NCBI RefSeq assembly: GCF_014217805.1
Contig: NZ_CP055156.1
Span: 1,426,001-1,490,000 of the forward strand
Length of the DNA stretch: 64,000 bases
Origin: Adhaeribacter swui
GTDB taxonomy: Bacteria; Bacteroidota; Bacteroidia; Cytophagales; Hymenobacteraceae
Direction of reading: 5' to 3'
The translations under genes were made by a program, and so were the position numbers. Every line of letters starts with the position of its first letter. Positions within the stretch are counted from its first letter, which is position 1. Positions 1-64,000 of this stretch are shown in pieces. The notes under the pieces are model-generated. The model did not search any database, was not told the DNA's origin, and saw only the letters and a program-made list of their open reading frames with translations.

Positions 1-147
1 CGTCGGGATGGAGGTAACAATTTTACTGGCTTTGGCCCCGGTGGGGTCGGTTATATCGTTCAGTTCAATATGCGTTATCGGCGAGGATTGCTGCCAGCCT
101 TCTATTTGCTGTTTTCCTTTATCGTGCAAGCGCAGTACTTTCGGCAT
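1..147 (-). CDS. Unknown protein, N-terminal 49 residues, cut by the window edge
   Basis: An open frame on the minus strand starts at an ATG at 147 and runs off the left edge, beginning MPKVLRLHDKGKQQIEGW. It is hydrophilic with no signal peptide or membrane segment in the visible part. I do not recognise the family. It points the same way as the tubulin-like, membrane and vWA genes to its right and is separated from them only by the DUF559 unit, so it may be a fourth member of that cluster. It is too short to assign a function. Confidence 0.6.
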   Translation of the reverse strand, partial: MPKVLRLHDKGKQQIEGWQQSSPITHIELNDITDPTGAKASKIVTSIPT

Positions 148-159
148 AATTCTTATTTT

Positions 160-205
160 TTAGTCCATGGTCCACAGTCGATAGACCACAGAGTTTTCGT
201 TGTTA
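160..205. repeat. Spacer tract of repeated short words (TAGTCCATGGTCCACAG type)
   Basis: The spacer holds near-repeats of the words GTCCA, GTCGA and GACCACAG. A related tract is found at 41788-41840. It has no ORF and its function is unknown. Confidence 0.45.
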
Positions 206-267
206 ATTATTCGCTGCTCGTTGTTCGAGGGATATTTTAAATGTATTCTGGTTAATTGTATTGGGTC

Positions 268-713
268 AAAGCTCCCCTCCTGTTTTAGGATGGGTTGGGG
301 GTGGTAAAATTTACTTTTATTTCCCCCAATACCGCTGCCAATTGTTCAAATACATCCTTATTCTCAAATCGTAGCACTTTAATATTTAAATTTTTTAAAA
401 ATTTTGTTCTCTCCTCGTCCCGTTCAAAACCGTTATCTGTAAAATGGTCTTTCCCATCTAGTTCAATCGCTAGCTTTTCTTCCGGGCAGTAAAAATCCAG
501 AATATACTTATTAACGCTGTGTTGTCTTCTGAATTTCCTTCCAAGTTGACCGTTCTTTAAATGCTTCCATAATTCAGCTTCGGCTGGGGTTAAATTACTC
601 CGGTTCTGGCGGCGCAGATTTTTTAAATTTTGCTGGTTATGGATACGTTCTAGCATCTTCATCTGTCTTAGTCAACCACCCCTAACCCCTCCTTAGCCAA
701 GGAGGGGAGCTTT
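268..713 (-). mobile_element. DUF559 unit: nuclease gene between inverted palindromic ends
   Basis: The left end (268-305, AAAGCTCCCCTCCT then GTTTTAGGA) and the right end (675-713, the same palindrome inverted, with CCTTAGCCAAGG in its centre) enclose the DUF559 gene with almost nothing else. Both ends point their GGGGGTGGT tails inward. The gene's stop codon lies inside the left palindrome and its start codon is about 13 bases from the right one. A second, decayed copy with matching left- and right-specific ends is at 41886-42215, which shows the unit as a whole has been duplicated. There is no transposase. Calling it mobile is an inference from two copies. Confidence 0.7.
285..662 (-). CDS. 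DUF559 family protein (PD-(D/E)XK / Vsr-like endonuclease fold)
   Basis: This 125-residue protein has the DUF559 pattern. A basic N-terminus with R-x-x-Q-N and LTPAEAELW is followed by RKFRRQHSV, then DFYCPEEKLAIELDG, in which the Asp and the E-L-D-G motif match the catalytic positions of the PD-(D/E)XK/Vsr-like fold, and a C-terminal VLRFENKDV strand. It is full length for the family. The last residues (FTTPNPS) are encoded by the flanking palindrome, so gene and repeat form one unit. There is no methyltransferase or specificity subunit nearby, which argues against a restriction system. It interrupts the otherwise co-directional tubulin-like cluster. Nuclease activity is family-based inference. 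Confidence 0.85.
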   Translation of the reverse strand: MKMLERIHNQQNLKNLRRQNRSNLTPAEAELWKHLKNGQLGRKFRRQHSVNKYILDFYCPEEKLAIELDGKDHFTDNGFERDEERTKFLKNLNIKVLRFENKDVFEQLAAVLGEIKVNFTTPNPS

Positions 714-788
714 GTTAATCTTTAAATTAAGCATTTTACTAAGCCACAACTTGCGAAAATTACATCTTTGCTAATTCAGTAAAGATAT

Positions 789-829
789 AAGTTCCCCTCC
801 TTGGATAAGGAGGGGCAGGGGTGGTTGAC
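789..829. repeat. Solo right-end palindrome of the DUF559 unit
   Basis: The sequence is a CCCCTCCTTGGATAAGGAGGGG hairpin followed by CAGGGGTGGTTGACT. It is the inverted form of the right-end type seen at 675-713 and 42177-42215. It stands alone, 75 bases from the intact unit's right end and in the opposite orientation. Confidence 0.75.
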
Positions 830-894
830 TTTTAGTTATTCTCTATGTCCATTTTTATATCTCTAAGCTTACCTTTTACAGCCTTAATCTCCCC

Positions 895-2343
895 TTACAC
901 CGTCTTCACCTTCTCACTAAACGCCTTCTCCGTAACCCGGTCGAAGAGTTGGATGAATTTGCGGAAACGGTCTTGTTCGGGAATTTGCTTTTCGGCGGCA
1001 TCGAGTTCGTTGCGGAAGAAACCGTGGCTAATGCCTTTATCAAAAATATTCCAGGACTTAGTGATAATTTCTTTGCCTTTAATTAATTGATTAAAATCGT
1101 CGGTGCTCAGGTTGAAGGGGGCAAAGCTGCGCTGGTTGCTGTTTAGTTCGCGGAGCCAGTTTAGGAAACCATAATCCGGGCTGTTGATAATTTTATCTAA
1201 ATCTTTAAATAAGCTGTCTTTACCGAGTAAATTCTGTAATTCCAGATTTTTAAAATACGGCGAATCCCTATCGTCTTTTAACTGATTATTAAAGTATTTG
1301 GCAAAATACAGGAAGCGGCTCAGGCTCTCGGCAATTTTTTCTTTTGATTCCGGTGCCAGGTGGCCAAACTGAACTTCGCGGGTATCTTCGGTGAAACCGT
1401 ATTCGTGGTAAAGCGTGCCGGCACTAAAATCACCCGCATTGTAATCCATGAAGTCCAAAACGGCAAGCGCGCTGAGTAATTCTACTAAATGCGCTTTGTT
1501 TTGCTGACCGCTACCGCCCGGCTGGTTCTGGTACGGTGCATCGGGAGTATCGGCAATGTAATACAAAGCTTCCAGGCCTTTCAGGTGGTGCTCGTAATAC
1601 GATAAAGCCGCGCGGGTTTTGGTGATAAACGTGTTGGAATCAATAACGCTGCCATCTTCGGCTTGCAAAGCAAAATACGGCAGCACGGTAATAGCGCCGG
1701 TTAAAGCGTCCTGAATGTAGCCGGCGTTAGCCAGCGGCGCTTGTTGGTCTTTCAGGTTTTTAAGTAACAGCGGAAAACCCGCCGCTCCGGTACCACCGAA
1801 AATAGAACTGATAAAAAAGATACGGTCGCCTTTCTGGAAGTTCTTGGCAAAATACTGAATCTCGGGCGAATCGACTATTTTATTCAACACCACACTGCCG
1901 ACATTCGGGCTGCCCCGAAAACCAATGGTAAGCAGACTCTCCAGGTTATCTTGGGTAAACAATAACTCTACAACGCTTTTGGTACCCGGCGACAAAGAAT
2001 GATAATTAATGTAATCGCGAAAACGTTGGTTAATACCGCCAAAATCGTACACAAAAGTATCCTGCACCGCACCATCGTTATCGTTGGCAATGTTGGATAA
2101 AGTGCTGATGTCGGTTTTAAAAAAACCTTTGTCGCGGAGGCCTAAGTGCTTTTGGATGCGCTTGTAGGTTTTTAGTAACTCCACCGTGCGGTTCATGTCG
2201 CCGTTTTGTGCGTCCGGGTCGATGATGATGGGCACTACGCGCTCGCAGTTTTTAATTTCGGCACCCGCCGCCAGCAACATGGTCAGCGACCGGATTACCC
2301 GCGAACCCGTTCCGCCAATACCGAATATGAATAGTTTTGCCAT
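895..2343 (-). CDS. Tubulin/FtsZ-like GTPase-family protein (tubulin-like domain)
   Basis: The 482-residue protein opens with a nucleotide-binding strand and loop (FGIGGTGSRV, residues 7-16) and carries FGGTGAAG at 182-189. That is the glycine-rich tubulin signature loop that contacts GTP phosphates in FtsZ/tubulin. It lacks the usual FtsZ C-terminal peptide and has a long C-terminal half (about 200-482) of its own, as in the bacterial tubulin-like (Tubulin_2) families. A bacterial family of this kind has been described from genome comparisons as travelling with vWA and membrane proteins and proposed to act in membrane remodelling; the neighbours here fit that. GTP binding and polymer formation are inferred. 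It is not the cell-division ftsZ, which sits in a division/cell-wall cluster. Confidence 0.8.
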   Translation of the reverse strand: MAKLFIFGIGGTGSRVIRSLTMLLAAGAEIKNCERVVPIIIDPDAQNGDMNRTVELLKTYKRIQKHLGLRDKGFFKTDISTLSNIANDNDGAVQDTFVYDFGGINQRFRDYINYHSLSPGTKSVVELLFTQDNLESLLTIGFRGSPNVGSVVLNKIVDSPEIQYFAKNFQKGDRIFFISSIFGGTGAAGFPLLLKNLKDQQAPLANAGYIQDALTGAITVLPYFALQAEDGSVIDSNTFITKTRAALSYYEHHLKGLEALYYIADTPDAPYQNQPGGSGQQNKAHLVELLSALAVLDFMDYNAGDFSAGTLYHEYGFTEDTREVQFGHLAPESKEKIAESLSRFLYFAKYFNNQLKDDRDSPYFKNLELQNLLGKDSLFKDLDKIINSPDYGFLNWLRELNSNQRSFAPFNLSTDDFNQLIKGKEIITKSWNIFDKGISHGFFRNELDAAEKQIPEQDRFRKFIQLFDRVTEKAFSEKVKTV

Positions 2344-2395
2344 TTTTTAGATTTTGGATATTCGATGTTAGATATTCGACTTTCGTGTTTTCTCT
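2343..2395. repeat. Spacer tract of repeated words (GATATTCGA type)
   Basis: The words TTTGGATATTCGATG and TTAGATATTCGAC follow one another directly upstream of the tubulin-like gene. No ORF is present. Confidence 0.4.
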
Positions 2396-2469
2396 AAGCA
2401 TCAATACATGCTTATTTCAAATTTTTACCTGCTATAAGCAGGCCCTTCCTATTTTTATTTCTACTTTAT

Positions 2470-2609
2470 CGCGAGCGTCTTCGCTCGTGAGGCTTATCGT
2501 CCGGCCTCTGGCCGGTTGGAATTTGTTGCTGATTTGCTTTTAATTACTGCTTATCAGTTCGCCCGGCCGGAGGCCTACCAGATAGTAGACACGAGCGTGG
2601 ACGCTCGCG
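2470..2609. repeat. Nested inverted repeat (GCGAGCGTC hairpin pair)
   Basis: The left arm CGCGAGCGTCTTCGCTCGTG with CCGGCCTCTGGCCGG is matched in inverted order by CCGGCCGGAGGCC and CACGAGCGTGGACGCTCGCG. Each arm also folds on itself. The 140-bp GC-rich element sits in an AT-rich spacer and resembles a REP/BIME-type doublet. Confidence 0.7.
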
Positions 2610-2657
2610 CCAGCCAATCGCCTACAGAAATTTTTAAAATTTTAAATTTTTAAAAAT

Positions 2658-2725
2658 TTCAACTTTCCAACCTTCCAACTTTAAAACTTTCCAACCTGCA
2701 ACTTGCAACCTGTAACCTGCACCCA
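2658..2725. repeat. Spacer tract of repeated words (CAACTTTCCAACCT type)
   Basis: Roughly 7-10-base words (TTTCCAAC, CTTCCAAC, CTGCAACTTG, CAACCTGTAACCTG) repeat imperfectly. The same vocabulary returns at 40455-40525 (opposite strand) and 42218-42285. Confidence 0.5.
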
Positions 2726-2727
2726 AC

Positions 2728-3129
2728 CTAAAACCTGACCGGGGTAGTACTGGCTCCCCGGGACCAGCGTCGAAGTAAGAACGAAAAAATCAGGTAAAAT
2801 AAGGCCCCGTACAGTGCATTTATCGTGGCAAACCGGTAAACGTAGTCGCCTTCCACTTCTTTGCCGTGGGCGTAATTAACGGCGTAGGCGAAACCAATAA
2901 CCGCACTAATTATCATAAACAAGGCCCAGTGCCACGCTTTCCGGAAAAATGCGATAGGTAGCCAATGATTAATAACGTAATAAAAAATAACCATCATGGC
3001 CAAGGCCGCCAGTACGGTTACCAAGCCTACGTTCGGAAAAATTTCGTTCCAGTAGGTAGGGCGCGCTTGCGGTGGTTGGGGCGGCGATAAAAATAATTGG
3101 TAGATAAATTTAAAAAATCCGGGTAGCAT
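2728..3129 (-). CDS. Small integral membrane protein of the tubulin-like cluster
   Basis: This 133-residue protein has three clear hydrophobic segments (about residues 35-55, 67-85 and 103-120) separated by short loops, with a basic C-terminal tail (RRWSRG). There is no cleavable signal. I do not recognise the family. It lies between the vWA lipoprotein gene (68 bases upstream) and the tubulin-like gene (384 bases downstream across a repeat-filled gap), all on the same strand. A role as the inner-membrane anchor of the cluster is an inference from position only. Confidence 0.75.
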   Translation of the reverse strand: MLPGFFKFIYQLFLSPPQPPQARPTYWNEIFPNVGLVTVLAALAMMVIFYYVINHWLPIAFFRKAWHWALFMIISAVIGFAYAVNYAHGKEVEGDYVYRFATINALYGALFYLIFSFLLRRWSRGASTTPVRF

Positions 3130-3197
3130 GGTTTTCTTTTAATTTGAATGTAAACAGAAGCAAGTGATACAATTAGCTTGCCTCCGCAGTTAAGTTT

Positions 3198-4529
3198 TTA
3201 TTCTTTTTTGGCCTGAATAGTAGCGGTAAAAACAGTATTATTTTCGGTGCTGTATGCCCGTTCTACGCCTGCCACAATACCGGCTAACTGAAAAGTTTTG
3301 GCGCCGTCATTGTTCATCTGGCTATCGTCGGTGGTGGTGCGGTTTTGCACCCAGGCGGGCCGCTGGTTTTGTAAACTTAGTAGCAACTCTACTTCGGGGG
3401 CCGCCATTTTCGAAAATTTAACTTTTACAAAATGCGAGTACGGTTTTAAAGGATTGGTATTTTGGCCCGCTACGCCTTTCTGCGTTTTAAATTGAGCCGC
3501 CGTATAAATAGCGGTAATTTGCGCGTCGGAGTTGTCGGCTTGTATTTTTAGATTTTTCTTCAGGTAAGGCTCGTTGGTATACGACGCTGGCAGTTGCGTT
3601 AAGTTTAAACCCACTACCATTTCCAAAGGAGTATTCAGGTCGCTAACGGTAATTTCGTGGCAAGCATTATTGCTGCTGTTGCAGTACCAATTACCCACCG
3701 GCAAATATTTATCCAGTACCGAATAAACCGGCTCCGGGAACGCAAAGCCCAGGTGTATTTCGTCGGCAAATTTACCCGTCATTACCTGGCGGTTAAATAA
3801 TTGCACTTGCTCCGGTTTGCCCATTACCCATACATAATAAGGTACCTCGGTGGCGCAACAGTTAGGAATAGTCTTGTGATTAATTTTTACGGCCGGGTAA
3901 AACGTACCTTTAAAATCGGAAGTGGCACCAAAAATAGAAACCGCCTGGCCTTGTTGCTGCGCTTTGGCAATTACCTGGTAAATATCGGTGGTCACAAAGT
4001 TTACGGCACGGCCATTGGCGGGCGCGTAAATAAAATCCGAAATGAACACGTTTACTCCGTTGGGTTGGCTGTAATTCGAAATAATAGAATCCAGCATAAC
4101 CGGAATAGTACTGCTGCTGGCGGTTGCTTCTAAACCGTAGCGTAAGTGTTTGGATACTTGGCTATAATTAGCGGGTGCTATTTTTTCGCTTACTTCGTAA
4201 AATTGCTTTTTGCCTAATTGGTTATTTTGCTGCACCGTAGCCAGCAAAGCATCCAGGGTTTCCTGAAACTGGGTAATCTGGCCGCCGCTACTGGCCGGCA
4301 TAAAACCTTTCATACTCCCCGAAATCTCCAGGAAAACATTTACCTGCCCCACGGTAGCAGCGGAGGGCGCTTTGGTTTTAGTTTTGGTAGTGGCAGTTTC
4401 TTCGGTGGTAGTGCTATCGGAAGTGGCTTCGTCCTTACTGCCCGAGGAACAGGCACTTAAATTAATAGCCCCCACCACAGTTGCTGTAAATAAAAAATTT
4501 TTAAAAAATTGCCGCTTTCTCTTCGACAT
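3198..4529 (-). CDS. vWA-like lipoprotein of the tubulin-like cluster
   Basis: The 443-residue precursor has a basic start, a hydrophobic stretch and a lipobox (LSAC, Cys27), then a Ser/Thr/Glu/Lys-rich linker to about residue 58. The folded part opens with VFLEISGSMKGF. This is the position of a vWA MIDAS motif (D-x-S-x-S), but Glu68 replaces the first Asp while S70 and S72 are kept. A later strand with INVFISDF-like character (VNVFISDFIYAP) supports a vWA fold. It would sit on the periplasmic face of a membrane. It is the first gene of the minus-strand cluster. The metal-binding claim is uncertain because of the Glu. Confidence 0.75.
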   Translation of the reverse strand: MSKRKRQFFKNFLFTATVVGAINLSACSSGSKDEATSDSTTTEETATTKTKTKAPSAATVGQVNVFLEISGSMKGFMPASSGGQITQFQETLDALLATVQQNNQLGKKQFYEVSEKIAPANYSQVSKHLRYGLEATASSSTIPVMLDSIISNYSQPNGVNVFISDFIYAPANGRAVNFVTTDIYQVIAKAQQQGQAVSIFGATSDFKGTFYPAVKINHKTIPNCCATEVPYYVWVMGKPEQVQLFNRQVMTGKFADEIHLGFAFPEPVYSVLDKYLPVGNWYCNSSNNACHEITVSDLNTPLEMVVGLNLTQLPASYTNEPYLKKNLKIQADNSDAQITAIYTAAQFKTQKGVAGQNTNPLKPYSHFVKVKFSKMAAPEVELLLSLQNQRPAWVQNRTTTDDSQMNNDGAKTFQLAGIVAGVERAYSTENNTVFTATIQAKKE

Positions 4530-5135
4530 GGATGGCGATTAAGGTGGATGAATTGTTTAACGTAAGTATTTAGATAATGGGGTACCTGTCTACGCACTAA
4601 CGAATATAGGTGTTCTAATATTTCTTAAATCCCGCATGATTCTCTGCTTAATTTTCTGGCCACATTTGGCCGATTCCAGCTCTGGCTTCCGCGCGTTTTC
4701 TGTTTTAGTTTAGTTGGTTTAACTTATTAGCTTTAAAACTATTGTTTTCCTATAACTGCCCTTGATTTTTAAATTTCAACCTATTCCGGACTGTTATATC
4801 ATCTGCCACAGTTTTTAAATATTTTTAAATCAGAAATGGTAGATGTACCTCAACCTCAATTCGAAACAACTAACCTGTTTCCTGCTTCGGGAACAACTAC
4901 CGGAAAATGTAAATTATTTACTGGAATATACGTATACTCTTCGTTGAGCACCCACATTGGTTGGTAAAAAGTAAAATAAAACCTGTTGTATTTGCTTACG
5001 CTAAACTGCAGCGGCCATAAAACACCTTTTGCATTAGGCTTTTACCCGGAACAACACCGGACAAATATAATCTGGTTAATTTTACTTATTATTGTTTAAT
5101 TAAATGCTCAGACTGAACTTAAATTTTAAAAAACT
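4530..5135. other. 606-bp divergent spacer, no gene seen
   Basis: This AT-rich region lies between the divergent vWA lipoprotein and lemA genes. It must hold both promoters, but I could not place a convincing Bacteroidota -33/-7 pair. No RNA gene or repeat family member is recognised. Confidence 0.6.
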
Positions 5136-5714
5136 ATGAAACGATTATTGCTTTACTTCTTTGGCTTTATTATTCTGGCTTCGCAAACGTCGTGCGGCTA
5201 CAACGATATGGTAGCGAAAGACGAAAATGTAGCGTCGAAGTGGGCGCAGGTACAGAATGCCTACCAACGCCGCGCCGACCTGATTCCGAATTTGGTAAAT
5301 ACCGTGAAAGGCGCTGCCAATTTTGAACAAAAAACCTTAACCGATGTAACCGAAGCCCGTTCTCAGGCCACCCGCATTCAGCTAAGCCCGGATGATTTAA
5401 CCCCGGAAAATATTGAGAAATTTCAGGCGGCGCAGGCCCAGCTAAGTGGTTCCTTGTCGCGGTTACTGGCTACCGTAGAGAGTTATCCGCAGTTAAAAGC
5501 CAACCAAAACTTCCTGGAACTGCAAGCCCAACTGGAAGGCACCGAAAACCGGATTTCCGTGGAACGCATGAATTTTAATAACGCCGTGCAGGATTACAAT
5601 ACCTACATCCGGTCGTTCCCAAGAAATATTTTTGCCGGCTGGTTTGGCTTCGAACGCAAAACCCCATTCGCTGCCGACCCTAACGCCCAACGCGCTCCCG
5701 CAGTTACTTTTTAA
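5136..5714 (+). CDS. lemA: LemA family lipoprotein
   Basis: The 192-residue protein has a lipoprotein signal (ILASQTSC, Cys20) and the LemA pattern: a membrane-proximal NDMVAKDENV segment, WAQVQNAYQRRADLIPNLVNTV, TEARSQA and a final helix with ERMNFNNAVQDYN. LemA proteins are short helical bundles facing outside the inner membrane, of unclear function. Two TPM-domain genes follow on the same strand, the arrangement commonly seen with LemA. The stop codon lies inside a 53-base perfect palindrome. Confidence 0.93.
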   Translation: MKRLLLYFFGFIILASQTSCGYNDMVAKDENVASKWAQVQNAYQRRADLIPNLVNTVKGAANFEQKTLTDVTEARSQATRIQLSPDDLTPENIEKFQAAQAQLSGSLSRLLATVESYPQLKANQNFLELQAQLEGTENRISVERMNFNNAVQDYNTYIRSFPRNIFAGWFGFERKTPFAADPNAQRAPAVTF

Positions 5715-5747
5715 GTAGCAACGCTACTTAAAAAGTAACTGCGGGAG
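5695..5747. repeat. 53-bp perfect palindrome spanning the lemA stop codon
   Basis: The arms are 24 bases (5695-5718 and 5724-5747, CTCCCGCAGTTACTTTTTAAG...) around a 5-base loop with no mismatch. The left arm is the last codons plus stop of lemA. No T-run follows on the plus strand, so it is not a standard intrinsic terminator, though it could end or stabilise the lemA message. Confidence 0.85.
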
Positions 5748-5903
5748 TTAAGAGTTATGAGTTAAAAGTTATGAGTGGTAAAATTTAGTAACCACAATAC
5801 ATAACTTTTTAAAAGCCCGAACTGCGGTTATTACGTTTAGTTTGCCTTGGTTTGCTCAATTAATAGTAACTCATAACTCTTAACTTTCAACTCATAACTT
5901 ATT
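5748..5903. repeat. Inverted tracts of AGTTATGAGTT words
   Basis: The tract GAGTTAAGAGTTATGAGTTAA at the left is answered by CTCATAACTCTTAACTTTCAA at the right end, just before the next start codon. The two tracts could pair across about 100 bases. Confidence 0.55.
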
Positions 5904-5906
5904 AAA

Positions 5907-6347
5907 ATGAAAGAAGACATTACGGCGGAAGACGAAGCCCGGATTGTGGCGGCCATTGCGGAAGCGGAAAAAAATACTTCCGGCGAAATTCGGGTGCATA
6001 TCGAAAATACCTGTAAAGGCAATGTGCTCGACCGGGCTACAGAGGTGTTTGCTTATTTGCACATGCACCAGACGAAACTGCGCAACGGGGTTTTGTTTTA
6101 CGTGGCCTTTAAAAGTCACCAGTTTGCGGTGCTCGGCGATGCGGGTATTAACGCGGTAGTACCCCCTGATTTCTGGAAAGAAGTAACCGCTTTGGTTATT
6201 CAGCATTTTAAACAAGGCCAGTATGCCGAAGGCTTAAGCAAAGGCGTATTAATGGCCGGCCAGCAGTTAAAAGCGTTTTTCCCTTACGCCGGCGATGCGG
6301 CCGATACCAACGAATTGCAAAACGACATTTCCTTCGGGAAAGATTGA
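5907..6347 (+). CDS. TPM-domain protein, soluble form
   Basis: This 146-residue protein is a TPM (TLP18.3/Psb32/MOLO-1) domain: ARIVAAIAEAEKNTSGEIRVHIE, then LRNGVLFYVAFKSHQFAVLGDAGIN and a helix with FKQGQYAEGLSKGV. Unlike the next gene it has no signal peptide and no membrane segment. It is the middle gene of lemA-TPM-TPM. TPM domains are linked to envelope stress or photosystem repair in other bacteria; the role here is unknown. Confidence 0.85.
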   Translation: MKEDITAEDEARIVAAIAEAEKNTSGEIRVHIENTCKGNVLDRATEVFAYLHMHQTKLRNGVLFYVAFKSHQFAVLGDAGINAVVPPDFWKEVTALVIQHFKQGQYAEGLSKGVLMAGQQLKAFFPYAGDAADTNELQNDISFGKD

Positions 6348-6351
6348 ATTA

Positions 6352-6452
6352 CAGTATCAGGTAGTAAGTAGCAGGAATCAGGAATATAATTAATTGATTT
6401 TTATTAGTTGCTACTAAGCTCTTGCTACTTGATACTTACTACCTGCTACTAA
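6352..6452. repeat. Spacer tract with inverted words (AGTAGCAGG / CTACCTGCTACT)
   Basis: TATCAGGTAGTAAGTAGCAGG after the first TPM gene is answered by CTTGATACTTACTACCTGCTACT just before the second. Like the tract at 5748-5903 it can pair across the spacer. Confidence 0.5.
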
Positions 6453-6454
6453 TT

Positions 6455-7246
6455 ATGAAAAAATACTTTTTTCTGTTTTTAACTTTTTTCAGCGTTGCTC
6501 TGGCTTGGGGTCAGGATAATGCCGGCATTCCGCCCCGGCCCAATCCGCCGCGACTGGTAAACGATTTAGCGGGCATCTTGAGTCCGGATGAAGTACAAGC
6601 CTTGGAGCAGAAGCTGGGTAATTACAACGATACTACTTCCACTCAGATTGCTGTGGTTACGGTTAAGTCCATTGGGCCCTACGAAATAGCCGATTATGCT
6701 TACCGGTTAGCCGAAAGTTGGGGTATTGGCCAAAAAGGTAAAAACAACGGTATTTTAATTTTAACAGCGGTAGATGAAAGAAAAGTAAATATTTCCACCG
6801 GCTATGGCATGGAAGCATTGCTACCCGATGCCTTAGCCAAACGCATTACCGAGTATACTTTAAAACCCAACTACAAAGCCGGTAATTACTACCAGGGCTT
6901 GGATGAAGCCACCAATTTAATTATTGATATTTTTAGCGGTCAATACAAAGCCGATCCACGCGATACCCGCGGCGATGGTGAGTCCGGCGGTTCGTTCTGG
7001 CTGATTATTGGTATTCTGGCCTTAATTATCATTTTTAGTATGTTCCGACGTGGTGGCCGAGGTGGCCGGGGTGGCGGCGGCATGCGCACGTTGGGTGGCG
7101 GTTTCTTCCCGCCGGTTATTTTCGGTGATTTTTCTTCCGGTCGTGGTCCATTTGGGGGTGGTGGCGGCTTTGGCGGAGGCGGTGGTGGTTTCGGTGGCTT
7201 TGGCGGTGGCTCCTTTGGGGGCGGCGGTGCCAGCAGCGATTGGTAA
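6455..7246 (+). CDS. TPM-domain membrane protein with Gly-rich tail (YgcG-like)
   Basis: I start at the ATG at 6455 because it gives a proper signal peptide (MKKYFFLFLTFFSVALAWG); an earlier in-frame codon only adds spacer-derived residues. The mature part has the TPM domain (VNDLAGILSPDEVQALEQKL, DERKVNISTGYGMEA), a transmembrane helix around residues 188-205 (FWLIIGILALIIIFSMF) and a tail made almost wholly of Gly, Phe and Ser ending SSDW. This is the usual YgcG layout. It follows lemA and the soluble TPM gene, so the three are probably co-transcribed. Confidence 0.9.
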   Translation: MKKYFFLFLTFFSVALAWGQDNAGIPPRPNPPRLVNDLAGILSPDEVQALEQKLGNYNDTTSTQIAVVTVKSIGPYEIADYAYRLAESWGIGQKGKNNGILILTAVDERKVNISTGYGMEALLPDALAKRITEYTLKPNYKAGNYYQGLDEATNLIIDIFSGQYKADPRDTRGDGESGGSFWLIIGILALIIIFSMFRRGGRGGRGGGGMRTLGGGFFPPVIFGDFSSGRGPFGGGGGFGGGGGGFGGFGGGSFGGGGASSDW

Positions 7247-7435
7247 AATTTTACGGCTACTCTTTCGTTAAGCCTCTGGTGCTACCTTAATTTTAAATTT
7301 ATTAAGCACCCTACAAATCTTTAAATACATTCTTGCGCGCAGGCAGCAAGCGCCTTATTGGTTGTTTGGTCCGGATTGTTACTAAAAAATAACAACTACT
7401 TATCGGGCCAGGTACCTTATTTTACCAGACTAAAA

Positions 7436-7672
7436 ATGCCAACTATTTTAAAAACCTATGGCTTGCGCTTTTTCTTTTTCAGCAACGAAGCCACAGAACC
7501 AGCTCATATTCATATAGAAAAAAACAACGCCTACGCCAAGTACTACCTGGCGCCAGTAGAACATGCTACCTCTTTTGCCTTTAATGCGAACGAACTAAGT
7601 CATATTCGCAACCTGGTACAACAGCATCAATCTTTATTTTTAACTAAGTGGAATGAATTTAGCAGCAAGTAA
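7436..7672 (+). CDS. DUF4160 domain protein
   Basis: I chose the ATG at 7436 (MPTILKTYGLRFFFFSNEA), which matches the start of DUF4160 proteins. It gives 78 residues with the hallmark EPAHIHIEK and AKYYLAP segments. DUF4160 proteins are small and usually paired with DUF2442. Here the DUF2442 gene starts 20 bases before this one stops, so translation is probably coupled. A toxin-antitoxin role has been suggested for such pairs but is unproven. Confidence 0.85.
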   Translation: MPTILKTYGLRFFFFSNEATEPAHIHIEKNNAYAKYYLAPVEHATSFAFNANELSHIRNLVQQHQSLFLTKWNEFSSK

Positions 7673-7889
7673 AAAGATAACCGTTACCGTTAACCAGGTT
7701 TGGTTCGCCCAAGATAAATTATACGTTTTGCTCAACGATGGCCGTGAGTTAGGTATTCCGCTGGAATGGTTTCCGAAGCTAAGTACCTGCTCCGACGAGG
7801 AACGCGCTAAATGGCGATTGATCGGTAACGGCATTGGTATTGCCTGGGAAAGTTTAGACGAAGATTTATCGGTTGCGGCTTTGTTGTAA
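7653..7889 (+). CDS. DUF2442 domain protein
   Basis: The 78-residue protein carries the DUF2442 pattern: VTVNQVWFAQDKLYVLLNDGRELGIPLEWFPKL, then SDEERAKWRLIGNGIGIAWESLDEDLSVAALL. It overlaps the DUF4160 gene by 20 bases. It is full length for the family. It could serve as the antitoxin or DNA-binding partner, but the sequence itself does not decide this. Confidence 0.88.
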   Translation: MNLAASKKITVTVNQVWFAQDKLYVLLNDGRELGIPLEWFPKLSTCSDEERAKWRLIGNGIGIAWESLDEDLSVAALL

Positions 7890-7962
7890 GTTCTCGCAAT
7901 GATGAAAATTTAAAAAATTCAAATTTTCACCATTACTCCTTATTTCCAAAATAGTATTAAGG

Positions 7963-8862
7963 TTAGCGGGTAGGTTTTTGCCCGAAAGGCACTGTTAAAC
8001 CCAGAAAAGGAATAGCAATAAATGTATCTATCTCGGAACCCGTCGGAAGAACTAAACCAAAGTCCAGACCTACTTTTTTAATTATTCGCCGGCCACCACA
8101 AGTTATTAGCCCAATAGAACCATCAGCACTACCAATTAAGTAATTTTCCGTTAACAGATAACCCCGATTTCCGGTTCGCAACATGCCGCTTAAGGTAAAA
8201 GTAGGCGTACGCGCCCAATCGCCGCCCGCATACCCGTAGCCTAATCCTAAACTAATATTTTTATCGCGGGAGCCCAAGGTAGTAATACCGTACACAATAC
8301 CAAACCCGGCAGATTCTTCGCCCATTACCGTACCTACTAATGCTCCGGCGCCCACATTAAACTTATCTTTCACTACCGGAAAAGAAACTTTGGGTAGCAC
8401 CCAAACCGGCGTAGAGGTACCAAACAGAAACAATGGCACGGTACCTAAACCAATCGAAACATTATCGGTAATTCCTACGCTAATCTGGTTAACCACTACC
8501 ATAATATTTTGGTAATAACCTTCGCCGGCCCGCAATCCGTAGCCGTTTGGCGAAAACAAATACCGGGTACTTTGCGGGTTATCAAACCAATAAGTGCCGT
8601 TTTTTAAATTTTTAGCGTTTACAGTAATCATAGTTTTAATATCTGGTCGCGCAATCCGGATAGTACCCAGTTTTTCGGTTCTTAATTGAATTCCTGTTGA
8701 GTCTTCGATTATAATTTTACCGAAATACTCGTTGCCATCGGATGTTTCAATGCGGTAAAGGCCAGTAGTATCGGTGGCCGTTTGGGCTGAAGCCTGTTTG
8801 GCGGTAAGGCTTAAGAGCAGCACAGCCAAACTTAAGAGTACTATCTTTACATAACAAGCCAT
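7963..8862 (-). CDS. Secreted or outer-membrane protein of unknown function
   Basis: The 299-residue protein has a signal peptide (VLLLSLTAKQASAQ). An N-terminal part (YRIETSDGNEYFGKIIIEDS, LGTIRIARPDIK) looks like a small beta domain. The rest is rich in Gly and aromatic residues with alternating patterns (VSIGLGTVPLFLFG, NISLGLGYGYAGG, FLGLTVPFGQK) suggesting a small beta-barrel. I do not recognise a named family. It stands alone, convergent with the DUF4160/DUF2442 pair. Confidence 0.7.
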   Translation of the reverse strand: MACYVKIVLLSLAVLLLSLTAKQASAQTATDTTGLYRIETSDGNEYFGKIIIEDSTGIQLRTEKLGTIRIARPDIKTMITVNAKNLKNGTYWFDNPQSTRYLFSPNGYGLRAGEGYYQNIMVVVNQISVGITDNVSIGLGTVPLFLFGTSTPVWVLPKVSFPVVKDKFNVGAGALVGTVMGEESAGFGIVYGITTLGSRDKNISLGLGYGYAGGDWARTPTFTLSGMLRTGNRGYLLTENYLIGSADGSIGLITCGGRRIIKKVGLDFGLVLPTGSEIDTFIAIPFLGLTVPFGQKPTR

Positions 8863-9227
8863 GCTTTTTATCCGTTAATTTAAAAATAGATCCGGTTCTT
8901 ATTACTATCAATCTGGGGCGATCAATAACCACAATGCTTGCCGCAAGCGCAACAACTTACCAGCTTAACACTCCATTAATATAGTAAATTTCAAATAAAT
9001 TCAAAAATTCACTCTTGCTTTTGTTGTGATTACAAAATTGCAAATAGCTCATCGGTAAATAATTGTTTATAAACAGGTAAACCATTCATCTCCAGAATAA
9101 AACCTGAAAAATATTCCTTTACGCAGAAGCTATGTAAATCATAAAAATTGCATTTTTGCCAACCACCCGGCCCGAATACCGTTTTATAGGTAAGTTTTTG
9201 ATGTATCATTATTAAGATAACTTAGCT
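8863..9227. other. 365-bp divergent spacer, no gene seen
   Basis: This AT-rich spacer lies between two divergent genes. It presumably holds both promoters; no repeat family member is recognised. Confidence 0.5.
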
Positions 9228-10133
9228 ATGAACAGAAGAGAAGATCAATATCAGCCCAGAAGAGAAGAATACCAGAACGATAATAACCGCCGGGATGATA
9301 GTAATTACCGGGGTGCTTACCGGTTTGATGACCACCGCACCGCCCGCGACGACTACCACCGCTACCCGGATAACGCGAATAATAACCGCAGTCGCGGCCA
9401 AAACTACGCTGATGAGCGCGAAAATCGGGGCCGGGCAGATCAACGCAATACCCAAGGTGGCTCTAATAACTACGGTAACATGGGCAGCTACGGTGGGGCG
9501 CAAGGCTTTGGCTCCTCACGCGCTGGTTACAGTTCGCAACGGCATCCGCAAGACCGCAGCGGCTTTGATGCTACCAGCGGCCATGGGCCACAGGGCTGGC
9601 AAAACGAAAACGGCCGGGGTCAGGCACCCAACCGGCAAATTTATGGGGCTTACCGCGACCAGAACAGCTACGCCAGCAACGAAGGCCCGAATCGCAACGA
9701 TTACCACGACCAGCAACACCGCGGTAACTGGCGCGATTACCAGGACGACCATAACCGCCGCCGCGACGATGATAGCCGCTACGAAATTTACGATTCCGGC
9801 CAAAGTATAAATAACCGGAGCAATTACGGTTACGCCAGCGGCGGTTCCATTAGCCAGCACCCTTACCAACGCACGCACACAGATAACCCGCAGCAACACT
9901 ACGGATCGCGGCAACGGCCGCACTTCCGGCAAGGTTCCGGCAGCGATCAGGAACATAACGTAGGTAACGAGATGGATTACACCAATGTAGTCGGTTCGTT
10001 AAGCGATGGGTACGATGGTTATCGCGGCCCGGCCGAAGAACCCCTTCGGCACTACGACCCGATGAGTGGCCGGGTACGAAACCAAGACAACTCCCGCCGC
10101 AACCATCCGGACGAAAGAGGTTACAATCGGTAA
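9228..10133 (+). CDS. Highly disordered Arg/Asn/Asp/Tyr/Gly-rich protein
   Basis: The 301-residue protein has no signal peptide, no membrane segment and almost no hydrophobic residues. It is built from R, N, D, Y, G, Q, S and H, with recurring short pieces such as RRDD, NRSN, YRG and DDYHR. I expect it to be intrinsically disordered. Composition this rich in Arg and Tyr is typical of RNA-binding or phase-separating proteins, but that is inference. Other-frame ORFs over the gene are compositional shadows. A strong terminator follows 17 bases after the stop, supporting a real transcription unit. Confidence 0.75.
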   Translation: MNRREDQYQPRREEYQNDNNRRDDSNYRGAYRFDDHRTARDDYHRYPDNANNNRSRGQNYADERENRGRADQRNTQGGSNNYGNMGSYGGAQGFGSSRAGYSSQRHPQDRSGFDATSGHGPQGWQNENGRGQAPNRQIYGAYRDQNSYASNEGPNRNDYHDQQHRGNWRDYQDDHNRRRDDDSRYEIYDSGQSINNRSNYGYASGGSISQHPYQRTHTDNPQQHYGSRQRPHFRQGSGSDQEHNVGNEMDYTNVVGSLSDGYDGYRGPAEEPLRHYDPMSGRVRNQDNSRRNHPDERGYNR

Positions 10134-10150
10134 AATTTAGTAAATTTAAA

Positions 10151-10186
10151 AAAAGAGGTTACCAATGTGGTAACCTCTTTTTTATT
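10151..10186 (+). terminator. Intrinsic terminator after the disordered-protein gene
   Basis: The stem AAAAGAGGTTACCA / TGGTAACCTCTTTT with loop ATG is followed by T-rich sequence. Confidence 0.88.
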
Positions 10187-10274
10187 TCTAATACAAGGAT
10201 TAACGATAAACTTTATCACCTTATACTGAAAGTTAAATAACGTGCGTTCGAGATAAGTACTCATTTACATTTTC

Positions 10275-10344
10275 ACTATGGCGCGGAAGTTACTTCCGTG
10301 ACTTACCTAAATACAAGTCACGGAAGTAACTTCCGCGCCATAGT
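10275..10344. repeat. Perfect 30-bp inverted arms containing GGAAGTTACTTCC
   Basis: The arms 10275-10304 and 10315-10344 are exact reverse complements with a 10-base centre. Each arm holds its own palindrome GGAAGTTACTTCC, so the element can fold as one long hairpin or two short ones. It is GC-richer than the spacer around it and REP-like. Confidence 0.8.
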
Positions 10345-10401
10345 TATATCCTTAAAATTACCCTCAATCATGCAATAACACATTCAGCAGAAGCAACAAC
10401 T

Positions 10402-13400
10402 TTACTGATCGAACCGGAAACCGGCACCAAAGGAAAATAATACTGCCTCTTCGCGGGAGTGCTGCAACAGCATCGAAAAAGCAAATCGTTCGGCTACCGG
10501 GGCAATGTAAAACCCGAAACCATACCCATCGTGCCAGCGGCCTTCGCTCTTATTTTGGTACCACACCCGTCCCCGGTCAAAAAAAGCAATACCGCCGTAC
10601 CGGAATGGCAGAAAAGCGCTTTCTACCTCGCCCAAATGGAAGCGCACCTCGCTGTTTACGTACAAGCTGGCATCGCCGGCAAAGCGGTTAATTACGTAGC
10701 CCCGCAAATTCGAGCGCATGCCTAAGGTAGTATATTTATAGTAAGGTAAGTTATCGCCGTAGTTGCGGCCCCCCCCCAACCGTAGCGCTAAGGTTACCGG
10801 CAAATAAACCCGACCAGTAGCGTAATAATCAACAAAACCTTCGGTGAGGCCGTAAGCTTTTGCGTTGTTTTTTAAAGGTTTATAGGTATTATGCCGCACC
10901 AAAATGCGAATGCCACGTTGGGTAAAAATAAGCTTATCGCGTAAGTCTAGCACAAAGTCGGTGTTAATGCCAATGAGTTTTTGCTTGGTGGTATTTACCG
11001 GCGGCAAGGCCACGTTGGGCTCATCTAGAAATGAATTTTCGCGGAAGTTGGTGGTGAGCGTTTCAAACAAGGGCCCGATGCGGAAATAACTTTTTTGAAA
11101 AAACTGCCGCTGCACAAACACCGACGACATCACACCGCCGTAACGTGCTTTGTAAAATTTATCATTGTAGAGCTTCTCATTTTTTTGGGTGTTATTACCC
11201 AAGCCAAAAAAGTCATAGGTCCGGAAATAGCCGCCCAAATCCAGGTACGCGCCTAAATCCCATTGGCCTACTACGTGGCGCCACAAAGTGTTGGTAGTAA
11301 GTTGCAAATTACCAAATTGCGTAGCCCGGGCACCAAAAGAATAAATACTGGCAAAATCTTTTTTCCGGAAATGCTGCCGCTTATACGTTATTCCTAAGGC
11401 TAAACCAAACCCATCGCTTTGATTATAGATGAGGCTGCCGTTGGGACTGTAGGCATTATACACAAACGAAGTCGGGCTAAAAGCATTAATATCTGGCGCA
11501 TCGGAAGTTAAGTTGCGGGCTTCTTTGCCTAGGTCCAGCTTGGTAGCTTTATTATCGTAAACTACGGTGCTTTTACCGTAACTTTTAACCGCCGATACAT
11601 CGCGGATGCTATCCTGACCATCGCCCCCGATAATGCGCACCCGAATGCTGGCTGCCGTTTGCCCGGAAACATCAAACACATCCTGCCCGCCTAAGCCGTA
11701 CAAACGAATCTCGTTGGTTTCTTTTTTAAAAAATATGCGGTTGTAATACGGTTCTCCCTGGGGTAAATTAGTTTCGTCGTTCTTCCGGAATATTTGTACC
11801 CGCACCTGGGCATCGGGCAAGCGCTCAATTTTAAAATATTCGTTTTTGTTGGTGCCTACCACATCTACGTACTGGGCTAATAACTCGTAATACTCTTCCA
11901 GCGCAGCGGGTAAGCGGGACCGGCGGGCTTTTAAGGTTGCCCCAATCTCCTGCCCTTGGGCTTTGGCAATTAATGGTGGTAATTCAGCAATGGCTTTATC
12001 AATTACAGCATCGGTAAAGGTACGCTGTAAATTCTCGGCCAGATTTAACCAATCCTGGCGGGTAAGCGAGGTAAGTAAAAAACGATCCAGGTGGCGGGCG
12101 GCCCAGGTAAGGCTGCGGATGCCCCCAATTTCGGGGTCAAAATTCTGGATATTCGGGATGGCCCATTTGCGGTCGGCTAGCCAGGGAATTACACCATCCC
12201 AGCGGGAAAAAGCATGATCGCGGGCGCGCGGAATGGGGCGGTATACCCACTGCGAATCTGTTTTGTAGCCAGCCCAACGCCAGTTATCGGGTTGGCGGCC
12301 CCAATCGCCAATAAATATATCGAAAGCCCGGGCCTTGCCAAAAGCCTGCGCATCTACGCGGTTGTTGTTATCGCGGTATAATTCCTGGTAAAGTTTAAAG
12401 CTGTTTTTTAAATTAGTGGCTCCGCCAAAACCCGGTGTTTCGCCTTTGGCATCGCCCGGTTGCTCTTCCAGCATTCCAAATAATTCCTGATAATTTTTCC
12501 GGTATGGCCCTAAAACCCGGTCATCGCCCAAAACATATAATTTAGGTTGCGCGTGCAAAATATCCGTTGCATCTAATAAGCTACTCACAATTAAAGCACC
12601 GTAGGGTTGCTCGGTAGGTGTTATTTGCCGCAGCACATCGGTTACTACTGTGTTGCGCAACTCAGGGGGGATGGCGCCAATCGGATCCTTATCCACGGAT
12701 CGGAATACAAACTGCCGACCATCGGCGGCCTGTAGTTGCAAGGCCGTAGTTTGCCGCCCTCCGCTAAATTTAGAAGGCCGTAATTTTTCCGGGGTTCGGC
12801 TTAAATACAACAAGGGCACCTGTACCGGTTGCACCCAGCTTTTCCGATATAAATGGCCGAAAAATTTTAATTTTAAACCTTTGGCGGCGTATTGGGGGCC
12901 GGCAATTACCGTGGCTTTATTGCCGTTGGTAGTAACTTCTTCGGTGGTAATAGGCGCGGGCATTTCCAGTTTAATGCAAGGCCCTACTTGTTTGTTTACC
13001 GGTATCGCTTTGTCTGGGTTAGGGTTGCAAGCTGATTGCAGTAAAGTATAATTAGCAACTTCGGCCGCAGTACCCGATTTAGTAAATTGAAAGAACGTAG
13101 TGGTTACTTTGCCGCTGGCGTAGGTGGTAATTTTGGCAAACCCGGTTTTGACTCGGTTAAACAGGCTTTCTATATTTTTAGCCACATTTCTTTTCTGCGA
13201 AAAACTACCCGAAACAATATGATAGTTATTTTCAAGGGCATTTAGCTGTAAGGAATAATCGTGCGCGGCGGCGTAAATAAGTTGGTCATGTTCCTGAAAT
13301 ACCCGGTTCATGTTGGCGATAAAATTTTGATAACCCGGATTAGCCATGTCGCGGGGAGTGCCCGTATTTTGCCGATACGAAGCGTACAAACTTCCTAAAC

Positions 13401-14136
13401 CCGGTAAAGGCAACCAGGTAAGTGGTTTAAGCCGGGTATCGGCGAACGGAAAAAAATGGCTTTTTACCGGCACATGCCCGCCGTAAAATCCATTAGAAAG
13501 TACCGGGTGATGCCCCACAATAATTATCTGCCGGCCACGGGCATCCGTAATGGCATTTTCTAAAGTTTCTAAAAATTCGGCATCCGATAAAATACCGCAG
13601 TCGGTGTCGGGTTCGGCGGGTTTGCGGTGCGGGTGCATCCACCATTGAGTATTTAAAGCAATCAGCCGAATGGTTTTACCAATATCCCTTATTTCGGGTC
13701 CGGGGCAACCATTGCCCGGTAAAAGTACTTGCGCGTTGGTTTGGTGGGTTTTAATGTATTGCTCCAAACGTCGCACATCTTCCAGGCCTTCTTTACCGGA
13801 GTTATCCCAATCTTTATCGCCGGGTACCAGGTACAGCTTTCCCCGGGTTTTGGTTATTTGCAGCAACTGGTCTATTTTCTGGTTAGCTCCGGCGTTTAAC
13901 CTTTTGCCAATACCCCGGTTAGCTGCAATATCACCCAAATGCACCACGGTAAACGGACTTTTTTCAGCCTGCAAAACCTGCTGAAAAGCCATTAAATGGT
14001 TAGGAGCAATAGCAGCGGTAGCGGTATTGCCTAGTAGGTAAACTACTTGCGCCACCGAATCAAACGCTTGGGCATTTACTTGTTGTAAAGCAATCACCCA
14101 ACTAAGTAATCCTAATAGGAGTAATTTTTTAAACAT
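10402..14136 (-). CDS. Metallophosphatase fused to an outer-membrane beta-barrel
   Basis: I start at the ATG at 14136, which opens a clean signal peptide (MFKKLLLLGLLSWVIA) and leaves a 19-base gap to the gene upstream; 1244 residues. The first 330 residues form a calcineurin-like metallophosphatase (HLGDIAANRG, VPGDKDWDN, GHHPVLSNG are metal-binding motifs). A middle region of about 500 residues has no family I can name. The last 350 or so residues are a surface-antigen/Omp85-like barrel (SNLRGYVINRFAGD, FHLGEVES, AFFDRGRVWY). The whole would sit in the outer membrane with the enzyme part in the periplasm or outside. Such fusions occur in Bacteroidota; substrate unknown. Confidence 0.85.
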   Translation of the reverse strand: MFKKLLLLGLLSWVIALQQVNAQAFDSVAQVVYLLGNTATAAIAPNHLMAFQQVLQAEKSPFTVVHLGDIAANRGIGKRLNAGANQKIDQLLQITKTRGKLYLVPGDKDWDNSGKEGLEDVRRLEQYIKTHQTNAQVLLPGNGCPGPEIRDIGKTIRLIALNTQWWMHPHRKPAEPDTDCGILSDAEFLETLENAITDARGRQIIIVGHHPVLSNGFYGGHVPVKSHFFPFADTRLKPLTWLPLPGLGSLYASYRQNTGTPRDMANPGYQNFIANMNRVFQEHDQLIYAAAHDYSLQLNALENNYHIVSGSFSQKRNVAKNIESLFNRVKTGFAKITTYASGKVTTTFFQFTKSGTAAEVANYTLLQSACNPNPDKAIPVNKQVGPCIKLEMPAPITTEEVTTNGNKATVIAGPQYAAKGLKLKFFGHLYRKSWVQPVQVPLLYLSRTPEKLRPSKFSGGRQTTALQLQAADGRQFVFRSVDKDPIGAIPPELRNTVVTDVLRQITPTEQPYGALIVSSLLDATDILHAQPKLYVLGDDRVLGPYRKNYQELFGMLEEQPGDAKGETPGFGGATNLKNSFKLYQELYRDNNNRVDAQAFGKARAFDIFIGDWGRQPDNWRWAGYKTDSQWVYRPIPRARDHAFSRWDGVIPWLADRKWAIPNIQNFDPEIGGIRSLTWAARHLDRFLLTSLTRQDWLNLAENLQRTFTDAVIDKAIAELPPLIAKAQGQEIGATLKARRSRLPAALEEYYELLAQYVDVVGTNKNEYFKIERLPDAQVRVQIFRKNDETNLPQGEPYYNRIFFKKETNEIRLYGLGGQDVFDVSGQTAASIRVRIIGGDGQDSIRDVSAVKSYGKSTVVYDNKATKLDLGKEARNLTSDAPDINAFSPTSFVYNAYSPNGSLIYNQSDGFGLALGITYKRQHFRKKDFASIYSFGARATQFGNLQLTTNTLWRHVVGQWDLGAYLDLGGYFRTYDFFGLGNNTQKNEKLYNDKFYKARYGGVMSSVFVQRQFFQKSYFRIGPLFETLTTNFRENSFLDEPNVALPPVNTTKQKLIGINTDFVLDLRDKLIFTQRGIRILVRHNTYKPLKNNAKAYGLTEGFVDYYATGRVYLPVTLALRLGGGRNYGDNLPYYKYTTLGMRSNLRGYVINRFAGDASLYVNSEVRFHLGEVESAFLPFRYGGIAFFDRGRVWYQNKSEGRWHDGYGFGFYIAPVAERFAFSMLLQHSREEAVLFSFGAGFRFDQ

Positions 14137-14155
14137 ATATTTAAAATTCAGCTTC

Positions 14156-14611
14156 TTAACCCTGGGCAACATTATCCTGCCAGGCTCTCACAACAAATTC
14201 CTGTTGCTGCAACTGCACGTAAAAAAGTTCATCAAAACCTTCGGCAAAATCCGGCAACACCAGTTTCTTATAAAAGCTTACTACTCCCACGTCTTTAATC
14301 CGATCTTTACCCTTTCGTAGTTTATTTCGTTCTAAAGCTGCACTTACGCTAGAAGCGAAAAAGTAACCAATTACCCGGTATTTCTTGTCTTTGGCCAGGT
14401 TAATGTATTTTGCTCTTTCTTCCTTAGTGGGGTTTGTATTATCTACTAAAAACTGGGAGTGGGTACCAAGGCATAATTTTAAAAATTGATCTTCTCGCTT
14501 ACGGGTTTTTAATAAATCCATGCTAATGCGCACATGAGAATTAAAAAACCTTTCTTTGTAAAAAAATGATTTCCCCGAAGCCGGAATACCTATAAAAATA
14601 ACTGCCTGCAA
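14156..14611 (-). CDS. Small P-loop kinase, polynucleotide-kinase-like
   Basis: The 151-residue ATP-binding protein has a Walker A motif at residues 8-15 (GIPASGKS) right at the N-terminus, then RISMDLLKTR and VDNTNPTKEERAKYI. The last is typical of the kinase domain of T4-Pnkp-like and zeta-toxin-like AAA_33 proteins. It lacks a phosphatase or ligase domain. The large metallophosphatase-barrel gene follows 19 bases downstream on the same strand, so the two may be co-transcribed. The substrate (nucleic acid end or small molecule) cannot be told from the sequence. Confidence 0.82.
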   Translation of the reverse strand: MQAVIFIGIPASGKSFFYKERFFNSHVRISMDLLKTRKREDQFLKLCLGTHSQFLVDNTNPTKEERAKYINLAKDKKYRVIGYFFASSVSAALERNKLRKGKDRIKDVGVVSFYKKLVLPDFAEGFDELFYVQLQQQEFVVRAWQDNVAQG

Positions 14612-14838
14612 TTTTTTATCTGGTTAGCACTGCTTTAATTCTACGGATTTCACCTGCTTGTTTTCCGGAATTTTTAAAAATTTTAATTTCTCACGAGCAT
14701 TGATAACATGAGATCATCTGGTTTATCCGGAAATTTAAAGCACCAGCAAAAACTCAAATGCCACCTATCTGTTAAGTTTTTGGCAATGCCAAACCAGAAA
14801 AACCTTGGTTCTCGTACTACTCCTACCCACGTACGTAA

Positions 14839-14870
14839 TTTGCATACCTAATAGATACACGATACCTTTA
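14839..14870 (+). promoter_or_regulatory. Candidate Bacteroidota promoter of polA
   Basis: TTTG (14839-14842) and TACCTTTA (14863-14870) are 20 bases apart and resemble the Bacteroidota -33 TTTG and -7 TAnnTTTG elements. The start codon is only 5 bases further, so the transcript would be nearly leaderless. This is a pattern match only. Confidence 0.3.
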
Positions 14871-14874
14871 TAGC

Positions 14875-17730
14875 ATGAGCGAACGAAGCAAAAAATTATT
14901 TCTCCTGGATGCCATGGCCCTTATTTTCCGGGCCCATTTCGCGTTTAGTAAAAATCCGCGCATTAATTCGAAAGGCATGAACACCGGGGCCGCCCTGGGT
15001 TTCACCAACACCTTGTTTGAGGTTTTATCCAAAGAAAAACCCACGCATATTGGCGTAGCCATGGACGGACCAGCTAAAACTTTCCGGCACGAAAACTTTG
15101 TGGAATACAAAGCGAACCGCCAGGCCATGCCCGAAGATATTGGCATTGCTATTCCGTACGTAAAAAAAATAGTCGAAGCGTTTAATATTCCGCTGTTACT
15201 CATCCCGGGTTACGAAGCTGACGACGTGATTGGCACGCTGTCGTGCAAAGCCGAAAAAGCCGATTTCGACGTGTACATGATGAGTCCGGATAAAGATTTT
15301 TGCCAGTTAGTAACCAACCACGTGTATTTATACAAACCCGCCTTTTTGGGCAATGGCGTAGATATTCTGGATGTGAAAAAAGTGTGCGAACGCTGGGAAG
15401 TAAGCAACGTAAAGCAGGTAATTGATATTCTGGGTTTGCAGGGCGATGCCGTCGATAACATTCCGGGCATTCCGGGTATCGGCGAGAAAACGGCTAAATC
15501 ACTCATTCAAAGATACGGTTCCGTAGAAAATTTAATTGCCCACGCCGACGAACTCAAAGGCAAGCAGCGCGAAAACATTATCCAATACGCCGAACAAGGT
15601 TTACTCTCCAAGGAACTCGCTACTATTCATTTAGATGTGCCCATTGATTTCGACGAGAGCGTTTTTGAATACAAAGGTCCGGACGTAGAAAAACTGCGGG
15701 CGTTGTTCGACGAGCTGGAATTCCGGCAATTAGCCGCACGTATTTTAGGTACGCCAACGCCATCTACAACCAGTAAAGCTCCGGCCGCTAAAGCTACTTT
15801 AGTAAAAGGAAAAAAATCCGATCAGCAATCGTCGCTTTTCGAGGAAATGGACGAATTATTTACCGAAAACGGCGCTGGTACAACTGAAGAAGCTACAACT
15901 CCAGCCGTCCGGAAAACAATTGCTACGACTGTACACGATTACCGCTTGATAAACACCCCGGAACTACGGGCCAGTTTAGTTTCGTACCTGGAAAAACAAA
16001 AAGAATTCTCTTTCGATACCGAAACTAACAGCATTGATGCCATTACTGCCAGGTTAATTGGCATGTCGTTTTGCTATATCCCCGGCGAAGCGTATTACGT
16101 GCCCGTGCCGCTGGATAACGAAACCGAAGCCCAAGCCATTCTAGATCAATTCCGGAGCGTGCTGGAAAATGAAAAAATTAAAAAAATCGGGCAAAATATT
16201 AAGTACGATATTCTTGTAATGAAGAGCCACGGCGTGGCCGTAAAAGGACCATTGTTCGATACCATGATCGCGCATTATTTGCTGGAGCCGGATATGCGCC
16301 ACAACATGGATTTGCTCGCCGAAACCTACCTGCATTACACGCCTATTTCTATTACCGAACTGATTGGTAAAAAAGGCAAGAAGCAGCTAAATATGAGCGA
16401 ACTAAGCCCCGAAGAAATTTACGAATACGCCTGCGAAGATGCCGACGTAACTTTGCAATTAAAAAATTACTTTGAGCCGCTCCTGGAGAAAAACAAGGTT
16501 CGTAAGTTATTCGACGAAGTAGAAAATCCGCTTATTCCGGTGTTAGCTACCGTGGAGTACGAAGGCATTTCGATTGATGGCAACGCCATGGCCGAATCAT
16601 CGAAAGAACTGGCAGGTTATATTTCGGACCTGGAAAAACAGATTTACGCTATTGCCGGCACTACTTTTAACATTGGCTCGCCCAAGCAGCTCGGCGAAAT
16701 TCTGTTCGAAAAATTAAATTTAACCGGTGATAAAACGAAGAAAACAAAAACCGGCCAGCACGCTACCGGCGAAGAAGTACTATCTAAACTAGCCGGCCAG
16801 CACGAAATCGCCCAACTTATTCTGGACCACCGGCAACTGACCAAATTAAAATCGACGTACATCGATGCCTTGCCGCAGTTAATTTGCTCCCGCGACGGGC
16901 GCGTGCATACCTCGTTTAACCAGGCCGTTGCGGCCACCGGACGCTTGAGTTCTACCAACCCGAATTTACAGAACATTCCCATCCGGACGGAAAAAGGTCG
17001 CGAAATAAGAAAAGCATTTGTTCCCCGCGACAGCAGCCACGTTTTGGTTTCAGCGGATTATTCACAGATTGAGTTGCGCATTATGGCCGATTTCAGTGGC
17101 GATGCAACCATGAAAGAAGCTTTCCAGAAAGGGTTAGATATTCACGCTTCTACGGCTGCTAAAGTGTACCACGTAGGCTTAGACGAGGTAGATGCCGATA
17201 TGCGCCGTAAAGCCAAAACCATTAATTTCGGGATTATTTACGGAATTTCGGCCTTTGGTTTAGCCGAGCGTTTGCGTATTCCGCGCCGCGAAGCCGTAGA
17301 AATTATTGATGCGTACTGGCAGGAGTTTCCGGCGGTAAAACAATACATGGACAGCGCCATTAACAGCGCCCGCGAAAAAGAATACGCCGAAACCAAACTG
17401 GGCCGCCGCCGCTATTTGCGCGATATTAACTCCCGCAATGCCAATATCCGGGGCTACGCCGAACGCAACGCCATAAACGCGCCTATTCAGGGTACCGCCG
17501 CCGATATTATTAAAATTGCCATGATTAACATTCATAACTGGATTGAGGCCGAAAAACTGCAAACCCGCATGGTGCTGCAAGTACACGACGAATTGGTGTT
17601 TGATGCGCCCAAAGAAGAACTAGCGATTATCCAGCCTAAGATTGAAGAATTAATGAAAAATGCCTTGCCACTTAGTGTACCAATGGAAGTAGGTATGGGT
17701 GTAGGCGATAATTGGCTGGCGGCTCATTAA
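14875..17730 (+). CDS. polA: DNA polymerase I
   Basis: The 951-residue protein has all three domains. The 5'-3' flap exonuclease occupies about 1-290 (DAMALIFRAHFAF, GYEADDVIGTL, GDAVDNIPGIPGIGEKTA). The 3'-5' exonuclease occupies about 350-540 with intact motifs (FDTETN, GQNIKYD, YACEDAD), so proofreading should work. The polymerase domain holds motif A (SADYSQIELRI), motif B (RRKAKTINFGIIYG) and motif C (QVHDELVFD). A low-complexity Ala/Thr/Lys/Glu linker (about 295-345) joins the exonucleases. It stands alone and divergent from the kinase gene. Confidence 0.98.
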   Translation: MSERSKKLFLLDAMALIFRAHFAFSKNPRINSKGMNTGAALGFTNTLFEVLSKEKPTHIGVAMDGPAKTFRHENFVEYKANRQAMPEDIGIAIPYVKKIVEAFNIPLLLIPGYEADDVIGTLSCKAEKADFDVYMMSPDKDFCQLVTNHVYLYKPAFLGNGVDILDVKKVCERWEVSNVKQVIDILGLQGDAVDNIPGIPGIGEKTAKSLIQRYGSVENLIAHADELKGKQRENIIQYAEQGLLSKELATIHLDVPIDFDESVFEYKGPDVEKLRALFDELEFRQLAARILGTPTPSTTSKAPAAKATLVKGKKSDQQSSLFEEMDELFTENGAGTTEEATTPAVRKTIATTVHDYRLINTPELRASLVSYLEKQKEFSFDTETNSIDAITARLIGMSFCYIPGEAYYVPVPLDNETEAQAILDQFRSVLENEKIKKIGQNIKYDILVMKSHGVAVKGPLFDTMIAHYLLEPDMRHNMDLLAETYLHYTPISITELIGKKGKKQLNMSELSPEEIYEYACEDADVTLQLKNYFEPLLEKNKVRKLFDEVENPLIPVLATVEYEGISIDGNAMAESSKELAGYISDLEKQIYAIAGTTFNIGSPKQLGEILFEKLNLTGDKTKKTKTGQHATGEEVLSKLAGQHEIAQLILDHRQLTKLKSTYIDALPQLICSRDGRVHTSFNQAVAATGRLSSTNPNLQNIPIRTEKGREIRKAFVPRDSSHVLVSADYSQIELRIMADFSGDATMKEAFQKGLDIHASTAAKVYHVGLDEVDADMRRKAKTINFGIIYGISAFGLAERLRIPRREAVEIIDAYWQEFPAVKQYMDSAINSAREKEYAETKLGRRRYLRDINSRNANIRGYAERNAINAPIQGTAADIIKIAMINIHNWIEAEKLQTRMVLQVHDELVFDAPKEELAIIQPKIEELMKNALPLSVPMEVGMGVGDNWLAAH

Positions 17731-17773
17731 TATTTTTAAAATAAGCCAGATTTAGTTAATCTCTAAAAATAAA

Positions 17774-17801
17774 AAGCAGGTTTAACAGCCTGTTTTTTTT
17801 T
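17774..17801 (+). terminator. Intrinsic terminator of polA
   Basis: The hairpin AAGCAGG / CCTGTTT is followed by a run of nine T, 40 bases after the polA stop. Confidence 0.75.
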
Positions 17802-17825
17802 ACTTCAGCTACATCTCTTCGTTAT

Positions 17826-17976
17826 GAGTAGAGACCGCTACGCGAACTCTACTCATTATCGGACAGCCAATCTCCTGATTGGCGTATTTAGTAAATTTCT
17901 ACTCAAAATCTGGCTAACGCCAATCAGAGATTGGCTATTCCGGAAAAAGCGTAGAGCGCTTTGCTAACTCTACGCT
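17826..17976. repeat. Four-hairpin inverted element (GTAGAG and GCCAATC hairpins)
   Basis: In order: hairpin GAGTAGA...TCTACTC, hairpin GCCAATC-TCCT-GATTGGC, then inverted partners GCCAATC-AGA-GATTGGC and GCGTAGAG...CTCTACGC. The four form a mirror-image doublet between two terminators. It is REP/BIME-like. Confidence 0.75.
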
Positions 17977-18004
17977 TAACGTAAAACAACATCAAGCTTA
18001 AACT

Positions 18005-18036
18005 AAAAAAAGCAGACCTTTCAGCCTGCTTTTTTA
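18005..18036 (-). terminator. Intrinsic terminator of the TIM-barrel isomerase gene
   Basis: The stem AAAAGCAG / CTGCTTTT with flanking A- and T-runs lies 26 bases past the stop codon of the minus-strand gene. Confidence 0.75.
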
Positions 18037-18061
18037 AAAATTTAAAATTTTCTATTTCTAG

Positions 18062-18952
18062 TTAAGCTACGTCGCAAATTTTTACACCTTGGTTTAAAGA
18101 GGCAATTTTATCTTCACGTTTCGGGATAAACTCTTGCGCTACAAAACCGGTAAAGCCCGTTTCTATAATGGCTTTCATAATAGCCGGGTAATATAATTCC
18201 TGGGTTTCATCAATCTCGTTACGGCCGGGTACGCCGCCAGTGTGGTAATGCGAAATGTACGGGTGGTATTTTTTAATGGTGGCAATTACGTCGCCTTCCA
18301 TAATTTGCATGTGATAGATATCGTACAGCAATTTAAACCGCTCCGAACCGATCATTTTACACAAGCCTACGCCCCACTCGGTATGGTCGCACATGTAATC
18401 TTTGTGGTTTACTTTGCTGTTAAGCAGTTCCATTACTAAAGTTACCTTGTACTTTTCGGCGGTAGGCATCAGGCGTTTTAAACCAACGGCACAATTTTTC
18501 ATTCCTTCTTCATCCGACATGCCCCGACGGTTGCCCGAGAAGCAAATAATCTGGTTATAGCCCGCTGCGGCTACTTTCGGAATAACTTCTTCGTAACTTT
18601 TTACCAGTTCGTCGTGCAGCTTGGGGTCATTAAAACCTTGCTCAATGCCCTTGCCGGCACCATTGGGCAAAGCACAGGTTAAGCCGTATTTTTTAAGAGT
18701 TGGCCAGTCTTCGGGTCCGAGTAATTCAATGGATTTTATGCCAATTTTTTTGGCTTCTTGGCAGAATTGATCGAGGGGCACTTTGTCGTAGCACCACTTA
18801 CACACCGAGTGGTTAATTTTTCCTTTAAGTTCAGTTCCCATAGCTTGTTCGGCCGCAGCCACCCGGGCCGACAGCGTAGAGCCAACCGTTACGATAGCGG
18901 CACTACCGGCAATTTTTTTTAACGCCGCACGCCGAGAAGATGCATTTTTCAT
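18062..18952 (-). CDS. Sugar phosphate isomerase/epimerase family TIM-barrel, Tat-exported
   Basis: The 296-residue precursor starts with a twin-arginine-like signal (SSRRAALKKIAGSAA, ending RVAAA). The mature part is a xylose-isomerase-like TIM barrel of the hydroxypyruvate-isomerase type: KSIELLGPEDWP, VMELLNSK (Glu), LLYDIYHMQ (Asp), SHYHTGGVPGR (His) and VAQEFIP (Glu) provide the usual metal-binding set. Hydroxypyruvate isomerase is a common database label for such proteins, but Tat export argues for a periplasmic sugar reaction. It stands alone between a terminator and a repeat-rich spacer. Confidence 0.85.
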   Translation of the reverse strand: MKNASSRRAALKKIAGSAAIVTVGSTLSARVAAAEQAMGTELKGKINHSVCKWCYDKVPLDQFCQEAKKIGIKSIELLGPEDWPTLKKYGLTCALPNGAGKGIEQGFNDPKLHDELVKSYEEVIPKVAAAGYNQIICFSGNRRGMSDEEGMKNCAVGLKRLMPTAEKYKVTLVMELLNSKVNHKDYMCDHTEWGVGLCKMIGSERFKLLYDIYHMQIMEGDVIATIKKYHPYISHYHTGGVPGRNEIDETQELYYPAIMKAIIETGFTGFVAQEFIPKREDKIASLNQGVKICDVA

Positions 18953-19196
18953 AATAATACGATATAAAGGTAGGAGTGAAATTCATTAACGGCTCGTACC
19001 CTACAGGTATTTGCCAGTATGCAATGTAGGAAATACTTTGCTTAAAACTTCTAAACTTAGTTAGATATTTATAGCAGGCTTAACCTTCAGTAAAGTGGAA
19101 AGCATCACTATTTGCTTAAAAAATAAACCGTAACTAATTTTAGCTTTATTTCAGTAAATTAAGATAGATTAGAATGTATTGAGTAGTTACGTGAAG

Positions 19197-19907
19197 GCTT
19201 TTCAAGCCTCCAGGCTGCGGTGCTAACTAACTTGCTGGCTACAAGTTTTGCCTCGTGGCCGGCGGACTCGTTTAGCTCTCTCGCACTCGCTAGACTCCCT
19301 TTCCTCGACTCCGTCTGCGGAATTTTGCTGCGCAAAACCGGAACCCTAGCAGGTGCTCAATAGCTAAACTGGTGTCAGTCGCTAGTAGTTAATAAAATTG
19401 CCTTTTTTGGTAAGAAAATCTTATTTGGAGAGTAAATCAAATTGTGCTACAGGTAATAAGGTAAAAGAACTTTATGAATTTAGCTAATTAAGCATAGCTT
19501 ATAATAAAGTAATAGGACAGAATTAAATATTCATTTTCCTGGTAGGTTTAATAAAAAACAACCACCCCTACCCCTCCTAAACTTAGGAGGGGAGCTTTTA
19601 CCTCCAACTTATCCTATATATTTTAATTTGTCCATTTACTTAAGATGATAACATCAATCAGTCTTGGTTGGTATAAAACAAAAAACTATACCTGCAAAAT
19701 TGGTAATAACTGCAGCTAAGAATAACTAACACCAGTTTAGCTATTGAGCACCTGCTAGGGTTCCGGTTTTGCGCAGCAAAATTCCGCAGACGGAGTCGAG
19801 GAAAGGGAGTCTAGCGAGTGCGAGAGAGCTAAACGAGTCCGCCGGCCACGAGGCAAAACTTGTAGCCAGCAAGTTAGTTAGCACCGCAGCCTGGAGACTT
19901 GAAAAGG
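19197..19907. mobile_element. 711-bp element with ~179-bp near-identical inverted arms, no gene
   Basis: The arms at 19197-19375 and 19729-19907 are reverse complements with only a base or two different near the outer ends. They share the stretches GCCTCGTGGCCGGCGG, CTCTCGCACTCGCTAG and GACTCCGTCTGCGG. The core of about 350 bp is AT-rich, has no ORF and contains one CTCCCCTCCT-type palindrome. The layout is that of a MITE or of two inverted copies of one repeat. Solo relatives are at 24257, 25788 and 29085. Confidence 0.8.
19521..19642. repeat. ~120-bp repeat with CTCCCCTCCT palindrome core, copy 1
   Basis: The palindrome ACCACCCCTACCCCTCCTAA...TTAGGAGGGGAGC is flanked by sequence that also matches 28894-29010 in inverted orientation (AAATTAAAATATA, AAGTTGG, GAATGAATATTTA). 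Its centre differs from the DUF559-unit ends. Confidence 0.75.
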
Positions 19908-20031
19908 CTCCAAAGAACAGCCTTCCTTATCTATTTTAAAAAACCTTTCTCATCTACTAATACGAGCTTACCATTTCTACTTAGCAGAGCACTAGGGAAA
20001 CGCTATTGGAGATTATTTAGGAATAAATAAA

Positions 20032-20063
20032 AAATCCAGACAGTACGCGTACCATCTGGATTT
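20032..20063 (-). terminator. Intrinsic terminator of the MFS transporter gene
   Basis: The stem AAATCCAGA / TCTGGATTT encloses the palindrome GTACGCGTAC, and a T-rich run follows on the minus strand. Confidence 0.8.
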
Positions 20064-20094
20064 GCAGGAATAAAAAAATTTAAATTTTTTACTC

Positions 20095-21258
20095 TTAATC
20101 TAATTTAGCCCGGGTTGCGAAAAAGGACACGCATAATCCCATAATGGCAATAATAAAGAAAGAAACGCGTAAACTGGTAGCACCCGCTACTAAACCAATA
20201 ATGGGAGGCCCCATTAAGAACCCTAAAAAGCCAATGGTAGAAACAGCCGCTAAGGCAACACCCGGCGATAATACTTTTGACTTACCAGCCGCGCTATACA
20301 CCAACGGTATGATGGACGATACACCAGCACCTACTAGTAAAAAGCCCGCCATAGCGGTAATTAAATTTGGTAAAAGTACTGCCAGCAATAAACCGGAAGC
20401 AATTAATACCCCACTTAGTTGCAGCGTACGTTTCAGACCGAATTTACCGGTAAACCAATCGGCGACAAACCGACCGGATGCCATAGTTGCCATAAAGGCG
20501 GTGTAACCGGCCCCTACCCAAGCTTTATCGGCCTGCACTACTTTCTGGAAATAAACGCCACTCCAGTCGAACATGGCGCCCTCGCAAATCATAGAACAAA
20601 AAGCAATAACGCCCAGCATCAGCAAAGATTTATCGGGTTTAGCAAAAATCGGCTGGTCGGCCTGGCGGTTCGGATCTTCGGCAATAGTAAACCGGGTACT
20701 TACCAGGGCTGCTAATACTACAAATATAGTAACGGCTAAAAAATGCTGCACGGGCACAATACCTTCGCCAATCATCAGAGTACCCAGAGCGGCACCGGAA
20801 AAACCGGCTAAACTCCACATTCCGTGAAACATACCCATAATCGGCTTTTTATACATCGATTCCACACCCACGGCTTGGGTATTTATGCCAATATTTAAAA
20901 AATTACCACCAAAGCCAAACAACAACAAATAGCTGATTAACTGAAAAGTATTTTGGGCCATACCCAACGTAACCAAAGTTAAGCTGTACAAAAACACACC
21001 CAAGGTAACTACTTTTTTACTCCCAAATTTGGCCACTAGCCAGCCCGATACGGGCAACGAAATCATGGAGCCAATGGGAATAGCTAATAAAACAGCGCCT
21101 AATTGGCTTTCGTTTAATCCTAATTTATCTTGAATGGTCGGAATCCGGGAGGCCCAGCTAGCAAAGCACAAGCCTTGCAGAAAAAATAAAGTACTTACCG
21201 CCCATCGGTGTACTTTCTTCGAAACCGGAAAGCTGGAGGGTAAACTAAGAGAAATCAT
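20095..21258 (-). CDS. MFS transporter
   Basis: The 387-residue protein has about twelve hydrophobic segments and the MFS loop pattern GWLVAKFGSKKV between helices 2 and 3, repeated in weaker form in the second half (GKFGLKRTLQ). The start SRIPTIQDKLGLNESQLGAVLLAIPIGS is typical of the FucP/YbjJ-like branch of sugar or drug-like carriers. The substrate is not visible in the sequence. It stands alone with its own terminator. Confidence 0.9.
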   Translation of the reverse strand: MISLSLPSSFPVSKKVHRWAVSTLFFLQGLCFASWASRIPTIQDKLGLNESQLGAVLLAIPIGSMISLPVSGWLVAKFGSKKVVTLGVFLYSLTLVTLGMAQNTFQLISYLLLFGFGGNFLNIGINTQAVGVESMYKKPIMGMFHGMWSLAGFSGAALGTLMIGEGIVPVQHFLAVTIFVVLAALVSTRFTIAEDPNRQADQPIFAKPDKSLLMLGVIAFCSMICEGAMFDWSGVYFQKVVQADKAWVGAGYTAFMATMASGRFVADWFTGKFGLKRTLQLSGVLIASGLLLAVLLPNLITAMAGFLLVGAGVSSIIPLVYSAAGKSKVLSPGVALAAVSTIGFLGFLMGPPIIGLVAGATSLRVSFFIIAIMGLCVSFFATRAKLD

Positions 21259-21580
21259 ACTAAAAAAATTAAATAATAAAGGTACTCGTGTTTGTTAATA
21301 GCTTTTGATTATCAATTTTCATTCCAAAAGCTATTATTAATTACAAAATATTTTATTGATTACTAAAAATAATAAATATTTTACAATATAACAGCTAATA
21401 CGCTGTAATTTACACAAAGTTAAGACTTATCCATTAATAAATTATTAAAAACGTGCTTATTACTTAGCAGATCCGCCATATTAATCTGCTCTATGGAGAA
21501 AACAATGATCAGAATATTGTTTAAGGGGTTTTGATTTAATCTGTTAACTAAAATTTTAAAAAATTGGCAACTGGCTTTAT
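21259..21580. other. 322-bp AT-rich spacer, no gene seen
   Basis: This region lies upstream of the MFS gene and downstream of the methyltransferase gene. A short overlapping ORF here is not supported. Confidence 0.5.
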
Positions 21581-22267
21581 TTAAGCTAAAATCAAACGGG
21601 CCAGGTATTGGTCTTGCTCGTCTTCGTACTGAATAATCGTGAGCCAGCCTTCTTCGCCGGCTACCTCGGCTAAGGTATCCTGGTCGATGTATAACCATTT
21701 AAACCACTCGCCTTTTACCTGGCGGTATTCGTATTGGTAAGCAATTTCGCCGTAGTACTTTTCTCCAGTGGGGAAGTTCCCTTCGTACAAATAAGTAATA
21801 TCCGAAGAATCAAATACCAGTTGCCCATTGGGATTAAGTAGCTTTTTGGCGTGTTGCAGAAATTGGCGCAGTCCGGCAATATCACCTACTAAACCAATGC
21901 CATTCATGAGCAAAAGTAAGGTGTCGTAGGTATCGCCGGAATAAGTAAAAATGTCCTGGTTGATAATTTTTGCTACGCCCCGTTGTTGCATAATTTCCGC
22001 GGCTAAAGGCGATATTTCCAGAGCGGTAACATCTAATTCTAATTCCTGTAACGCCAGGGCGTGGCTGCCTACGCCGGCCCCAATATCCAGCACTTTGCCG
22101 TAGCAGCAACTTAGTGCTTCGAGCTCTACTTCCGACATTTCATCCTCGTCCCGGAAAAAAATGTCCAGAGGCATGTCTTCCGGCTCGCCGTAGCTGGTGT
22201 GCAGTATTAATTTTTGGGTAAAGTTGTCGGTGTAAAAATCGCGCAACGCTTGGCCGAATACATCCAT
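21581..22267 (-). CDS. Class I SAM-dependent methyltransferase
   Basis: I prefer the second ATG (22267, MDVFGQALRDFYTDN) because related proteins begin at about this point; the first ATG at 22297 would add ten residues. Of 228 residues, motif I is VLDIGAGVGSHAL, followed by an acidic strand end (VTALEIS), DIFTY and DTLLLLMNGIG. Substrate unknown. It is alone, divergent from the nfeD-floA pair. Confidence 0.85.
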   Translation of the reverse strand: MDVFGQALRDFYTDNFTQKLILHTSYGEPEDMPLDIFFRDEDEMSEVELEALSCCYGKVLDIGAGVGSHALALQELELDVTALEISPLAAEIMQQRGVAKIINQDIFTYSGDTYDTLLLLMNGIGLVGDIAGLRQFLQHAKKLLNPNGQLVFDSSDITYLYEGNFPTGEKYYGEIAYQYEYRQVKGEWFKWLYIDQDTLAEVAGEEGWLTIIQYEDEQDQYLARLILA

Positions 22268-22487
22268 GATACCAGGATTTAAAATTTCGAGCGGCAAAAG
22301 TACTCTTTCTAGCGTAAGCCACCAAGCCTAATCCTAAATCACTGTTTTTACTGTGAATCAGAACGGTGCTGTAACCAGAATTAAGCAAAAGTTTTCATAA
22401 AATAACCAGCTAAAAAGTGTATCTTTAAGCAGTAGCCTTTAAAAAATTTTAAGATGCTATTTATTATTTGCACTAAAATTTAAAAAT

Positions 22488-22955
22488 ATGGACTTAATTA
22501 CGGTATTAATTTTGGTCTTTATTGGCTTGGTGCTTTTGCTCGTAGAGTTAATTTTTTTACCGGGCATCACGCTGATTGGGATTCTGGGTTTTCTGGTGTT
22601 AGCGGTCGGGGTTTGGCTGGGTTACGATAAAATGGGAATGGCTAATGGCCATATTATTTTGAGCATCGCCCTGGTATTAAGCATTGCTATTGTATTCTTT
22701 AGTTTTAAAGCCGATGTGTGGTCGAAGTTTGCTTTAAAAGACGTAAACCATAGCCGCGTAAACGACAACGTAAAACCACAACTACAGGAAGGCGATACTG
22801 GTAAGGCCTTATCGGCGCTCCGGCCTTCGGGCACCGCCATGTTCCACGACCAACCCTACGAGGTACACACCAATGGCGAGTTTCTGGATCCGGATACAAC
22901 CATTATCATCACCCGCATTAATCATTATAAAGTAATTGTAAAGCCGGTAAGTTAA
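22488..22955 (+). CDS. NfeD-like membrane protein
   Basis: The 155-residue protein has two or three hydrophobic helices in its first 75 residues (VLILVFIGLVLLLVELIFLPG, then GILGFLVLAVGVWLG and IILSIALVLSIAIVFF) and a C-terminal OB-fold part (GDTGKALSALRPSGTAMFHDQPYEVHTNGEFLD). This is the short NfeD form without the protease domain. NfeD partners flotillin-like proteins in membrane microdomains; the floA gene follows 183 bases downstream. Confidence 0.88.
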   Translation: MDLITVLILVFIGLVLLLVELIFLPGITLIGILGFLVLAVGVWLGYDKMGMANGHIILSIALVLSIAIVFFSFKADVWSKFALKDVNHSRVNDNVKPQLQEGDTGKALSALRPSGTAMFHDQPYEVHTNGEFLDPDTTIIITRINHYKVIVKPVS

Positions 22956-22956
22956 A

Positions 22957-22993
22957 AGTTAGACACTAGTATCTAGACGCTAGACATTAGATT
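22957..22993. repeat. Spacer tract of AGACACTAG words
   Basis: The words AGACACTAGTATCTAGACGCTAGACATTAG form an imperfect short-word tract after nfeD. A similar tract follows proS at 38941. Confidence 0.4.
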
Positions 22994-23138
22994 TAAAAAT
23001 TTTTGAATAATTTAACTTTTAGATATTCAATGCTTTTACTCAATTAGATTTTACTTTTTTAAATTTTTAAGATGAAGCCAAAACAACTTTCTCTCAATTT
23101 TAAAAATATGGCTTCCTCAAACAACTAAACCTTAACTC

Positions 23139-24143
23139 ATGGAATTATCGCCTTTACTTCTTCTTGCTGGTGGCTTTGTTTTACTGTTGGTATTTTTGTA
23201 TTTCGTACCGATTAACCTCTGGATTACGGCCTTATTTTCGGGTGTAAAGATTAATTTGTTTGAGTTGGTTTTTATGCGCATCCGGAAAGTGCCGCCCAGC
23301 TTAATTGTGAATTCTTTGATTACGGCCACCAAAGCTGGTTTACAGATTACCGGCAGCGAACTGGAAACGCACTACCTGGCTGGTGGCAACGTGCCTACTG
23401 TTATTAAAGCATTAATTTCTGCAGATAAAGCCAATATTCCGCTTACTTTTAAACAAGCTACGGCCATTGATTTAGCCGGCCGCGATGTATTTGAAGCTGT
23501 AACCACTTCGGTAAACCCCAAGGTAATTAATACCCCCAACGTAGCCGCCGTAGCCCAAGATGGCATTCAGTTAATTGCCAAAGCGCGGGTTACCGTACGG
23601 GCTAATATTGCGCAATTAGTGGGTGGCGCCGGCGAAGAAACAATTCTGGCCCGGGTGGGTGAAGGCATTGTAACGTCCATTGGTTCGTCCTTATCGCACA
23701 AAGAAGTACTCGAAAACCCCGATAAAATCTCCAAATTGGTTTTACAAAAAGGCCTGGATGCCGGTACAGCTTACGAAATTTTGTCGATTGATATTGCCGA
23801 TGTAGACATCGGAGAAAACATTGGCGCCAAATTACAAATTGACCAGGCCAACGCCGATTTAAAGGTAGCCGAGGCTCGCGCCGAAGAACGTCGCGCTATG
23901 GCCGTAGCCGTAGAACAGGAAATGCGCGCCCGTACCCAGGAGGCCAAATCCAATGTAGTGCAAGCCGAAGCCGAAATTCCGAAAGCCATGGCCGATGCTT
24001 TCCGGTCGGGCAACTTGGGTATTATGGATTACTATAAAATGCGCAACATCCAAGCCGATACCGACATGCGGGACTCCATTGCCAACCCGAATACTGGCAA
24101 CACCACCAACCGCGCTGGCCGCGACGAAACGAAATTATCGTAA
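23139..24143 (+). CDS. floA: Flotillin-like protein FloA
   Basis: The 334-residue protein matches the UPF0365/FloA family. A single N-terminal hydrophobic hairpin ([19 protein letters not shown]) is followed by [14 protein letters not shown], the SPFH-like domain with TTSVNPKVI and [12 protein letters not shown], then a helical region rich in Ala, Glu and Arg ([19 protein letters not shown]) that drives oligomer formation. It organises lipid microdomains on the inner face of the membrane. It lies downstream of nfeD. Confidence 0.95.
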
Positions 24144-24256
24144 TAATTAAATCGTTTAATTTTTCCCAAAATGGGTCTTCCGGGTGCTAAGTGTCATTCC
24201 TTTCCCAAACTGTCGTCCTGAAAGATTCTGACTGTTAGCAGAGAATAACAGATAAA

Positions 24257-24450
24257 TGTTAGCTTCTCGTTTTGCCTCGTGGCCGGTGAGCTTTGGTTGT
24301 TCCTTTTTCTGAGTACAAGCTAAGAACAGGGAATGAGTTATGGCATTTCTTGTTTTCTCTTTTCCTAACTCCACTACGGAATGCACCTCAGCGCCACACC
24401 GGAATCACAGGTTCGCAGAACCCAGAATGCCTCCATCACCAAACTGGTAA
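24257..24450. repeat. Degenerate copy of the ~190-bp dispersed repeat
   Basis: TTTTGCCTCGTGGCCGGTGAGC at the left and TTCCTAACTCC...CGGAAT further right follow the order of the arms at 19197-19375, but most of the middle has diverged. No gene lies in this spacer (24144-24579). Confidence 0.5.
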
Positions 24451-24579
24451 TTGTTACTCTATCGCGGCTCTTTCTCTGATTAGTAAAAAGAGAATTTTCA
24501 ACGAGAAAGAAACTAATTGTAAATAGTTATATTGTAGCAACTTAAGTTAAAAATAAAAAATTAAAATTTTATTTTTACC

Positions 24580-25770
24580 ATGCTCTACTTCTTAAGATTA
24601 TGCCGGTTTGCCCTATCTGGTAACGTGCTTTTTATAAGCTTGTTGGTATTACTTTCTTCGTACCCGATTCAGGCGCACGACTATTCTATTAAGCCTATTA
24701 TTCGCCAGAATAGCATTTGGCAAGAAAACAACGTGAACGCTTTTGAGCAAAAGCTGGAAACTTTGCGCCAGCGGTACCATATTCCGGGCATTTCTGTGGG
24801 GATAGTAAACAACAAACACTTAGTTTGGAAAAAAGGGTTAGGTTACGCGGATATAGAGCAGCAAATTGCACCCGATGAAAATACCGTTTACCAAATTGCG
24901 TCACTTACTAAAACTTTCGGTTCTATTATCCTGATGCAGTTAGTAGAAGCCGGTAAAGTAAGTTTAGATGATCCTATTGCCAAATACGACATTAATCTGG
25001 GTGCCCGTTGGGGCAGCGACGAAAGAATAAAGGTAAAACATTTGCTAACCCATACGGCTATGGGAAATACCTGGAATGGGTTTAAACCCGGCTATACTTT
25101 CCGGTATAATGGCAGTTGGTACCAGGAGCTGGGAAAAGTAATTCAAAAAGCATCGGGAAAGTCATTCGGCAACTTACTTCTTCAAAATATTATTCTACCC
25201 TTAAATTTAAAAAATACTGTTCCGAGCACAGATGATAGTATTAATTTTAATTTAACCGGGTACGACAAAGAATTATTTAAGCAAAAAGTGGCCAAGCCTT
25301 ACGATTGGCAGAAAAAGCATTTGGTGCCAGTTCAGTTTACGTATGGCTTTGGCCCGGCGGCTGGCATGATGAGCACGGTTTCAGATTTAGCCACTTACTC
25401 GAATGCTCTGGACGAACAAAAATTTTTAAATGCAGCTACCTGGCAGCAAATTTTTACACCTTTTGAAACAGTTAAAGGAAAATCCATCCAATATGGCTTG
25501 GGCTGGTACGTAACCTATTACAAAGGTGTGAAACTACTCTGGCATACCGGCTGGTGGACCGGCTACTCAGCGTTACTGGTAAAAATTCCGGAGAAAGATT
25601 TAACATTTATTGCTCTGGCTAATTCGCAGGATCTTAGCCGGCCCTTTTACCATCTTATCCACCCACTGCCCATGGTTGGCCTATTTAATCCGCTACGAAA
25701 AAACTTAAACAGCAATCTTACTGCCTCCGATTTCGCCAAAGCCTTTATCGATCATTTTGCCCAGCTATAA
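24580..25770 (+). CDS. Serine hydrolase, beta-lactamase/class C PBP family, exported
   Basis: The 396-residue protein has a signal peptide (LFISLLVLLSSYPIQA). The active-site S-x-x-K is at S108-L-T-K111 (QIASLTKTFGS). The second motif is at the FRYNGSWYQ segment, where YNG stands for the usual YxN. The third, HTG, is in LLWHTGWWTGY. It is of usual length. Members are esterases, D-peptidases or beta-lactamases; motifs alone do not choose. It is a single gene between two dispersed repeats. Confidence 0.9.
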   Translation: MLYFLRLCRFALSGNVLFISLLVLLSSYPIQAHDYSIKPIIRQNSIWQENNVNAFEQKLETLRQRYHIPGISVGIVNNKHLVWKKGLGYADIEQQIAPDENTVYQIASLTKTFGSIILMQLVEAGKVSLDDPIAKYDINLGARWGSDERIKVKHLLTHTAMGNTWNGFKPGYTFRYNGSWYQELGKVIQKASGKSFGNLLLQNIILPLNLKNTVPSTDDSINFNLTGYDKELFKQKVAKPYDWQKKHLVPVQFTYGFGPAAGMMSTVSDLATYSNALDEQKFLNAATWQQIFTPFETVKGKSIQYGLGWYVTYYKGVKLLWHTGWWTGYSALLVKIPEKDLTFIALANSQDLSRPFYHLIHPLPMVGLFNPLRKNLNSNLTASDFAKAFIDHFAQL

Positions 25771-25787
25771 ACCGCAAAAATAAAAAC

Positions 25788-25989
25788 TGATACTAATTTG
25801 GCTGTTGAGGGCCTTCCGGGTTCTGCGAATCTTGGGTTCTAGTGCACAGTATTCCGCAGACGGAGTCGAGGAAAGGGATTCTAGCGAGTGCGAGAGAGCC
25901 AAACGAGGTCCGTCGGCCACGAAGCAAAATGGTTACTTGTCAAGCTAGATAGCGCCAACGCCTGGAGGCTGAAACAGACTCCAAAGAAG
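25788..25989. repeat. Solo copy of the ~190-bp dispersed repeat
   Basis: It shares with the right arm at 19729-19907 the order ATTCCGCAGACGGAGTCGAG, GAAAGGG, CTAGCGAGTGCGAGAGAGC and GGCCACGA, with divergence elsewhere. It has the same orientation as the right arm and begins 18 bases after the serine hydrolase stop. Confidence 0.78.
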
Positions 25990-26067
25990 TACGGTAGAAT
26001 ACTGAATTTTTAAAAATTTACTTTTTAGCAGCTAGTTAAAGCCGAGGCGGGTTCAGGCTAAAGCCAG

Positions 26068-26088
26068 AGTAAAGTCACAGACTTTACT
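26068..26088. repeat. Perfect short hairpin AGTAAAGTC / GACTTTACT
   Basis: Nine-base arms surround ACA in the spacer before the OsmC terminator. It may be another REP-like unit. Confidence 0.5.
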
Positions 26089-26170
26089 TTATTGGTAGGT
26101 ACGAGTTTGAAAACTTGCACCAGAGAAAGAGCCTAGCGTCTTGCAAAGCTCCAGTAATAGCAAAACAAAA

Positions 26171-26212
26171 GTTTCTTTCTGAATACCCTTATAGAGCCAT
26201 TCAGAAAGAAAC
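26171..26212 (-). terminator. Intrinsic terminator of the OsmC-family gene
   Basis: The 14-base perfect stem GTTTCTTTCTGAAT / ATTCAGAAAGAAAC starts 9 bases after the stop codon and is followed on the minus strand by TTTTGTTTTG. Confidence 0.8.
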
Positions 26213-26220
26213 AAAAATTA

Positions 26221-26652
26221 CTAAACTTCTACCGAAACCGCGTTAATCGAGAAGGTATACGAAACTTGCGCGGTTTTATTTAAAATAGCCGTAACGGAGC
26301 AGTATTTATCCATCGATAAATCAATAGCGCGCTTTACTTTTTGCTCATCCAGGTTACCAGATAGGGCATAATGAATGCGAATGTTGGTGAAAACAGAAGG
26401 CGTTACGTTTGGTTCCCGGTCGCCATCAATGTGAATGCGAAAATCCGTGATTTCCTGCTTTTGTTTTTTTAAAATTAAGGTAATATCAATGGCGCTGCAA
26501 CCACCTAAACCCATTAATATCATTTCCATGGGGCGGGCGCCGGCATTGTTCCCGCCAACTTCGGGATTAGCATCTATATTTACGGGTACGCCCGCTGCTC
26601 CTACCGCCTCAAAATGGAAGGCATTATCGACACGCTTTAATTCAACTTTCAT
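26221..26652 (-). CDS. OsmC family peroxidase-like protein
   Basis: The 143-residue protein has both conserved cysteines of the OsmC/Ohr fold: GLGGCSAIDITLIL with the first Cys on the central helix and MDKYCSVTAIL with the second. The start VELKRVDNAFHFEAVGAAG and the P-M-E-M-I-L-M-G segment are typical of the YhfA-like OsmC branch. Members reduce organic peroxides through the two thiols. It stands alone with its own terminator. Confidence 0.92.
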   Translation of the reverse strand: MKVELKRVDNAFHFEAVGAAGVPVNIDANPEVGGNNAGARPMEMILMGLGGCSAIDITLILKKQKQEITDFRIHIDGDREPNVTPSVFTNIRIHYALSGNLDEQKVKRAIDLSMDKYCSVTAILNKTAQVSYTFSINAVSVEV

Positions 26653-26784
26653 TTTCTTTAAATATAAGTATCAGTACAAAGGTATCAGGATAGAAATATC
26701 CGGACAATAACCCTAGTACCTGCTTTTCATAACAATAATTACACCGGATGGTTTTAGGCTTAAAAAACCTGACATTTTTGTCGT

Positions 26785-26821
26785 GTTACATACTACTTAC
26801 TACCTGATAATTGCTACTTCT
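26785..26821. repeat. Spacer tract of TACTACTTACTACC words
   Basis: CATACTACTTACTACCTGATAATTGCTAC repeats the vocabulary of the 6352-6452 tract between two genes. Confidence 0.4.
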
Positions 26822-27332
26822 TTACTGGTGGTTCCATAACGGTGCCGCAGTTTTTACAGGTCCGGTGCTCCTCGTTGGCAAAGAAATTATTCATAACTAC
26901 CGGTAACTGCTGCACAATATCAGTTACAACTAAATACTCTTCGTAGAGCTTGGTGCCGCAATTTTCGCAAAACCACAAGAAACCATCTTGTTCGCCTTCG
27001 CGACGGTACCGTTCCATTACTAAACCAACCGTATTGGCTGGCCGACGGGGAGAATGTGGTGTACCGCCGGGTAGCAAAAATATTTCGCCTTCCCGGATCG
27101 GAATATCTACGGGTTTGCCGTTTTCAATTATTTTGAGTACAATATCACCTTCGAGCTGGTAAAAAAACTCTTCGCCTTCGTTGTAATGGTAATCTTTGCG
27201 GGCATTAGGGCCGCCTACTACCATCACAATAAAATCTTTATTATCCTGGAAAACCTGGGCGTTGCCTACCGGTGGTTTTAACAAATGGCGGTGCTCTTCA
27301 ATCCAGGTACGAAAATTCAACGGTCTGATCAT
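26814..27332 (-). CDS. nbaC: 3-hydroxyanthranilate 3,4-dioxygenase
   Basis: The 172-residue cupin starts RPLNFRTWIEEHRHLLKPPV and has the Fe(II)-binding HYNEGEEFFYQLEGD segment, followed by REGEIFLLPGGTPHSPRR and the C-terminal rubredoxin-like zinc site (CENCG and CKNCG). It opens the ring of 3-hydroxyanthranilate in tryptophan breakdown or quinolinate synthesis. The rest of the kynurenine genes are not in the window. The length matches the bacterial form. Confidence 0.93.
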   Translation of the reverse strand: MIRPLNFRTWIEEHRHLLKPPVGNAQVFQDNKDFIVMVVGGPNARKDYHYNEGEEFFYQLEGDIVLKIIENGKPVDIPIREGEIFLLPGGTPHSPRRPANTVGLVMERYRREGEQDGFLWFCENCGTKLYEEYLVVTDIVQQLPVVMNNFFANEEHRTCKNCGTVMEPPVKK

Positions 27333-27577
27333 AGGTATTAATCGTTATTAGGTATTCGCTGCAGGTAATCTACGAAAAAATTAGCTTTAAGTAATTTACA
27401 ACTAAGATAAGCGTCACTTTTAAACTATCCAATTTCCCAATAAGCAAGCCGCTTACATAACTTGTGCAGTTAAATCTATTATAAATGAGAGCTACTATAG
27501 GAGGATAACAGAAAAATAAAGAGCTTTGAACCAGCTTGCAGCTTCTATAAAAATCGAAAAATTTAAAAAATTAGCAC

Positions 27578-28042
27578 ATGCAATTTGAAACTACGGTTCT
27601 GGATGAATTTTATATAATTGGTATTTCGGTTAGAACAGCTAATGCAAACGGCCAGGCTCAGGCAGATATTGGTGCGCTGTGGAGCCGGTTTTTCAATCAA
27701 AATATAATAAGCCAAATCCCGGATAAAGTAAATAATGATCTTTATTGCGTCTACACCGATTACGAAAGCGACTACCAGGGTCCTTACACTACGGTTTTAG
27801 GTTGTAAAGTACAATCCCTGCAAAATATTCCGGACGGCTTAAGCGGTATACCTATTCCGGCGGCTAATTACCAGGTATACACCTCGCAAGGCAAATTACC
27901 TGATTGTGTAGGGCAAACCTGGCATTACATCTGGCAGCATACCCAAAACCGAAAATACACTGCCGACTTTGATGTGTATGGCCCGGAGGCGCAAAATCCG
28001 GAAGCTGCTATTGTAAAAACCTACCTTTCGATTACGGCATAA
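27578..28042 (+). CDS. GyrI-like effector-binding domain protein
   Basis: The 154-residue protein matches the stand-alone effector-binding (GyrI/AraC-E) fold: VLDEFYIIGISVRT, LWSRFFNQNI, DLYCVYTDYESDYQGPYTTVLG, IPAANYQVYTSQG and a DFDVYGPE end. There is no DNA-binding domain. Such proteins bind small hydrophobic ligands. The SDR gene starts 36 bases downstream on the same strand. Confidence 0.85.
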   Translation: MQFETTVLDEFYIIGISVRTANANGQAQADIGALWSRFFNQNIISQIPDKVNNDLYCVYTDYESDYQGPYTTVLGCKVQSLQNIPDGLSGIPIPAANYQVYTSQGKLPDCVGQTWHYIWQHTQNRKYTADFDVYGPEAQNPEAAIVKTYLSITA

Positions 28043-28077
28043 CTATCAAATTTTAAAAACCATACGTATAAACGGCC

Positions 28078-28866
28078 ATGGATTTAAATTTAAGTCAAAA
28101 AAGAGCGATTGTGTGCGGCAGCACGCAGGGCATTGGCAAAGCCATTGCGGTAGAACTGGCTCAAATGGGCGCTTCGGTAGCTTTGGTGGCCCGCAACGAA
28201 GAAAAATTACAAGCTACTTTGCAGGAACTTGACCGAGCCACCGGTCAGCAACACGATTATATATGCGCCGACTTTTCGAACCCGGATGATCTGGCCGCAA
28301 AAATAAAAGCTTATGTAGCTACAAAACCAGTGGTGCATATTTTAGTTAATAATACCGGCGGCCCTAGCGGCGGACCGATTATAGATGCTGGTTTAGATGA
28401 ATTTAAACAAGCTTTTAGTAACCATTTAATCTGTAATCATATTTTGGTGCAAGCTGTAGCGCCGCTCATGAAACAAGCCCAATACGGCCGTATTATTAAT
28501 ATTATTTCTACGTCAGTAAAACAGCCATTGCCGGGCTTGGGAGTGTCTAACACCATCCGGGGAGCCGTGGCTAACTGGGCTAAAACGTTATCGTTGGAAT
28601 TAGGGCCGTTTGGCATTACGGTTAATAATGTATTGCCTGGTGCTACGGTTACGGCCCGCCATACTTCGCTTATCCAAACTAAAGCAGAGAAAACCGGGCA
28701 AAGCATCGAACAAATAGAATCGGAAATGCTGGCAAATATTCCGGCTAAGCGTTTTGGTAGCTCCGCGGAAGTGGCTGCTGCTGCTGCTTTTCTGGCTAGT
28801 CCGGCAGCAGGTTATATTAATGGGATTAATATTCCGGTTGATGGGGGTAGAACGGGGAATTTGTAA
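28078..28866 (+). CDS. SDR family protein lacking the YxxxK catalytic pair
   Basis: The 262-residue protein has the SDR NAD(P) motif (CGSTQGIGKA, residues 13-22), the NNTGG strand end and the closing SPAAGYINGINIPVDGG. Catalytic Ser144 is present, but the YxxxK motif is replaced: S157 and R161 (GVSNTIRGAV) stand where Tyr and Lys should be. Either it uses other residues or it binds cofactor without standard catalysis. It is of usual length and otherwise intact, so this is not decay. It lies 36 bases after the GyrI-like gene. Confidence 0.88.
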   Translation: MDLNLSQKRAIVCGSTQGIGKAIAVELAQMGASVALVARNEEKLQATLQELDRATGQQHDYICADFSNPDDLAAKIKAYVATKPVVHILVNNTGGPSGGPIIDAGLDEFKQAFSNHLICNHILVQAVAPLMKQAQYGRIINIISTSVKQPLPGLGVSNTIRGAVANWAKTLSLELGPFGITVNNVLPGATVTARHTSLIQTKAEKTGQSIEQIESEMLANIPAKRFGSSAEVAAAAAFLASPAAGYINGINIPVDGGRTGNL

Positions 28867-28893
28867 CTTTTTTTTAAAATTTACTTTTCTAAG

Positions 28894-29010
28894 TAAGTAG
28901 ACAAATTAAAATATACAGGACAAGTTGGGGTAAAAGCTCCCCTCCTAAGTTTAGGAGGGGCAGGGGTGGTTGTTTTTTTTATTAAAGCAGCGACCGGAAT
29001 GAATATTTAT
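28894..29010. repeat. ~120-bp repeat with CTCCCCTCCT palindrome core, copy 2
   Basis: It matches 19521-19642 inverted, both in the palindrome (CTCCCCTCCTAAGTTTAGGAGGGG) and in the flanks on both sides. It lies just after the SDR stop and could act as its terminator (hairpin, then TTTTTTTT). Confidence 0.75.
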
Positions 29011-29084
29011 TTTCGACCAGGTACTTACTGATATTACTTGGAGCCGGTTCCCGTCTCCATTTACTGGTCCCAACGTATTTGAAC

Positions 29085-29222
29085 GGGCTGAGTTTGCCTC
29101 ATGGCCGGCGGGCCTCATTTGGCTCTTTCGGGCTGTCTAAGCTTCCTTTCCTCGTACCTCGGAATTCTGCTGCGCAGATCCGGAACCTTAGAAGGCCCTC
29201 AATAGCCAAACTGGTGTCAGTA
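29085..29222. repeat. Solo copy of the ~190-bp dispersed repeat
   Basis: GTTTGCCTCATGGCCGGCGG, TTGGCTCTTTCG, TTCCTTTCCTCG, CGGAATTCTGCTGCGCAGA and CAATAGCCAAACTGGTGTCAG follow the order and orientation of the left arm at 19197-19375. Confidence 0.75.
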
Positions 29223-29330
29223 ACGCTTAGCTACGGTTGATGTTTGTCTTTCTGCCTTTAGGAAATTTTTGAATTTGTTAATTGATGAATTAGTAACATG
29301 AACTTTTAGATTTAATCAGCAGAAGATAAG

Positions 29331-29358
29331 TCCCCCTTTGGAGGGGGTAGGGGGAGGA
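29331..29358. repeat. CCCCCTTTGGAGGGGG palindrome
   Basis: A short palindrome followed by TAGGGGGAGG. It looks like a cousin of the CTCCCCTCCT family but lacks its tail. Confidence 0.55.
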
Positions 29359-29447
29359 TAAATGCTATATATATTGCTGCAGCAGAAAACTAAATTTCTA
29401 AATCCATAAGGCTTGAGTCAGCTTCTCTGATTTAATTGGAAACTGCG

Positions 29448-30923
29448 TTACATCTTTATTTTCTGAAATACAATTGCTTGCTCGTCTTCGTAAATAATTT
29501 TAAAATTTGAGTTTTGCCGGAGTTGAGTTATGCTCTGGGTATAAGCGGCGGGAGTAAGCGGGTAGGTTCCTTCTTCCGTTGTTTTAACCAAGGCAATATA
29601 CGTAGCATCGCGGATTACCGGGAAATGATACAATTTTTCTCGTTCTACTAAGCGGGGAGTTAAACAAGAGGAAGCACTTACGGAAACCTGTTTGGGAATC
29701 AGTTGCAACATCGCATGTAGTTTTTCCCGGTCGAAAAGTGAACGGTAATGCATACGCCTTTGAAACTGCACCAAAGGTTTTATAAACCATTTCGATTTAC
29801 GTTTTACTAAAGTAACGCTGGTAGCCGCTAAAGTAAGCACCAGAAAGGCCACTAAATATCTTTTTTGAAAAACCGGCTTAAACTTAGTCGAGGCTTCGAA
29901 GGTAGCCAAGGCCAATACCGGGGCAAACTCAATGGAATATTGGTAATTAATGCCCCACAAAGTAAAATCGTGGGTCAATAATTTCTGGGCGAAAATTGGC
30001 AATAATAAAAACAAATACCAGGGCCGGAAAAGGAAAGATACGCCACCGGAAAGCAAAATCATCCCGTATAACTCGGCCTTGATATAATTGAACTTAGGAT
30101 TACCGGTAGTATTTAAAAATAAATGCGAATAAATAACTTCCGGGTGTTGCCATAAATACTGAACAATAGAGCCAAAAGAATTTCCTAAATGTTGGTACCG
30201 GATTAATTGGGCAAACTGGCGATGGGTAGTATTTAATTCCGGCATAATTACCGAAGTAACTATGATAAAGTAAGCGGTAGTAATAACGGCTAAACTCAAC
30301 GCTACTTTCCGGGCAGATTTATCAGGGAAGTATTTACCCAGGCAAGCCACCGCAATAAAAACGCCCCATAAAGCCATGTTTTCTTTACTGATAACTAGTA
30401 GCCCAAAAAACGCGGAAGCCAACCAATATTTTTTCTGGTCGAAGTAATGGAAGAACCAAGGTAGCAACATGGCCCCTACCACATTATCGTGGTAATCAAA
30501 AGCCAGGGCCGAGTAAATTCCCCACATAAAAAAAAACTGAGCCGTAACTAACAACGGCATAGTCGGGCTGGAAGAGCGGTGCCGGCAATAAACGTAAATA
30601 CCCACACCCCCAAACAAAACTGCCACAATTTGCACGACTAATAACGTGTAGGAACCCAGCAACCAGTACAAAGGCGAGAACAGCAAGGGCAATAAGGTAA
30701 AATGCGACCCCAGAAAATTCATAGGAGCAGCATCTACCAATAAGGTAGAGTAATTCACCCGGAAGTGCGCGTAATCATAAATAGCATGGTTTACCAAACC
30801 TAAATCAAGCGCATACGTGCGGAAGTTATAATGATTAACCAGCGATATAAGTCCGTAAATAATCCCAAATACGATCAGGAGAATTAGTAGAATTTTGTGG
30901 CTTTTTAATGCCGGAGCAATCAT
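29448..30923 (-). CDS. DUF2079 multi-pass membrane protein
   Basis: The 491-residue protein has about ten to twelve hydrophobic segments and the DUF2079 pattern (YALDLGLVNHAIYDYAHFRVNYS, NFLGSHFTLLPLLFSPLYWL, FDYHDNVVGAMLLPWFF). It resembles a glycosyltransferase-39-type membrane enzyme with early Asp and His residues facing outside. The C-terminal 90 residues are soluble and periplasmic. Substrate unknown; a single gene. Confidence 0.88.
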   Translation of the reverse strand: MIAPALKSHKILLILLIVFGIIYGLISLVNHYNFRTYALDLGLVNHAIYDYAHFRVNYSTLLVDAAPMNFLGSHFTLLPLLFSPLYWLLGSYTLLVVQIVAVLFGGVGIYVYCRHRSSSPTMPLLVTAQFFFMWGIYSALAFDYHDNVVGAMLLPWFFHYFDQKKYWLASAFFGLLVISKENMALWGVFIAVACLGKYFPDKSARKVALSLAVITTAYFIIVTSVIMPELNTTHRQFAQLIRYQHLGNSFGSIVQYLWQHPEVIYSHLFLNTTGNPKFNYIKAELYGMILLSGGVSFLFRPWYLFLLLPIFAQKLLTHDFTLWGINYQYSIEFAPVLALATFEASTKFKPVFQKRYLVAFLVLTLAATSVTLVKRKSKWFIKPLVQFQRRMHYRSLFDREKLHAMLQLIPKQVSVSASSCLTPRLVEREKLYHFPVIRDATYIALVKTTEEGTYPLTPAAYTQSITQLRQNSNFKIIYEDEQAIVFQKIKM

Positions 30924-31086
30924 TATTAAATAATCCTTAGTAGTAGATGATAATTAAATGCTGTAAAGACAAGTTTTGAATTCCAGCATAACAGCAAAGC
31001 CATTCCGAGAACAAGACTAAAAATCATCCTCAAAATGGCTTTTCCGTTAATAAAAAGTAAAATTTTTAAAAATTCACCAATTTCCC

Positions 31087-33297
31087 TTACAAGTTCTTCA
31101 GCACAAAGTTAGTCATCATGGTGTATAGGTGCAGGCGGGTATTGCCGCCGGAAATGCCATGGTTGCGGTTGGGGTAATAAAACGAATCGAACTGTTTGTT
31201 GGCTGCAATTAACGCATCTTCCATGGCTACGGCATTTTGGAAATGCACATTATCGTCGCCGGTACCATGAATGAGCAAATACTTGCCTTTTAATTTATCT
31301 GCGTGCGTTACCGGCGAGTTTTCGTCGTAGCCAGCAGCGTTTTCTTGTGGCCGTTTTAAATAACGTTCGGTGTAGATATTATCGTAATAGCGCCAGTTAG
31401 TAACGGGTGCCACGGCAATACCAGTTTTAAAATAATCGGCGCCTTTGGTTAAAGCCAACGAGGTCATGTAACCCCCGAAACTCCAGCCCCAAATACCAAT
31501 CCGGTTTTTATCTACGTAAGGCAAATTCCCGAAATACTTGGCGCCTTCTATCTGGTCGATAGTTTCGTAATGGCCTAAGTTGGCGTAGGTAATTTTCCGG
31601 AAAGCGGCTCCGCGCCCGCCTGTACCCCGGTTATCTACGCAAGCCACAATATAGCCTTGCTGCGCCAGCATCTGAAACCAGAAGTAATTGCCACTATTCC
31701 ATGTATCCAATACCTGCTGACTACCCGGACCGCCGTACACAAACATCAATACTGGATATTTTTTAGATTGGTCGAAATTGCTGGGCTTAATTACATACGC
31801 ATTCAGTTTTACATTTTCGCTGGTGTTAAACGAGATAAACTGCAACGGCGATAGATCAAACTGCTTTAATTTGGCATTCAGTTGAGTATTTTCTTCTAAG
31901 GTTTTTACTAATTTACCGCTGGGAGCGGCGTGCAAACTTACTACCGGCGGAGTGTTGGCGGTGCTCTGGTAATCGAGGTAGTACGTAAAATCCGGACTCA
32001 TACTGATCCGGTGCGTGCCTTTGGCTATGGTTAACCGTTTTTTGTTGCTACCTTTCAGGTTTACGCTGTATAGTTGCTTTTCCATCGGCGATACTTCGGC
32101 GGCTATATAATACACCAAACCTTGTTTTTCGTCAACACCTACTACATCGGTTATGTCCCAGTTGCCTTTGGTAAGTTGCTGCTGTTGTTTGCCTTGCATA
32201 TCATACAAATACAAGTGGTTGTAGCCGTCTTTGTCGCTGGAAATAATAAACTGCTTCCCGTTTTTTAAATATTTTAAATCGTCTGTAATCTCAATATAAG
32301 CTTTGTCGGTGAGGCGTAACGCAACCGTAGTCTTGCCGGTGTTTACGTTGGCGTGCAGTATTTCCAAAGTATTTTGCAAACGGTTCATGCGCTGAATCCA
32401 AAGCAAATCTTTCGTTTCGGTCCAGCCAATGCGCGGAATGTAAATATCGGTTTCAGTGCCAATATCCTGACGGGTAGTTTTATTGGAATTTAAATCTACT
32501 ACCGAAATAGTTACTACCGAGTTTGCCTCGCCGGCCTTAGGATATTTAAAAGTATAATCCTGCGGGTACAAAGGACCCCACATTTGCAGCGTGTATTGTT
32601 TTACCTGGCTCTCGTCGAAGGTATAAAAAGCAATTTTAGATCCGTCCGGTGACCAGAAAAAAGCTTTGGCAAAACTAAATTCTTCTTCGTACACCCAGTC
32701 CGTGCCGCCGTTTATAATTTTATTGCGCTCGCCGTTGGTGGTAATTTGCTTTTCCTGGTTGCTGGCTAAATCTACGTAAAACAAATTATTATCGCGCACA
32801 AAGGCTACCCGGCTACCATCCGGCGAAAAGGTAGCAAAAAGCTGTTTTCCTTTGCTACTTAAAGGCCGGAGAGTTTTAGTTTTTACATCGTACACGTAAT
32901 ACTCGGAACGCGAAGAATGCCGGTAAATAGGTTCGGTTTCGGTCGCAAAAAGTATCTTCTGCTCGTCGGCACTAAAGGTGTACTCTTCAAAATCAATGGG
33001 CTTATCGCTACCCGCTACTTTTAAATCTTTCCCGGCTACTACCATAGCTACCGGTTGGCCGTTGGTAACGTTATAGCGGATAATATCGGTAGCATTGGTT
33101 TGGTCGTTGGCTACCATGGAGGTATAGTAACGTCCATCTTTAGCCCAATCTACACCACTCACTGTTTTAGCAGCAAAGGTGTTTTGCTGCCAGATATCTT
33201 CTAAAGTAATTTTTTGTTTTTGCTGGGCATTTACCGCTCCGGAGAACAGCCAAATAAGAAGTAAAAAAGAGAAATGTTTATAAAAAAGTATACGCAT
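31087..33297 (-). CDS. Dipeptidyl peptidase IV (S9B family)
   Basis: The 736-residue precursor has a signal peptide (FSFLLLIWLFSGAVNA). Residues about 30-470 form the beta-propeller, with a Glu pair in the WVYEEEFSFAKAF loop that holds the substrate N-terminus. The alpha/beta-hydrolase part has the nucleophile in GWSFGGYMTS, Asp in HGTGDDNVHFQ and His in NRNHGISGG. It removes X-Pro or X-Ala dipeptides in the periplasm. The length and all motifs are normal for the Bacteroidota enzyme. Confidence 0.95.
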   Translation of the reverse strand: MRILFYKHFSFLLLIWLFSGAVNAQQKQKITLEDIWQQNTFAAKTVSGVDWAKDGRYYTSMVANDQTNATDIIRYNVTNGQPVAMVVAGKDLKVAGSDKPIDFEEYTFSADEQKILFATETEPIYRHSSRSEYYVYDVKTKTLRPLSSKGKQLFATFSPDGSRVAFVRDNNLFYVDLASNQEKQITTNGERNKIINGGTDWVYEEEFSFAKAFFWSPDGSKIAFYTFDESQVKQYTLQMWGPLYPQDYTFKYPKAGEANSVVTISVVDLNSNKTTRQDIGTETDIYIPRIGWTETKDLLWIQRMNRLQNTLEILHANVNTGKTTVALRLTDKAYIEITDDLKYLKNGKQFIISSDKDGYNHLYLYDMQGKQQQQLTKGNWDITDVVGVDEKQGLVYYIAAEVSPMEKQLYSVNLKGSNKKRLTIAKGTHRISMSPDFTYYLDYQSTANTPPVVSLHAAPSGKLVKTLEENTQLNAKLKQFDLSPLQFISFNTSENVKLNAYVIKPSNFDQSKKYPVLMFVYGGPGSQQVLDTWNSGNYFWFQMLAQQGYIVACVDNRGTGGRGAAFRKITYANLGHYETIDQIEGAKYFGNLPYVDKNRIGIWGWSFGGYMTSLALTKGADYFKTGIAVAPVTNWRYYDNIYTERYLKRPQENAAGYDENSPVTHADKLKGKYLLIHGTGDDNVHFQNAVAMEDALIAANKQFDSFYYPNRNHGISGGNTRLHLYTMMTNFVLKNL

Positions 33298-33480
33298 AAG
33301 ACAGTTAAAAATTAACGATGCAAAGTTACCGGTTTTACACGAAACTATTCCCTCTCACCAATAAGTAGTAACCAGAACGCTGAACCAAATTTTAAATTAT
33401 AATGAAGGTTAGTATCAAATCGTATACAGAATAAGTAATTTTGATTCGTTCTAAGAACACATATTTTGCCTGGTACTTAC

Positions 33481-34362
33481 ATGATGAAAAATTTTAATTC
33501 TACGTTTGCCCCGATTTTCTTATTGCTTTTTACGGTTTTAGTTACTGCCTGTAACAACGAACCGGAAGCGCCTACGGTGCTGCAGTTGGTTTCCAGTACC
33601 AATCAGAATTACGTTTCGGAAAATATTACCAAGCCGGGTGGTGCGTCAGTTACTACGGGCGTGTACGCCCAGGCTCCCGCCGAAAACGTGAGCTTAACTA
33701 AATTTTTGGTAACTCTCAACTACGATACCGCCGCCACTCCTGATAAGAAGTATGAGATGATTTATTTAGATTCTACCTTAGCCCCAGAAACCAAATCATT
33801 TTCGATGCCGGTAGTTTATACGCCCCGTAATTTAGCTAGTCGGGAAACCTGGAACTTTACCGTAACTGATAGTAATAATAAAACTTATACGAGATCTGTC
33901 CGCATCAGAACTACGAGCACGGCTAATACATATCAATCAACTTACTACACCTATAGTAATGTGCTGCTTATCCGGGTTAATCCTTTAGTTGTGCCAGTCA
34001 GCCTTTATACTTTTGCATCGGCAACTGGTACTGCTTTCCCGACCTACGCGATAAACGAGCAAAGCGCTAATATTGATTTTGTGTTAAACAACATCGGCAC
34101 GCAAAAACCTAGTTTAAGTTTAATAAAAGGAGATTCCTTAGTTCGAACCGCATTAACCCTTGAAGGTTTTAATGAAATTAATAATGTTACTAAAATAAAA
34201 AATGCCTATCCCTCTGCTCCGGGGCAAGCCAGAGCGGAAAATTTAAAAGTGAATGATGTGTTAGCCTTTAGAACCAGAAAGAATAAAATGGCGGTACTCC
34301 GCATCAGCGAAGTTTTCAGAACGCAGGATTCTTTAAGATTTGAATTAAAAGTAGAGAAGTAA
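33481..34362 (+). CDS. Putative lipoprotein of unknown function
   Basis: I start at the ATG at 33481 rather than an upstream TTG. The lipoprotein signal ends LFTVLVTAC (Cys24 from this start). The 293-residue protein contains a NVSLTKFLVTLNYDT strand and later ARAENLKVNDVLAFRTRKNKMAVLRISEV, which suggests a beta-rich surface protein. I do not recognise a family. It is convergent with the FadL-type gene, sharing a terminator with it. Confidence 0.75.
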   Translation: MMKNFNSTFAPIFLLLFTVLVTACNNEPEAPTVLQLVSSTNQNYVSENITKPGGASVTTGVYAQAPAENVSLTKFLVTLNYDTAATPDKKYEMIYLDSTLAPETKSFSMPVVYTPRNLASRETWNFTVTDSNNKTYTRSVRIRTTSTANTYQSTYYTYSNVLLIRVNPLVVPVSLYTFASATGTAFPTYAINEQSANIDFVLNNIGTQKPSLSLIKGDSLVRTALTLEGFNEINNVTKIKNAYPSAPGQARAENLKVNDVLAFRTRKNKMAVLRISEVFRTQDSLRFELKVEK

Positions 34363-34398
34363 GTAAATCAAGGTGCAGCCCGTTTTCAAAATACTCAA

Positions 34399-34438
34399 AA
34401 AAAAGCGCGGCTCCGGTAAATCAGAGCCGCGCTTTTTT
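34399..34438. terminator. Bidirectional terminator between convergent genes
   Basis: The perfect stem AAAAAAGCGCGGCTC / GAGCCGCGCTTTTTT with a 10-base loop serves both strands. Confidence 0.92.
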
Positions 34439-34452
34439 AAATAATTAAATTT

Positions 34453-35976
34453 TTAAAAATTAAACCCAACGGTAAATAACACGCTGTTAGTTGTATTTTC
34501 GGAATTAACTACGGGTTGCAAATTATCTATTAAAGAATAAGGCGAATACACGCTGTTGTACCGGGAGTTTACCACCGCTAAATCAAAAAAGTGATTTTCC
34601 TGCTTAATACCTACGCCAGCCGTAATGTATCTTTTATCGCGGTCGTAAGCGCTGCTTTTATAAGGATCGCCGTACAACGCATAGCCCGCTCTTACCCGGA
34701 AAACATTATACCGGTACTCACCGCCTACCCGGAAATTTAAGGTAGACTGGTAGGTATTTTTAATAATATCGTTGGTACCGGAAAAAGCATCAGCACCGTT
34801 GCTGTTATTTAAGCGGGCGCCGCCATAATTTACGTATTCTACATCTGCGGATATAAACCCGTTTTTACCGGCAAAAAAAGCAACTCCCCCATTGGCCCGC
34901 ATGGGCGTAGTTAAAGTATACTCAAAATCGCCGGGCACAACACTAGCATTATAGTTACCTGGCGTAGAACCGCCAAAAGTAGTTGCCATAGAAGTGGTGT
35001 ACTGATCGCGCAAGGTATAGAACGTTGGCGTTTGCACCGATAAACCAATACGCACCGCATCCACTGGCCGTACGATTACCCCAATTTTTAAATTTATACC
35101 CGAACCGGTAGTAGTAAACTCATCGCTTAAGGTTAAATCCTGAAAATCAGTATTCGCATCGGCATCCACTTCCTGGTAAACGCGCGTCTGGTTGTAGCGC
35201 ACCGTAGTAAGGCCAACCGAAGCCCCCAGGTACAACTTATCGCGGTAACTGGCTCCGTACGAAAAGTCCCATTGGTTCTGTGCGCCTTTGCTGGTTATGG
35301 TTTCGTTCTGTCTTAAATTCCCCTGCGACTCTACGTAAATTTCTTCCTGAGTTGGCGAATTGGGATTATTTGGATTAGTAGGAATTTTATTTACCCCGAT
35401 TAAGTACGTAGAATAAGCTAAGCCTTCTAAAGTATTAATGCCGTTGTCATATTCTGCATCCAGGTCAGCTTCGGTGCGTTGGTTGGCAATAGCTGTTTCT
35501 CCTAACGACTGTACCATAGACCGGGTTTGATCAACGGGGCCACCGTAGCTAAACCGGTTCTGAAAATTGTTCAAGCGGGTTAAGCCAATACCAAAGGCAC
35601 CCGAGCGCCAGTCACTTTCGTCGGTATCGGATTTACGTTTCGTAAAAACAATACCTAAACTAGGGATATTCAAAATATTGCGCTGATCCGTAGCACTGGT
35701 ACTGCCATTTAACCGGCTTTCGCTGCCGGATAAACTAATACCTGGTGTAAAAGAAATTTCGGAACGGCGGTACAAGCCTAAACCAGCCGGGTTACCCGAT
35801 ATCGTAGAAATATCTGCCCCTAAAGCTGTTTGCGCCCCCGCCATACCTTGCATGCGAGCCGAACCACCAAAATCGGTGCGGGAATAACGGAGGGCATCGA
35901 CCTCGGTTTGGGCCGATACCTTCCCTGTCCAGCTTAAAAAGATTAAGCCGGCTATTAAAAATCTATATTTCTTCAT
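34453..35976 (-). CDS. FadL/OMPP1-type outer membrane transport protein
   Basis: The 507-residue precursor has a signal peptide (IAGLIFLSWTGKVSA). The mature start DALRYSRTDFGGSARMQGMAGAQTALGAD and ISGNPAGLGLYRRSEIS is the N-terminal plug of Bacteroidota OMPP1/FadL/TodX proteins. The rest alternates polar and hydrophobic residues as expected for a 14-strand barrel, ending VLFTVGFNF with a terminal Phe. The ligand is probably hydrophobic. It lies 17 bases after the Tyr/Gly-rich lipoprotein gene, so the two are likely one operon. Confidence 0.9.
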   Translation of the reverse strand: MKKYRFLIAGLIFLSWTGKVSAQTEVDALRYSRTDFGGSARMQGMAGAQTALGADISTISGNPAGLGLYRRSEISFTPGISLSGSESRLNGSTSATDQRNILNIPSLGIVFTKRKSDTDESDWRSGAFGIGLTRLNNFQNRFSYGGPVDQTRSMVQSLGETAIANQRTEADLDAEYDNGINTLEGLAYSTYLIGVNKIPTNPNNPNSPTQEEIYVESQGNLRQNETITSKGAQNQWDFSYGASYRDKLYLGASVGLTTVRYNQTRVYQEVDADANTDFQDLTLSDEFTTTGSGINLKIGVIVRPVDAVRIGLSVQTPTFYTLRDQYTTSMATTFGGSTPGNYNASVVPGDFEYTLTTPMRANGGVAFFAGKNGFISADVEYVNYGGARLNNSNGADAFSGTNDIIKNTYQSTLNFRVGGEYRYNVFRVRAGYALYGDPYKSSAYDRDKRYITAGVGIKQENHFFDLAVVNSRYNSVYSPYSLIDNLQPVVNSENTTNSVLFTVGFNF

Positions 35977-35993
35977 TTTAAATCAGTAGGAAA

Positions 35994-37298
35994 TTAATTA
36001 CGTCTGGGTCTGCCGCCACCGCTGCTGCCGCCGCCACCATTACTGCCACCCCCAGATGGGAAAGAAGACCGGCTTGGCTGGCTCCAGGAATCGTTGTTGC
36101 GTGGAGCAGGCTGCGAACGGAAGATATCCTGCCGCGGCGTGGTTTCAAAAGTCCGTGGCCGGGATTCAATTACCCGTGCTGGCCGACTTTGCCGTTGCGT
36201 TTCGGCCGGGAAGCTAGGTGGGGTTGGGGCAGGCTCATTCGAGATGGTGCCTTCGAACCGACGAACCGGACGCGTAGATGGCCGGTAGATATTGGCATTG
36301 TCGGTACCTACCCGCGCTGGCTGGTTGTTGTTTGGCGTAATTACCGAACCAGCATCTACCGGATTAACAACCCCGGTACGAGCACCCCGTACCGCCCGGC
36401 CTTGCGGCTGCGTAGTTGTTCCGGAATTATCGCCAACGCGAGAGCCACTACCAGTACCAGTATTAGGCGCGATTAAGCCACCACCGCTCACAATACGAGC
36501 CGGACGACCACCAGTATTATCACCTACCCGGCTACCCGTATTAGGCGTTACACGATTACCGGCTGTATTACGATCGGTAGGCACTACGCTGCGCTCTGGG
36601 CGTGGGCCATAATTCCGTGGCCGAAAGTTAGTAGGATAACGATCGTAGTTGCCGCCATTGGCATAAAAGCCGTTATAGAACCCATTGTAATAGCCGTTAT
36701 AAAACCCATTACGATAACCTGAGAAAAGGCCGCCGCCATAGTAGCCGTACGGATTGTAAAATCCGCCATAACCTGCATAAGGCGAGAAAAACGGATTACC
36801 AAAGCCCAAGCCTAAAGAAAGACCTGTATAGAAGCCCGGACGGTAAAAGCCCGAACCATAACCATAGGAGAACGGATCGTAGAATGGATTGTAAGCATTA
36901 AAGCCAGAACCGTACCAATACGGATCGGTGTAGGCAAAATCGTAATAAGACATGCCCCGGTACGGGCTGTTAAACCGACGAATCCGCGAAGCATAGGTAT
37001 AATCTTCGGAGTAATAATCGTAATCGCTGTACGAACTGCTGTTGCTGCGGTTATTGTTAGTAGTACCCGAATATTCCGGATTAGCTACTTCGTCGCTGTT
37101 GGTATTTGTATTCGCTTCCGTAGCTACATTATTTTCGGTTACAGCCGCCGTAGGTTTGCTGGCAAAAACGGTTTTATCCGTTGAAGCATAATATAAATCA
37201 TCCGTTTCGGTAGATGACTGAATGGCAGTAGGCCCACTGCAACCTGCCAGCAGGAGGGTTGCCAATGGTACCAACGTTAGTTTATGTAAGTATTTCAT
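35994..37298 (-). CDS. Tyr/Gly/Asn-rich low-complexity lipoprotein
   Basis: The 434-residue precursor has a clear lipobox (LLLAGC, Cys20). Residues about 90-220 are a run of aromatic and glycine repeats (YGYGSGFYRPGFYTG, NGFYNGYYNGFYNG), followed by an Arg/Pro/Thr/Gly-rich half with repeated VTPNTGSRVGDN, PARIVSGGG and PARV words, ending in Gly/Ser and PRRN. It is probably anchored and extended at the surface. I do not recognise a domain. It is the first gene of a likely operon with the FadL-type porin. Plus-strand ORFs over it are shadows. Confidence 0.85.
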   Translation of the reverse strand: MKYLHKLTLVPLATLLLAGCSGPTAIQSSTETDDLYYASTDKTVFASKPTAAVTENNVATEANTNTNSDEVANPEYSGTTNNNRSNSSSYSDYDYYSEDYTYASRIRRFNSPYRGMSYYDFAYTDPYWYGSGFNAYNPFYDPFSYGYGSGFYRPGFYTGLSLGLGFGNPFFSPYAGYGGFYNPYGYYGGGLFSGYRNGFYNGYYNGFYNGFYANGGNYDRYPTNFRPRNYGPRPERSVVPTDRNTAGNRVTPNTGSRVGDNTGGRPARIVSGGGLIAPNTGTGSGSRVGDNSGTTTQPQGRAVRGARTGVVNPVDAGSVITPNNNQPARVGTDNANIYRPSTRPVRRFEGTISNEPAPTPPSFPAETQRQSRPARVIESRPRTFETTPRQDIFRSQPAPRNNDSWSQPSRSSFPSGGGSNGGGGSSGGGRPRRN

Positions 37299-37470
37299 GG
37301 TATAGGGGCTATAACTCTTAGTACAAAATTTAAACAGCCGCCCGTTAAAGGTTGGCTTTATTATAATTTAACGTAATTTTGAGCAGATTTGATATATTAT
37401 TTTAATTGTCAAATCTCGTACCAAATAACTACGAATTTTCCAATACAAATATACGAAAAATAATAGAAAA

Positions 37471-38946
37471 ATGAGCAAAAGCTTACCGAAAAGAAGCGAA
37501 GATTACTCCCTGTGGTACAATGAGTTAGTAAAAAGAGCTGGCCTAGCCGAGAACTCGCCGGTACGGGGTTGCATGGTAATTAAACCGTACGGATATGCCA
37601 TTTGGGAAAAGATGCAGCGCATTCTGGATGACATGTTCAAGAAAACCGGTCATAGCAATGCTTATTTCCCTTTGTTTATTCCTAAATCTTTCTTCAGTAA
37701 AGAAGCCAACCACGTAGAAGGTTTTGCCAAAGAATGCGCCGTAGTAACGCACTACCGCCTTAAAAACGCCGAAGATGGCAGCGGTATTGTGGTGGATCCG
37801 GACGCCAGACTGGAAGAAGAATTAATTGTGCGGCCAACTTCCGAAACGGTAATCTGGAATACGTACAAAAACTGGATTCAATCGTACCGCGATTTACCGC
37901 TGTTGTTAAACCAATGGGCCAACGTGGTACGCTGGGAAATGCGCACGCGCTTGTTTTTACGCACTTCAGAGTTTCTGTGGCAGGAAGGCCATACTGCCCA
38001 CGCCACGGCCCAGGAAGCCATTGCGGAAACCGAACAAATGCTGGGCGTATACGCCGAGTTTGCCGAAAAATACATGGCCGTGCCCGTTGTACGCGGCGTA
38101 AAGAGCCCGAACGAACGTTTTGCTGGTGCCCTGGAAACGTATTGCATTGAGGCCATGATGCAGGATGGCAAAGCCTTACAAGCCGGCACCTCGCATTTCC
38201 TGGGTCAGAATTTTGCGAAAGCTTTTGATGTAAAATTTGCGACGAAAGAAGGCGGCTTAGAATACGTTTGGGGAACATCGTGGGGTGTGAGCACCCGTTT
38301 GATGGGCGCTTTGATTATGGCCCACTCCGATGACGATGGCCTGGTATTACCTCCTATGCTGGCTCCGATCCAAGTAGTAATTATTCCCGTATTTTTTAAC
38401 GAAACGCAACTGGCTCAAATCTCGGAAAAAGCCAAACAGATAAAGCAAGCTTTAGAAGTGCGCGGCATTTCCGTAAAGTTTGACGACCGCGATACCCAGA
38501 AGCCGGGCTGGAAGTTTGCCGAGTACGAGCTGCAAGGCGTACCCGTACGTATTGCCATTGGCGCCCGCGATCTGGAAAATGGCACCGCCGAAGTAGCCCG
38601 CCGCGATACCAAAGTTAAAACCACTTATCCGCTCGAAAACTTAGATGCACAAGTAGCTGATTTGTTAAATGAAATTCAGGAGAACATTTACCAGAAAGCT
38701 TTCCAGTTCCGGGAAGAGCACATTACCAAAGTAGATTCGTACGAAGAATTTAAAAACGTGCTGGATACCAAAGGCGGTTTTGTATTAGCCCACTGGGATG
38801 GCACCCCTGAAACGGAAGAGCGCATTAAAGAAGAAACCAAAGCCACCATCCGGTGCATTGCCCTGGATGCCGAAGCCGAAGAAGGAACTTGTATTTTAAC
38901 CGGTAAACCTTCTGGCCGTCGCGTGCATTTTGCCCGAGCCTACTAG
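37471..38946 (+). CDS. proS: Prolyl-tRNA synthetase (archaeal/eukaryotic type)
   Basis: The 491-residue class II synthetase starts [29 protein letters not shown]. It has motif 2 with [26 protein letters not shown], motif 3 ([27 protein letters not shown]), the anticodon-binding domain (IPVFFNE...) and a C-terminal zinc-type domain with Cys residues. It lacks the editing insert of the Escherichia coli type. It charges tRNA-Pro. It is divergent from the lipoprotein-porin operon and ends at a strong terminator. Confidence 0.97.
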
Positions 38947-38995
38947 ACACTAGTAAATTCTAGGCGCAAGTATCAGGACACAAGTATCAGGATTT
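38941..38995. repeat. Spacer tract of ACTAG and AAGTATCAGGA words
   Basis: TAGACACTAGTAAATTCTAG is followed by two near-copies of CAAGTATCAGGA. It overlaps the proS stop codon. Confidence 0.45.
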
Positions 38996-39007
38996 TTATA
39001 TTTTAAG

Positions 39008-39048
39008 CTAACCCCGGTAAGTTATAAAACTTACCGGGGTTAGTTTTT
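39008..39048 (+). terminator. Intrinsic terminator of proS
   Basis: The 16-base perfect stem CTAACCCCGGTAAGTT / AACTTACCGGGGTTAG with loop ATAA is followed by TTTTT. Confidence 0.93.
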
Positions 39049-39392
39049 CATGTTCCTGTTTGCAGTTTCTAGTAATGGTTAAGTGCCGTTTATTCAGAAT
39101 TAAGAAAGCTGAACGGGATTTGTTATTTCATTTTACAGAGCACTCGGATTTGAAATCCGGATGGTTAAGAAATTAAACCAACACTGGCCAGAGAGAAGTC
39201 GCTAGAATCAGAAAATTTTAAAAATTTTTATTTCTATCCTCGCTATCATCGCTCCATTAATTCTCATCTTCTGCGGATGTACTAAAATCAAATCTAAATA
39301 ATCTTACCATTCAAGAAAATCTTACAAAACATTGCTTCCTCTGGCTTTGCTTGTATATTTGAATTTTCCGGTAAAACAAGTTGCAGCAACTT

Positions 39393-40454
39393 ATGGCTTC
39401 TTCTCAAAATGCCCCGATCACGGTGGGCTTAGCTTCTTTTGGCATGTCTGGTTTGGTATTTCATGGTCCTTTGCTGGCAGCTAGTCCGCACTTTAAACTA
39501 ACCAAAGTGCTGGAACGCAGCAGCGAAAAGTCGAAATTGCGGTACCCGGAAGTAGAAGTAGTCCGTGATTTTCAAGCGCTTATTCAAGACGAAAGCATTG
39601 AGCTGGTAGTAATTAACACGCCCAATGCGCTACATTTTGAAATGGGACAGCAGGCTTTACGCGCCGGGAAACACGTGGTAATGGAAAAACCTTTTACTGT
39701 TACAGCCCAGGAAGCAACTGAACTGATTACGCTGGCTAAAGAGCAGAATTGCATTTTAACGGTTTTTCAGAACCGCCGCTGGGACGGCGATTTCCGCACC
39801 ATTCAACAAATAGTTACGCAAAAACTCCTGGGTAAACTCGTGTATTACGAAGCCCATTACGACCGTTTCCGGAATTACATAGAAGCCAACACCTGGAAAG
39901 AAGAAACCGGCCCTGGGTCCGGTTTATTGTATAACCTGGGCTCCCACATGATCGACCAGGCTTTGGTTTTATTCGGCAAACCGCAAGCCATTACCGCGCA
40001 CTTAGGCACGCAACGCCCCGGAGGCAAGATTGATGACTACTACGATATTACCTTGCATTATCCGGACCTGGTAGCCAGCATCAAATCCAGTTATCTGGTG
40101 CGCGAACCCGGTCCGCGTTATATTTTAAACGGCACCGAAGGTTCTTTTCATAAATACGGCATCGACCCACAGGAAGAAGCTTTAAAGGCAGGGCAAATAC
40201 CTACCGGACCTACCTGGGGCCAGGAGCCTACTGCGGATTGGGGTAAGCTTAATACGCAGCTAAACGGCATACACTTTACCGGCACCATCGAAACGTTACC
40301 CGGCTCCTTCCCTAGTTTCTACCAAAACGTTTACGAAGCCATTCGCTTAGACCAGGAACTGCAAGTAGAACCCGAAGAAGCTGCGCTTGGCATTCAGCTC
40401 ATAGAACTAGCCCAGCAAAGCCACAATGAGAAGCGGACGGTTTTGGTTGATTGA
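39393..40454 (+). CDS. Gfo/Idh/MocA family oxidoreductase, cytoplasmic
   Basis: I use the ATG at 39393 (MASSQNAPITVGLASFG); the upstream in-frame start is a TTG. The 353-residue protein has the Rossmann start VGLASFGMSG, ELVVINTPN and the EKP motif (VVMEKPFT) that carries the catalytic Lys, then a C-terminal domain with NLGSHMIDQALVLFG. It lacks a signal peptide, unlike the exported paralogue at 52123. Substrate unknown; probably a sugar or inositol NAD(P)-dependent oxidation. Confidence 0.92.
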   Translation: MASSQNAPITVGLASFGMSGLVFHGPLLAASPHFKLTKVLERSSEKSKLRYPEVEVVRDFQALIQDESIELVVINTPNALHFEMGQQALRAGKHVVMEKPFTVTAQEATELITLAKEQNCILTVFQNRRWDGDFRTIQQIVTQKLLGKLVYYEAHYDRFRNYIEANTWKEETGPGSGLLYNLGSHMIDQALVLFGKPQAITAHLGTQRPGGKIDDYYDITLHYPDLVASIKSSYLVREPGPRYILNGTEGSFHKYGIDPQEEALKAGQIPTGPTWGQEPTADWGKLNTQLNGIHFTGTIETLPGSFPSFYQNVYEAIRLDQELQVEPEEAALGIQLIELAQQSHNEKRTVLVD

Positions 40455-40525
40455 GTTGGAAGGTTGAAAAGTTAAAAGGTTGGAAAGTTATTAGTTGCAG
40501 GTTACAAGTTGCAGGTTGTAAATGG
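40455..40525. repeat. Spacer tract of GTTGGAAGGTTG words
   Basis: GTTGGAAGGTTGAAAAGTT, AGGTTGGAAAGTT and GTTGCAGGTTACAAGTTGCAGG repeat with a period near 8. It is the complement of the vocabulary at 2658-2725 and 42218-42285. Confidence 0.55.
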
Positions 40526-40563
40526 ATTCTGCTAACTGGTTGATGCTATTTATTAATCGCAAA

Positions 40564-40605
40564 AAAGCTCCCCGCCTTGGATAAGGAGGGGTTGGGGGTG
40601 GTTGA
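40564..40605. repeat. Solo right-end palindrome of the DUF559 unit
   Basis: CTCCCCGCCTTGGATAAGGAGGGG followed by TTGGGGGTGGTTGAT is the inverted right-end type. No DUF559 sequence lies next to it. Confidence 0.72.
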
Positions 40606-40692
40606 TTTTTTTAAATTTTCTACTGCTAAGCAGGAATTTTAACTTTTTCCCTTTTACCAAACTACTAATTCTAACCATATGACATAAAAAAT

Positions 40693-40731
40693 AGCCAGAA
40701 GATACACCAAACAAGCTTGTATCTTCTGGCT
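40693..40731 (-). terminator. Intrinsic terminator of galT
   Basis: The 14-base stem AGCCAGAAGATACA / TGTATCTTCTGGCT starts 23 bases after the galT stop and is followed on the minus strand by a T-rich run. Confidence 0.85.
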
Positions 40732-40753
40732 GTTTCTCCTGCAAATCGTTTTA

Positions 40754-41776
40754 CTACACCAAACTCCGTAAACGATCAGCGGCAGTTTCGGGGGTAATGT
40801 CGCGTTGCGGGTTGCCCAGCATTTCGTAACCCACCATAAATTTTTTAACCGTAGCCGAACGCAGCAAAGGCGGATAAAAGTGCATGTGAAAATGCCAACC
40901 CGGATGTTCCTGCCCATCCGTTGGGGTTTGGTGAATACCCGCCGAGTACGGGAATGATACGTTAAACACCTTATCGTAAACGGTGGTTAACTTCTTAATG
41001 CTATCGGCATAAGCATCTTTTTCGGCTTCGGTCATCTCGCTCAGATTCCCGAAATGGCGCTTACTCACGATCATAGTTTCGAAAGGCCACACCGCCCAGA
41101 ATGGGACTAAGGCTACGAAGTGCTCGTTTTCTACCACAATGCGTTTTTTTTCTTCCAGCTCTATGGCCAGATAATCGTGGAGTAGGCTGCGGTTATTGGC
41201 ACTATAGTAATTTTGCTGCTGAACTAATTCTTTAGCCGGCTCCACGGGTATAGAGCTTTGCGCCCAGATTTGACCGTGCGGGTGCGGATTGCTGCAACCC
41301 ATAATAATGCCTTTATTTTCAAAAATCTGGACGTAGTTAATGAAGTCGAGTTTGCCCAGTTCTTCGTATTCGTTTTGCCAGAGATCCACTACTTTCCGGA
41401 TATCGGCTACTGCCATATCGGGTAAGGTCAGGTCGTGGCGGGGCGAAAAGCAGATAACTTTGCAAATACCTCGCTCGCTTTCGGCTTTTAACAATCCGCT
41501 TTTTTCGAAACTGCCGGTGGGCGTGTTTTCCTGTAAAGCGCCAAAGTCGTTGTTAAAAACAAAAGTTTCGGTATACGGCGGATTTTTCTCACCACCTGCC
41601 CGTTCGTTGCCGGGGCACAAGTAACATTTTGGATCGTAAGCCGGCCGGGTTTCTTTTTCTACTTCTTCCTGCTGGCCTTGCCAAGGCCGTTTGGCCCGGT
41701 GTGGCGACACTAAAACCCACTCGCCGGTAAGTGCATTATATCTTCGGTGCGGATGTTCTGCTAAATCAAATGCCAT
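40754..41776 (-). CDS. galT: Galactose-1-phosphate uridylyltransferase
   Basis: The 340-residue HIT-superfamily enzyme has the start [20 protein letters not shown], a zinc-site Cys pair (KCYLCPG), [14 protein letters not shown] with the nucleophilic HPH, and a C-terminal [14 protein letters not shown] zinc or iron site. It exchanges UMP between UDP-glucose and galactose-1-phosphate. It is the last gene of galM-galK-galT and is separated from galK by 486 bases that hold the decayed DUF559 unit. Confidence 0.97.
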
Positions 41777-41787
41777 AGTTTTAGTTT

Positions 41788-41840
41788 TTAGTCGATAGTT
41801 AATAGTTAACAGTCCATGGTCGACGGTCCACGGATTAAAG
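41788..41840. repeat. Spacer tract of AGTCGATAG / GTCCACGG words
   Basis: AGTCGATAGTTAATAGTTAACAG is followed by TCCATGGTCGACGGTCCACGG. It resembles the tract at 160-205, which is likewise on the start-codon side of a gene beside a DUF559 unit. Confidence 0.45.
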
Positions 41841-41885
41841 TGATAAATAATTGAAGTGGTAAAATGGTACTAGGTACATGTAAAG

Positions 41886-42215
41886 AAAGCTCCCCTCCTG
41901 CTTTAGGAGGGGTTGGGGGTGGTAAACTGGGCGGTGACTTCCGCTGAATCCTCTTCTAACTGCTCAAATACCCCTTCATGTTAAACCGTAGCAACTCTAT
42001 ATTATAAATTTTTAAAAATTTTATTTTCTCCTGAGTTTAATACCAATAAAGTAAGTTTACCCACCTAATTCAATTGCCCGCTTTAGCAGGATTTAAGTTG
42101 TTGCGTTTCTGGCGGAGTAGATTTTTAAATTTTTCTGATTGTGGTTACGTTCTTGCATCTTCCACTGCTATAGTCAACCACCCCCAACCCCTCCTTATCC
42201 AAGGAGGGGAGCTTT
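41886..42215 (-). pseudogene. Decayed DUF559 unit between galK and galT
   Basis: The ends 41886-41923 and 42177-42215 match the left and right ends of the intact unit almost base for base. Between them about 250 bases align with the DUF559 gene: the stretches at 41975-42040 (C-terminal end) and 42100-42165 (N-terminal end, CTGGCGGAGTAGATTTTTAAAT) are clearly related, while roughly 100-120 bases of the middle, including catalytic sequence, are missing or unrecognisable. No ORF survives. The same orientation relative to the host operon as at 268-713 is noted. Confidence 0.78.
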
Positions 42216-42217
42216 CT

Positions 42218-42285
42218 TTACTCCCAACCTGCAACCTCCTACCCTTCCAACTTTCTAACTTTCTAACTTTCTAACCTTCCAACTA
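42218..42285. repeat. Spacer tract of CTTTCTAACTTTCTAAC words
   Basis: Three near-exact copies of TTTCTAAC lie among CAACCTGCAACCTCC and CCTTCCAAC. The tract runs into the last codons of galK. Confidence 0.55.
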
Positions 42286-43423
42286 AACCGGTTCCGTCTA
42301 CGATTTCGGCGACGTAGGTTTTTAGGGTTACGTCAAATTCTTGCTGGTAGGCGGTGGTCATTTTTTGCGTAAAGGCATCCAGGCCGCTTAGCTTTACTAG
42401 GTTAATAGTACAGCCCCCAAAACCGCCACCCATCATGCGGGCGCCTAAAACCGAATCATCTTGCCGTGCCAAATCAGCTAAGAAATCCAGCTCCCGGCAG
42501 CTTACTTCATAGTCGTGTTGTAAGCCCTGGTGCGATGCGAACATTTTCTGCCCAAACGCAGCTAGGTCGTTGTTTTCTAAATCTTGGCAGGCCGCTTCTA
42601 CGCGGTTATTTTCCTGCACCACGTAGCGGCAACGTTTGTAGATAATGGGTTCAAATTCGCTTTCGTGGGCAGCCAGCATTTCTTCGGTAACATCGCGCAG
42701 GCTTTGTACTTCGGGGTAATATTTTTGCAACAAGGCTACGCCGGCTTCGCATTCTTTTCGGCGGGTATTGTATTCCGAGGAGGCCAGCGAATGTTTTACC
42801 TGCGTATCGCACAGCACAATGCGGTAATCGGTAATATCAAAAGGATAATACTGGTACTCCAACGACCGGCAATCGAGTTTTACCACATGATTTTTTTTGC
42901 CGAAAGTATTGGCAAACTGGTCCATAATACCGCTCATCACACCGGCAAATTCGTGTTCGGCTTTCTGCCCCATTTTTACCAGGTCAAACTTTTCGATGTT
43001 TAGGTTAAAGATGTGATTTAAGGCAAAGCCTAGTCCGCACTCAATGGCTGCTGAAGAGGATAAACCCGCCCCAATGGGAATATTGCCGCCAAATACCACA
43101 TCAAAACCAGATAACTGGTGACCGGCTTCTTGCATTTGCGCGATTACGCCCAACAGGTAATTAGCCCAGCCAATGTCTGATTTTTTTACGTCCTGTAAGC
43201 TAAACTCGGCCTGCTCGTGCAAATCAAAAGCGTAGGCCCGGAACAGGTTCGTGTTGTTAGGAGCCACGGCAAAGTAAACTTCTTTATTAATGGCAGCCGG
43301 TAACACAAAGCCGTTGTTATAATCGGTATGTTCGCCAATTAAGTTTACCCGACCCGGCGAGCGCACTAGTACCGGTTCTTGTTTGTAAAGTTCTTTAAAT
43401 TTTAAAATTATCTCGTTGATCAT
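42263..43423 (-). CDS. galK: Galactokinase
   Basis: I start at the ATG at 43423 (MINEIILKFKELYKQEP), which fits the family; an upstream in-frame start only adds seven residues. The 386-residue GHMP kinase has the galactokinase signature GRVNLIGEHTDYNNGFVLP, the ATP loop PIGAGLSSSAAIE and the third motif MMGGGFGGCTINLV. It phosphorylates galactose at C1. The C-terminus is encoded inside the short-word tract at 42263-42285. galM lies 84 bases upstream. Confidence 0.97.
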   Translation of the reverse strand: MINEIILKFKELYKQEPVLVRSPGRVNLIGEHTDYNNGFVLPAAINKEVYFAVAPNNTNLFRAYAFDLHEQAEFSLQDVKKSDIGWANYLLGVIAQMQEAGHQLSGFDVVFGGNIPIGAGLSSSAAIECGLGFALNHIFNLNIEKFDLVKMGQKAEHEFAGVMSGIMDQFANTFGKKNHVVKLDCRSLEYQYYPFDITDYRIVLCDTQVKHSLASSEYNTRRKECEAGVALLQKYYPEVQSLRDVTEEMLAAHESEFEPIIYKRCRYVVQENNRVEAACQDLENNDLAAFGQKMFASHQGLQHDYEVSCRELDFLADLARQDDSVLGARMMGGGFGGCTINLVKLSGLDAFTQKMTTAYQQEFDVTLKTYVAEIVDGTGLVGRLES

Positions 43424-43507
43424 AGTTTTAGATTTAGCAGCCAAAGTGAACGGCTGATAATAGCTTGGTTTACGCAGAGATTTTTGGCTTGTTTACAACC
43501 AGGCACC

Positions 43508-44548
43508 TTAGGCCTCATCCTGCACCAGAAACCGGTAAACAGTGGATTGCTTAAAGGTATCGCCAGGGTTCAGGATAGCAGATGGAAAGCTGGGTTGGTT
43601 CGGTGAATCGGGAAAATGCTGGGTTTCGAGGCAAAAACCGTAGTGTTTTTTAAAAATTTTACCATCCGGACCAGTTAAAGAGCCATCGAGGAAGTTGCCA
43701 GAGTAAAACTGCATGCCCGGTTGCGTGGTATAAGCCTCTAGTACCCGGCCGGTTAATGGTTCATATACCCAGGCCGCTAATTCCAGTTGACCGTCCTGTT
43801 TTTTGGTGAGCTCGTAATTATGGTCGTAGCCGCCATCTACCTCGGCAATGCGCGAGCCAATGGTGTGCGGGGTGTTGAAATCCATGGGCGTACCAGCTAC
43901 AGGCCGTAACTCTCCGGTAGGAATTAAGTTATCGTCGATTACCGTGTACCGGTCTGCCTGAATATACACCTCGTGGTTTAAAGCATCTTCGGCCTGCCCC
44001 GCCGACAAATTAAAATAGCTGTGGTTGGTTAAGTTAATCGGGGTGGCTTTATCGGTAGTAGCTTCGTAGTCTATTCTTAATTCATTTGCCTCCGTAAGTG
44101 TATAAGTAACTATGGTAGTTAAGGTACCCGGATAGCCTTCTTCTCCATCTGGGCTAATGTAGGTTAGCTGTAAAGCATTTTGCTCGCGCAGCATTTGGGC
44201 AGTCCACACTTGTTTATCGAAACCCTGCAAACCGCCGTGTAAATGATTCGGTCCGTTGTTTATGGCTAAGGTGTACTCTTGCCCATTCAGGGTGAATTTG
44301 CCTTGGGCAATGCGGTTGGCGCAACGGCCGGCAATAGCACCAAAGTAAGGATGTCCGGCTAAATACGTATCCAGGTTATCAAACCCCAATACCACGTTGC
44401 CAGCTTGTCCGTTTTTGTCCGGGGTAACAATTTGTGTGATAATGCCGCCGTAATTGGTGATTTTTACTATCGTACCTTGTTTATTAGTAAGCGTATACAG
44501 CTTTACTTCGGTACCATCCGGGATTTTACCAAAATTTTCTTCTTGCAT
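43508..44548 (-). CDS. galM: Aldose 1-epimerase (galactose mutarotase)
   Basis: The 346-residue protein has the mutarotase motifs: the substrate-binding NHLHGGLQGFDKQVW, the catalytic His in NLTNHSYFNLSG-like NLTNHSYFNLS, and the catalytic Glu in FCLETQHFPDSPNQP. No signal peptide is present, so it is cytoplasmic. It is the first gene of galM-galK-galT, interconverting alpha and beta galactose for GalK. Confidence 0.96.
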   Translation of the reverse strand: MQEENFGKIPDGTEVKLYTLTNKQGTIVKITNYGGIITQIVTPDKNGQAGNVVLGFDNLDTYLAGHPYFGAIAGRCANRIAQGKFTLNGQEYTLAINNGPNHLHGGLQGFDKQVWTAQMLREQNALQLTYISPDGEEGYPGTLTTIVTYTLTEANELRIDYEATTDKATPINLTNHSYFNLSAGQAEDALNHEVYIQADRYTVIDDNLIPTGELRPVAGTPMDFNTPHTIGSRIAEVDGGYDHNYELTKKQDGQLELAAWVYEPLTGRVLEAYTTQPGMQFYSGNFLDGSLTGPDGKIFKKHYGFCLETQHFPDSPNQPSFPSAILNPGDTFKQSTVYRFLVQDEA

Positions 44549-44920
44549 GAGTTTATTATTGGTAGATCTATTTTCTGCTCCGGGAATCGTAGCAGCACTT
44601 TGTTCGGCTTTTCTGATGGATTCGTTTTAAACTTTGCTTACGCCAGATTACCCTCAAGGAATTAAAATGAGCGTTAAATTTTAAAAATTTTATTTACTCC
44701 ATCCACGAAACTACCGGTATTTATAAAATCCGGCATAACCTACTAAAAAATCAGTAATTAAACCAAGGCTAATACCTGGTTTAAGGTTGCAAGTATAACA
44801 AAGGCATAATTTATAAAAGCGAATTTGTTTCAATAAAAGCAAACCCTGTTGTAGGTTGTAACTTTAAAATGCTTAAAAACACCGGATATTTCCGCTAAAC
44901 CCAATAATTAAATTCAATAA
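44549..44920. other. 372-bp spacer upstream of galM, no gene seen
   Basis: It contains an AAATTTTAAAAATTTT word near 44677 and should hold the galM promoter. No convincing promoter or operator could be placed. Confidence 0.5.
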
Positions 44921-44955
44921 AAAAGGCCGGCAACTACTTGTTACCGGCCTTTTTA
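44921..44955 (-). terminator. Intrinsic terminator of the cytochrome c gene
   Basis: The stem AAAAGGCCGGCAAC / GTTACCGGCCTTTT has one mismatch and is flanked by A- and T-runs, 20 bases past the stop. Confidence 0.85.
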
Positions 44956-44974
44956 AAATTGTTGTTACGTTAGA

Positions 44975-45370
44975 TTAGCTTTTTTTGGCAGCAGGTTTAG
45001 CCCCACTAGCCGGCGCTAACGATAAAATATATTTTACCATTTCAGAAGCATCGGCTTTAGAAACTTGCGGGTGCGGTGCCATCGGGATATCGCCCCAGCT
45101 ACCAGCGCCACCTTTAATAATTTTATCAGAAAGTTTATTTACAGCCGTTTTATCAGCGCTATATTTTTTTGCAATGTCTTTGAAAGAAGGTCCTACTACT
45201 TTCACTTCCATCTGATGGCAAGCATTACAGTCGCTTTTATCCATAAGAGCCTTCCCTTTTAAATTTGCCGATCCTTGCACCGGTACACCAGTAGTGGCAT
45301 AAGCCGCCGACGAAGCCAAGAGTACCGCAGCTAAAGCGGCAGTTTTAAAACAATTAACTACTTTTTTCAT
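44975..45370 (-). CDS. Small c-type cytochrome
   Basis: The 131-residue precursor has a signal peptide (AALAAVLLASSAAYA). The single haem site is CNACH (Cys48, Cys51, His52), followed by VVGPSFKDIAKKY and a distal Met in DIPMAPHP. This is a class I monohaem cytochrome of the c5/c551 kind with an Ala/Pro/Lys-rich tail. It would carry electrons in the periplasm. It stands alone; the partner oxidase or dehydrogenase is not visible. Confidence 0.93.
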   Translation of the reverse strand: MKKVVNCFKTAALAAVLLASSAAYATTGVPVQGSANLKGKALMDKSDCNACHQMEVKVVGPSFKDIAKKYSADKTAVNKLSDKIIKGGAGSWGDIPMAPHPQVSKADASEMVKYILSLAPASGAKPAAKKS

Positions 45371-46024
45371 TTTTAATTTTACGTATATGGAGCTATTAAT
45401 TTAAATTCTACGTCTACCGGGAATGCATCAACTGGCAATTATTCCTCTGAAACACAACAACCGTTCCGGCACTTTTCAACCACACTAAAACCAGCCATTC
45501 ACCTTTACATTAGTAAACGTTTATTAAGGGGGATACCTTATAAGCTGTACGTGGCTACATGCTTGCTAAACAAAACTCTAAGTAACAATTTTTATACCTT
45601 TTTTTCAAATTTTATCTCTTTTGCTTGGCTTACTAATACTATATTTTTTAAAATCAAAAATGGTGTCAACCATAATTATGGTGTTTACCAACTATTCCAG
45701 ATAAAATAACCGCATTTGAGTCCGCAAAAATTACTTCTACGTTCTACAATAAACTCCATTTATTTCTGAGTAAACTTCTGGGCTAGTCACTATACTTAGC
45801 CCCAAAGGGTAACAAAGCTGGTTACTTAAGTATCTACTTTTACAACATCTACACGGCAATACGCAGAGGCGAACACGCTTACTCATGTTTACAGGCTTAC
45901 CGCTCTTTATTTTAAAATAACTGAAATCCCAAGCCATAACGAGTTCACTAAAATATGATCTCGCATAAGCTAAGTATCCTTAGTTTACTTTCATCTTTTT
46001 CGTTCTTAATAATTCTATAAAACT
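45371..46024. other. 654-bp divergent spacer, no gene seen
   Basis: AT-rich sequence between the cytochrome c and GH88 genes. A 66-codon open frame inside it has no supporting features. Both promoters must be here but were not placed. Confidence 0.55.
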
Positions 46025-48325
46025 ATGAGGGTTAAATTAGTTCTATTATTTGTATTTGGATTTTGGTGGTTAACTAGTAATGCTCAAGTAGCGGTGGATA
46101 ATGCGTTTGGGCACATACAAACCCAAACCAGGCACTTACTTCAAGAAATTACCTTAGCGCAAACGCCCGACCGGCCCGATTTACTTATTCCGCGTTCGCT
46201 CACCCTTACAGGCACGTTAAAGCTGGTAGCTACGAAAGATTGGACTAGTGGCTTTTTTCCGGGGAGCTTATGGTTTTTATATGAGCACACCAAAGACCCG
46301 TTCTGGTTAGCGCAAGCCCAAGCTTATACCGCCAAACTCGCCCCCGAGCAGTACGACACGGGTACCCACGACGTAGGTTTTAAAATTTACTGCAGCTACG
46401 GCACTGGTTATAGGCTTCAGCCTAATGCCACGTATCGCAATGCTATTATACAAGCAGCAAAATCGTTAGCTACGCGGTTTAACGCAAAAACAGGTTGTAT
46501 CCGATCCTGGGATCATAGTACTAACTTGTTCCAATACCCCGTAATTATTGACAACATGATGAACTTGGAGTTGCTGTTTGCGGCTACCCGGTTAACCGGG
46601 GATATATCGTATTATAACATTGCGGTATCGCATGCAAATACCACCTTGCTAAACCACTTCCGCCCGGATGGGAGCTCCTGGCACGTGGTGGACTATGACG
46701 CCAATACTGGCCAGGTACTAAAAAAAGACACTTTTCAGGGTTATAGTAGTTCGTCGGCTTGGGCTCGAGGCCAAGCTTGGGCCTTGTATAGCTACACCAT
46801 GTGCTACCGCGAAACTAAGAACCCGGTATATCTGCAACACGCCGAAAAAATTGCCGCATTTATTCTAAATCACCCACGATTGCCCGTTGACTTAATACCT
46901 TACTGGGACTTTGATGCACCTCTTATTCCAAATGAGCCGCGCGATGCTTCTGCAGCTGCTATTATCGCGTCTGCTCTGTACGAATTAAGCACCTACAGCA
47001 CGCAAGCCAGTAGTTATTTGGCTACCGCCGATAAAATAATGACCACCCTTTCTACCCAGTACATTTCACCAGCAGAACAAAACCGGGGATTTACCTTGCT
47101 GCATAGCACCGGGCACAAACCCGCCGGAACCGAAATAGATGTACCTATTATTTTTGCGGAGTATTATTACCTAGAAGCATTGATGCGCCGGGAACAACCC
47201 AATACGGCTCCAGTGCTTAACCCCATTGGCAACAAAACCATTACTGTTGGCCAAACTGTAAGCTTTACAGCTTCGGCCACTGATGCAAATGCAAGCCAAA
47301 CTAAAATGTATTCTTTAATTAAGCCCCCCACCGGATCTTCTATTAATTCCACCACGGGAGTTTTTAGTTGGAAACCTACGCAGGCAGGCACGTTCCCCTT
47401 TACTGTAAAAGTAACCGATACAGGTTCGCCGGTTTTAACCGATGAAGAACTTGTAACCGTTACCGTAAAACCGGTTCCTACTTATACTTTGCAGGTAAAT
47501 GTTACGACTGGTGGCTCTGTTACTAAAAATCCTAATCAAACCAGTTACCCCAGCGGTACTACGGTTACTTTAACGGCAACGCCGGCCAGTGGCTATCGCT
47601 TCACTGGCTGGTCTGGTGCTGCCACGGGAACAACCAATCCCTTGCCAATAACCATGACAGTTAATAAAAGTATTACGGCTAACTTTACTCCTGCCGGACC
47701 GCAGGTGGTAAGCTTTACCTTGATGAATGCCACAACCGATCAGCCCATCCGAAATTTAGTTGCCAACGATGTTATTAACCTAGCCTTGGTCAAAAATTTA
47801 AATATTCGGGCTAACACGAACCCCGCCACCACCGGCCGCGTGGTATTTAGCTTAAGCGGTGCGCAAACCCGAAACATTACGGAAACTACAACTCCCTATG
47901 CTTTATTCGGCGATAATACGGGCAACTACAACAACTGGACACCCATTACAGGTAATTATACTTTAAAGGCTACGGCCTACTCTGCGGCTAGTGGCGGCAC
48001 GGCAGGCCCACCTTTAACCGTAAGTTTTAAAGTAGAAAATCGCGCGATAGCCAGTACTATATTGGCGGTAGCTTATCCTGTGCCTACTACAATAGGCCAA
48101 GTTCAGGTAAATCCTGGCTCTGCCTGGCAAGGAGAGGTAGTATATACGCTGGTATCGGAAGTGGGGCAAACTTTAGCTACAGGAGAACTAAAATTAAGCG
48201 AACCAACCAGCCAGCTAGAGTTTAATTTTTCTAAACACATGCCGACCAGAGGAATCTACTACTTACACCTGCATAACAAAGATAGCAACCAGCAAAAAGT
48301 AGTATTAAGGCTTATGAAAGAATAA
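46025..48325 (+). CDS. GH88-type unsaturated glucuronyl hydrolase with C-terminal Ig-like and sorting domains
   Basis: The 766-residue precursor has a signal peptide (LFVFGFWWLTSNA). Residues about 25-395 are the GH88 alpha/alpha barrel, with D116 (GTHDVGFK) and D176 (IIDNMMNLE) at the two catalytic Asp positions and DWTSGFFPGSLW near the start. Then come a cadherin/Ig-like module (TAPVLNPIGNKTI...), an InlB-like repeat (YTLQVNVTTGGSVTKNP... SGYRFTGWSGAA), a beta module and a terminal domain (YPVPTTIGQVQV... GIYYLHL... VVLRLMKE) resembling type IX secretion sorting domains. It removes the unsaturated uronic acid left by lyases. It converges on the GH43 gene. Confidence 0.9.
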   Translation: MRVKLVLLFVFGFWWLTSNAQVAVDNAFGHIQTQTRHLLQEITLAQTPDRPDLLIPRSLTLTGTLKLVATKDWTSGFFPGSLWFLYEHTKDPFWLAQAQAYTAKLAPEQYDTGTHDVGFKIYCSYGTGYRLQPNATYRNAIIQAAKSLATRFNAKTGCIRSWDHSTNLFQYPVIIDNMMNLELLFAATRLTGDISYYNIAVSHANTTLLNHFRPDGSSWHVVDYDANTGQVLKKDTFQGYSSSSAWARGQAWALYSYTMCYRETKNPVYLQHAEKIAAFILNHPRLPVDLIPYWDFDAPLIPNEPRDASAAAIIASALYELSTYSTQASSYLATADKIMTTLSTQYISPAEQNRGFTLLHSTGHKPAGTEIDVPIIFAEYYYLEALMRREQPNTAPVLNPIGNKTITVGQTVSFTASATDANASQTKMYSLIKPPTGSSINSTTGVFSWKPTQAGTFPFTVKVTDTGSPVLTDEELVTVTVKPVPTYTLQVNVTTGGSVTKNPNQTSYPSGTTVTLTATPASGYRFTGWSGAATGTTNPLPITMTVNKSITANFTPAGPQVVSFTLMNATTDQPIRNLVANDVINLALVKNLNIRANTNPATTGRVVFSLSGAQTRNITETTTPYALFGDNTGNYNNWTPITGNYTLKATAYSAASGGTAGPPLTVSFKVENRAIASTILAVAYPVPTTIGQVQVNPGSAWQGEVVYTLVSEVGQTLATGELKLSEPTSQLEFNFSKHMPTRGIYYLHLHNKDSNQQKVVLRLMKE

Positions 48326-48349
48326 TAGCTTGCTGAAAATCCACAAATT

Positions 48350-49405
48350 TTAAAAAACTGGCCCTTCTTGCGGCGTTATGGATGGTTGCGCTGTTTTAAT
48401 TACCGGCCACTTCTTTTTCCATTCAATTTTATCCAGTAGCATTACCCTGCCCGTTTCCGGGCTGTCTTTCCGGAAGCCGTGGTAGAGCATCCAGGTTTGG
48501 CCGGCTTTGTCCGTTACCAAATCACCATTGTGCCCGGGGCCGACAAAGCCCGTTGGGCCGGTGTTTTTACTTAAGAGCTGGGTGCCGCCATTTTCGAGCA
48601 ACGGTTTCTTGTTTTTATCCAGGTAAGGACCTTTAAACTTTTTAGATCGGCCTACTTTTACTTCGTAAGTGCTTTTTTCGCCTTCGCAGCAGGTGCCGGT
48701 AGAGCCTAGGTAATAATAGTATTTGCCTTTTTTATGGATGTAAGAACCTTCGTAAGCGGTGCCGGCCAGTTTAAATTTTTCGCCTTTTACTTGGGTACCG
48801 TCCTCGGAAAGCTCTACGCCGTAAATCCCGTGAAAACTGCCCCAGACTAAGTACGGTACGCCTTTATCCTCGAAGAAAAATGCATCGATGGAATTATCTA
48901 CGCCAATTTCTTTACTCAGAAACAACTTGCCATGGTCGGTAAAGGGGCCTTCGGGTTTATCAGAAGTAGCTACGCCAATGCCTGGGTTCGGGTCGCCCCA
49001 GGTAGAGAAAGAATAGTACAGGAAGTATTTGCCTTTGTAGTAGACCGCATCGGGTGCCCAAATACCGCCTTTTTCCTTCCAATCCGGTTTTTTGGTCAGC
49101 GCATCGCCTACTTTCTCCCAGTTTACCAAATCTCTGGAGCGCAAAATCGGAGTTATAAAAGGCCCGCCAAAATTATCCCTCGACCAATTAGCCTGAGTAG
49201 AATACGAATAGAAATAGCCATCCGGGGCTTGTACCAGATTAGGATCCGGAAAATCATGATTAAATACCGGATTTTGATAGGTAAGCTTTTGCTGGCCGCT
49301 GGTAGCTGCGCCGGATTGAGCATCAGCTGATTCGGGATTTATAAAAAAGCTGTAAACCAGAATAAGCGGTAAAATCAGGAATTTAGAAGCGAAAGAATAC
49401 TTCAT
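48350..49405 (-). CDS. Glycoside hydrolase family 43 protein (first)
   Basis: The 351-residue precursor has a signal peptide (LPLILVYSFFINPESADA). The GH43 five-blade propeller begins YQNPVFNHDFPDPNLVQ with the catalytic base region DFPDP at 51-55, then GIWAPDAVYYKGKYFLYYS with the pKa-tuning Asp, and TAYEGSYIHKKGKYYY with the acid Glu. The expected activity is alpha-L-arabinofuranosidase or beta-xylosidase; the sequence does not decide. It is the last gene of the minus-strand glycan locus, 58 bases after the other GH43. Confidence 0.9.
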   Translation of the reverse strand: MKYSFASKFLILPLILVYSFFINPESADAQSGAATSGQQKLTYQNPVFNHDFPDPNLVQAPDGYFYSYSTQANWSRDNFGGPFITPILRSRDLVNWEKVGDALTKKPDWKEKGGIWAPDAVYYKGKYFLYYSFSTWGDPNPGIGVATSDKPEGPFTDHGKLFLSKEIGVDNSIDAFFFEDKGVPYLVWGSFHGIYGVELSEDGTQVKGEKFKLAGTAYEGSYIHKKGKYYYYLGSTGTCCEGEKSTYEVKVGRSKKFKGPYLDKNKKPLLENGGTQLLSKNTGPTGFVGPGHNGDLVTDKAGQTWMLYHGFRKDSPETGRVMLLDKIEWKKKWPVIKTAQPSITPQEGPVF

Positions 49406-49463
49406 AGCATTAAGAATTTTTAAAAATTTTGTTTTTCCGGTACGAAAATAAACGCCCTATTTC

Positions 49464-50486
49464 TTACTCCCCGGATGGTTTTGTAATGGCAGTTTCAATG
49501 GCTAAAGGTATCCCGAAATCCGGAGTACCATTTGGCTTCCAGGTAAACTTTTGAATACGTGTGCTGCGGCCACTGCATGCGCCGTTTGCTTCGGACTTGG
49601 CGTGGTACACAATCCAATCTTCTTTGCCGTCCGGCGATTTGGTAAAACTGTTGTGGCCCGGGCCGTATACGTTGTTTTCCGGGGAGGCTTTAAAAACTGG
49701 AGCAGGGGCTTTTTGCCAGGTTTTCCCGGATAATAAATCGCTTGTAGCCGAAGCGGTAAGCATGCCCAACGCGTAATTATCGTCCCAACACGCACTGGCC
49801 GAGTAAATAATGTGCAAAGTACCTTTCTGCCCCATTAAGAACTGCGGTCCTTCCAGAATTTCGCGGTCTTTAAACTTTTCCCAGTCATAAGTAGGCTTGG
49901 CAATTTCTATTTGCTTCTCGCTGATGGTCCAGGGGTTTTTCATTTCCGCGATAAACAAGCGGCTTTGCGGCCCCACGTACGCCGAATACAAAAAATAACG
50001 TTTGCCGCGGTGCTCAAACACCGACCCATCCAGGCCAGAGTAATTCGTATTTATTTTGCCTTTATCTACCCAGGTGCCGGTGAGTGGGTCTTGGCTGGCG
50101 TTTTCCAAAACAAACACGTAGCGGGTTTTATCGCCGGGGTTGGCTTTGTCCGTGGCCGTGTAGTAGATGTACCACTTGCCATCTAAGAAATGGATTTCGG
50201 GCGCCCAGATGTCTTTGCTGTTTGGCCCGGCGGCGGGTGGCGTCCAGATTACCTGCGGGCTGACTTGTTTAATACCGCTCAAAGTTTTCGATTTGTAAAT
50301 AGCCAGTTTATTGCCGCCCGTAGACATAAAGTAGTAATTGCCGTCGGTATGCCGGTAAGCCCAAGGGTCCGGTCCGTTGGGCAACAGCGGATTGGTAAAG
50401 GTTTTATCCTGCGCCTGGGCAGTTAAAGCACTCCAAAAAATTGTTAATGCTAAAAGCAGAGCATCTGTTTTTTTAAATTTTTTCAT
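49464..50486 (-). CDS. Glycoside hydrolase family 43 protein (second)
   Basis: The 340-residue precursor has a signal peptide ending TAQAQ. GH43 motifs are NGPDPWAYRHTDGNYYFMST, DIWAPEIHFLDGKWYIYYTA (here Glu instead of the usual Asp after WAP) and ILEGPQFLMG with the likely acid Glu. This layout is that of the arabinosidase-like GH43 subfamilies. It is only distantly related to its neighbour at 48350, so the pair is not a recent duplication. Both would act in the periplasm or at the surface. Confidence 0.88.
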   Translation of the reverse strand: MKKFKKTDALLLALTIFWSALTAQAQDKTFTNPLLPNGPDPWAYRHTDGNYYFMSTGGNKLAIYKSKTLSGIKQVSPQVIWTPPAAGPNSKDIWAPEIHFLDGKWYIYYTATDKANPGDKTRYVFVLENASQDPLTGTWVDKGKINTNYSGLDGSVFEHRGKRYFLYSAYVGPQSRLFIAEMKNPWTISEKQIEIAKPTYDWEKFKDREILEGPQFLMGQKGTLHIIYSASACWDDNYALGMLTASATSDLLSGKTWQKAPAPVFKASPENNVYGPGHNSFTKSPDGKEDWIVYHAKSEANGACSGRSTRIQKFTWKPNGTPDFGIPLAIETAITKPSGE

Positions 50487-50734
50487 TTTAGAACGCTAAA
50501 ACGCTTCGGATAAAAGCAGTTTACAACCTGGTTGCTGCCGTAAAAACACGATAATGTTTTAAAATAGCCGCCGTTTTCACAACGGGCATTAAGTTTATTC
50601 ATTTTAATAAAGCCTACCAAATCTCCCGTAGCATTTTCCGGTTAACTTTTACTCCATGGTTTGTAATTGATTAAATTTTTAAAAAATTTGATTTAGGCGC
50701 TATCAAAACTTTGCTTAAACTATCTTAAACGAAG
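50487..50734. other. Spacer upstream of the second GH43, no gene seen
   Basis: A 322-base gap to the next gene, of which this part is AT-rich with one AAATTTTTAAAAAATTT word. The terminator at its right end suggests the two GH43 genes have their own promoter here. Confidence 0.45.
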
Positions 50735-50763
50735 AAACCCGACAGTTAGCAACCACCGGGTTT
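50735..50763 (-). terminator. Intrinsic terminator of the DUF6807 gene
   Basis: The stem AAACCCG / CGGGTTT has a 15-base loop, 45 bases past the stop codon. T-rich sequence follows on the minus strand only weakly. Confidence 0.6.
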
Positions 50764-50808
50764 AACCCATTTTATGAAGCAATGAAAAAATATTCTGGGA
50801 TAAGTTGT

Positions 50809-51900
50809 TTACAGCTTGCTGTTTTTACCGGCGAATTTCTGGTATTCGGCGTTTACCTGCTCGTCGGTTAAATTGCTGCCGGAGTGCACAATCAGGCGGT
50901 GGCGGAAGGTAACCGATTTACCGGGGGCCAGTTTAAAGTTTAACTCTTCTTTGCCTTCGCTCATTGCTTTCTGGCCCAGGGGGTTAGCCGCAAATAAACC
51001 GTAGCCGCGTGCGTGCCAATACGTAGGAAAACCCACGTTCTGCGGATTATCCAGTAGCACCAGCGAAACAGGTTCGGCTTTAATGGTGCCGGTTAAGTTT
51101 ACCCACTTGCCCCGGGTACCCCACACGGCATCGCCTTCTTTGCCTTCGGAGCTGCGGTATTTACCCGTAACGCCTTCGTTATTTAGTTTAGCTACCGGCG
51201 TAGCTTTGCCGCTGGCATCAGTAAATACTTCGGGCTTATCGGAAGGGTGTTCCAGTTCCCGGGCTAACCGCAAACCAATCACGCCTTCTTTGTTGTCTTT
51301 AAATAATACTTCTTCTTTTAAAGCAGTGAGCGTAGTAATGCGGTCGATGTAGCGGCTGTTGCCGGAGCCGCTAAAAATAAAGCGGGTGTCTTCGCGGAGC
51401 AAGTTGGTACCGTCGGGCTTTTGCCAATCCATGGTTACGGCGAGTTCGGCCTGGTTATCGCCATTGGTCATTTTTAAAATTTTGTTGTGTTTAATGGTGC
51501 CGTACCCGTTTTTCTTGCTGGCTTCAATGGCGGTAGAGTTATTCCAGAAATCGAGGCCGTTTACATCGCCGTAGTTAAACCACAAACCCACGTGGTGCGG
51601 ATGGTCTACGCGTTCGCCTGGTCGCGGATCGTAGGGCCAGCCCCGGGTAATAAGCGTGCCTTTACTGGTGCGGATGGGGTACAACACCGGTTTCATTAAA
51701 TCATTTGGGTAGAAGTACGAAGTAAAAGGTTGGCCATCTACCAGCACATCTACCCGTTTGTTTTTGGCATCAGCTACCAGCGTAAATTTTTGGGCTTTAG
51801 TTTCAACGGCACTTTGTTTTTTTAAAATAAAACCGGCGCTGATTATAAGAACTACCAGAAATATACCGGCCCCAACAGGCTTCTTTTTTATTTGCTGCAT
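50809..51900 (-). CDS. DUF6807 (PmoA-like) exported protein
   Basis: The 363-residue protein has an N-terminal hydrophobic anchor (GAGIFLVVLIISAGFIL). The family pattern is visible: FTLVADAKNKRVDVLVDGQPFTSY, RPGERVDHPHHVGLWFNYGDVNGLDFWN with its conserved His pair, and FAANPLGQKAMSEGKEELNFKLAPGKSVTFRHRLIVHSG. Function is not known. Genes of this family often lie beside Gfo/Idh dehydrogenases and DUF1080 hydrolases, as here. I suggest a role in the same keto-sugar route; this is inference. Confidence 0.82.
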   Translation of the reverse strand: MQQIKKKPVGAGIFLVVLIISAGFILKKQSAVETKAQKFTLVADAKNKRVDVLVDGQPFTSYFYPNDLMKPVLYPIRTSKGTLITRGWPYDPRPGERVDHPHHVGLWFNYGDVNGLDFWNNSTAIEASKKNGYGTIKHNKILKMTNGDNQAELAVTMDWQKPDGTNLLREDTRFIFSGSGNSRYIDRITTLTALKEEVLFKDNKEGVIGLRLARELEHPSDKPEVFTDASGKATPVAKLNNEGVTGKYRSSEGKEGDAVWGTRGKWVNLTGTIKAEPVSLVLLDNPQNVGFPTYWHARGYGLFAANPLGQKAMSEGKEELNFKLAPGKSVTFRHRLIVHSGSNLTDEQVNAEYQKFAGKNSKL

Positions 51901-52059
51901 GGTTATCGAAACAGTTAAACAAACCTTCTGTCATTCAAATAGAAACTTTTCTGCTGTGTAGCAAAATAGGTTCCTCCGGAATAACAGAAATTTAAAAATT
52001 TTAAATTTTACAAAATTTTACATTTTGCCTGAGCACGGCGCAGCTGCCCCGGTAAGTAA

Positions 52060-52096
52060 AAAGGGATGATAAACTTACGTATTATCACCCCTCCTT
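52060..52096 (-). terminator. Intrinsic terminator of the exported Gfo/Idh gene
   Basis: The hairpin GGGGTGATAA / TTATCATCCC (with a G-T pair) is preceded by A and followed by TTTTTAC on the minus strand, starting 27 bases after the stop. Confidence 0.75.
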
Positions 52097-52122
52097 TTTA
52101 CATAGATTAACCAGAAATTAAA

Positions 52123-53463
52123 CTAGCTGAGAATTAAATCCTGCTTGGTATCGTCGAAGCTTATTTTCTTGCCAGTAGTTAAAGCGGCGTACGTCATTTG
52201 GTTAGCTACGGAGTGGTTGTAACCGGCCCGTACCGAAGCATTCGGGGTTTTACGGCTGCGCACGCATTCCATCCAGTTGCGCATGTGCAAAGAAGTCATG
52301 GGGTCGCCGCCGGTGTTAGCGGCAGTTTCTATTTTGGTGGCATTAGGCAAGGTAAACTCCTGCAGCAAATTGGCTTTCATACCCATTTCATCGGCCATTC
52401 TTTGGGTTAAACCGCCTTCAGAAGTTATTTTGTTGGTATCCAGGTTCATCATACCGCCGTTGGAGTAATACAGTTCTTTGGTACCGCCGGCCCCGTTATG
52501 GAACCGCGAAGAGAACACTACCTGGAAGCCTTTGCTCATATCGTCTTTTGGGCCGTAATCAAATACCGCGGTCATGGTGTCGGCGTTTTTGCGGCCGTCT
52601 TTCCACATGTAAATACCGCCGTTGGCCGATACGCTCCGGGGGTGGTCCAGGCCGGTAAACCAATGCACGGTATCAATCTGGTGCGACATCCATTGGCCCG
52701 GAATACCGGTGGAGTACGGATAAAACAAACGGAACTCTAAATATTTCCGGGGGTCCCAGGCTTCTTTGGGCCGGTTCATTAAAAAACGGTCCCAGTCGGT
52801 ATCTTCTTTCCGGATTTCTTTGGTAAGCGGCACCCGCCAGCGGCCCGGCTGGTTTACGTTCCAGCACATTTCTACCATGGTAATATCGCCGAATTTACCC
52901 GACCGGATAAACTCGTTGGCGGCAATGTAGTTGGGGGCACTGCGGCGCTGCGAACCAATCTGCACAATCCGGTCCGATTCTTCTACCGCTTTTAAAATGG
53001 CCCGGGCATCGTCCATGCTTTCGGCCATGGGTTTTTCAATGTAAGCGTCGCGGCCGGCTTTTACGGCTTCCACACCCATTAAAGCATGCTGAAAATCGGC
53101 GGTAGAAATAATAACGGCATCAATATCTTTATTTCCGTAGAGTTCGTCGTTGTTCCGGTATTTTTTAATTTTCATGCCGGTTTTTTCCTTAATATAGGCT
53201 TCTGCTTCGTCGCGGCGGCGGTTCCAGATGTCCGAAACTCCCATAAAAGCAAAATTCAACTCTTTCTGATGGTCCATGAACGAAGGAACCAGGGAGCTTT
53301 TAAACCGGCTGGAGAAACCCACAATACCCACATTTACGCGATCGTTGGCGCCTAAAATGCGGCCGTAGCTTTTCGCACTGATGCCCATGGCGGCTACGCC
53401 AATGGTACCGAGCGCCGCTTTTTTAATAAAATCTCTCCGGGAATTTTCTTTATTATTTTCCAT
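52123..53463 (-). CDS. Gfo/Idh/MocA family oxidoreductase, Tat-exported
   Basis: The 446-residue precursor begins with a twin-arginine motif (SRRDFIKKAALGTIG). The Rossmann start is VNVGIVGFSSRFKS, the catalytic region has YIEKPMA, and the C-terminal domain holds WMSHQIDTVHWFTG. Tat export implies a cofactor folded in before transport. Such periplasmic dehydrogenases oxidise sugar rings at C3 in related Bacteroidota. The DUF1080 gene is 42 bases upstream and the TIM-barrel gene just before that. Confidence 0.93.
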   Translation of the reverse strand: MENNKENSRRDFIKKAALGTIGVAAMGISAKSYGRILGANDRVNVGIVGFSSRFKSSLVPSFMDHQKELNFAFMGVSDIWNRRRDEAEAYIKEKTGMKIKKYRNNDELYGNKDIDAVIISTADFQHALMGVEAVKAGRDAYIEKPMAESMDDARAILKAVEESDRIVQIGSQRRSAPNYIAANEFIRSGKFGDITMVEMCWNVNQPGRWRVPLTKEIRKEDTDWDRFLMNRPKEAWDPRKYLEFRLFYPYSTGIPGQWMSHQIDTVHWFTGLDHPRSVSANGGIYMWKDGRKNADTMTAVFDYGPKDDMSKGFQVVFSSRFHNGAGGTKELYYSNGGMMNLDTNKITSEGGLTQRMADEMGMKANLLQEFTLPNATKIETAANTGGDPMTSLHMRNWMECVRSRKTPNASVRAGYNHSVANQMTYAALTTGKKISFDDTKQDLILS

Positions 53464-53505
53464 TATTAATTAAGGTTTAATAGCACTATTTAATATACCT
53501 GCGGG

Positions 53506-54276
53506 TTAAATTTTCCTGATTTTAATGTTGCGGTAATGCACCGTGTTGCCGTGGTCCTGCAAGAGAATGTGCCCTGTAGCGGCCTCGCCGAAGTTGGGGT
53601 AATTCTTGTATTTACTTTCGGCTACCAGAGCCCGGTATTCCGGACTGGCGCGGGTAAACTCCACTACTTTGGTACCGTTTAGCCAATGTTCCACGTGGTT
53701 GTTTTTAGATACAATGCGCACCTGGTTCCACTCGCCAATGGGTTTGGCGTTTTTGTTTTTGGCCGGAATTAAATCGTATAAAGAGCTGATAGTGCGGTTG
53801 CCGTTTTTTCCCATTTTAGCGTCGGGGTGGCGATCGTCGTCGAGGATCTGATATTCTAAACCAATAGCGGAACCGGGATGCGGAGGCTCTTTTTCGGTTA
53901 CAAAGTATTTTACGCCACTATTGGCGCCTTCGGTAAGTTTGGCTTCCAGAGTTAACTCAAAGTTCCCGTATTCTTCTTTCGTTACAATGTCGCCGCCGTT
54001 CTGCGATTCGGCTCCATCGGATTGCAGCACCGATAACTCCCCATTCTTTACCTGCCAGCCCTGCGTCGGGAAAGTTTCGCGGTGCGCGCCGCGCCAGCCG
54101 TTGGTGGTTTTACCATCGAAGAGTAATTGCCAGCCTTGCTTTTTTTCGGCGGCGGTTAAGGTATTTACCGCGCTGCCAGCCGCCTTGGTTTTACTTGCGC
54201 TTGTTTGGGCGAAACCAGTACCCCATAAGCTGAAAACAACTGAACCAGTAAGAATACATAATTTTAAATTTATCAT
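53506..54276 (-). CDS. DUF1080 (3-keto-glycoside hydrolase-like) secreted protein
   Basis: I start at the ATG at 54276 (MINLKLCILTGSVVFSLWG); the longer frame would begin with TTG. The 256-residue precursor has a signal peptide ending GFAQ. The family pattern is GWQLLFDGKTTNGWRG, WQVKNGELSV, DIVTKEEYGNFELTLEAKL, NSGVKYFV and HWLNGTKVVEF. DUF1080 proteins are concanavalin-like and some act on 3-keto-disaccharides. It sits between the TIM-barrel gene (26 bases) and the dehydrogenase (42 bases), so the three are probably one operon. Confidence 0.9.
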   Translation of the reverse strand: MINLKLCILTGSVVFSLWGTGFAQTSASKTKAAGSAVNTLTAAEKKQGWQLLFDGKTTNGWRGAHRETFPTQGWQVKNGELSVLQSDGAESQNGGDIVTKEEYGNFELTLEAKLTEGANSGVKYFVTEKEPPHPGSAIGLEYQILDDDRHPDAKMGKNGNRTISSLYDLIPAKNKNAKPIGEWNQVRIVSKNNHVEHWLNGTKVVEFTRASPEYRALVAESKYKNYPNFGEAATGHILLQDHGNTVHYRNIKIRKI

Positions 54277-54302
54277 AATTAGTAATACTATACTCTTGTA
54301 AA

Positions 54303-55229
54303 TCAAATACTAAACTTTAATTGATTTTTTAAATAATCGCGCCCGATCTGGCCACTTTCTAAAGGCGTGCGGCCTTTTTCCGGCACGGCATCGAGTTCCA
54401 CAATGGCGTAGCCGTTAAATTTAATTTCTTTTAAAGCCGCAAAAACCTGCGGTAAGTTTACTTTGCCTTGCCCTAACTCCACAAACTGGTAAGGACGTTT
54501 GGGGTCTATGGCGTTTTTATCGCGCACGTCTTTTATATGCAAGGCTTTTAATTGACTTTTATATTGCCGGATGGCTTTGGCCGGATCGCCGCCGCCCTGG
54601 TGGTAATGCCCGATATCCAGTAATAAACTCACGTACTTGGGATCAACGGTTTGCATAATCACGTCCACTTCTTCGGGTGTTTCGCCGAGTTGGTGCATGT
54701 GGTTGTGGTAAGCAGTTTGGATGCCGACGGCTTGGGTGCGCTTGCCTACTTCGGTGAGTAATTTGCCGTATTTTACTAAGTCTTCTTGGGTGGGCGTGCC
54801 GGTTTTGGGCCTCGACGAATTAGTTACCTGAATGTATTTACCGCCTAAAGCTTTCACGAATTTGGCGTGCTCTACGTGTTTTTTAATCTCGCCTTCGTCG
54901 TTGCCAGTGTTTATGTTGGCGTTGCCGCTCGAAAGCATGGCCAGTTCTAACTTGGCGTCGTCCAGAATCTTTTTTAATTCGGCTGGTTTCTGGCCGTACT
55001 CCTGGTAGGCGTTAGCCCGCAACTGAATACCGGTAAAACCCAGCGCCGCGATTTCTTTAATAGCTTGCATATCGTTGCCTTCCCAGGTAATAGCCGAGTA
55101 GCCTAACTTGATGCCGTTTTGCGCCAAAACAGCCGCTAAAGCATTGGAAGAAAAAACAGCTAAAGGCAGTGCCGTGGCGGCCAAACTTATTTGCGAGAGA
55201 AAGCGGCGGCGGGATATTTCTTGTGACAT
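54303..55229 (-). CDS. Sugar phosphate isomerase/epimerase family TIM-barrel, Tat-exported
   Basis: The 308-residue precursor has a twin-arginine signal (SRRRFLSQISLAATALPLAVF). The TIM barrel has IKLGYSAITWEGND, GFTGIQLRANA, AYHNHMHQLG with its His, LLLDIGHYHQGGG (Asp, His), LKALHIKDV and YAIVELDAVP (Glu) as the metal site. It is related to but clearly different from the gene at 18062. In a known Bacteroides 3-keto-glycoside pathway a protein of this class acts beside DUF1080 and Gfo/Idh enzymes. A LacI-type palindrome lies 160 bases upstream. Confidence 0.9.
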   Translation of the reverse strand: MSQEISRRRFLSQISLAATALPLAVFSSNALAAVLAQNGIKLGYSAITWEGNDMQAIKEIAALGFTGIQLRANAYQEYGQKPAELKKILDDAKLELAMLSSGNANINTGNDEGEIKKHVEHAKFVKALGGKYIQVTNSSRPKTGTPTQEDLVKYGKLLTEVGKRTQAVGIQTAYHNHMHQLGETPEEVDVIMQTVDPKYVSLLLDIGHYHQGGGDPAKAIRQYKSQLKALHIKDVRDKNAIDPKRPYQFVELGQGKVNLPQVFAALKEIKFNGYAIVELDAVPEKGRTPLESGQIGRDYLKNQLKFSI

Positions 55230-55389
55230 TATTTTGGACTTTACTTCTGGTATTTACTTAGCTTAAACCGGTAAAATACAGCTCTAACCAGTTTAAAAGA
55301 GCTAAACGAGTTTTTCAGCTCCTTAAATTTATATTTATTTACCGTTCTATCATAGTAAAAAACCAAGATATTTTCCGATTACGTTATCG

Positions 55390-55401
55390 TGAACGTTTGC
55401 A
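55390..55401. promoter_or_regulatory. Candidate LacI-type operator upstream of the isomerase operon
   Basis: TGAACGTTTGCA matches the right half of the palindrome GCAAACGTTTGC seen upstream of susC and keeps the central CG. It sits between the susD terminator and the isomerase gene, where a second promoter would be expected. Confidence 0.5.
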
Positions 55402-55406
55402 ACCTT

Positions 55407-55448
55407 AAAAAAATGGTTGCTTAGCCGGGCTAAACAACCATTTTTTTT
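55407..55448 (-). terminator. Intrinsic terminator after susD
   Basis: The stem AAAATGGTTG / CAACCATTTT encloses an inner stem TTAGCC / GGCTAA and has A- and T-runs on its flanks. Confidence 0.9.
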
Positions 55449-55462
55449 AAATTTTTTAAAAC

Positions 55463-57082
55463 TTAGTAACCCGTGTTTTGCGGGAAAGATGCCACACCGC
55501 CTTCGGTCCGGTCAATTTGGTCGCTTGGGATGGGGCGTAATACGTGGTACGGCTGAATATTGGGGCCGCCATCCGGATTATACTTTTTAACGCGGTCTAC
55601 TAAAGTACCGGTTCTTACCAGGTCAAACCAACGGTCCATTTCGCCTAATAACTCGCGGGCCCGCTCATCCAGAATAAAGTCCATGTTTAACTGGTCCAGC
55701 GTTATTTCCATTTCTGCTTCTTTGCCCGGGATAGCAGCCCGACGGCGGATGGCGTTGATGTGTTGCACAGCTTCGTCGATGTTACCCACTTTGTATAAAG
55801 CTTCGGCGGCAATCAGATAGGTTTCGGCTAAGCGGGCCACCATAAAGTCGCGGGAACCGGGCTCATGCTGTACCGATGGCCGCAGCGGATCTAAAAATTT
55901 ACTTAAAGAAGGAAAGTACCGGTAATTGCCCGAAGAGAAAACTTCGGCCCGGTCAATAATCCGGTAATTTTTTGAGGCTTTGTATTCGGCGGATATATCT
56001 GTGGGAGCTACCCAAATGGCGGTATCGCCTAATTTCATGCCGGGAGCTAAAGTAGCTGGGTTATTGGCATAAAACACTTGCTTAAACGAGCCATTATAGC
56101 GCGAATCTTTGGTACGGTCGAATAAATCGAGGGTGTACTGCGTAGGTTTAAACCGTTTAAACGGACGGCCATTGGCAATATCGCGCATGGTTCCTTTATG
56201 GCCTGCATCGTATTCCATTAAAAAGTAAAGGTGACCGCTGTTACCGCCTCCGTTGGTAATTAAATCCTGGGTGTATTGCACGGACCATACCACCTCGGAG
56301 TGCTGCTGGTTGCCTTGGTCGAATACGGCAGCAAACGTAGGCAGCAAAGAAAAATCGTAATTGTTAATAACACTTTTGGCTAAATCGGCAGCCCGTTGGT
56401 TATCGTCGGGTTTAGCTGCTTCTGGTATGCTGGCCCGGGTTAAGAGCACTTTCGCCAGTAAGTGTTCGGCGGCGGGTTTGGTAACGCGGCCGTAATCGTT
56501 TTGCTTCGCCGGCAATACCGCAATGGCACTTTCCAGGTCTGCCACAATTACATCGTACACATCTTTCACCGACGAGCGGCTGGCGGTGGTTTGCACCTGG
56601 GTAGTTTCTTTGAGTGATATGTGAATAGGACCGTAGGTTTGCACCAGCACAAAGTAATAATGCGCCCGCAAGAATTTAGCTTCTCCTACCCGGATGCCTT
56701 TTAAAGTTTCGTCTAAGGTAATATTTGGCGCCCGATCGATTACGGTATTGGTGGTGTTAATGGCCCGGTAAAAATCATTCCAGAGATCCCGTATATAATC
56801 TACCTGCGAGTTTAAGTTGGGCGTATAATCGTTCACAAACTTGTAATCACCGTCAGCTCCTTTGGTATAAGTATCGGTACCGAAAACGGTAAGGGTAAAG
56901 CCGCGCTGGGTGCCGTACCAGGTACGCAAAGGCTCGTACGAGGCTTTTACTGCATCCTCAAAACCGGTAGTAGTTTGGTAATATTCCGGGGTAACACTAG
57001 ATACTACTTGTTCGTCCAGGATATCTTTACAAGCCTGGCTCATAAATGCCAGACCACCTATTAATAATAATATCTTCTTCAT
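55463..57082 (-). CDS. SusD/RagB-type glycan-binding lipoprotein
   Basis: The 539-residue precursor has a lipobox (FMSQAC, Cys18). The SusD pattern is present: VTPEYYQTTTGFEDAVKASYEPLRTWYG, RAHYYFVLVQTYGPIHI, ADLESAIAVLPA, HLLAKVLLTRA and the C-terminal ETYLIAAEALYKVGNIDEAVQHINAIRRRA and DFILDERARELLGEMDRWFDLVR. It holds the oligosaccharide over the SusC channel. It lies 20 bases after susC and ends at a terminator. Confidence 0.96.
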   Translation of the reverse strand: MKKILLLIGGLAFMSQACKDILDEQVVSSVTPEYYQTTTGFEDAVKASYEPLRTWYGTQRGFTLTVFGTDTYTKGADGDYKFVNDYTPNLNSQVDYIRDLWNDFYRAINTTNTVIDRAPNITLDETLKGIRVGEAKFLRAHYYFVLVQTYGPIHISLKETTQVQTTASRSSVKDVYDVIVADLESAIAVLPAKQNDYGRVTKPAAEHLLAKVLLTRASIPEAAKPDDNQRAADLAKSVINNYDFSLLPTFAAVFDQGNQQHSEVVWSVQYTQDLITNGGGNSGHLYFLMEYDAGHKGTMRDIANGRPFKRFKPTQYTLDLFDRTKDSRYNGSFKQVFYANNPATLAPGMKLGDTAIWVAPTDISAEYKASKNYRIIDRAEVFSSGNYRYFPSLSKFLDPLRPSVQHEPGSRDFMVARLAETYLIAAEALYKVGNIDEAVQHINAIRRRAAIPGKEAEMEITLDQLNMDFILDERARELLGEMDRWFDLVRTGTLVDRVKKYNPDGGPNIQPYHVLRPIPSDQIDRTEGGVASFPQNTGY

Positions 57083-57102
57083 AATAAAATGCTTCCTAAA
57101 AT

Positions 57103-60100
57103 TTAAAATTTAGCGTTTATCCCAAACATAATCAGCCGGGCAGATGGCGTACTGATGGTAATTAAATTAACCTGCTCCCGATCGTTGCTGCGGCCTCTGG
57201 CTTGCTCCGGATCCAGGTTGTTGCCGTAGTTCGAGAAAATAAATGGATTCTGGGCACTGGCGTACACCCGCAAAGAGGATAGTTTTAATTTGTTGCTGAT
57301 GGCCGTAGGAATATTATACCCTAAGCTGATGTTTCTGATTTTGGTAAATGAGCCATCGAAATACGACATGGTAGTGTTATACAAAGGACGCTCCTGGTTC
57401 TGGTTAGGCCGCGGATAGGCATTGGTCGGGTTGGTAGGCGTCCAGTAATCTACGTCCATGTTGTTATACCGGCCTGCCAGGAAGTTCAGGTTGTTGTATA
57501 AATCGCTTTGAATCATACTGCCCTGTCGGGTAAAAATAAAGAACGAGAAATCGATGCCTTTGTAGCTAAACCGGTTAGTAATACCGCCAGACCAATCCGG
57601 AATATCAGAACCTAGAATTTTCCGGTCTAAAGCGTTAATGGCGCCATCGTTATTCTGGTCTTTTACTTTTATTTCGCCGGGAGCTTGCTTATACAAGGCT
57701 GCCTGGTCTTTTTCGCTGGTTTGCCATATTCCCAGTTTTTCGTAATCGTAGTAAACGGTTAAAGGCTGACCAATAAAGTACAAGCTACCTACATCGTCTT
57801 TTTTACCATTATAAATTTCTACAATTTGCTCTTTGTTGGAGTTAAAGTTAATATCGGTGGTCCATTTAAAGCCGTCGCCGCCCCTATCTACGTTTACCGT
57901 AGAAACCGCTACTTCTAAACCGGAGTTTTTGCTTTTACCTACGTTCTGAAGCACGCTACCGTAGCCACTGGTAAAGGGCAGGTTCCGAGGCATCAACAAA
58001 TCAAAAGTGTTCTGTTGGTACACTTCCACCGAACCAGAGATGCGGTTATTAATAAAGCCAAAGTCTAAGCCCACGTTGGTAGTAGCGGTAGTTTCCCAGC
58101 GTAAGTCCGGATTTACCAAAGCCCGAGGAGAATAACCAAAGGCGCCGGTGGTACCAAAAGCGTAAGTAGTGCGGTTTAGAGCACCTTGTGTAGCGTAAGC
58201 GCCAATGCCTTGGTTACCGGTAAGGCCGTAGCTGGCCCGTAATTTTAAATTATCGATAAACGGAATGCTTTTTATAAAACTTTCTTCACTGATGCGCCAG
58301 CCAATAGCCGCTGACGGGAAGAAACCATATTTTTTTGTATCGCCAAACAAACCAGTTTCGCCGGCAAATTTAGAAGAACCATCAATCCGGGTAGTTAAGG
58401 TCAAGAGGTATTTATCGCGGAAGCCATAGTTTACCCGGCCCATGTAAGATAGTAAACCGCTTTCGTTCAGGTCGCTGTCAATGCCTTCGATGTTAGGCGC
58501 ATGCGATAGTTTATAGAATAACTGCCGGGCTGAAGTTAAACCGCTCGCCCGGATTTGGTAAAACTCCCGCCGCTCTTTTTGGATGGAGAATAAGCCGGTG
58601 ATATTTAAATCGTGCGCTTCGTTAAACTTGCGGGTATAGTTCAGGATGTTTTCCAGGGTGTAGGAGAACAAGTAATTATTATCGTTTTGGGCATACGGGG
58701 TACCGCCGGAACGGGCATTGGTAAGACTAGCCTGGAACTGACCACTTCTGCGGGTAGAGTAATCCGGTCCAAAATTTAAGCGGTAAGATAATCCTTTGGC
58801 AATCTGGTACTCGCCGAATAAGCTGGTAAATATCCGGCCGCGCCGGTTTTCATTAACAATGGCATTGGGTACAACTTCTAATAAAGGGTTGGTTTGCGCG
58901 CCATCAGAGGTATTCCGGAAAAGCAAGTTACCGTTGGCATCGTAGGGCGTACCCAAAGGGTTTTCGCGTAAAGAAACGCCGTAAGGGTTCGGACCAAAGT
59001 TTAATTTACCTAAGCTCCCCATCATGGTAACCCCAAATTTTAATTTTTCGCCGATTTGCTGATCTAGGGAAATCCGGATATTGTCGCGGGTAAAATCCTG
59101 ACCGATGGTTACTCCTTTTTCAAAAAAGTGGTTAAACGAAACGGAATAACGCGTTTTGTCGGAACCACCCGAAATGCCTAACTGATGGCTTTGCTGGGTA
59201 CCAGTGCGGGTAATATAATCCTGGTAATTCGTGGACCGGCCTTGCGCAATTCCTTCTAACTCCACCGCATCAAAAATGGCTTTATCGGAACCAACCGGAT
59301 CGGCGTCGTTGTATTTACCGGTAGTGCGGCGTGATTCGCGTTTGTATTCGGCAAACTCAGCCCCGTTCATTACGTCGTACTGGTTGATGATACTGTTCAC
59401 GCCAAAATACCCGTCGTAGGATATACTTATTTTGCCGGGTGCGCCGCGTTTGGTAGTTACAATTACTACCCCGTTAGCCCCTCTGGACCCGTAAATAGCC
59501 GTAGAAGAAGCATCTTTTAACACTTCCATGGACTCAATGTCCTGCGGGTTAATATCATTAATATCGCCAGAAAGCGGAATGCCATCGACTACGAAAAGTG
59601 GGTCGTTGCCGGCGTTAAAAGACCGCCGCCCGCGGATCCGCACGTTTACACCGCCTCCCGGGCTGTTACCCTGGCTTAATACCTCTACCCCAGCGGCCCG
59701 ACCTTGCAAAGCTTGCTGCGGGTTAGTAATGGGCAATTCTGAAATTTCTTTCGCCGAAACCGAAGAAATAGCGCCGGTAACCTGGCTTTTCTTTTGCGTA
59801 CCGTACCCCACTACCACCACTTCCTGTAAAGCTTTGGTATCATCAGAAAGTGTAATGTTTATTGTTCCGGGACCGGTTATTGCCCTTTCCTGGGTGGTAT
59901 AGCCAATAAATGAGAATACCAGCGTGGTTGCTTTTTCGGGTATGTTTAAAGTATAGGTACCATCCGGGGCAGTTGTAGCTCCAATTGTAGTTCCTTTAAC
60001 CAACACCGTTACCCCGGGCAAAGCTTCCCCGTTTGGGGTAGTAACTTTACCGGTTATCTGCCAATCGAACAGCACCGGTTTTAAAGCGGTAAAAGCAGCC

Positions 60101-60216
60101 ATGCCCCCGGGAGATGCATTATGGTTGGCATTGGCCAGGGCCGGATATAGCATTGCAGATCCGTTTATCAACAAAATACAAATAAGCGAACTTTGTTTTA
60201 GAGTAAAATTTTTCAT
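57103..60216 (-). CDS. SusC/RagA-type TonB-dependent receptor
   Basis: The 1037-residue precursor has a signal peptide (SLICILLINGSAMLYPALANA). A carboxypeptidase-D-like domain (about 50-120, ITGKVTTPNGEALPGVTVLVKG) is followed by the plug (VVGYGTQKKSQVTGAISSV, RIRGRRSFNAGNDPLFVVDGIPLSGD, IESMEVLKDASSTAIYGSRGANGVV), then a barrel ending with an aromatic residue (FGINAKF). It imports a glycan fragment with TonB energy and pairs with susD 20 bases downstream. A LacI-type operator pair is about 320 bases upstream. Confidence 0.97.
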   Translation of the reverse strand: MKNFTLKQSSLICILLINGSAMLYPALANANHNASPGGMAAFTALKPVLFDWQITGKVTTPNGEALPGVTVLVKGTTIGATTAPDGTYTLNIPEKATTLVFSFIGYTTQERAITGPGTINITLSDDTKALQEVVVVGYGTQKKSQVTGAISSVSAKEISELPITNPQQALQGRAAGVEVLSQGNSPGGGVNVRIRGRRSFNAGNDPLFVVDGIPLSGDINDINPQDIESMEVLKDASSTAIYGSRGANGVVIVTTKRGAPGKISISYDGYFGVNSIINQYDVMNGAEFAEYKRESRRTTGKYNDADPVGSDKAIFDAVELEGIAQGRSTNYQDYITRTGTQQSHQLGISGGSDKTRYSVSFNHFFEKGVTIGQDFTRDNIRISLDQQIGEKLKFGVTMMGSLGKLNFGPNPYGVSLRENPLGTPYDANGNLLFRNTSDGAQTNPLLEVVPNAIVNENRRGRIFTSLFGEYQIAKGLSYRLNFGPDYSTRRSGQFQASLTNARSGGTPYAQNDNNYLFSYTLENILNYTRKFNEAHDLNITGLFSIQKERREFYQIRASGLTSARQLFYKLSHAPNIEGIDSDLNESGLLSYMGRVNYGFRDKYLLTLTTRIDGSSKFAGETGLFGDTKKYGFFPSAAIGWRISEESFIKSIPFIDNLKLRASYGLTGNQGIGAYATQGALNRTTYAFGTTGAFGYSPRALVNPDLRWETTATTNVGLDFGFINNRISGSVEVYQQNTFDLLMPRNLPFTSGYGSVLQNVGKSKNSGLEVAVSTVNVDRGGDGFKWTTDINFNSNKEQIVEIYNGKKDDVGSLYFIGQPLTVYYDYEKLGIWQTSEKDQAALYKQAPGEIKVKDQNNDGAINALDRKILGSDIPDWSGGITNRFSYKGIDFSFFIFTRQGSMIQSDLYNNLNFLAGRYNNMDVDYWTPTNPTNAYPRPNQNQERPLYNTTMSYFDGSFTKIRNISLGYNIPTAISNKLKLSSLRVYASAQNPFIFSNYGNNLDPEQARGRSNDREQVNLITISTPSARLIMFGINAKF

Positions 60217-60538
60217 ATAAGCAACATAATTTTTGCAGATTTTTAAAAATCAAGAAAATAAAAATGGTTAAATATAAATTTAGAAATTTTAAAAATTTTT
60301 AAATCACAAACTATATTAAGAGATAAAAATCACTTAATATGAGGCATATTATTGGTTAATTAAGAATTTAAAGAAGCCAACAAATTTTAATATTTAAAAA
60401 ATTTAAAATTTTGCTACTGGTACCAAGTCGTTATAAGCGCTGGTAAGTATTACATTGTTAATTACCGGGGATAACAATCATACAAAAATTAGCAGTAATT
60501 ACCAAGCAATTAAATAATGAAAAATTAATATTTTTTCT

Positions 60539-60562
60539 GCAAACGTTACCGAAAACGTTTGC
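60539..60562. promoter_or_regulatory. Candidate LacI-type operator pair upstream of susC
   Basis: GCAAACGTT (60539-60547) and AACGTTTGC (60554-60562) are exact reverse complements separated by 6 bases, and each also resembles the LacI-family palindrome GCAAACGTTTGC. A like site lies at 55390. No lacI-type gene is in the window. Function is inferred from sequence only. Confidence 0.6.
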
Positions 60563-60650
60563 AAATGCAACATAATAAAAACAATCTTACCTCGTAGAAC
60601 AGCCGACTAATCTTTTATTAAAATAGGCAAAGCTGAAGTTAAAAGAAAGG

Positions 60651-60884
60651 CTAATACTTTATTTGAAGATCAACAGATCCTTCTGAATCGAGGCTTTGGA
60701 TTACGTAACCGCCAATAATAATACTGGCCTGGGGTTTATTGGTAAAGCAATTGCCCGCTAAATCCAGCAAGATGGAATCAGGGCACGAAGTGACCGTATG
60801 TGCCGCCGGTTTTACAGGACGTACGTTGCGGAGGGTTAGAATTTTGGTAGATCCCGGAATTTTTAAACAATAAACTTTTGCCAT
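60651..60884 (-). CDS. Small hypothetical protein
   Basis: The 77-residue open frame starts MAKVYCLKIPGSTKILTLRN and contains hydrophobic pieces (DSILLDLAGNCF, ASIIIGGYVIQSL) with several Cys. I do not recognise a family. It is isolated between the susC upstream region and the ABC transporter genes on the same strand. No strong ribosome site can be confirmed. It may be real, but composition alone supports this weakly. Confidence 0.45.
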   Translation of the reverse strand: MAKVYCLKIPGSTKILTLRNVRPVKPAAHTVTSCPDSILLDLAGNCFTNKPQASIIIGGYVIQSLDSEGSVDLQIKY

Positions 60885-61190
60885 TTAGTATTACTATTGC
60901 GCTTTCAGTAATTACAGCAAGTCCTTATTTAACTAATCACTACCTACAATACTATTTATTTTCCTCTTTTAATTAAAAGAAAATTCTGCGTCGTTGGTAA
61001 CATTCTTTATTACCTAATCGGACAAGTAAGCGCGCAGGAATGAAGCGGCAAATTTTAAAAATAAATAATTTTTAATCAACTGTTAATAAGCAAATTAATG
61101 TAAATAATTTATTTTAAATTCTGTTAGTAATTGGCAGAAACAATCCGCAAAGTTTCGCAAATAAAACCAATCTGTAACATTGATTTTTTT
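60885..61190. other. 306-bp AT-rich spacer, no gene seen
   Basis: Lies downstream of the ABC permease gene and upstream of the small ORF. It has runs of A and T but no clear hairpin with a T-run. Confidence 0.5.
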
Positions 61191-62315
61191 TTAAAAATCC
61201 TGGCGGGTGGGGGTAATTTCTTTTAAAATACGTTCTGCTACTATTTGCAACGACAACACGGTAAAGCATAAAGTTAACGTAGGAAAAACAACCAACCACC
61301 AGGCATCCGAATTCTGCAGTATGCCTTTAATTATTTTGCCCCAACTTGCTTCCTCAAGGGGTATCCCAATTCCTAAATAAGATAAAGTGGCTTCCAGGCT
61401 AATTAAACTGCCGAGCCCAAATGCCACTGCCACAATTACCGGCGGCAAGGCATTGGGCAAAGCCTGCTTTAAAAGTATACGTACATCAGACATACCCGCT
61501 ACCCGGGCCGCCTCGATGTAAGGCAACTCTTTTATTTGCAACAATTCTGCGCGCACTAAACGGGCAATACCGGTCCAGTAAGTAAAGGCTGCTAAAAATA
61601 TAACGTTAATTAAGGAAGGCTGCACAAAAGCTACCAGGCACATCACTAATAATAAACGAGGAATAGCCCCCACTACCTCAATTAGCCGGAGCACAACATG
61701 ATCTATGGGCAACGTTATTTGTTTCTTAAAACCGAAATTTTTAAAAAATTTAGCTAATAGCCAGCCCAAAACACCTAAACTAAACAGTGTAAGTAAAGCG
61801 ATGCCTGATTCAAGTAATACTTTAGAAGAACCAACCTTAAAAGCATTTAACCAATGTACCTGCCGGATATAGATAATATAATAAAGCCCAACAAGCAACA
61901 GAATTACGTTTATCACCAAATTAACTACCAGCACCCGCAAACCCGAATTGCCCCAAAAACCTGCTAAGCACCCCAGCCCTACCCCAATAATAGTAGCCAA
62001 TACCATTGCCGGCACACTCACGATTAAGGCTGTACGGGCGCCGTAAATTAAATTAGCCAACACATCTTGCCCTGTTCCATCGGTGCCCAGCCAATAAATA
62101 CTGGAGTTATTACTACCCAAACCAGACGAAAAAATAAATGGCGGTTGACTAATCGGGCCCGGGTTTAAGTTTTCGTAAGGGTGCTGCACCATACCGGTAA
62201 ATGGCAACATAAAAGCAACTATTAAAAATAACAGCAAATAACCGCCCGCCAGCCGCTCAGTCCACCGCCACTTGCCTGCTTTTTTTCGTCTGGAGTTATC
62301 TGCTATTACATTCAT
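61191..62315 (-). CDS. Oligopeptide-type ABC transporter permease (DppC/OppC-like)
   Basis: The 374-residue membrane protein has the OppC N-terminal half (LLFLIVAFMLPFTG, YWLGTDGTGQDVLANLIYGARTAL) and the permease signature EAARVAGMSDVRILLKQALPNALPPV that meets the ATPase. Usual OppC proteins are about 300 residues; here about 70 extra residues with two hydrophobic segments (VLVVNLVINVILLLVGLYYIIY and LLESGIALLTLFSLGVLGWLL) lie between the first part and the core. It overlaps the upstream permease by four bases (ATGA). Confidence 0.92.
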   Translation of the reverse strand: MNVIADNSRRKKAGKWRWTERLAGGYLLLFLIVAFMLPFTGMVQHPYENLNPGPISQPPFIFSSGLGSNNSSIYWLGTDGTGQDVLANLIYGARTALIVSVPAMVLATIIGVGLGCLAGFWGNSGLRVLVVNLVINVILLLVGLYYIIYIRQVHWLNAFKVGSSKVLLESGIALLTLFSLGVLGWLLAKFFKNFGFKKQITLPIDHVVLRLIEVVGAIPRLLLVMCLVAFVQPSLINVIFLAAFTYWTGIARLVRAELLQIKELPYIEAARVAGMSDVRILLKQALPNALPPVIVAVAFGLGSLISLEATLSYLGIGIPLEEASWGKIIKGILQNSDAWWLVVFPTLTLCFTVLSLQIVAERILKEITPTRQDF

Positions 62316-63703
62316 GCTGGTACTTTAATGCGCGGATCGGCCAGGTAATACAAAATATCGGCTAAAACATGCGCTAAAATTTTAATTAAGCCCAGATAAA
62401 GTACAATACCAATTAATACCGGAAAATCGCGCGCCAGAATGGTGTGGTACAATAACCTGCCCATACCCGGAATAGCAAAAATATTCTCGATAATTACCGC
62501 TCCGGTTATAATTACGGGTAAAAATCCGGTAAATAATGTAATAAGGGTTAGCAAGGCATTTCGCCACACGTGGCGTCGTAAAACCAGTTGCTCCGGTAGG
62601 CCTTTCGCTTTGGCCACCAATACAAACTCACGGGACAATAATTGCTGAATAGCCTGGTAAGTTTGGCCCGTAACGTAAGGTAAACCCGACAAGGTTAAAC
62701 TAATTACCGGCAAAGCCAGATAAGGCAATTGGTACACCCAGGTTAAATAAGCCGGCACGCCCGGTACAGAATCCGGAGCAGAACCAAAAGCCGGGAAAAT
62801 ATTGAAATAGCTGTTGCTGGCAAACAAAGTAATTAAGATTAAAGCCACAATAAACAACGGCACGCTATCGAGGGCATATAACAGACTAAGTATTGTTTGC
62901 TTCCATTTGGCGCGACGGGCATTACTTAACCAAATACTCAGCTCCGAAGCCAGAATAAAAATTAACCCTAAACTCAAAACAGTAATTACAAATGTATTCG
63001 CAAATGCCTCGGCAATTACCTCATTCACAGGATCTTGGTTAAGGCAGGAAGTTCCTAAATTACCCTGAATAAAGTTGGTAAACCAAATATGGTATTCATT
63101 TGTAAAACCATACCAGGTAACCGCCGGCATTAATACATTTAAAATTTGCTTTTTTTTAAAAATTGCCTGGCATTGCTGCTGTGCCAACGTTACTTTTTCA
63201 CGGTAACTTACTGGGTACGACCGCGTGCTTACCTGATTTTTAATCCGGAGCAGAGCTTGTTCCAACTGGGTTTTATCGGCTAACGCAAAAATTAATTCTA
63301 ATTGATAACGTAACTGTTGCTTTTCACTGAGAGTAAGATTGGGTAGCTGCGCTGCACTTTTCTGTAAGTTTATTATTGTTTGATAAAAAGCCTGCACTGC
63401 CGCTCTATTGCCCGAGAGCAATATTAAATTTTTAAAAAATTGCTGATGCTGTTCGGGTTGCATCCGGTACAACGTATCGGGCACGGCCCTGGAATGCACC
63501 GAAAAGTAAAAAAGGGGGATTACGGGTTTGTTGCCGGATTGGCCGGTGGTTATTTTAGTGCTGTTAATAGTCTGGCCAAATTCGCCGAGTTGCCAATCGA
63601 GGCAGGTACCCGGTACGGCTTTACTTAAGAAAAAAACAAGTGAGCAAATTAGCCAAAGGGTAAAAATTAGCCATACCAAACGTTTTAGTACGTACCGTAC
63701 CAT
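62312..63703 (-). CDS. Oligopeptide-type ABC transporter permease (DppB/OppB-like)
   Basis: The 463-residue protein starts with helix 1 (MVRYVLKRLVWLIFTLWLICSLVFFL) and ends with the OppB core (WRNALLTLITLFTGFLPVIITGAVIIENIFAIPGMGRLLYHTILARDFPVLIG). Normal OppB proteins have about 310-340 residues. The extra length is a soluble Gln-rich insert of roughly 150 residues (about 45-190) after helix 1, facing the periplasm. A downstream four-base overlap with dppC and a three-base gap to the upstream binding-protein gene show a tight operon. Confidence 0.92.
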   Translation of the reverse strand: MVRYVLKRLVWLIFTLWLICSLVFFLSKAVPGTCLDWQLGEFGQTINSTKITTGQSGNKPVIPLFYFSVHSRAVPDTLYRMQPEQHQQFFKNLILLSGNRAAVQAFYQTIINLQKSAAQLPNLTLSEKQQLRYQLELIFALADKTQLEQALLRIKNQVSTRSYPVSYREKVTLAQQQCQAIFKKKQILNVLMPAVTWYGFTNEYHIWFTNFIQGNLGTSCLNQDPVNEVIAEAFANTFVITVLSLGLIFILASELSIWLSNARRAKWKQTILSLLYALDSVPLFIVALILITLFASNSYFNIFPAFGSAPDSVPGVPAYLTWVYQLPYLALPVISLTLSGLPYVTGQTYQAIQQLLSREFVLVAKAKGLPEQLVLRRHVWRNALLTLITLFTGFLPVIITGAVIIENIFAIPGMGRLLYHTILARDFPVLIGIVLYLGLIKILAHVLADILYYLADPRIKVPA

Positions 63704-63706
63704 AGG

Positions 63707-64000
63707 CTAATTACTTTTTAACTTAAAAGAACTTATATCGTAGCCGGGCTTGGCCGCCGAAATTTTAAGATTGGTAAACCGTTTATGAATAGCAATGCGT
63801 TCGGTGTTGAAGTACAAAAAAAGCATATTGCTTTCGTCGTACATTACTTTTTGGAATTTACGCAATAAAGCAATGCGGTGCTGCTGATTGGTTGTTTCGC
63901 TAATTTCTTCGATTAACCGATCGCTTTGGGCAGTACCAAAACCGGTAAAATTTCCTTCGTCTGGGTCAGCGTTCTCGGTGTGCAGAATGGGCCGAAAATT
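63707..64000 (-). CDS. ABC transporter substrate-binding protein, C-terminal 97 residues
   Basis: The open frame enters from the right edge and stops at 63707, three bases before the dppB-like start codon. The visible end (ILHTENADPDEGNFTGFG, RIALLRKFQKVMYDESNMLFLYFNTERIAI, KISAAKPGYDISSFKL) matches the C-terminus of family 5 (peptide/nickel) binding proteins. It would be the first known gene of the importer operon. The start and signal are beyond the window. Confidence 0.85.
   Translation of the reverse strand, partial: NFRPILHTENADPDEGNFTGFGTAQSDRLIEEISETTNQQHRIALLRKFQKVMYDESNMLFLYFNTERIAIHKRFTNLKISAAKPGYDISSFKLKSN

Follow-up and report, generated by a model that had tools for sequence, protein, structure and literature searches.

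The closest described counterparts of the locus studied here are the REP/RAYT systems (REPtrons, BIMEs, REPINs), in which small tagged hairpins occur genome-wide, singly or as inverted dimers, and bracket the gene of a DNA-processing enzyme, the HUH tyrosine transposase RAYT. Palindromic DNA lying in frame within conserved genes is a property of the Rickettsia palindromic elements. For the CGTC-tagged REPs, no dedicated transposase was found (Di Nocera 2013); the available sections of that paper place them in Bacteroidetes among other phyla, describe an 8- to 9-bp stem with A/T first pairs and a CCA tail, and leave DUF559 unmentioned (PMC3733652). The EDxHD homing endonuclease I-Bth0305I carries an added DNA-binding region for a long target site, according to the accessible part of the source (PMC3943268).

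In the window (the whole 64,000-nucleotide stretch of Adhaeribacter swui DNA analyzed here), a DUF559 gene of 125 amino acids is flanked at 268-713 by two inverted hairpin-plus-tail repeats (Table 1). As in a REPtron, the enzyme gene is bracketed by cognate dispersed palindromic repeats, but the enzyme is an EDxHD/Vsr-fold nuclease, and the GTAG tag of REPtrons is absent beside the window hairpins, the DUF559 repeats having a G-rich tail. Moreover, whereas tnpA_REP is mostly single copy (available part of PMC8266576), genomes often hold several DUF559 genes, and one genome holds two copies of one unit. The catalytic domain is related to that of I-Bth0305I by profile and fold, but the DUF559 protein is short (domain at residues 13-117 of 125) and has no such added region. 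Unlike free-standing homing genes, the unit has palindromic ends, shows no intron or intein and occupies many sites rather than one cognate allele. It shares its fold with Vsr and the DUF559 domain with Caulobacter VsrA, but is bracketed by repeats. The window repeat differs from CGTC-tagged REPs in lacking the CGTC, the described stem with its A/T first pairs and the CCA tail, and the DUF559 family differs from Rickettsia palindromic elements in including a nuclease gene, sometimes between repeats inside a host gene. Since its proposed way of working is that of REPtrons and of homing genes, each of which nevertheless has a defining feature that it lacks, we file it under the REP-plus-enzyme kind. 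We propose that the window unit probably belongs to a widespread kind of selfish REP-like element, made of an EDxHD/Vsr-fold nuclease gene and its own family of hairpin/G-rich-tail repeats.

In each window repeat, AAAG is followed by a C/T-rich and a G/A-rich arm, separated by a small loop, and then by a G-rich tail (GGGGTGGT). A preliminary description had proposed a gene enclosed by inverted palindromes, with its stop codon inside one of them and with two distinct centers. This holds in detail: the outer 15-bp arms are exact inverted copies (267-281 and 700-714, CAAAGCTCCCCTCCT and AGGAGGGGAGCTTTG), the TAA stop (285-287) lies within the loop of the left palindrome, and the centers are GTTTT on the left and TTGGCTAA on the right. 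The ATG (660-662) is located ~8 nt away from where the right tail ends, and both tails are directed into the gene. One pair of the left hairpin is broken here (AGGATGGG, against AGGAGGGG in the sister genome G009), and when folded as single-stranded DNA the right hairpin is better than its shuffles (z -2.2) and the left one is not (z -0.1). The only further open reading frame of at least 50 amino acids inside the unit runs antisense to the DUF559 gene. The decayed copy of the whole unit is likewise confirmed. The tail-outward dimer that the right repeat forms with a third unit had been overlooked.

Table 1. Coordinates of the DUF559 unit and of related repeats in the window
Feature	Position	Strand	Remarks
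DUF559 nuclease gene (PD-(D/E)XK, Vsr/EDxHD-like)	285..662	-	125 aa, intact; PF04480 97.6 bits; model pLDDT 89; dN/dS 0.035
Repeat unit, gene 3' side	268..305	+	AAAG + hairpin 274-294 + G-rich tail; holds stop codon
Repeat unit, gene 5' side	671..713	-	AAAG + hairpin 686-707 + tail into gene; center TTGGCTAA
Third repeat unit	789..830	+	tail-outward dimer with 671-713; dimer also in sister G009
Solitary repeat unit	19559..19598	-	center TAAGTTTA
Solitary repeat unit	28933..28972	+	center TAAGTTTA
Decayed whole copy	41886..42215	-	330 bp; both ends intact, DUF559 remnant broken

In a Pfam scan of the unit, DUF559 alone passed its cut-off (20.6 bits). The structure model matched, in Foldseek, the DUF559 structure 3hrl and I-Bth0305I (E 5.8e-4, probability 1.00; profile search E 1.9e-4) and, weakly, Vsr (1vsr, probability 0.97 but E 0.077). 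Codon comparisons indicate that the DUF559 protein is under purifying selection and is kept working, because dN/dS was 0.03-0.24 in 12 of 13 pairs (the other pair was saturated); between the window gene and that of G009 it was 0.035, with dS at 2.27. One DUF559 gene has already been filed as EDxHD homing-type in a cyanobacterial paper (available part of PMC9403480). In the accessible portions of the open-access PMC literature, we found no paper tying DUF559 to palindromic or inverted repeats, transposable repeats or in-frame insertion. Assignment to a defense system was rejected, PADLOC giving merely weak hits, as was membership in an Rfam family, the search giving just two sub-threshold miRNA matches.

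The association of DUF559 with repeats was surveyed at loci taken from the matches listed for the genus (6/8 genomes with a match), the family (176/200) and the phylum (170/296), those fetched being part of these matches and mostly the strongest. Our script aligned the upstream and downstream flanks of the domain (350 bp each) with one another, at a threshold score of >=16. Among 167 loci, 158 were usable (9 were dropped because the flanks were short, the profile hit was weak or the locus was a duplicate), comprising 125 stand-alone genes and 33 domains within longer reading frames, to which 20 embedded loci were added later (53 in total). A matching repeat was found on both sides of 103/125 stand-alone genes (family 44/50, phylum 59/75) and 38/53 embedded copies. 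The remaining 22 stand-alone and 15 embedded copies had no matching pair at threshold; at least four of these stand-alone misses (L034, L045, L118, and L125) visibly carry repeats and others, e.g., L001 and L037, do not. With 3/41 ordinary window genes and 8/125 flank pairs mixed between loci scoring as controls, DUF559 is associated with matched repeats. Low control rates, together with copies lying inside coding genes and similar units at unrelated places, make it very improbable that DUF559 has an ordinary Vsr-like role in repair or restriction and that its palindromes are terminators or generic repeats accumulating between genes, even though the right palindrome scores terminator-like, the window unit stays at a single locus and a Vsr-like repair function has been argued for Caulobacter VsrA (available part of PMC12907096). 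Generic terminators were rejected on the same grounds.

The repeats do not lie at random distances from the gene: where the inverted pair was strong (inverted score >=20; 101 loci), their median distance from the domain was 100 bp on the upstream and 44 bp on the downstream side. Their orientation follows no single rule. Among the 103 stand-alone positives, 82 had inverted and 64 direct pairs, some having both, and direct alignment was better than inverted in 52 of the 134 loci scoring >=20, often with a whole dimer on each side of the gene. Inverted ends, a feature of the preliminary description, thus do not hold in general, and "always inverted" was rejected as a description of the family. 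Its inward-pointing tails are true of the window unit and fail as a general rule: when tail direction was judged crudely, from the count of C minus G in the aligned segment, the 70 stand-alone units among these 101 had tails out in 32, in in 26 and balanced in 12, and the 31 embedded units had tails out in 25, balanced in 6 and in in none. Such a majority of tail-outward units (57/101) would be expected if DUF559 were a homing gene targeting the spacer of a pre-existing REPIN-like dimer, so that the flanking repeats would be the target and lie outside the element. Gene-less tail-outward dimers indeed exist (L299, L300, L304, L305, and L312), one of the genus genomes (G003) having a gene-less dimer at the window site where others hold DUF559. 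The tail-inward stand-alone units, however, misfit insertion into a tail-outward spacer, and together with the evidence from insertion sites given below they make this alternative quite improbable. In three of these dimers (L304, L305, and L312), of P1 type, the spacer holds a second palindrome (e.g., GTCACGGAAGTAAATCCGCGCC) like the repeats beside RAYT genes, two repeat systems thus being nested in one another.

The favored reading, in which gene and repeats move as one element, draws on units found at unrelated sites. Similar units (85-98%) occur in unrelated flanks, and their homology does not extend past the outer ends of the palindromes, in several cases with the edges AAAG..CCCC and GGGG..CTTT; this speaks against repeats that are merely a pre-existing target. 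Two loci from MAGs titled as two phyla (L223 and L226) have 464 bp in common at 98% and differ in their flanks; contamination could still account for their likeness, though the surroundings differ. One genome contains two copies at 85% (L118 and L127), and the same break at the palindromes is seen for L125/L137 (86%) and, at the left end, for L242/L263 (89%).

Sister genomes, eight of the genus including this one (G000), provided presence/absence comparisons. In the methionine synthase gene (MetH) of G003, a DUF559 unit separates the B12-binding cap from the cobalamin domain, replacing ~25 nt of native linker, and it is absent in 6/6 aligned sisters (G034 lay outside the alignment); the reading frame stops shortly past the insert. 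By eye, its junction peptides resemble those of MetH inserts in two g6 genomes, which would fit co-conversion. In the methylmalonyl-CoA mutase of the same genome (L303), a lone in-frame repeat adds a net 24 nt, with ~15 nt replaced, and is absent in 7/7 others; this repeat, of 36-39 nt, has no stop codon in any of the six frames. In these two cases, we saw no clear target-site duplication, ~25 and ~15 nt of host loop having been replaced, and no target motif was found at the insert sites. The aligned sisters have no dimer at either site, which again argues against a dimer as the target. Altogether, in this handful of cases, sequence comparison demonstrates that gene and repeats occur as a unit at unrelated places and are present or absent between sisters. 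The precise empty sites that the preliminary description named as support do not hold as a general rule, since ~15-25 nt of host sequence is replaced and, at the site of the decayed copy, the left edge is messy.

At the window site, comparable in 7 of the 8 genomes, four (G000, G009, G014, and G019) keep the window unit, and in all four the palindromes are retained along with DUF559 rather than the gene being conserved without them. The other three hold a different DUF559 with different palindromes (G024), a gene-less P2-like dimer (G003) and a remnant (G029). The window copy is an old resident of its site in the genus and not a recent arrival; its conservation at a single locus, with dS above 2 to G009, speaks against the favored reading. 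Three genomes, including G003 and G024, share the decayed unit with nearly intact ends at its site. G009 lacks it; as its left edge is unclean, we rejected this as a precise empty site. In G014, G019, G029, and G034, the left flank alone matched, and no unit was present within the 420 bp inspected. The earlier idea of one inseparable element is supported as to a unit that recurs across families and phyla, at unrelated places and missing from some sisters.

Within the genus, repeat types P1 and P2 follow the nuclease with exceptions. P2 occurs at 11 sites in G003, 2 of them flanking its DUF559 gene, and at none in the seven other genomes, a co-occurrence that comes from one genome among eight. 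P1 repeats are absent from both genus genomes without DUF559 (one being only 78% complete), and G024 has 16 P1 repeats and no P1-type DUF559, and hence repeats either outlive the gene or move without it. This last genome is what one would expect if the repeats were non-autonomous palindromes moved by another enzyme (RAYT/HUH or some other), with DUF559 as caught cargo. RAYT-like Y1_Tnp genes are available in 8/8 genus genomes (27 matches), and the P1 dimers with a RAYT-type repeat in their spacer point the same way. Nevertheless, 0 of the 26 RAYT loci with readable flanks carried P1 or P2, many having other inverted repeats, which led us to reject RAYT as the mobilizer; P2 was found only where its DUF559 is present; and the bracketing of one nuclease family by unrelated repeat types in many clades is unexpected for random cargo. 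We regard the cargo explanation as unlikely.

This bracketing extends well beyond the genus. The wider set contained the best 80 of 558 genome-collection relatives and 3 viral contigs (83 loci), of which 77 had enough flank and 59 scored for matching repeats. Repeats wholly different between clades fill the same role: CTCCCCTCC-loop-GGAGGGG in the genus of the window (g1), CCCCCTCCT-loop-AGGAGGGGG in g3 and CCCCCTCTCC-loop-GGAGAGGGGG in g5. Of 18 loci that lie outside Bacteroidota or lack a group name, 15 scored in one or other orientation; by record title, these include Nitrospinota, Thermodesulfovibrionales, Acidobacteria, Beta- and Gammaproteobacteria, Rhodothermota, Chlorobiota, Akkermansiaceae, and Moraniibacteriota, and the repeats recur in loci titled as at least eight phyla besides Bacteroidota. 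Two Doudnabacteria loci (L282, score 14, and L289, score 12) fall below threshold with visible hairpins, and no hairpin was seen in the flanks of a Nitrosovibrio locus (L288). Among plasmid and phage records (11 read of 39 with a match), 7 scored. Six of these (three cyanobacterial, two alphaproteobacterial and one from Deinococcus) carry a hairpin on either side, and the seventh is a phage contig in which the matching sequence is not a hairpin; two Synechocystis loci have one hairpin per side and score only 10-13, and Azospirillum and Photobacterium loci have hairpins on one side only. On the plasmids of Synechocystis sp. B12 (L396 and L397), the hairpin-flanked DUF559 genes have DUF1156 and PglX methyltransferase-type reading frames nearby and look as if inserted in or between them. 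In 11/50 family stand-alone loci (e.g., L018, L047, and L076), CGTCAGG stands directly 5' of the hairpin, a tag that suggests that some DUF559 repeats may be relatives of the CGTC-tagged REPs.

Embedded copies place the same nuclease inside host proteins. By Pfam, DUF559 lies in frame in MetH and LeuRS (two positions each), HsdR, HsdM, UvrD helicases, a MeaB-mutase fusion, a type ISP enzyme, an N6/N4 methylase, an Eco57I-type enzyme and, at the end, GATase_5 proteins, which we take to be of the PurL type; among the 17 proteins scanned, one (L024) gave no host domain. Many host junctions read as translated repeats (e.g., SPRERGQGGE), and in no host type do all copies lack a matching repeat pair. 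The embedded copies without a matching pair include 3/4 LeuRS copies (L088, L091, and L344) and 4/8 internal MetH copies. In a quick tree of the 167 domains, same-host copies cluster (17 changes versus 44.2 for shuffles), and host-linked inheritance of embedded DUF559, rather than fresh insertion, is therefore likely to be common. With its few columns and long branches, this tree shows clustering only; Pfam supplied the host labels of 16 rows, and motifs or junction peptides judged by eye those of the rest, L008 and L010 being assumed to belong to the PurL group.

We propose a model in which DUF559 itself could drive the spread of the unit by cutting and repair. The nuclease would recognize its own repeat, as a duplex or as an extruded hairpin, and would cut near the repeat or in a target loop; repair of the break would then copy the unit or the repeat into it, a short stretch of the target being replaced. 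The gene would thus spread with its repeats as a homing endonuclease does with its own gene and as REPs are thought to do with RAYTs, and decay of the gene with retention of the ends would give REPIN-like leftovers. Gene-less repeats, either solitary or paired as inverted dimers, do occur at other places in these genomes. More tentatively, DUF559 and its clade-specific palindromes might represent a separate and ancient class of mobile elements, in at least nine phyla by record title, in which the nuclease mobilizes its own REP-like repeats, intergenic as well as in-frame, independently of HUH enzymes. If true, an enzyme would be supplied for G-rich-tailed REP families, and perhaps for some CGTC-tagged ones, hitherto without one, and clade-by-clade co-occurrence of nuclease and repeat would offer a directly testable candidate for the repeats that RAYTs leave uncovered. 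Moreover, the fields of homing endonucleases and REP elements would be joined, the DUF559 domains in MetH, LeuRS, HsdR, and UvrD would be inserted selfish DNA instead of functional fusions, and the annotation of the very common "endonuclease domain-containing protein" family would change.

Beside the unit, the repeat motif is dispersed in the window and in the genome. The motif CTCCCCTCCT occurs at 9 window sites with at most one mismatch, versus 1.64 expected, and exactly at 29 genome sites, versus 1 for the reversed control; this abundance is not due to chance. A second DUF559 gene of this genome (L001, G000:C3:2067818-2071129) and its relative in G003 (L037) are without matching palindromes and may be domesticated or belong to a different lineage; a repeat resembling those beside RAYT genes (GCCAATCTCTGATTGGC) is located downstream. 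Longer dispersed repeats (e.g., CACCAGTTTAGCTATTGAGCACC near 19700) adjoin the solitary P1 units at window positions 19300-19900 and 28990-29240.
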